Virus record (IMG/VR): IMGVR_UViG_3300017917_004235
Span: 1 to 24,797 of that record
Direction: 5' to 3' (one strand)
Source: a virus
DNA length: 24,797 bases
The translations under genes and the position numbers were made by a program. Under the pieces are notes generated by a model, which saw only the letters and a list, made by a program, of their open reading frames with translations, was not told the origin of the DNA and did no database searches. Of the stretch, positions 1 to 24,797 are shown in pieces (position 1 is the stretch's first letter; every line of letters begins with the position of its first letter).

Positions 1-323
1 GAAGAACCAGATGTTCCTGAAGAACCAGATGTTCCTGAAGAACCTGAACTTCCGCTAGTTCCTGACGAACCGCTTGAACCAGATGTTCCTGACGAACCAC
101 TTGAACCAGATATTCCTGACGAACCACTTGAACCAGATGTTCCTGATGACCCTGAAGTTCCTGAAGAACCAGATGTTCCTGAAGAACCGCTTGAACCAGA
201 TGTACCTGAACTTCCGCTAGTTCCTGACGACCCAGAACTTCCTGATGTTCCTGAAGATCCATCATTACCTGAAGTTCCGCTAGTTCCTGATGAACCACTT
301 GAACCAGAACTGCCCGAACTTGT
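1..323 (-). repeat. Gly-Ser-Ser / Gly-Thr-Ser triplet repeat (9-bp periodic DNA)
   Basis: On the minus strand every third codon is glycine and the other two are Ser or Thr, for about 35 triplets from residue 287 of the fibre-like protein to the window edge. At DNA level the units are variants of 9 and 18 bp (for example cctgaagaaccagatgtt on the plus strand), with drift between gaa/gac and cca/ccg, so the array is imperfect. The Gly-X-Y period resembles collagen, but there is no proline. It is likely a flexible or trimeric stalk and a recombination-prone length-variable tract. The far end is not visible. Confidence 0.85.
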
Positions 324-1181
324 TGCACCTGTTATTGTTACTGTTATATTTCCAAAACCATTATTAGTTACTGTTGCACCATTAAAAGTTATTCCTGAAA
401 CAGGAAATACTGTTGTGGTCCCATCTCCAACTAATAATTCAGAACCTGAAGTTATACCGGGTATTGATACCGAAGAACCATCACTATTATTTAAAGTAAG
501 TGTTGACGATAAACTATCATATGTTCCTCCTGTAACCGTACCTGTAAATCCTGTAATTGTTATTGTTCCGCCAGTATTGTTATATAAATCTAGTGTTGTT
601 ATTGCCGAATAATATGTTCCACCTGTAATCTGTATGTCACTACCCCAAAATATTTTCCAACGTGCGGTGGCGTTTGTCTCACCATTAATTCCTTCAATTG
701 TTGATCCTGTCCAAGCATTTATAAATGCTTGTCCAGCAGCAGAACGGTTGTTAACTATTGTACTATAGTTACTAACCGTAATTGCAGAACTACCCGTTAA
801 TCCCGTTACATTATTCCATAGCGTTTCATAATTAGGTATAGTATATTGATATACGGTGTCTGTTTCTTGAACATAAACCTGCATACCTAATCTTCTTCTT
901 CCAGAAGAAATATTATCAGAATTTAATGTTATAAAATCAGGTGAAAATGCCGAACCAGTACCTTTTGTAAAATTAATCGGTATTGTATTTGCAGATAATT
1001 GTATATTTGAAGGGTAGGTTGCTGCCGTTAAAATTAATTCTAAATCATGCAAATTATACACCTCCATATAACCTCCTGTTTGTAAAACAGAGAAGTTAGT
1101 ACCAAATGTACTTGTTCTAACAACACTATTCGGACCTGATAATTGTGCGGAAGATAAAGGATTCTGATAAGGAAATGCCAT
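1..1181 (-). CDS. Tail fibre-like structural protein with G-S/T-S repeat tail (3' end outside the window)
   Basis: The frame opens at an ATG at 1181 (MAFPYQNPLSS) and stays open for 393 codons to the window edge, so the C-terminus is missing. Residues 1 to about 180 are a non-repetitive N-terminal part without a recognised family. About residues 183-245 hold two tandem beta-rich units that begin TGGTY and end in GF or GI followed by T. From about residue 287 the protein becomes a strict three-residue repeat, Gly-Ser-Ser or Gly-Thr-Ser, that continues to the edge. Such an arrangement (globular N-terminus, short repeats, low-complexity Gly stalk) fits a trimeric fibre or tail-tip adhesin; that role is an inference. 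The gene lies 30 bases after the stop of the 372-residue protein, at the end of the tail operon. The start is preceded by an A-rich stretch rather than a Shine-Dalgarno sequence. A C-terminal receptor-binding or chaperone domain could lie outside the window. Confidence 0.75.
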   Translation of the reverse strand, partial: MAFPYQNPLSSAQLSGPNSVVRTSTFGTNFSVLQTGGYMEVYNLHDLELILTAATYPSNIQLSANTIPINFTKGTGSAFSPDFITLNSDNISSGRRRLGMQVYVQETDTVYQYTIPNYETLWNNVTGLTGSSAITVSNYSTIVNNRSAAGQAFINAWTGSTIEGINGETNATARWKIFWGSDIQITGGTYYSAITTLDLYNNTGGTITITGFTGTVTGGTYDSLSSTLTLNNSDGSSVSIPGITSGSELLVGDGTTTVFPVSGITFNGATVTNNGFGNITVTITGATSSGSSGSSGSSGTSGTSGNDGSSGTSGSSGSSGTSGSSGTSGSSGSSGTSGSSGTSGSSGTSGSSGSSGISGSSGSSGTSGSSGSSGTSGSSGSSGTSGSSGTSGS

Positions 1182-1211
1182 TTCTTTTACTTATTTAATT
1201 ATCTATAAGTA

Positions 1212-2330
1212 TCATGACTTTGTATTACCTTTAACCCAAAATGTATTTATTAATGGTAAAGATGATGGTTCTGAAAATAATTCTGTCATCCACAATATTC
1301 TATAAGTACCTGATGGAATTGCACATCCTGAAGGAACCACAACATTAACTGACGCATTTGTTACATCAGGAACGCCTCCTGAAATAATTGATGTTGAACA
1401 TGCACCTCCAATACCCACATCAATAGTCATATTATCAAATGTTCCACCAACACCAACCAATGGAATCCAAACCGTATATGTGTATTGAATTGAAGGATTG
1501 ATTTTTGATGTTGTAACCGGAATACTTCCGAACGTATATTGGTTTTGAAAACATCCATAACTATCTATTCCAGTACCTAATGATTGTCTGATAGTACCTG
1601 ATAAAGTTGAAACATTTGTTATAAAGTTTCCAGCGGAACCTGTCCATCCCGAATATTGCACATATAGTTCCATGTCAGAAGCGTATGTTGGTCCTGCAGG
1701 AGTTCCGCTATTACCCCACCCAAAGAACGATACCGCGCCAGAGTCATACATAAATTGACCTAAATTATTTAATGAAGCACTATCTTGTGGTTCTGGGAAT
1801 ACATAAGCCATGTAATTCATGGTGCTAGGTGTAGGTGTTGAAGTTAGCGTTGGTGTTTGAGTGTTAGTTGGTGTAGATGTTTTCGTAATTGTAGGTGTTT
1901 GAGTTGGTGTTTTTGTAATTGTAGGTGTTTGTGTAATTGTTGGAGTAACTGTAGGTGTATTTGTCGGAGTTTCTGTATTTGTTGGTGTATTTGTTGGTGT
2001 AAATCCTGGAGTTCTTGTTGTTGTTGTTGTTTGTGTCGGTGTATTTGTAATTGTAGGTGTTTGAGTTGGTGTTGGTGTTTGTGTTGGAGTTATATTCAGA
2101 GAACATAAAACCACTTTTGTTTTTTTACATCCGAGAGAATCAATAATTATTAATGTTATTTCGGGAGCAGTATCATATATTGATGGTACAACAACATATG
2201 ACACTTCGGGTGGAACTGGTCCATTAGGGATAGTTGTAACAAAAGTTTCGTTATTACCATATACATCCGCTATATAAACATTAACAGGATAAGTAATTCC
2301 GGTAATATAATCCAATCTAATTTGGGTCAT
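1212..2330 (-). CDS. Two-domain tail adhesin-like protein with Thr/Pro linker
   Basis: This is a 372-residue protein in three parts. Residues 1-79 form a small beta-rich domain (starts [11 protein letters not shown], ends with D-S-L-G-C and a second Cys) that is paralogous to the whole 77-residue protein encoded just upstream. Residues 81-169 are a mucin-like linker made almost entirely of Thr-Pro-Thr-x units with Gln, Asn and Ile. Residues 171-372 are a second domain that starts [11 protein letters not shown], is rich in Gly, Ser and aromatic residues and has three Cys; I do not recognise it. No signal peptide or membrane segment is seen. The build, a docking domain on a stiff extended linker with a distal domain, suggests a tail-tip adhesin or decoration protein, which is inferred from architecture and context. 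A 73-base A/T-rich gap separates it from the preceding gene. Confidence 0.8.
1824..2090 (-). repeat. Thr-Pro rich linker-coding repeat
   Basis: Residues 81-169 of the 372-residue protein repeat TPTxTPT-like units with x mostly Gln, Asn or Ile. The DNA is a run of near-identical 6- and 12-bp units (plus strand gttggtgt, gtaattgtaggtgtttg). Such tracts change length easily by slippage or recombination. In the protein the tract probably acts as an extended spacer. Confidence 0.85.
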
Positions 2331-2403
2331 GGGATGTACATAATATTATATCCTATAATTATAAACTTTAATTCTTTTTTTGTGTTTAACAAATAAGATT
2401 ATA

Positions 2404-2637
2404 TTATAAACAAGGGACTATTTCAAATTTTTGACAATTGTTACTATCGACAAGTAAAATCATAACCTCATTTGCAGTATCAAGAATTGATGGGACTGTC
2501 ACGTAGTTTACTTGAGGTGGAATCGGTCCACTACTAATATTAGTTATGAATGTCATATTATTTCCGTATATGTCCGCCATATAAATATTAACGGGATAAG
2601 TAACTCCAGATATATAATCTAAACTAATTTGCGTCAT
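2404..2637 (-). CDS. 77-residue stand-alone paralogue of the N-terminal domain of the 372-residue protein
   Basis: The start is set at the ATG at 2637 (MTQISLDYISG). An ATG nine bases further up would add three residues, but 2637 gives an ATGA overlap with the preceding stop and matches the paralogue's start exactly. By eye 46 of 77 positions are identical to residues 1-77 of the 372-residue protein, including YPVN, YGNN, VPSI and both Cys near the end. It lacks the Thr/Pro linker and distal domain. The fold is probably a small beta-sandwich. It may be a capping or docking subunit of the tail tip; the function is unknown. It is translationally coupled to the SprB-repeat gene upstream. Confidence 0.8.
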   Translation of the reverse strand: MTQISLDYISGVTYPVNIYMADIYGNNMTFITNISSGPIPPQVNYVTVPSILDTANEVMILLVDSNNCQKFEIVPCL

Positions 2638-4772
2638 GTTAAACACATTATGTCATATACTATAACAAGTTCTACTATTATTTCTTGTCCACTCAATGAA
2701 TTGTTAGTTTTACTTGTTTCTATTGTTATTTGATTGTTTATTGCATCTATTGTTACGTTACCCACACCCGAAATACTCAATAAGAGACTTTTTAATGTAT
2801 CATACCAAAGATTATCACTTGGTGCGTTAACTAATGTAGTTGCGGTGAAGAATGTTTGTGTTACAACCGTACCTAAAGGTTTAACCGAAACTTTTGCAGT
2901 AAATATTGCCGATACTAAATCACAACTGGTGTTACCTGATGTTAAATCGACAAACCCCTCATTTAACATTTGAAGTAATCCTAATTTGGATGGTGATTGA
3001 ACATTAAACACTTCACTACCCATAACATATGTTTGATATGAAACATATGACGTTGCACAATCTATTGATGTTGTTCTACTAAGTGAGCACCCATTATTAT
3101 CCACAATTATTATACTATACGTACCGGCAGTTAATCCTGTTGCAATAATTTCTTGTGGATTATTTGGGACGTTATTTGACCAATTAAATGTAAATGGTGG
3201 TTTTCCTGATGTAATTATAGTTGTTATTGAACCATCAGAACCATTTCCACACGAAGTTGAGTATAGGGTATAGTTCAAATTTTCACTAGATGTTATATAA
3301 AATTGAGTGGTTTGAGTACATCCAATAGCATCAACAACAGATATTGTATGTTGCCCTGCGGACAAATTTGTAAACGTTACCGCCGACAAATTTGTATCAA
3401 TTACACTAGTCGAATTATCTAAAATATAGTCATACGGTGCAGTTCCTCCAACAGATTTTGTTACAGTAACCAATCCGTTATTTTGATTACAAGTTGTTCC
3501 TGTAACCGATGTTCCTATTGTAAATGAGTTTTCATTAATTAAAATTACTTCGGTAGTATAATAACAAGATGAACTATCTTGCACAATTACTCCATATACC
3601 CCAGTATCTAAATTAGAAAAAATTTGAGTGGTTTGTGAACTACTAACATTATCTTGACTATAATCAGGGTAAATTAATGTATACTGATATGGTGTTGTGC
3701 CTCCGACCACTGAAATTGAAATTTGTCCATTGGTCGCATTACAGGTAGAATTTTGGCCATTAACCGTAACGGAAGCCATTCCAAGAGGTGTTAATAATGT
3801 AACATTTGTAAGTAATTGGCAAAGACCTGAATCAGTAACTAAAAAATTATAATTTCCTGACGATAAACCTGAAAGAGAATATGTTTGTGAATACGATATT
3901 AAGACATCTCCTGTAGATGCCGAATAGTAATAAGGTGCGGTTCCTCCGGTAATTGTTAAATTAATCACACCATCACTTGCAAAACAACTTGGTTGTGTTA
4001 CTGTAAAAATTCCAAGCCCTATTTGGTCAACATCTACAACCGTGGTTGATTGTGTTTGACTACATCCTTTTGCATCAGTCACCGTAACAGAATAATCACC
4101 TTTGGTTAATCCTGTTATTGAGCTGGTTGTGAAAGCATTACTCCAAACATATGTATATGGTGGAACTCCTGTTTGTCCTGTAACAAATATTTTACCTATG
4201 GGTGTTCCTCCACAACTTGAATTTGGTACGGTATATAATCCAAAATTAAATTCACTTGAGTTTTCAATAATGAAGGTTTGGCTTTGTCCTGAACATCCTC
4301 CTAAGTCTTGTGCAATCAAATAATATGTTCCAGCACTTAATCCGCCAAATGTTATTGTTGATAAATTTGTAGTTCCTGATTGTACAAATGTATTATCTGA
4401 TTGATATACGTAAAAATTAGTTGATGAATACAACGATGTTGATGTTCCTGTCACTGATCCGTTAAATAAATTACAAGTTGTGTTTTGAACCGCAACAATA
4501 CTACAACAAACTCCACTTGAGACAGGTATATTGATGTAGAATGAACTATTTGTTGGCACCATACTATCATTAACCCTAACAGAATATACCCCACTAGATA
4601 GTCCTGTTTGTATTGCAGGTTCTGTTGTTATTACATCAGGTGGAAATACAGGATCAACCCAATCAACGGTATATGGTGGAACTCCCCCATATAACTCAAG
4701 ACTAATTACGCCCGAGCTTGTATTTAAACAGTCCCCTGTTAAAGCTAAATTATAATTAAATGGTGTTGCCAT
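2634..4772 (-). CDS. Tail adhesin with seven SprB-like repeats and a shared C-terminal docking domain
   Basis: The 712-residue protein contains seven Ig-like units of about 65-85 residues (roughly residues 8-82, 93-170, 180-245, 256-328, 335-412, 420-494 and 501-570). Each has Cys near its start, then a Gly-Gly/Gly-x-x-P-Y/F-x-Y/F strand, a GL-x-x-G-x-Y turn and, in units 2-7, a closing D-x-x-G-C or similar; unit 1 lacks the closing Cys. This is the pattern of SprB repeats of Bacteroidota surface adhesins. Residues 572-712 form a different domain that is also found at the end of the 995-residue protein encoded just upstream. No signal peptide is present, as expected for a virion protein. The start ATG overlaps the preceding stop by one base (TAATG), which suggests coupled translation. 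A receptor-binding tail fibre or tail-tip protein is the best reading; a decoration role is possible. Confidence 0.85.
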   Translation of the reverse strand: MATPFNYNLALTGDCLNTSSGVISLELYGGVPPYTVDWVDPVFPPDVITTEPAIQTGLSSGVYSVRVNDSMVPTNSSFYINIPVSSGVCCSIVAVQNTTCNLFNGSVTGTSTSLYSSTNFYVYQSDNTFVQSGTTNLSTITFGGLSAGTYYLIAQDLGGCSGQSQTFIIENSSEFNFGLYTVPNSSCGGTPIGKIFVTGQTGVPPYTYVWSNAFTTSSITGLTKGDYSVTVTDAKGCSQTQSTTVVDVDQIGLGIFTVTQPSCFASDGVINLTITGGTAPYYYSASTGDVLISYSQTYSLSGLSSGNYNFLVTDSGLCQLLTNVTLLTPLGMASVTVNGQNSTCNATNGQISISVVGGTTPYQYTLIYPDYSQDNVSSSQTTQIFSNLDTGVYGVIVQDSSSCYYTTEVILINENSFTIGTSVTGTTCNQNNGLVTVTKSVGGTAPYDYILDNSTSVIDTNLSAVTFTNLSAGQHTISVVDAIGCTQTTQFYITSSENLNYTLYSTSCGNGSDGSITTIITSGKPPFTFNWSNNVPNNPQEIIATGLTAGTYSIIIVDNNGCSLSRTTSIDCATSYVSYQTYVMGSEVFNVQSPSKLGLLQMLNEGFVDLTSGNTSCDLVSAIFTAKVSVKPLGTVVTQTFFTATTLVNAPSDNLWYDTLKSLLLSISGVGNVTIDAINNQITIETSKTNNSLSGQEIIVELVIVYDIMCLT
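3063..4751 (-). repeat. Seven tandem SprB-like protein repeats
   Basis: This region codes for residues 8-570 of the 712-residue tail protein. The paired Cys positions are about 100/160, 187/237, 263/318, 344/403, 428/485 and 508/562. Spacing between units is regular at about 75-85 residues. The repeats have diverged, so this is a protein-level and not a DNA-level repeat. Confidence 0.8.
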
Positions 4773-7759
4773 TAAGGATTAATGTTATTACAGTTTATAT
4801 CTATATTAATGCCGACATTTAATGTCAAAGTCTCTTCAAGATTTTGTGGTGTACAAGTTAAACTTGTTATCGTCAACATATTACCATTTAAGAAATAAGT
4901 AAAACCATAATCATAAATCTGTGGTAAAAATTGAATTAGAGAATTTCTCCATAAACTATTAGATGGAACATCGGTACTACCATATCCCGTATAAAATTGT
5001 TCTTGTATTAAAATTTGACCATTAATTCTCAAATCAACGTACCATTTAGACTCAACAGAATTTAATGAACATTGAGTTGGTAATAAATTATTTTGTGTCA
5101 ATAAATTATTAATTCTATTATTTAATATACTACTAAAGTTTGAAACACTTACATCACCATTAAGCCAAGGATATATTGAAAAATCAACATACTCTGTTGA
5201 ACAGGTGTAATCAAAAATATTCCCAATAATATAACAAGGTTCTACAGGAACCGGTATGAATTGACACCCTCTTTGTCTTCTATATACAAATTTTTGTTTT
5301 TGAAAAATTGAATTCTCAAGTCTGGTTCCTCCATTCCAAATAGTTGTTGCGGGAATCATTTGTTCAACCAATTTTGTCCAATATGGACCAATACCATTTA
5401 CATAGTCTATCAATTTTTGATATGTGTACTTGTTATTTGGTATTCCAACGGTGGCTTCCGATTCGAGGTATTTCCAAAAAATAGATTGCAATGTTGGATA
5501 TCCTCCTGTTTTTCCGTCAGTAATATATTGTCTATTTCTAACATTAATCATATTTTCCCAAAATGTTTGTGAAAATTCAAAAAATGTTTTTTTCTTTGGT
5601 TGTGGATCAATAAATGTTGAATCAATTCCGCCAGGGACAGGGTAACTGACAGTTAAACCCGATTCAGGAATCGGATAATCGTATTTTCTCGACATATCCC
5701 AAACATCATATAATAGTCCTTGTGATGGGTTCATGAATATATCAACATTCTTAACATTTAAGACTAATTTTTCATTATCAACAAAATAATAAGCATTATA
5801 GTCCCCTTGTGTTGATACTCTTATTTTATCATCGTCTTTCAACCATGATTTATTATTATCAACAATTCTTCTTAACTTAAATCCTTCATTCATATATGGA
5901 AAATCTCTGAATCTATCCAAATATGTTTGTCCATAAGTAAATGGTTGTAATTGTGTTTGTATATTATAGTTTTGTCCTGTATATACTTGACCAGTAATTT
6001 GAACTTGATCAGGACTTCTATGTGATGGTGTTGTCTCGTACCAACCCGCACCTATTTGGAAAAAAAATGTTTCCGTATTTTTTGGTGCCTTAGGATATCC
6101 CTCGGCGTCGATTGGGTAATCATTTAAATTAATTCGGGTGTATTCATAAACTGAGCTAGAAGTGAATGCTGTATATGTTTTTCCTTTAATCTTATATGTT
6201 GCACCCGTTAGGTAACCCGGTACTTGGTCAACATAGGTTCCTCCAGATATTTTAGCCCACTGTGTTTCAAATTGGTCTAAATTTATTTTTTGGTCTGCTA
6301 AATAAATGTGCTCATTATATTCAATTAAAGAATCGGGAGCACCTATTAATCTCATTATAAACTCAACAGACCTTCTAGTTCCTTTAGATTTAAAAAGATA
6401 AGAAGCATTTAGAATTAAATTTCTATAATATGCATAATTTAATTCTGTCGGAGTCAATGCCTTTGTATATCCCGGATAAGTTGGTGTATTAGTATTACCA
6501 AAAATTGAATCTAAAAAGTCTTCATTCGTGATAGGTGAGAAGTTTGAACTCCATCCTAATGTTTGTGATAGATTAACCAATAATTGTGATGGTATATCGT
6601 TCTCAGGGTTATAATTAACTGAGTTCATATATGCCAACCCATCGATAAATTGTTTTATTTGGTCAAAACTTCTGCCGTATATTTGAAATATTTTTTCAAC
6701 TTTTTGTCCTAAAGTATCAAATTCTTTTAATGAATCTGTCACCAAAAATCTTGAAATTAAATTTGTTTTGAAACTATCTAAATTAACCGCAATATCTTGT
6801 AATTGTTGTAAATAATCGTCGAACCTAAATGACCTAATATCTAAATTCCACGGACCATCTTTTGGCCAAGTAACTTGTTGATAATCGGTATAGAATTGCC
6901 CATCTTGATTTTGTTGTGGTACCTGAAAAACCGCGGTGTATTCGGGTCTAATTAATCTATTCAACAAAAATTGTTCAATCTCATCAAAATTTTCAGAGAA
7001 TGATTTATCAACAATATAGTCATTAGGTCTTATTTGAAAATCTAAATTTGTAGTTGTTGCTGTTGTTCCAAAAGGCGAGCCTGAAACATAAAAAGCAATT
7101 GAACCTGAGGTCATTGTTAATGATGGTTGGAATGATACGACTTTAAAGATATCATCATTAATACTAACACAATAATCCAAGTAAGTATCATATAGATTTC
7201 TATATGGCGATACAGTAATTTCTCTTGCGGAAATATTTGTTGCAGCACTGACGGTATAATCAATATCAAAAGGATTAACAATCCTATCAACATTAACCTC
7301 AAAATATGTTTCATTTGTTACTGAATCATAACTTATATTCACCGCAGTACTACCTGTTGTATAATCAGGTGCATTGAATACTATATCTAAAGATGCTGGA
7401 AAATAATTAATTATTTTTGTGATTGACACACTGAATCTTTTCGCCAAAGACCCATACATCGAAAAATTTAAAACTTCAGAAACATCATAATTAGGATAAA
7501 CACTAAATTGAGTGGCCTGAATTCTTCTACTTTCAATCAGACTATCTATATTCATCGCATCTAAAGTCATTGGTTCTGAGAACGCTCCGACATTAAATGT
7601 TCTATTAACTTTTTCAGTTACCCCTGTAGTAAATTCAAAATTACCTTGCGTAAGACCTCCTCCATCAACAATTTGTAAACCTACTATATTGTCTGAAAAA
7701 GTTCCCGCACCATTTCCTGGTCTCGGTGGATAAAAATATTTTGTTCTTGATGTTGCCAT
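4772..7759 (-). CDS. Large tail/baseplate protein with P2 gpI-like motif
   Basis: The 995-residue protein starts MATSRTKYFYPPRPGNG. The N-terminal third is beta-rich. About residues 270-470 look helical, and near residues 450-470 comes a stretch with FKSKGTRRSVEF and RLIGAP; a K-G-T-R/K motif followed by a hydrophobic helix and L-x-G-x-P is characteristic of P2 gpI-like tail proteins that lie at the baseplate periphery. The C-terminal domain (853-995, starting C-S-T-E-Y-V and ending D-I-N-C) is shared with the 712-residue adhesin. The gene starts in a TAATG overlap with the preceding stop and ends in a TAATG overlap with the adhesin gene. I infer that it connects the baseplate to the tail fibres; the gpI relationship rests on a short motif and is moderate. 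Confidence 0.7.
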   Translation of the reverse strand: MATSRTKYFYPPRPGNGAGTFSDNIVGLQIVDGGGLTQGNFEFTTGVTEKVNRTFNVGAFSEPMTLDAMNIDSLIESRRIQATQFSVYPNYDVSEVLNFSMYGSLAKRFSVSITKIINYFPASLDIVFNAPDYTTGSTAVNISYDSVTNETYFEVNVDRIVNPFDIDYTVSAATNISAREITVSPYRNLYDTYLDYCVSINDDIFKVVSFQPSLTMTSGSIAFYVSGSPFGTTATTTNLDFQIRPNDYIVDKSFSENFDEIEQFLLNRLIRPEYTAVFQVPQQNQDGQFYTDYQQVTWPKDGPWNLDIRSFRFDDYLQQLQDIAVNLDSFKTNLISRFLVTDSLKEFDTLGQKVEKIFQIYGRSFDQIKQFIDGLAYMNSVNYNPENDIPSQLLVNLSQTLGWSSNFSPITNEDFLDSIFGNTNTPTYPGYTKALTPTELNYAYYRNLILNASYLFKSKGTRRSVEFIMRLIGAPDSLIEYNEHIYLADQKINLDQFETQWAKISGGTYVDQVPGYLTGATYKIKGKTYTAFTSSSVYEYTRINLNDYPIDAEGYPKAPKNTETFFFQIGAGWYETTPSHRSPDQVQITGQVYTGQNYNIQTQLQPFTYGQTYLDRFRDFPYMNEGFKLRRIVDNNKSWLKDDDKIRVSTQGDYNAYYFVDNEKLVLNVKNVDIFMNPSQGLLYDVWDMSRKYDYPIPESGLTVSYPVPGGIDSTFIDPQPKKKTFFEFSQTFWENMINVRNRQYITDGKTGGYPTLQSIFWKYLESEATVGIPNNKYTYQKLIDYVNGIGPYWTKLVEQMIPATTIWNGGTRLENSIFQKQKFVYRRQRGCQFIPVPVEPCYIIGNIFDYTCSTEYVDFSIYPWLNGDVSVSNFSSILNNRINNLLTQNNLLPTQCSLNSVESKWYVDLRINGQILIQEQFYTGYGSTDVPSNSLWRNSLIQFLPQIYDYGFTYFLNGNMLTITSLTCTPQNLEETLTLNVGINIDINCNNINP

Positions 7760-8667
7760 TAAGTTGTTATATTTGAGAAGTTTTTACTAAAATCAATGTT
7801 AGTTCCTCTACCTTGTCTAACTTCATACAATAATGCGTTGTATTGGTCTCTAATTTCATATAAGTTGTATTGTCTGTATATGTTATTTTGAGAATCGTAT
7901 ATCGTGTAGATACCATCATCAATTGATTTAGTTTGATTTCCGTAAAGCGCAATTGCAAGAGATGAAATATCATACTCAACCATCTCGACCTCTATCGATA
8001 TAGGGTTAAAAAATGTGTTTGATATTATAATCTCTTGATCTGGTTGTCCGATATATGGTGTTGCATTTGGTTTATTTGTTGGTGATGATGAGGGTGATAA
8101 TGTGAGAAACAACAAATTTGTTGTTCCATCAACATATCTATACCTAATTGATTTTTGAGTTGTATTGACTTCGTTCGTTACAACTGGCTCACAATAAAAG
8201 CTTGACGTTACCATTCTAAAGAAGTTTGGTATTTTAGAACCGTCGGGATTCAAGTACTCAACTCTAAATCCGACTAAACCTTGTGGTACGAATTTGTTTT
8301 GGTATTGTACAGGTACATTTGTAACATCGATGATAATCCCCTTAACATTTGGAAGAGCATTTAGTACTCCACAATCCGTAATTACCGTTCTGATTTGAGC
8401 GGGTCTTAGATATAAATTATAAATTCCTAATGCGTTGAATTGGCTTGCAGGTAAAGTTAAATTATATAATCCACCCAAAACCTCAACACCCGCATTTCCA
8501 CCTGTTTGAGTATTATTAAAATAAGGTCTTAATAATGTTTGAGCGTCAAGCTTACTCAATACAAAATTATCTGTCACATCTCTAGAGGGTGTGTAATTCA
8601 TTATAATTTCAACATCTGCTGGTGAAACATCACTCGGTCTAATTGTACCATAACTTCCAATCGCCAT
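7759..8667 (-). CDS. Tail/baseplate protein of unknown family (302 aa)
   Basis: The protein starts MAIGSYGTIRPSDVSPADVE. The first 60 residues look partly helical, with ITDCGVLNALPNVKGI-type beta segments after about residue 95 and a charged, Tyr-rich C-terminus (YNLYEIRDQYNALLYEVRQG). It has no signal peptide, membrane segment or enzyme motif that I recognise. It lies between the HNH gene and the 995-residue tail protein; before the HNH insertion it would have followed the PKD-domain gene directly. Its stop overlaps the next start (TAATG). A structural tail role is inferred from position only. Confidence 0.65.
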   Translation of the reverse strand: MAIGSYGTIRPSDVSPADVEIIMNYTPSRDVTDNFVLSKLDAQTLLRPYFNNTQTGGNAGVEVLGGLYNLTLPASQFNALGIYNLYLRPAQIRTVITDCGVLNALPNVKGIIIDVTNVPVQYQNKFVPQGLVGFRVEYLNPDGSKIPNFFRMVTSSFYCEPVVTNEVNTTQKSIRYRYVDGTTNLLFLTLSPSSSPTNKPNATPYIGQPDQEIIISNTFFNPISIEVEMVEYDISSLAIALYGNQTKSIDDGIYTIYDSQNNIYRQYNLYEIRDQYNALLYEVRQGRGTNIDFSKNFSNITT

Positions 8668-8668
8668 T

Positions 8669-9241
8669 TTATATTATTTTATTTCCTTTTATTAAATTAT
8701 CTTTACACCATAATGGTTGTAAATTGGTATAGTGACATAATCTTACAATATCTTTCTCATTTTTAGCTAACGATAGTGGTATTATGTGGTCAACATGCCA
8801 CATACCATAATTACCCCATGACATACCATTTGTGAATTTTTTTTCCAAATACTCTTTTAAAGAAAAAGGGTCAATACCAATCAATTCAAAAGTTTTATTA
8901 TTTTTACTAATATTATGTTTCCTAACATACTTACTAATTCTATTTCTAACATTCTGTTTCAACTTATACAAAAAATCCTCATCCCTTTTTGTTTTTTCAT
9001 AAGTATTCCTATACCCCTTATTTTCAATTCTGTATTTTTTTGCATAATTAAGTTTGATGTCGTGATTCTCATAGTAAACTTTTTTACTTCTATCTATGAT
9101 TTTTTCACTATTATTCTTGTAATATTCTTTCAGATATTCTTTCACACATTGTTTACAACGACTTTCATATCTCCCTGTGTCCTGACGAAATGAAAATTCA
9201 TTTAATTCTTTTTTAATATTACATTTACCACATTCTTTCAT
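8669..9241 (-). CDS. HNH endonuclease (free-standing, probably homing)
   Basis: The 190-residue protein has an N-terminal zinc-ribbon-like pair (C4-x-x-C7 and C29-x-x-C32), a Lys/Tyr-rich helical middle part that probably contacts DNA, and a C-terminal HNH domain. The catalytic core is visible as H149-V-D151-H152-I-I-P, the central Asn in YTNLQPLWC (N173) and K-D-N182-L-I-K-G-N187. It is expected to nick or cut double-stranded DNA with metal help. It sits between two tail genes, 15 bases after one stop and one base before the next start. Hand counts of three 60-base lines inside it (starting 8881, 9001, 9061) give 11, 15 and 15 G+C, against 22, 24 and 27 for lines at 8161, 8221 and 9541. Both facts suggest recent acquisition. 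There is no sign that it lies in an intron or intein. Confidence 0.9.
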   Translation of the reverse strand: MKECGKCNIKKELNEFSFRQDTGRYESRCKQCVKEYLKEYYKNNSEKIIDRSKKVYYENHDIKLNYAKKYRIENKGYRNTYEKTKRDEDFLYKLKQNVRNRISKYVRKHNISKNNKTFELIGIDPFSLKEYLEKKFTNGMSWGNYGMWHVDHIIPLSLAKNEKDIVRLCHYTNLQPLWCKDNLIKGNKII

Positions 9242-9256
9242 ACTAATAAATACCTA

Positions 9257-10336
9257 TTAATTTTTTTTAACAACTGAAAAAAATCCATACCCATAATTAA
9301 TCATGTCACCTAAATTATCAACCTCTCCAAGTCTTTGTACTCTTTCATACGCACTATTTTTCCCTCTTTCAATAAAAACATCGGTTTGTATTTGAGGTTG
9401 GTCATAAACTTTAAGTAAAGTTTCATTTTTAGTTATCGGTTCCGCAGTTAAATTATTGTTTGTAAATCCTGATGATTGTTCAAAATATATTGTTGTTCCA
9501 TCGATATAATTGTAATAATTAACACTATCAATAGTATATGCGGTGAACACAGGATTCATGTCCGTAATCGCACCCCATATTTGACCATTAGCAATTACAG
9601 GTACTCCAACTTGATATTCAGGATATCCATATAATTTCAATTCAGTTATTCTTGACTTGGTATAACCTGAAATTGTATATGGTACGGTAACATAATTGTT
9701 AGATGTTTGTGCCGATACGACATTTACCGCATCTCCAGAAAAAATATAATTATAACTTATTGGTGTTCCCGACCAACTACCTCCCTTTGGTATGAAAAAT
9801 GCGGTCCCATTAGGGTTTAATGGTGTCACATTTTTAAATGGTGTATGAATAGTTTTTTCAACCAATGTTATACCCCACGGATTATTCTGTTTTAATGTTA
9901 TTGTGTATGCCGAAATCGCCGATGGATATACGTGGTTAATTGAATTTGGTGTGTATTGTGAAATCACCTGTATTTGTGAACCATCTCCCCAGTCAACAGT
10001 ATAGCTTGATAAGTCTAAAAACTTTTGAAACTCATTTGATGTGTTATACACATAATACGTATATGGACTACCTGTTGTTGCCGAAAATAAAAAATTTGCA
10101 ACAACGTCTTTCTGTAATACAGCACCATCAAATGGTGAATAATAACCAGCGTCAGTTGCGGTTTGAGTTATTAAAATTGGAACTGTTAATCCTGTTAACA
10201 ATGATGTTCCATTTGGTCCTCCTGTTAAAACTTGGGTCATTCCTGAATAAACCCCAACAGAGGTTCCATTATAATTTACCTTGAATATGTCCCCTTGGAT
10301 GTTTTCAGGTGAGACTATGAATTTATAATCAGTCAT
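9257..10336 (-). CDS. Tail structural protein with PKD-like domain (359 aa)
   Basis: The protein starts MTDYKFIVSPENIQGD. About residues 80-160 form a PKD-like beta-sandwich: W-G-D-G at 116-119, then H135-x-Y137 and Y144-x-I-x-L, which is the usual PKD order. The remainder is beta-rich with conserved-looking Gly, Tyr and Pro but no family I recognise. PKD domains mediate protein-protein or sugar contacts, so a place at the tail surface or baseplate is likely. The start follows the preceding stop by one base (TAATATG), which indicates coupling. The N-terminal pattern Y-x-F/I-I-x-P and Q-G resembles that of the 564-residue protein. Confidence 0.7.
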   Translation of the reverse strand: MTDYKFIVSPENIQGDIFKVNYNGTSVGVYSGMTQVLTGGPNGTSLLTGLTVPILITQTATDAGYYSPFDGAVLQKDVVANFLFSATTGSPYTYYVYNTSNEFQKFLDLSSYTVDWGDGSQIQVISQYTPNSINHVYPSAISAYTITLKQNNPWGITLVEKTIHTPFKNVTPLNPNGTAFFIPKGGSWSGTPISYNYIFSGDAVNVVSAQTSNNYVTVPYTISGYTKSRITELKLYGYPEYQVGVPVIANGQIWGAITDMNPVFTAYTIDSVNYYNYIDGTTIYFEQSSGFTNNNLTAEPITKNETLLKVYDQPQIQTDVFIERGKNSAYERVQRLGEVDNLGDMINYGYGFFSVVKKN

Positions 10337-10337
10337 A

Positions 10338-11156
10338 TTATGGGTTTACGTATTCATACCAAAGGACAGGTTGTGGTGTTCCGACTCTTTGTCCTTCGGA
10401 CACGTATAATTGTTGGTTGGGGTTTATGTTGAATATCTGATAAGTTCGTTTATCGTAATCCAACTTTACTTTATAATAGAAGTAAGATAAAGAATCTACC
10501 GCGAATTTGTCTCCCGAAATAGATGCTTGAGACATATTCATCATCTTAGTAAATTGTCCTGTTTCGGCATTGTAAAATTTAGCTGTCATATAAAATGTAT
10601 CAATATCCAAAAACTTTCTACTCTTTAACCAATAAATAAAGAATCCTTCCTTATCTCCAACATAATCCAAAATAAAATTTGGTTTTTTTATGGACACAGG
10701 AGTTCTTTGCATAATTGCATCCATATTTAATCCTTGTTGTGTTGGTATAATTAAAGTGATATAATTTTTTTGTCTTTTTTCATCAACACTATCATATAAA
10801 TCCAACTTAAAAAAAGAGTTGGAGAAATTGTTTTCATAATAAAATATGTTTTGAGTGCTGAATCCTTCTCCTCTATAATCTGTTCTCCAATTATTCACAT
10901 CATTTAAAGAACCTCCAGAATAAAAATAGAATTGATAATTAATACTAGTTTGTGCAGACGCTCCGCTATATGGTTCATTTGCAAATCTATCAATTTCAAA
11001 ATCTCTACCAACTCCAATAACATCAGTTATGATTTCTTGTTCATACTCATCAATGCTTTGGTCTATACCCAAATAGTCCCACTTCAATTCAATCGGTATA
11101 TTAATTGATTTGTTGGTGATACCATCCTGTCGTATAAAAAATTTATTCACATCCAT
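10338..11156 (-). CDS. Baseplate-region structural protein (about 272 aa)
   Basis: The ATG at 11156 gives MDVNKFFIRQDG. A TTG just upstream is less likely. A GTG at 11150 is an alternative, because it would overlap the preceding stop in the octamer GTGAATAA exactly as at the next junction upstream. Residues near the N-terminus read NKSINIPIEL, which resembles NKTINVQLDQ of the 1656-residue protein. The rest is rich in Tyr, Phe, Asn and Asp with no enzyme motif, signal peptide or membrane segment. Position among wedge proteins suggests a structural baseplate subunit. I do not recognise the family. Confidence 0.65.
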   Translation of the reverse strand: MDVNKFFIRQDGITNKSINIPIELKWDYLGIDQSIDEYEQEIITDVIGVGRDFEIDRFANEPYSGASAQTSINYQFYFYSGGSLNDVNNWRTDYRGEGFSTQNIFYYENNFSNSFFKLDLYDSVDEKRQKNYITLIIPTQQGLNMDAIMQRTPVSIKKPNFILDYVGDKEGFFIYWLKSRKFLDIDTFYMTAKFYNAETGQFTKMMNMSQASISGDKFAVDSLSYFYYKVKLDYDKRTYQIFNINPNQQLYVSEGQRVGTPQPVLWYEYVNP

Positions 11157-12837
11157 CAATAATTGGTTTTACTGGGTAACTAACACCAAGTAAGTTGGCG
11201 TTGTAGTTTATTCCTTCAGGTATCAATCTAAACATAACATCTTGAAATGGGTATTGTGCTCCGTTTAAAAATGGATAATTAACGCCTCTACCTAAATTGT
11301 CAATGAACCCATAAGTATATAGGTCTCTCCATCTAAATTGTTGGTCTGAATTTGAAAAATATGACCAACTAGGTACTTGGTCTATGAAGGCAACATCTCC
11401 CGTTTCGATATAATCTGAGAAAACTCGTATTGTCATCTCATTATGAGGTGTATAATAAAATCCAGGAGCATTATTGTTTGGTGGTGGTGTGGTTTGAAAT
11501 ACATCTTGATTGTATTTCATCTTTTGATAGTATGGTGATACGACTCTTTCAAGTTGCTCGTAATCATTCCATTCACAAAAATCACCATCAATAACATCAT
11601 CTTTTTTTAAATCCAAATTATAATAAAATGTTTTAGTTGCTCCGTTAGTTTTAGTATAAGATGAGACTTGAATATTAGTATTTGAGTTTATATTATTGTC
11701 ACTCCAATATGCATTAGATGTATTACTTAAATTAAAACCCCATCCTTGTTTTAACCCAACACCATTAAATGGTTTATTAAAATAGCCAGAATATCCTTTA
11801 TTAATTATAGTTAAATAAATCTTACTTATCGGTCTTTTTTGATTATCTAAAACACTATAAAAGTCGAAATCATAATTCACAGTAACATTATATGCATTAC
11901 TACTTGTTTTTTGAGAAATTCTTGAGACTTTATTTGGGGTAATTGAACTATATTCAAATTTTTTTTCTTCATTAAAAACATTTTTTTCAAATCCTGCCTT
12001 TGTAACCACCATATCTTCTAAATTGGTAATTATTTTATGCTCTCTAACATAATATTTTGACCTTGTCTCCTCTAAATTAGTTGGATTTATAACTCTTTTG
12101 AACGTTCCTTTTACTCCATTATTAAATGTTGTTCCTGTAAATCCGATATTAAATAAAGTAAAAATATATTCATCACTACCTAATTTACCATTACCTAATG
12201 AGTAAACTTGAAATAAATTATTATTGTTATAACTAAATGACAACTCAACATATTCCCCTACGCTAAGTCCGTGTGATGATACACATTCAAATGATATCAC
12301 TCTATTGCCATTATCGGTAATATTATTAATTTTAAATGGAATACCTGCGGAAGCCGTCCACGTAAAATTACTATTATTCAATATATAAGATAATTCTTTA
12401 TCGTAATTATTTCTATGTGGATATGATACATAATAAGACCAATTATAGGTATACGCACTCTTGGATTTATACGATATATGTTGGTCGTTTACGTCAGGTC
12501 TATACATATCAAATTCATAATATTGAGGTATTCCTTTCCAATTATTATTAAACGATGACGCTTCCGCATCAATATAGTACAAATTATATTGAAATGGTAG
12601 ATATGAAGTTGACCCTGTATAGGTGTTCGCGTATAAATAAGTTATTTTAAATGTTGGCCTAAATATTGTAGATGACTGTCTTTCATCATCAAAAACTTGA
12701 GCTAAACTAACTGTAGAATTTCTATCATACTCGGTTATCAACTGACTTTGTTGGTCTAGTCCTATTGTAATCTCTTGGTCTACACTTGCAGCCCCTTGAT
12801 ATTCTAAACTACTTGGTATGATAGTATATTTATTCAC
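11143..12837 (-). CDS. Baseplate-region structural protein (564 aa), in the gp8 position
   Basis: The start is a GTG at 12837 that overlaps the stop of the 1656-residue gene by eight bases; the protein reads MNKYTIIPSSLEYQG. It is beta-rich, with many Tyr, Asn and Ser, and a short Pro-Pro-Pro segment at about residue 445. The N-terminal DQEITIGLDQQ resembles KTINVQLDQE of the upstream protein. I recognise no catalytic or membrane motif. In T4 the order 25-6-7-8 is conserved, so this gene takes the place of gene 8, but I see no sequence proof of homology. It overlaps the next gene by 14 bases (or eight if that gene uses GTG). Confidence 0.65.
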   Translation of the reverse strand: MNKYTIIPSSLEYQGAASVDQEITIGLDQQSQLITEYDRNSTVSLAQVFDDERQSSTIFRPTFKITYLYANTYTGSTSYLPFQYNLYYIDAEASSFNNNWKGIPQYYEFDMYRPDVNDQHISYKSKSAYTYNWSYYVSYPHRNNYDKELSYILNNSNFTWTASAGIPFKINNITDNGNRVISFECVSSHGLSVGEYVELSFSYNNNNLFQVYSLGNGKLGSDEYIFTLFNIGFTGTTFNNGVKGTFKRVINPTNLEETRSKYYVREHKIITNLEDMVVTKAGFEKNVFNEEKKFEYSSITPNKVSRISQKTSSNAYNVTVNYDFDFYSVLDNQKRPISKIYLTIINKGYSGYFNKPFNGVGLKQGWGFNLSNTSNAYWSDNNINSNTNIQVSSYTKTNGATKTFYYNLDLKKDDVIDGDFCEWNDYEQLERVVSPYYQKMKYNQDVFQTTPPPNNNAPGFYYTPHNEMTIRVFSDYIETGDVAFIDQVPSWSYFSNSDQQFRWRDLYTYGFIDNLGRGVNYPFLNGAQYPFQDVMFRLIPEGINYNANLLGVSYPVKPIIDGCE

Positions 12838-15800
12838 TTATTGAATATTTTGTTTTGAATTTATCTAATGCGGAATCTCCTTTAACAACCCCAAAATAAA
12901 ATTGGTACGGTGCACCTACTAAAAATTTACTACTCACGGCACCTGTACTAATATAATTTCCATTACCATCTACACTAAAAATATATCCTCTAGCATTTAA
13001 ATCATTTGATATTGCACTCTGATTTTGAAAATATTTTGTGTTTAATGTTGTTCTATCTAATCCTTGATAATATGTATTTTGAATAATATCAGAGGTTGTT
13101 GTTGCCCATGTATTATTTTGATTACCAAATATTGTATTTGTATTATTCAATTTCCATTGGTAGAATGGTACCATTTGTGATTTAATACCATACGGGTATG
13201 GGGTCCACCCAACATTATTTGCACCTCTGAAATCAATCCTTCCAGGTGTTAAATAATCTTTGGTTTGTAAATCTTGTGTTGTAGATGAAAACCAGACTGC
13301 AACAATCGGATCTTTAGGTGACCCTAAAATAGTTGTTGGTGGTCCTCCAGTTGTATCATAAAATTCAGGCGAGAAATTAATATTACCTATTTCAGAATTA
13401 ATTGACATTAATTGTGCCAAATCCCCATCAATTCTTTTTTCAGGCCTACTGAATAGTTGATTTAATGAATTATCACCTAAAGATATAATTTGTTGTAAAA
13501 ATCCTTCATCAGTTATTCTTGAAATGACAAATAAATTTATTAAGTCTGACGTATCCCCATAACTTGTTGGGTTTATATTTGGTATAATATACCCCTTAGT
13601 TGTTGGGTCAAAAGTTATCTCACTATAAAAAGAATCCTTAACACCTAAATTAATGATTGTTGTAGGAAATAATAAATTTACATCGTTAACTGTATTCCGA
13701 TTATTTGTTTTCATACCAACAAACTTATTAGTATTTTCATTATATGGACTACTTCTATAGTAAAAATTATTTGTTTTATCGTCAAAATAAACTAAATTGT
13801 AACAAAATCTTGGATACTCAGGTTTGTTTTGTTTATCATAATATGTATCCACTTGAATTGGGAACATATAAAGTGCTCCGTTAATCCAATTATTAACAAA
13901 TGATTGTGATAATACCCCTCTACAAAGTCCATAAAAGAATCTAAATCTAAAGCCCCATTCACCAAAATTTCCAATATCTTTAAATAAATCAAATAATGGT
14001 CGTCTCATGAACATATAACACCCTCTTTCTACAGCATCTTTTTCAGTACAACTTTGATTAATACTAAAATCACCACCAAATCCCTGGTAACAATTTAATC
14101 CTACCATTGACTCACAATTAAAACTATCTAACACCTTTAACGAATTAGGTAATCCTTCAATATCAGGAACCACCTGTTCTGCACCAGTACTAAACGCAGT
14201 TGAGCTTATGTCTCCTTCATCGGTATACAAAAGATATATTCCAAAAAAATTATTTTGTTGTAATATTGCCGGATTATTATCCCAAGAACCTCCATCCAAT
14301 AGGTCTGATGTTGGTAGTCTATCTGTTCTAAAAATATTTAAATTTGGTGTTCCGATATATAAATTCGGATTTCCTGCAAATAAACTTTTAGTAAAATAGT
14401 TATAATTTAACCCTAATCGATAATTTGACGTGGTGATTGTTGAGGTGTTATAGTTCGCACAAGACATCATTCCTACACCTGAAACATCTTCGCTACTATC
14501 GTACCTACCGCTGTTTGGTCCCGCATAATAAAACCCATTAGATGTTTGTGAGATAACTTGATTACCACTGATTGTTGATCTTTGTGGTTGTGGTAGTGTC
14601 GTCCTATCTAATTGACCGTAATATGCGGTATTTGTTGTTGTAAATGCAGTAAAAACACCTCCAGGTTGATTTTCAACGTTTCCTTCATATAATGATACTG
14701 ACCATGAAGTATATGTTCCGTTACCTGTAAATCCTGTAATTGTATCAAAAACTAATTTTCCAGTTATAACATCATAGCTTTGAACTCTAGCATACACAAA
14801 ATTTGATGCGTCGTGTTCAATTTTAATATATTGATCCTCAACATAACTTAATCCTGTCCCCACCATCAAAGTTCCAGGAACTTGACCAAGTGTATATGAT
14901 GTTGTTGATGTTGTATTAAAAAATACGCCAGGTTTAAAGAAATAAGACCCATAATAAACTTCGGATTGAATTCCATAGGGTTGTACAGATACTGATGTGT
15001 TGTTTAATTTTTGTATTGGTATGTTTAACCTTGTTTTGGCGGTAAATGTCCAATTAGGGTCCGAATCATTAGTACCAAATATTGAACCTAATTTATATTC
15101 ATTAGCATATTTTGGAGAATATGGGTCAACTCCTCTTTGTAAAACTAAAATATATTGTTCTCCAAAACCTTCGTAAAATTCTGAAGGATTAATGGATTTG
15201 GTCGCCTGTACTTTAAATAAAGAACCTGACGGTATCCATTCATACACTGTAGTTGGACTATTAAGTAGATCAGGTAACGCCTGTGGTGTTGATTTATTCC
15301 AAATTTTGGATGCTTGTGAAACCGTTAAAGCAGTAACAACTTGATAGTACTCAAAATCTGCAGGGTATTTGTAATTATTCTCCGCAGAACCGTAAGGTAG
15401 GTTATATTGTACTGTTAAGTTACTTGTTTGAGATGCAACTCCAGGGTCGGCGTATGAAACATTTACTTTGGTCGCGCCTGTTCCTGTTATTGACGTACCA
15501 CTAATACCTGTAACAATACCGTTCACGGTATTTGCACTATATAGATAGTTAACATCTGTTGTTCCACTAATATTAACAAATGTTAGTAAATCACCGGCAT
15601 TAAATTGTTGTGTAGATAATACGGTTATTGAATTATCGTAGTGCGATTTATTTACATTTGAATCTTTTGCAAAGGTCACACTCATCCTATTTTTACCTAA
15701 AAAATAATCTTTTCTTTGATTAAATAAGTTAATTCTTTCTCCTAATGGTAAATCTTTGGATGAGGTATGATAATATTGGTCATTACTCATTTTCACACTT

Positions 15801-17800
15801 TCGGACAATGGAACCTTATATGATGATGGGTCAGCTTTAAGTGCGGTTATGTTTAAACCTGCAACAGCCTCACTATACATCAACGACCAATTATCCATAT
15901 TTTCTGTTTCTTCAGAAAAATATGTTTGGAATGCGGTTGTATAATACTGAGGACTCGACAAATAACTTAAAACACCAGATGGTGCAACACCAGTACTAAG
16001 TGCCGGACCCGTCGTTAATGTGCTTTTACAATCACAAGCTTGACAATCAGGATATGTAATCATTGGGAGTCTTATTGTATAATCCCTTTTATTACACCCA
16101 ATATTTAATAAATTACATACCCACCCAAACGGTCTTACACAAAATTTCCAAATACAAATTTGAAAATGACATAACCCACATAAAAAACCAATAACTAAAT
16201 TATATAAGAAAATTATTATATGAGCAACAATTAATACTGATAAAACTATTGGTTGTATTATTGTGAAAATAATTGAGAATAAGAAAAATAATAAATCAAA
16301 ATTTCTAAACCCATCGTTAACAGGAAACTTATTTACACTACTACTACAAGAATCATCATCTATTTCTTTAATCCCAATAAACCTACCTTTAGCACCTTTT
16401 TTATATTCATCAATTAATGATGATACTGTATAAACTCTATTATATTGAAATTCATAAAACGTATCTTCGCCATTAATACAGTCATTTAATTTTTCTGTTT
16501 TTTCTGTTCCTGAAAATCCGTCTGTATATCCGCTCCATGCTAACCCAAAATAGTATGAGCTTGATAATTTTTTTCTAGTTAATGTGTTATTTGAATATAA
16601 TGGGTCGCTTGATGAATTAGACCATCCATATTCTCTAACATTTGGTACTAAATAATATGGTCTTCTTGTTTGTTGTGTCAGGTCATTTGGTTGTTGCCAT
16701 TTAACTTTGAATCGATATTTTGCTTTAGTTGGAATTCCGATTGTTGGGTCATGAGATATTACTTTTTCACCATATTGATTTGTGATATAGTAATCTAAAT
16801 TCATCGGTAGTTCTGTCATCCAAGTACCACTACCATCAATAATGTTACCTGCCTGTTCTAATTGAAATTGTTCAAGTACAGGATTTCCATCAACATCTTG
16901 ATTAATTGTTTGTCTAATTGCAAGTATTTGTCCTGGTGATGTTATTAGATTACATAAATTACCCATGTTATCTCTTGGCTTACAATTTTTTCTAACTCTA
17001 AAATTGTCTATAGTTGAAAACATGGATCCCATGAAAACGGCAGTTGGTCTAATATCCACATTCGCATCATCCCTTAAATCAAAATCAATTCGATTAATTG
17101 ATATATCACAAAGTCCTGGATCACCCCACAATGGAGATATTTCAGTATTTTTGGTTATTGAAATAATTTGAGGTAATGAATTCAAATCATTTGAACTTCT
17201 AAATTGATTTCCCGCAACTTGAGCTTCTGTTGCAAGTCCCATTCTAATTAAATCTTGCGGTGTTAGTGAAAACTCACCTATATCTGAAAGGTCAACATCC
17301 ATTACTAAAGTTTGATAACCAAGTGGTGCCCCCATAATCATATAATCACCACTTTCATTAGTTTTTGATGTAAATTTGTAATATTTGTCGTAAATCTCAA
17401 TCACAGTGTTACCAGTTAAAACATCCAATCTTGTTGGTAATGTTCCTGTGGCTGCGTGTTTTGTATATGATTTTTCGTAAGGTAATAAGTTATATCTATA
17501 TCCATCTTCATTTTTATCTGAAGGTGATTTGTAAGGGTAAATACTTGAAATTAATGGGTTAGATTCGTCGATATTATCTATGGGTATAAAGACAGAAACT
17601 CTGGCGTTAGGTATTCCAAATCCGTTATTTGCGGTTATTCTACCAACAACAACACCATAATCCGCACAAGCTCTTAAGTATATGTCCTCTTGCTGTAATT
17701 TTAGTGAAAGTATTTCCAAGAACTCATATTCTTGGTCAAGTTGCACGTTAATTGTTTTGTTAATACCTAGTTCGGTTTTTATTCTATATGAATCTCCCAT
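12830..17800 (-). CDS. Giant baseplate protein (1656 aa) with split beta-sandwich and internal hydrophobic Cys-rich segment; gp7 position
   Basis: The start is the ATG at 17800 (MGDSYRIKTELG); a TTG one codon earlier is open but unlikely. An AAGG six bases before the ATG is one of the few Shine-Dalgarno-like sites here. Residues about 48-72 (VVGRITANNG, IPNARVSVF) and about 145-170 (T-N-E-S-G-D-Y, AP-x-GY) look like the two halves of a carboxypeptidase-regulatory-like beta-sandwich split by a 70-residue insertion. Residues 503-549 are a nearly uninterrupted hydrophobic stretch long enough for two membrane helices, followed by a Cys-rich part; nine Cys lie between 541 and 591. The remaining 1000 residues are beta-rich structural sequence with a second Cys cluster near residues 1220-1260. 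By position after gp25 and gp6 it may replace T4 gp7 (a 1032-residue wedge protein), but that is inferred from order only. Confidence 0.75.
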   Translation of the reverse strand: MGDSYRIKTELGINKTINVQLDQEYEFLEILSLKLQQEDIYLRACADYGVVVGRITANNGFGIPNARVSVFIPIDNIDESNPLISSIYPYKSPSDKNEDGYRYNLLPYEKSYTKHAATGTLPTRLDVLTGNTVIEIYDKYYKFTSKTNESGDYMIMGAPLGYQTLVMDVDLSDIGEFSLTPQDLIRMGLATEAQVAGNQFRSSNDLNSLPQIISITKNTEISPLWGDPGLCDISINRIDFDLRDDANVDIRPTAVFMGSMFSTIDNFRVRKNCKPRDNMGNLCNLITSPGQILAIRQTINQDVDGNPVLEQFQLEQAGNIIDGSGTWMTELPMNLDYYITNQYGEKVISHDPTIGIPTKAKYRFKVKWQQPNDLTQQTRRPYYLVPNVREYGWSNSSSDPLYSNNTLTRKKLSSSYYFGLAWSGYTDGFSGTEKTEKLNDCINGEDTFYEFQYNRVYTVSSLIDEYKKGAKGRFIGIKEIDDDSCSSSVNKFPVNDGFRNFDLLFFLFSIIFTIIQPIVLSVLIVAHIIIFLYNLVIGFLCGLCHFQICIWKFCVRPFGWVCNLLNIGCNKRDYTIRLPMITYPDCQACDCKSTLTTGPALSTGVAPSGVLSYLSSPQYYTTAFQTYFSEETENMDNWSLMYSEAVAGLNITALKADPSSYKVPLSESVKMSNDQYYHTSSKDLPLGERINLFNQRKDYFLGKNRMSVTFAKDSNVNKSHYDNSITVLSTQQFNAGDLLTFVNISGTTDVNYLYSANTVNGIVTGISGTSITGTGATKVNVSYADPGVASQTSNLTVQYNLPYGSAENNYKYPADFEYYQVVTALTVSQASKIWNKSTPQALPDLLNSPTTVYEWIPSGSLFKVQATKSINPSEFYEGFGEQYILVLQRGVDPYSPKYANEYKLGSIFGTNDSDPNWTFTAKTRLNIPIQKLNNTSVSVQPYGIQSEVYYGSYFFKPGVFFNTTSTTSYTLGQVPGTLMVGTGLSYVEDQYIKIEHDASNFVYARVQSYDVITGKLVFDTITGFTGNGTYTSWSVSLYEGNVENQPGGVFTAFTTTNTAYYGQLDRTTLPQPQRSTISGNQVISQTSNGFYYAGPNSGRYDSSEDVSGVGMMSCANYNTSTITTSNYRLGLNYNYFTKSLFAGNPNLYIGTPNLNIFRTDRLPTSDLLDGGSWDNNPAILQQNNFFGIYLLYTDEGDISSTAFSTGAEQVVPDIEGLPNSLKVLDSFNCESMVGLNCYQGFGGDFSINQSCTEKDAVERGCYMFMRRPLFDLFKDIGNFGEWGFRFRFFYGLCRGVLSQSFVNNWINGALYMFPIQVDTYYDKQNKPEYPRFCYNLVYFDDKTNNFYYRSSPYNENTNKFVGMKTNNRNTVNDVNLLFPTTIINLGVKDSFYSEITFDPTTKGYIIPNINPTSYGDTSDLINLFVISRITDEGFLQQIISLGDNSLNQLFSRPEKRIDGDLAQLMSINSEIGNINFSPEFYDTTGGPPTTILGSPKDPIVAVWFSSTTQDLQTKDYLTPGRIDFRGANNVGWTPYPYGIKSQMVPFYQWKLNNTNTIFGNQNNTWATTTSDIIQNTYYQGLDRTTLNTKYFQNQSAISNDLNARGYIFSVDGNGNYISTGAVSSKFLVGAPYQFYFGVVKGDSALDKFKTKYSISE
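16028..16294 (-). other. Predicted membrane-spanning, Cys-rich segment inside the giant baseplate protein
   Basis: This codes for residues 503-591. The first part has no charged residue from L503 to about K552 (only H528-type polar residues, numbered 527 and 545 here), which is enough for two helices of about 22 residues. Cys occur at 541, 544, 549, 554, 562, 569, 586, 589 and 591, the last three as C-x-x-C-x-C. The flanks are charged and polar. Confidence 0.75.
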
Positions 17801-17890
17801 CAAATACCTTTAGTTAATAAATAGTTTATGTGGAATTTTTACAATAACACACAGATAAATGATAATCTAAAGATTAAAGAAATAAACCTG
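17801..17890. other. 90-base A/T-rich gap between gp6-like and giant baseplate genes
   Basis: This is the longest gap inside the structural operon. It holds a short interrupted palindrome (TAATCT at 17863-17868 and AGATTA at 17871-17876) and, next to the giant gene, an AAGG that could act as a ribosome binding site. No ORF or convincing promoter is seen. Confidence 0.5.
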
Positions 17891-19729
17891 TTAAGAAAAA
17901 GTGACTGATTGGAAGTTTTTAACCGATACTCTAATATCTTTGTTTGGATATCTTATTTGATATACTTGAGACGGTTGTGCAAAAATTGTATCGTCAACTG
18001 GCCCTATTTGTTTAAGTGCCGGGTCTGAATAAACCATTGATGTTTCTGCGGAAGAATATTGACCCCCAACTTCATTAAAAACATCAATACTTGCAACCGT
18101 TAAAACACCATTTAGATTTTGAATAATACTTCTCACTTCAGACAAATACACATTTTGACCTAATTGTCTTGTCTGTGGGTTCATATATGTTGAAACTGCA
18201 TCAATAACACTTGTAATTACTTGACCAGAATTTTGGGCGGAATCAAGAACTATTGAGATGTCAAAACTTAAATCAATAACTTCAGCAGTGAAGATTGAAA
18301 TGTAATCATTCATCATTCTATAATTTGACAAATAATTTGCAATATTTTGTTTTAAGGTATTCGATACAATATTTGTCAATTTACCTGAAGAATCATAAGA
18401 TAATATTTGAATTAAAATCTTATTGTCGTTTTCAGTTATTGAAACTTTGGCAGGTGCTCCGAATTGTGCCGGCATGTTTCTAATTAAAGATTCATAGTCT
18501 TGAACTGTAACCGCCCTTTTTTGAGCTGCGAAATTAAATGAAACATAGTTTCTAATTTCCTCTAAAGAAGGTATACCTGCACCTCCAACCGCGGCGGTAA
18601 CGTTGTTACATCTAAGTGATGATATTACTGATGAGTTTGTGGTTTCCGATGGCCCGTTCACAAAGAAAGAAACTGTACCAACTTGATTAATAACATTAGT
18701 TCCGACATTTGTTGCTAATCCACCACCAACTCTATATTGAATAAATAATGTTGAGTTAGGTGTTAATGTTGAACCTAAAGAAAAATTATTTGAATATCTT
18801 TGTAAGTCTAAAGTTGTCCCTACTGTGGTAAATTGATTTAAGGCGTCTTGTGCGGTATTTGTACCTCCTCCAAAAGTCATTTTTTTAAATCCTTCTGCAG
18901 TATATTCTGTCATAAATCTATTACTTGTTTGAATATATCTACCAACTTTAATACCTGGCATGTCAGAAACTTTTGTTGGGTCTTCGATGAAGACTCTATC
19001 TTCAGCCAAAGCGTCTACTTCATACCATCTATTATCAAGCCCTAAAAATTCTGCGGTTGTTGGTACGTTTGTATATTCTGTTCCATCTTTCAATAAAACA
19101 CTAGTAATACCTAAAACATTCTTTTCAGGTAAAAATAATTCGAAGAATGGTTTTACATCATTTGGAGAAATAACTCTCTTAAAGACTTTAGTAATACCAT
19201 TAACAACAACTTCTCTTTTTGTGATTGTATAGTTTAATAAAACACCATTAGAGTTGAAATTTGGTATTTTTAATCTGTTTGGAAAACCTTGAGAATTGTA
19301 CGGTGACGCAAAATCAATATCGTATATATTTTCAAACACCATCCCCGCACCAATAACTTGTGAACCTCTCAATAGTGAACCAAGATATCTTTCATCTTCT
19401 TTATCCCCATAAGCTGGCACCGTAATTGAAAAATCAACTAATGAAACTGATGGTCTTTGTCCTGGTAATTTTAACCCATAGGTTCTGGCAATATTGTATA
19501 TAGATGACCTTTGTTGAGCATATTGTAAGACAGTTTCTTGTATGCTTCTGTCAATATGATAATGTAGGTTATCTGCAACCGCAGCGTTTAAATCGATAAA
19601 AACAGAAAATACTGAAGCGTCATTAAAGTCCTGAATTAATTCAGGATAATATGTTTTAACATAATTTAATAATTCAGTTCTTATTCCCTGATAATCTCTA
19701 GTTGTGTATGATATTTTACGATTAGCCAT
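17891..19729 (-). CDS. gp6: Baseplate wedge protein, T4 gp6-like (baseplate J family)
   Basis: The 612-residue protein starts MANRKISYTTRDYQG. Its N-terminal part has the gp6/baseplate-J pattern: a Y-P-E-L, then D-F-N-D-A-S-V-F (35-41), D-L-N-A-A-V-A-D-N-L-H-Y-H-I-D-R (46-61) and E-T-V-L at 65-68. The C-terminal half, with R-A-V-T-V-Q-D-Y-E-S-L and a later A-L-K-Q-I-G, also fits the family; T4 gp6 has 660 residues. In T4 gp6 dimers form the ring of wedges around the baseplate hub and transmit the contraction signal. The gene begins five bases after the gp25-like stop, as in T4-like phages where 25 and 6 are adjacent. No clear Shine-Dalgarno is present. Confidence 0.9.
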   Translation of the reverse strand: MANRKISYTTRDYQGIRTELLNYVKTYYPELIQDFNDASVFSVFIDLNAAVADNLHYHIDRSIQETVLQYAQQRSSIYNIARTYGLKLPGQRPSVSLVDFSITVPAYGDKEDERYLGSLLRGSQVIGAGMVFENIYDIDFASPYNSQGFPNRLKIPNFNSNGVLLNYTITKREVVVNGITKVFKRVISPNDVKPFFELFLPEKNVLGITSVLLKDGTEYTNVPTTAEFLGLDNRWYEVDALAEDRVFIEDPTKVSDMPGIKVGRYIQTSNRFMTEYTAEGFKKMTFGGGTNTAQDALNQFTTVGTTLDLQRYSNNFSLGSTLTPNSTLFIQYRVGGGLATNVGTNVINQVGTVSFFVNGPSETTNSSVISSLRCNNVTAAVGGAGIPSLEEIRNYVSFNFAAQKRAVTVQDYESLIRNMPAQFGAPAKVSITENDNKILIQILSYDSSGKLTNIVSNTLKQNIANYLSNYRMMNDYISIFTAEVIDLSFDISIVLDSAQNSGQVITSVIDAVSTYMNPQTRQLGQNVYLSEVRSIIQNLNGVLTVASIDVFNEVGGQYSSAETSMVYSDPALKQIGPVDDTIFAQPSQVYQIRYPNKDIRVSVKNFQSVTFS

Positions 19730-19734
19730 CTATG

Positions 19735-20205
19735 TTAAATATTAATAATAACAAAATCACTCTGGGCGAAAGTTGTTCTATTTGTAGAATAATCTATTTT
19801 TATTTTTGCAGTATATTCTGAAGTTCCTTTACCAGGAAATCTATATATAGAAATATCTGAAGGACCTGTAATGTTAGTTTGGGTCCCCGCAACAACTTCA
19901 TCCATAGGGTCTGCCGGTTCTATTGTTATATTGTTTAATAATAAATTTGGCATGTATTTTTCAACTGAATCTCTAATATCAGATTCAATCGCATCAAATG
20001 TTAAACCATCGAAAGGTTCAAATAAAAATTCATATAAACGAGTTCCAAAATCAGGTAAAAAGTATCTTGACCCCTTTCTTGTTAATAACAAATGAATTAA
20101 ATCAGCTTTAACTTCTTGCGATTCTAATTCTGTTAGTTCTAAATAATCCCCTCTTGTTGAATTTCTAAAGGGAAAATTTAATCCATATGTAATACCGTTT
20201 GCCAT
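19735..20205 (-). CDS. gp25: Baseplate wedge protein, gp25-like (GPW/gp25 family)
   Basis: The 156-residue protein contains the family core: L-L-L-T-R-K-G-S-R (39-47), P-D-F-G-T-R-L-Y-E-F-L-F-E-P (51-64), then an I-x-x-x-I-R-D-S-V helix and N-N-I-T-I-E-P. T4 gp25 has 132 residues; the extra length is at the C-terminus. In contractile machines this protein lies where the sheath begins and links the wedge to the inner baseplate; the old lysozyme label is not supported by structure. It starts 21 bases after the DUF5522-like gene and is directly followed by the gp6-like gene. It marks the first structural gene of the window. Confidence 0.9.
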   Translation of the reverse strand: MANGITYGLNFPFRNSTRGDYLELTELESQEVKADLIHLLLTRKGSRYFLPDFGTRLYEFLFEPFDGLTFDAIESDIRDSVEKYMPNLLLNNITIEPADPMDEVVAGTQTNITGPSDISIYRFPGKGTSEYTAKIKIDYSTNRTTFAQSDFVIINI

Positions 20206-20226
20206 ATTAACATAAATATACTTGGA

Positions 20227-20394
20227 TTATTTTTTTATTAAAGTGGTATTTCCCTTAATGTATTTTGGTTCAAATGGACAATTTTTACAGTTATTACCGC
20301 AACATTTTCCTCTATTCGTTAAAAATAGAGAAGTCAGAACCATAAGTCCTGACTTCTCGTCGATGTAATAATCTATTCCTTCCTCCAATTTCAT
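20227..20394 (-). CDS. 55-residue DUF5522-like protein with CCGxxCxxCP motif
   Basis: I read an ORF of 55 codons, MKLEEGIDYYIDEKSG to a TAA at 20227. It has an E-G-x-D-Y-Y strand, a G-L-M-V-L-T-S strand, R-G-K and then C31-C32-G-N-N-C36-K-N-C39-P40-F. The layout (EGxDYY, then vFTxxYhxxRG, then CCGxxCxxCPY) is that of DUF5522, a short family of unknown function known to me from Bacteroidota genomes. The four Cys probably bind a metal, but this is inferred. Its ATG overlaps the stop of a possible 22-residue ORF (ATGA), and it precedes the gp25-like gene. The ATG at 20394 is preceded by an A-rich leader. A perfect 10-bp inverted repeat lies inside the gene. Confidence 0.8.
   Translation of the reverse strand: MKLEEGIDYYIDEKSGLMVLTSLFLTNRGKCCGNNCKNCPFEPKYIKGNTTLIKK
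20328..20358 (-). terminator. Perfect 10-bp stem-loop inside the DUF5522-like gene, followed by TATTTTT
   Basis: The arms GAGAAGTCAG (20328-20337) and CTGACTTCTC (20349-20358) are exact reverse complements with an 11-base loop. On the minus strand the second arm is followed by TATTTTT, which has the look of an intrinsic terminator or attenuator. It lies inside an apparent coding sequence at the boundary between metabolic and structural genes. The stem is strong for such A+T-rich DNA. Whether it terminates or pauses transcription is unknown. Confidence 0.45.
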
Positions 20395-20459
20395 CTATTC
20401 ACTTTAATTGCAGTATAAATTCCAGATATTATATTTTGTACTAAATTATCATGTGCCAT
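20391..20459 (-). CDS. Possible 22-residue microprotein between reductase and DUF5522-like gene
   Basis: The ORF MAHDNLVQNIISGIYTAIKV plus two residues begins one base after the reductase stop (TAACATG) and ends in a TGA that overlaps the next ATG (ATGA). This spacing is typical of coupled genes, and the sequence could form a short amphipathic helix. It may equally be a chance ORF that only helps reinitiation. I recognise no family. Confidence 0.3.
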   Translation of the reverse strand: MAHDNLVQNIISGIYTAIKVNR

Positions 20460-20460
20460 G

Positions 20461-22323
20461 TTAGACTAGCGTAATTTCACACGCTCCTCCTGCACAAGCT
20501 AATTCACCACTTAAATCAGTATCATCGTCATTTTCAACAATTTTAGACAAATCAACATCGTGTAATGTTTTCATTAACTCTTCATATCTTTCTTTCGTAC
20601 AATCTTCAAAAGGTGCTTGGATGTACGTGCCTCCGTCATATGGGAGAACAGATAAACCATTATAAGATTCACGATTTTCCCACATCCACTCACCAACAGC
20701 CGGCCATTCGTGTTCACGAATAGAGATTGTTGCAGATACGTTATGTGCATTTGAACCACTTCTATGTCCAGGTTTAATCCATTCTTGTTGAACTTTCTTA
20801 ACTCTCTCCAATAATTGGATTGGTGATTCATTTCTTAAGATTGACCCTTCAGGTGCTTTTTGTGGTATACCAATAACCGCTGTATCGTGTGGTCTGAAAT
20901 ACTCATCTTCAACAAGTTCAGGATGATTCTCTTTAATGTGTGTATAAATTGCTTCATTCTTACCAACTCTCACTCTTCTAATATAGTAGTCGTTGTGCCA
21001 AGCATGAATACCTGAAGATGTACCTAAAGTTAGTGATGTTGTTCCCGCAGGTTTAACGGTTGTTGTTCTTGCTGCAGGATTAATACCCAATAATTCCGCA
21101 ACTCTCTTATTTTCTTCTTTAACAACTTTAGCCGCAGATTTCATATTTAAACCAAGAACCGCACCTGAACCAATACCTGTCATAGATATTCCAATAAGAG
21201 CATCTTTTTCAGTTGTTCTTTGCCAAATTGGTCTTAAATAATGGAAGTTAGTGTATCCTGCTTGGAGTGTCCCAAGGAACGATGCCGCTCTAACTCTATC
21301 TTCATAATCTTCTTGAGATACTACGTTTGAAACATTTACCTCGGTAAGATTGCAAAATTGGAATGGTCTTAAAGCTATCTCACAACAAGGATTAGTTCCC
21401 CAATCTTTATCATTACTCAAATAAATTCCAGGTTCCCCTGCTCCACTAGCTTCGATTCTTTTCCACAAATCCATAAAATACTCTTTTGTGATTTTGTGTC
21501 TCATCAAACTAACTGAGTTGTTTGCTCTACCTCTTTGTGGATTTGTTTCCCACCAAGAACCACTTTTGGATGCAATCATTTCATCATCACTCGCAGAGAA
21601 TAATGAGATAAGTGCCGCTCTTCTAATACCACCAGCTAATACCGCATCTGCAATATGACAAACCATATCATGAACTTCAATAGGTCTTAATTTTTCACCA
21701 TTTGCTTTAGCATCCAAAATACCTTCTAACTTAATCAAACACTCTTTAAGTGGTTGAGGTCCAGGTGCTTTTCCACCTGATGTTACAAGTCTCGCACCTT
21801 TAGCTCTAATATCACTAAAATCAAATTCAATATGCGAGCCACCAAAGAAATATGATTTTATTAATACTTTAACAGCATCTGCCCAACCTTCGATTGAATC
21901 GGCAACTAACCATCTTCTACTTCTTTCTTTGTTTGGTTTTAAAATTTCAGGTAGAGCCTCTACGTGATGTTTTTGTACTGAATATCCAACACCCGTTCCG
22001 CCTAACAATAAGAACATAATTTCTGAAAATACTCTCCAATCATCTATTGGTGCGAATGCACAGTTATAAATTCTGTTTGGAGAAATTTCGATAGGTTTAC
22101 CTGCGAATTGCATTGACCTCATTGAAGGTAGAACTTGTTTTTTGTACACATACATGTAGTTCTCTCTAATCTCTTTTTCTAATTGTGGATAATGCTTAAT
22201 ATGCATCTCCATGTTTCTTGTGACAAGTTCTTGCCATGTTTCTCTTCTCTTAAGCTCTGGGATATACTTTGCGTATTTCATATATACTGTAATATCCGAC
22301 AGGATGCGATTTGAAATGTCCAT
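20461..22323 (-). CDS. nrdJ: Adenosylcobalamin-dependent ribonucleotide reductase (class II, monomeric NrdJ type)
   Basis: The enzyme reduces ribonucleotides to deoxyribonucleotides in the cytoplasm with a B12-derived radical. I place the start at the ATG at 22323 (MDISNRILSDITVYMKYAKY), where homologues begin; an in-frame ATG at 22359 would add twelve Lys-rich residues. Numbering from 22359, the visible catalytic residues are C100 in N-C-A-F, N323-P-C325-C-E327, C336 in C-N-L-T-E, and the C-terminal pair C622/C627 in a CAGGAC tail. The 11-residue spacing of C325 and C336 and the 5-residue spacing of the tail Cys match Lactobacillus leichmannii RTPR (C408/C419 and C731/C736), with C325 as the radical Cys. 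At about 620 residues it is shorter than that 739-residue enzyme. It lies after the helicase and probably feeds dNTPs to phage replication. No cobalamin riboswitch is evident in the short leader. Confidence 0.92.
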   Translation of the reverse strand: MDISNRILSDITVYMKYAKYIPELKRRETWQELVTRNMEMHIKHYPQLEKEIRENYMYVYKKQVLPSMRSMQFAGKPIEISPNRIYNCAFAPIDDWRVFSEIMFLLLGGTGVGYSVQKHHVEALPEILKPNKERSRRWLVADSIEGWADAVKVLIKSYFFGGSHIEFDFSDIRAKGARLVTSGGKAPGPQPLKECLIKLEGILDAKANGEKLRPIEVHDMVCHIADAVLAGGIRRAALISLFSASDDEMIASKSGSWWETNPQRGRANNSVSLMRHKITKEYFMDLWKRIEASGAGEPGIYLSNDKDWGTNPCCEIALRPFQFCNLTEVNVSNVVSQEDYEDRVRAASFLGTLQAGYTNFHYLRPIWQRTTEKDALIGISMTGIGSGAVLGLNMKSAAKVVKEENKRVAELLGINPAARTTTVKPAGTTSLTLGTSSGIHAWHNDYYIRRVRVGKNEAIYTHIKENHPELVEDEYFRPHDTAVIGIPQKAPEGSILRNESPIQLLERVKKVQQEWIKPGHRSGSNAHNVSATISIREHEWPAVGEWMWENRESYNGLSVLPYDGGTYIQAPFEDCTKERYEELMKTLHDVDLSKIVENDDDTDLSGELACAGGACEITLV

Positions 22324-22455
22324 TTTTTTTGTTTTTTTACGTATAAGGTTTTTTATCATAAAAATCGACGATTTTTTGATAAATATGTGGTCGAGCTATT
22401 ATCGACCATAATTTTTGTTAAAAAAAAATAAGTTTTTTTTTGAAAAAGTAGATAT
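22324..22455. promoter_or_regulatory. Leader between helicase and reductase with two inverted repeats
   Basis: The stretch is very A/T-rich with long A and T runs. It contains a 7-bp stem (TGGTCGA at 22388-22394, TCGACCA at 22402-22408, 7-base loop) and a 17-base near-palindrome (AAAAATCG, A, CGATTTTT at 22360-22376) that touches the upstream candidate ATG. Both carry TCGA or CGA cores. They could be an operator or RNA hairpins that control the reductase. On the plus strand the first stem is followed by a TAATTTTTG run, which looks terminator-like, but no plus-strand gene needs one. No match to a promoter consensus is convincing. Confidence 0.4.
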
Positions 22456-23841
22456 TTAATTAGTGTTTTTTTGTTGTTGCTCCCTTTCTTTTCTCTTCTC
22501 AAGGAGTTCTTTAACCCTATCTCTTTTTCTTTCTTCTTGTTGTTCTTCAAACCCTAAAAATGTTACCGAAGATTCTGTATCAATTTCAAGAAGCTCGTTG
22601 TTAAATTTACAATTCTCAAACACAACACCATCTTTACCTAATCTTGATTTTGTGATTGCGATTGTCGCAAGATTCATCTCTTTTTGTTGTAATGTCTTCG
22701 CAACTGTAATAATTACGTGACCAACCTGAGCCTTTTTAATTGAACCTCCCATTTGGTCTGTGGTTACGACTTCAGAAGAAATTGAAGATCTATTACCTTG
22801 TGTTGCGGTCCATCCAGCCAAGTTTAATTCGTGGCACATAGCTTCAAACCCTCTCATTACTGAACCCTCAGCCTTCCATTCATCTTTTGCCGATGATTCC
22901 GGTAAAACACAATCAATATAGTCCAATAAAACCATATCAATTTTAGTTCCGTCGGCAATCATCTTTCTAACTTGATTCTTAATTTGATTCATAGTTATTG
23001 TGTCTGACGCCATCTTCTTTAAAATTAACTCATTTTTCATGGTTTCTTTAATTTCCGTGATTTTTGTCATAACCTCATCTCTGTGATTTGCCAAATTATC
23101 AGGTTCAATTCCTGTCCAAATTGTGAAGTGTTTTCTTTGTACTATTTTAGGGTTGTCCTCAAAAAATATTTGAAGGACGTTATAACCCATATTAAATGCG
23201 GTGTTGGCAATCTTGGTTAGAATGGTAGTTTTACCTACTCCTGTTGGGGCCAATATAACACCAATCTCTCCTTTAGCCAATCCACCCTTGAGAAGTTTAT
23301 CAATACCAGCGATTCCCATCGGAATTGGATGTCGATAATCTTCATCAAGAACGGTTTCAAGACCTGAAAAGATATCCGTAATTCCTTTATCTCCTTCTCC
23401 AACTTGGAGAGCATCTCTAACAAGACCTTCCACTTTGTCGTAAGATTCAAAATCTCCCTCATCAATAATTTTCTGAGCTTTGTTCATAGCCTTTTGAAGT
23501 TCTTGTTGTTTACAAAACTTTAAAGCTTTTTCTTGAACAAATGCGGTACCTTCAAATGGAGCATCTTTGACTTGTTTGAGTGTATCTAACACAATTTTTG
23601 CAACTAATTCCTGAGAAATCTCAGATTTAACAATCTGTTCTAATGTTTCAAAATTAGGGGTTGACTCATATTTTGAATAATACTCTTTAATCATTTGAAG
23701 AATGATTTTAAAATATTTGTTATCAAAATAATTACTCTCGATAACATCCATAATAGAATTTGAGAATTCTTTTTCGAGTATAATTTGGTTTAGTAATTGT
23801 AATTGAAATGTATTCCCTAAATAATCAAAATTCTTTTGCAT
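22456..23841 (-). CDS. gp41: Replicative DNA helicase, gp41/DnaB type
   Basis: The 461-residue protein has a helical N-terminal domain (1 to about 150) and a RecA-like ATPase domain. Visible motifs are Walker A APTGVGKTT (198-206), the catalytic Glu in IFFEDN (228), Walker B IDMVLLDYID (301-310), T-Q-G-N-R-S-S at 347-353 and K-S-R-L-G-K-D-G (398-405), all in the order of DnaB-family helicases. The length and the short N-terminal domain fit T4 gp41. It would unwind the phage fork as a hexamer and load primase. The C-terminus is an unusual charged tail (about residues 432-461) rich in Glu, Lys, Arg and Gln. It lies 30 bases after the 150-residue unknown gene. The leader holds AAGGGG but too far (over ten bases) from the ATG to be a sure ribosome site. 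Confidence 0.93.
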   Translation of the reverse strand: MQKNFDYLGNTFQLQLLNQIILEKEFSNSIMDVIESNYFDNKYFKIILQMIKEYYSKYESTPNFETLEQIVKSEISQELVAKIVLDTLKQVKDAPFEGTAFVQEKALKFCKQQELQKAMNKAQKIIDEGDFESYDKVEGLVRDALQVGEGDKGITDIFSGLETVLDEDYRHPIPMGIAGIDKLLKGGLAKGEIGVILAPTGVGKTTILTKIANTAFNMGYNVLQIFFEDNPKIVQRKHFTIWTGIEPDNLANHRDEVMTKITEIKETMKNELILKKMASDTITMNQIKNQVRKMIADGTKIDMVLLDYIDCVLPESSAKDEWKAEGSVMRGFEAMCHELNLAGWTATQGNRSSISSEVVTTDQMGGSIKKAQVGHVIITVAKTLQQKEMNLATIAITKSRLGKDGVVFENCKFNNELLEIDTESSVTFLGFEEQQEERKRDRVKELLEKRKEREQQQKNTN

Positions 23842-23871
23842 GTTGTTTTTTTACCCCTTATTATTAAATAG

Positions 23872-24324
23872 TTACTTACTCAAATCAAATTCCAAATAAT
23901 CATAAGATAATTTGTAGTCTGAAAAAATGTCAGTTAACTCACGAAGAACATCTTTCAAAAATGGTCTTACATCCACCGTATAACGAACCTTTGGTGGGAA
24001 TTTTTTTCCGTCAAAAATTCTATGACAAATTGTCTGTTCACCTACTTTAATATAGATGTTAAAAATTTCAGGTCCTTCAGTAAATGAAGTTTCCATAATT
24101 GTCGGGTCATGCATAATTGCGTCCATGTTGTCCATCATATAAACAACCGTTTTCATTTTGAGATAATACTCCAATTCTTCTTTGAGTGCCTTGACATATT
24201 CGTACAAATCCAACGAATTTTTTGCCTTTGGGTTATACCCTCTAACGTTAAAAAATCTTTGAACCACGATGTTGTCATTCAATGTCAAAAGGAACTCCAT
24301 TTTTGTGCTGTCTTGCTCTTTCAT
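23872..24324 (-). CDS. Conserved-looking phage protein of unknown function (150 aa)
   Basis: The ATG at 24324 gives MKEQDSTKMEFLLTLND and begins five bases after the exonuclease stop. A longer frame from 24399 would overlap the exonuclease gene by 70 bases and adds only a Lys/Arg-rich segment, so I reject it. The protein reads as alternating strands and helices: L-L-T-L-N-D-N-I-V-V-Q-R-F-F-N-V-R-G-Y-N early, a Tyr/Leu-rich helix, then I-x-I-K-V-G-E-Q-T-I-C-H-R and a charged C-terminus. There is no membrane segment or known catalytic motif. Its place between an exonuclease and the helicase suggests a role in replication, but this is position only. Confidence 0.7.
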   Translation of the reverse strand: MKEQDSTKMEFLLTLNDNIVVQRFFNVRGYNPKAKNSLDLYEYVKALKEELEYYLKMKTVVYMMDNMDAIMHDPTIMETSFTEGPEIFNIYIKVGEQTICHRIFDGKKFPPKVRYTVDVRPFLKDVLRELTDIFSDYKLSYDYLEFDLSK

Positions 24325-24329
24325 TTTGT

Positions 24330-24797
24330 TTAATTTTTGTTTGTGTTTCTTTTTTCTTTTCTTGTTAATTTCATAAATGGTGTGAGGAAATCTACCCAAG
24401 CTTCGTCATTTTTTGGTAGGTATTTAAATAACCCGTCTTCCATCATAAGTCTCATTAAGTTTTTATATCCCCTATCTGTGGGGTCAATCGTGTCGGTATG
24501 AATTTGTTCAACCAGTTCTTTTCCTTCATCTGTTATTAGTGGATTTGTTAAATCAACAATAGTTTTATTTAAAGTATAAAACTCTTCTCCAAGAATACCA
24601 TTTTTTGTCTTACCAGTCAAAATATTAGATAAACTTTTAATCGGTTTTTTTTGCGGAATATTTCGTGCATTATCTAATAATTCTTCAATAGTGCATGGTT
24701 TTTCCTGCAATTCAGGAAAGTATTTAACCAAGGTTTTTTCACCTAAACCTTCAATTCCATCGATGTTATCTGATTTATCACCTGTAAACACTTTACA
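24330..24797 (-). CDS. 5'-3' exonuclease, FEN/RNase H family (C-terminal part; 5' end outside window)
   Basis: The frame is open to the right edge (C-K-V-F-T-G-D-K). A GTG at 24791 is not the true start because the conserved part begins there. Residues G-D-K-S-D-N-I-D-G-I and G-L-G-E-K-T form the metal-binding Asp pair and the helix-3-turn-helix DNA-binding loop of 5'-nucleases such as Pol I N-domain, T5 D15 and T4 RNase H. The family removes RNA primers and flaps during lagging-strand synthesis. The catalytic N-terminal part is outside the window. Downstream residues are helical and charged. The short spacing to the next gene suggests one replication operon with the helicase. Confidence 0.85.
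   Translation of the reverse strand, partial: CKVFTGDKSDNIDGIEGLGEKTLVKYFPELQEKPCTIEELLDNARNIPQKKPIKSLSNILTGKTKNGILGEEFYTLNKTIVDLTNPLITDEGKELVEQIHTDTIDPTDRGYKNLMRLMMEDGLFKYLPKNDEAWVDFLTPFMKLTRKEKRNTNKN

Follow-up and report, generated by a model that had tools for sequence, protein, structure and literature searches.

A conserved hydrophobic insert with a cysteine neck, a candidate membrane part of a giant baseplate-region protein in uncultivated contractile-tailed phages

Introduction

Few models are known for the way in which baseplates of contractile phages hold or pass host membranes, and dedicated membrane parts are mainly those of type VI secretion and of a few membrane-anchored injection systems. 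In phage T4, protein gp7 of the (gp6)2-gp7 wedge module (AF158101 gene 7, L153:7061-10159) carries a conserved hydrophobic segment at residues 886-904, for which the GenBank annotation gives a predicted integral membrane domain. Such a segment alone is therefore not foreign to wedge proteins, and the statement in a preliminary description of the present locus that T4-like wedge proteins are soluble does not hold for gp7. In the thylakoid-anchored contractile injection system, Cis12 contacts the membrane, and proper anchoring depends on a transmembrane helix predicted in the fibre-like Cis13 (PMC8894136). A baseplate part reaching the membrane is suspected in an archaeal system (PMC11566945). 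These known membrane-reaching parts are different proteins from the giant protein described here. By analogy with Cis12 and Cis13, which are baseplate-associated and reach the membrane, the same may be proposed for a module within the giant protein. Cis13 forms fibre-like trimers and has its helix at the C-terminus, whereas the element of the giant protein is internal, has a swappable tip and is a candidate anchor. The module is a conserved candidate membrane part inside a phage baseplate protein. Its family is unannotated and has hundreds of members, including natural variants with and without the module, so that the membrane question is testable by structure and simple membrane-binding assays.

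Genome organization

The sequence analyzed is IMG/VR record IMGVR_UViG_3300017917_004235 (positions 1-24,797), a 24.8-kb virus sequence; this whole stretch of 24,797 nucleotides is called the window. The minus strand starts, in transcription order, with genes for a DnaB-like helicase, ribonucleotide reductase, gp25, gp6 (Baseplate_J) and the giant protein. Further 3' on the same strand lie ORFs of 564, 273, 359, 190 (endonuclease VII), 302, 995 and 712 aa. The endonuclease VII-like gene (8669-9241) sits inside the tail operon, is present in 20 of 207 related loci and looks like a mobile insertion. The genes that matter for the comparison are:

19735-20205, minus strand: gp25-like protein (PF04965, E 3e-10)
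17891-19729, minus strand: gp6-like baseplate wedge protein, Baseplate_J (PHROG 6/219, E 3e-22; Pfam PF04865)
12830-17800, minus strand: giant baseplate-region protein, 1656 aa (open frame; gp6/gp25 synteny in relatives)
4772-7759, minus strand: 995-aa protein, likely gp7 counterpart (hhalign probability 94.9%, E 4.5e-8)

The ORF of the giant protein (12830-17803, minus strand) opens with TTG-ATG; the 1656 codons and all residue numbers are counted from the ATG at 17800. The giant gene lies directly downstream of gp6, as a member of the T4 gp7 wedge family would. A single scan of IMG/VR gave 438 stretches encoding relatives. Among close relatives, gp6 and gp25 lie upstream of the giant gene in all 175 eligible loci. 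Among distant ones, gp6 lies upstream in 79 of 79 loci with enough sequence and is at most 400 nt away in 65 of the 79. The giant protein is probably a structural baseplate-region component of a large group of uncultivated contractile-tailed phages.

Relation to gp7

T4 gp7 resembles the giant protein in being large, encoded directly after gp6 and equipped with a conserved hydrophobic segment. In T4, however, this segment comprises about 20 residues near the C-terminus, without a Cys neck or an exchangeable tip. Alignment of the giant protein with T4 gp7 by hhalign gave a probability of 0.1-0.2%, with no detectable sequence or profile similarity. Sister phages whose gp6 shows about 28% identity (Flavobacterium phage immuto, Microcystis phage Mel-JY01 and a 484-kb uncultured phage) encode two proteins after gp6, one of about 375 aa and a large one whose length is about 1000-1900 aa. 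The family of these large proteins matches the product of 4772-7759 in hhalign (94.9%, E 4.5e-8); its score with the giant protein is 0.3%, and other pairings are below 1%. No homology was found between the giant protein and the tail proteins of the sister phages, and none of 39 sister-phage loci encodes a comparable membrane-like protein downstream, save for one borderline 393-aa ORF. Since the large sister-phage protein matches 4772-7759 and not the giant protein, the latter is probably an additional component and not the gp7 counterpart. By position and motif, the counterpart is likely to be the 995-aa ORF, which itself gave no significant match to T4 gp7. This ORF is found six genes beyond the giant gene, in the downstream direction; in the sister phages its counterpart lies two or three genes after gp6. 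Homology of the giant protein to T4 gp7 finds no support in the hhalign result, 4772-7759 is the better candidate for the gp7-like role, and the earlier placement of the insert in a T4-like post-gp6 wedge protein is not supported.

The insert in the single sequence

The preliminary description had pointed to positions 16028-16294, with a charge-free run at residues 503-549 and nine Cys within 51 residues. Base 16294 is indeed the first of residue 503 and base 16028 the last of C591; the nine Cys are residues 541, 544, 549, 554, 562, 569, 586, 589 and 591, and the charge-free run is slightly longer than described (49 residues, 503-551). In 2000 shuffles of the giant protein an uncharged run of at least 47 residues occurred in 2.75%, whereas nine Cys in 51 residues never occurred (0 of 2000; shuffle maximum 6). 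Given the composition, there is nothing extreme in the 19-residue hydropathy peak (2.68; shuffle mean 1.76, maximum 3.25). In the single sequence, the Cys clustering is therefore strongly unusual and the hydrophobicity moderately so. Thymine at the second codon position encodes hydrophobic residues. In an AT-rich genome, this and a hydropathy peak within the shuffle range would be compatible with an artefact of composition, mis-assembly or frame error. Such an artefact is nevertheless highly improbable: separate assemblies yielded more than 200 proteins that keep the insert, dN/dS in its helix and return segment is at most 0.11, and a product of composition or chance is rejected because of this conservation. 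The module, kept across hundreds of related viruses, is for that reason taken as a genuine functional part. Its parts are:

16346-16348, minus strand: Cys485, neck Cys ahead of the helix (143 of 143 close homologues; 87 of 90 ungapped superfamily rows)
16295-16333, minus strand: residues 490-502, NKFPVNDGFRNFD, junction motif before the hydrophobic helix (superfamily conservation)
16181-16294, minus strand: residues 503-540, hydrophobic helix with one polar stripe (AlphaFold, periodicity, dN/dS 0.11)
16088-16180, minus strand: residues 541-571, variable tip, here of the Cys type (AlphaFold pLDDT about 85-91; tree)
16046-16087, minus strand: residues 572-585, conserved return segment ...IRLPMITYPD (conserved columns; dN/dS)
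16028-16045, minus strand: residues 586-591, C-x-x-C-x-C, neck Cys after the insert (Cys conservation)

Conservation and exchange of the tip

A 19-residue Kyte-Doolittle window of at least 2.0 is present at the insert site in all 143 distinct close homologues (mean 2.5, lowest 2.0), always between an NKFPVN[DE]-like motif and YPxCxxC. In the same 143 homologues C485, C586, C589 and C591 are invariant. The superfamily alignment retains P493 (98/98) and N495 (96/98) of the junction motif as well as C586 (92/96) and C589 (94/94), and C591 in about half of the sequences. The insert ranges from 51 to 151 residues and consists of a bare helix, a helix plus a Cys mini-domain, or a helix plus two to four further uncharged hydrophobic helices (for example L012, L014, L139 and L354). 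None of the six middle Cys is found in 48 of the 143 close homologues, and a single one in 1 of 143. On a tree of the N-terminal 490 residues, from which the insert was left out, the tip type changes at least 14 times; the helix and neck stay. Well supported branches alone account for at least seven gains or losses of the Cys-type tip. The dN/dS ratio is 0.11 for the helix, 0.044 for residues 578-591 of the return segment, 0.18 for the tip and 0.054 for the N-terminal part. The helix and return segment are under purifying selection. The insert is thus an optional, modular element of neck, conserved helix, exchangeable tip and return segment, set in a conserved tail protein.

In this respect, the Cys cluster described earlier exists; its nine members do not form one unit, since three of them, all invariant in the close family, are Cys of the neck, and six belong to the variable tip. 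Likewise, conservation across homologues, proposed earlier as a sign of function, was found for the hydrophobic run and neck Cys and not for the middle Cys. The latter had been suggested to lock the baseplate; they are absent or reduced to one in 49 of the 143 close homologues, and this lack of conservation excludes them as a general lock.

A second strongly hydrophobic insert near residues 1010-1080, in the C-terminal half, occurs in 15 of the 143 close homologues (carriers include L049, L052, L102, L107, L114, L118, L169, L180 and L206). It sits in a variable stretch, at which the record has a different small module:

14690-14860, minus strand: residues 981-1037, small module in the variable stretch (50% identity, E 4e-5)

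This 57-residue module shares about 50% identity with a portion of a tail-fibre-like protein with Gly/Ser/Thr repeats, encoded by the 735-kb phage LR756501, and matches to the giant protein among INPHARED phages are limited to it.

Predicted structure and polarity

An AlphaFold run on residues 395-720 with 118 sequences gave a single continuous helix at 496-544, with pLDDT above 90 over most of its length. It is followed by a beta hairpin and a short helix holding the tip Cys, and then by a low-confidence return; the model is good for helix and tip and poor for the neck. For residues 1-1019 the model was poor (pLDDT 57.5). The two membrane helices or hairpin proposed in the preliminary description are thus replaced by one predicted helix with a small Cys mini-domain. 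Its view of the segment as an insert was upheld: the alternative that it is the core of an ordinary beta domain is rejected, as the insert is predicted to be helical, has an exchangeable tip and is missing from one lineage (see below). Foldseek with the model of residues 395-720 returned no significant match. The Cys-type tip has the layout CxxC - beta hairpin - short helix - C-x6-C. Treble-clef and zinc-ribbon Cys4 fingers likewise have CxxC, a beta hairpin, a short helix and two Cys; spacing and predicted fold would fit such a finger, and the likeness is limited to one tip type of the giant protein.

The polar residues of the helix (S509, T513, Q516, H527 and N534) lie on one face, with a periodicity of 99-100 degrees; by permutation, p is 0.003 for the close family, and for the superfamily the count is 0 of 5000. 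Outside this stripe the helix is greasy throughout. The confinement of polar residues to one face is the reverse of a soluble helix bundle. Polar inside and greasy outside is the pattern of helices bundled in lipid or enclosed by other proteins. The latter case corresponds to an ordinary buried helix packing between baseplate subunits, with the stripe at a subunit contact, the tip on a neighbour and no encounter with a membrane, the strongest alternative, which is given somewhat less than an even chance. The prediction of one continuous helix is consistent with it, as is the presence of the conserved segment 886-904 in T4 gp7, itself a wedge protein. The two to four extra uncharged helices of some tips and the second insert argue against it, since each would need a large new buried surface.

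In the close family the base of the module is acidic and the tip basic (mean net charge -4.2 and +4.0, respectively). A basic tip on an acidic base, found in most members, is the polarity to be expected if the tip lies on the cytoplasmic side. It would suit a role in assembly, in which the segment fastens the growing baseplate, or the protein while still free, to the host membrane on its inner side and is later buried or released; that a membrane can hold a contractile baseplate is shown by the thylakoid-anchored system. The segment would, however, have to be exposed in the cell yet hidden in the particle, and this role is regarded as improbable.

Distant relatives and a lineage without the insert

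Distant relatives were sought with a degenerate D-x-D-x-S-D-I-G pattern in which the next codon does not begin with G, so that the close family was skipped. Distant homologues are encoded at 114 of the 120 stretches found; an HMM of the conserved N-terminal 480 residues, a region that includes the pattern itself, matches at 114 of the 120 loci. Among 87 long distant homologues (N-terminal identity about 0.38-0.60, one at 0.32), a hydrophobic window of at least 1.6 is present at the insert site in 84; two others are just under this value (1.57 and 1.59), and L305 is the sole one without a hydrophobic stretch. The insert lies between P-x-N and YPxCxxC in all but the L305 lineage, and the return motif differs in some distant lineages. 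In some of these, Glu or Arg on the helix stripe makes the helix amphipathic rather than clearly membrane-spanning, and in the L358 group, with Glu/Arg on the stripe, no segment passes the membrane-insertion estimate. Such charged stripes favor the buried helix between subunits.

The relatives of L305 comprise 13 loci; those that are readable keep the protein and the FPxN junction, with the insert and both neck Cys replaced by soluble sequence. Homologues without the segment, which the preliminary description would have held against its importance, are thus restricted to one small distant lineage. The clean absence of the insert there shows that the fold does not need it, which argues against a helix buried as an ordinary part of the baseplate. 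Gain and loss of the insert are indistinguishable, since this lineage lies across the longest branch of the tree. By raw counts, which ignore kinship and include some "neither" cases with other Cys nearby, both parts of the neck are present in 211 sequences and both are missing from 11, while 8 have C485 alone and none has CxxC alone. The separate lineage without hydrophobic insert and neck Cys (loci L420-L432) keeps the giant protein and is a natural deletion with which the module can be compared.

Proposed role of the module

The module is proposed to be a membrane-contacting element of the gp6-adjacent baseplate protein that touches the host membrane; this is the best-supported reading, and its chances are evenly balanced. 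Counting for membrane contact are the conserved stretch at one junction, the high-confidence helix and the polar stripe on one face, and further the second hydrophobic insert (n = 15), the tip swaps, the gp6 synteny, the purifying selection and the acidic base with basic tip. Counting against it are the charged stripe of the L358 type, the T4 gp7 segment and the lineage that lives without the insert.

The two ends of the insert would meet at a neck with conserved Cys, C485 presumably pairing with C586/C589 through a metal or a disulfide. If the module contacts the membrane, several copies per baseplate may keep their helices side by side through the polar stripes. On encounter with the cell, or on a change in the shape of the baseplate, the greasy faces and tip could become buried in the membrane, provided that the module is located in the virion as supposed. 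The buried module would then fix the baseplate around the entry point, with a tip adapted to the host. A helix that simply crosses the membrane once does not fit, because the insert begins and ends at the same neck. For the Cys-type tip of the record, a helix lying in the plane of the membrane or embedded in one leaflet is as likely as a spanning helix. The tips with several extra uncharged helices, as predicted, are hard to explain in a purely soluble part. The more specific proposal of an exchangeable membrane-insertion module with a Cys-clamped neck and finger or polytopic tips, by which the baseplate would dock in the host membrane or a port would be opened for the tube, is possible and rather unlikely.

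Database matches and domain content

Pfam and PHROGs hold no family for the giant protein of the record, and a PDB sequence search found no solved chain that matches it. No homologue was found in host genomes of the GTDB collection or in the plasmids searched. A structure search of BFVD retrieved a homologue, A0A8S5LA66 of Myoviridae sp. ctPuP5 (E 3e-18; 32% identity over 618 columns), a named record annotated as uncharacterised, with no function given. One domain was recognized in the N-terminal part:

17291-17659, minus strand: residues 48-170, beta-sandwich (Foldseek and CarboxypepD_reg likeness)

The Foldseek matches of this domain are transthyretin and related sandwiches (best E 0.008), and CarboxypepD_reg was found in distant members below the cut-off (best E 1e-4). 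The domain resembles carboxypeptidase-regulatory-like/transthyretin sandwiches, below formal cut-offs; it is similar in kind to PF13620, for which every member tested scores below the Pfam cut-off. In six distant members searched against Pfam and PHROGs, the conserved N-terminal part and the insert had no match at cut-off, and the sole curated matches were C-terminal SprB/Hoc-like repeats in L374. In this distant homologue (L374:5067-9134) the C-terminal part carries SprB repeats (PF13573). Such repeats occur in gliding adhesins of Bacteroidota, and their presence is a hint of the host group.
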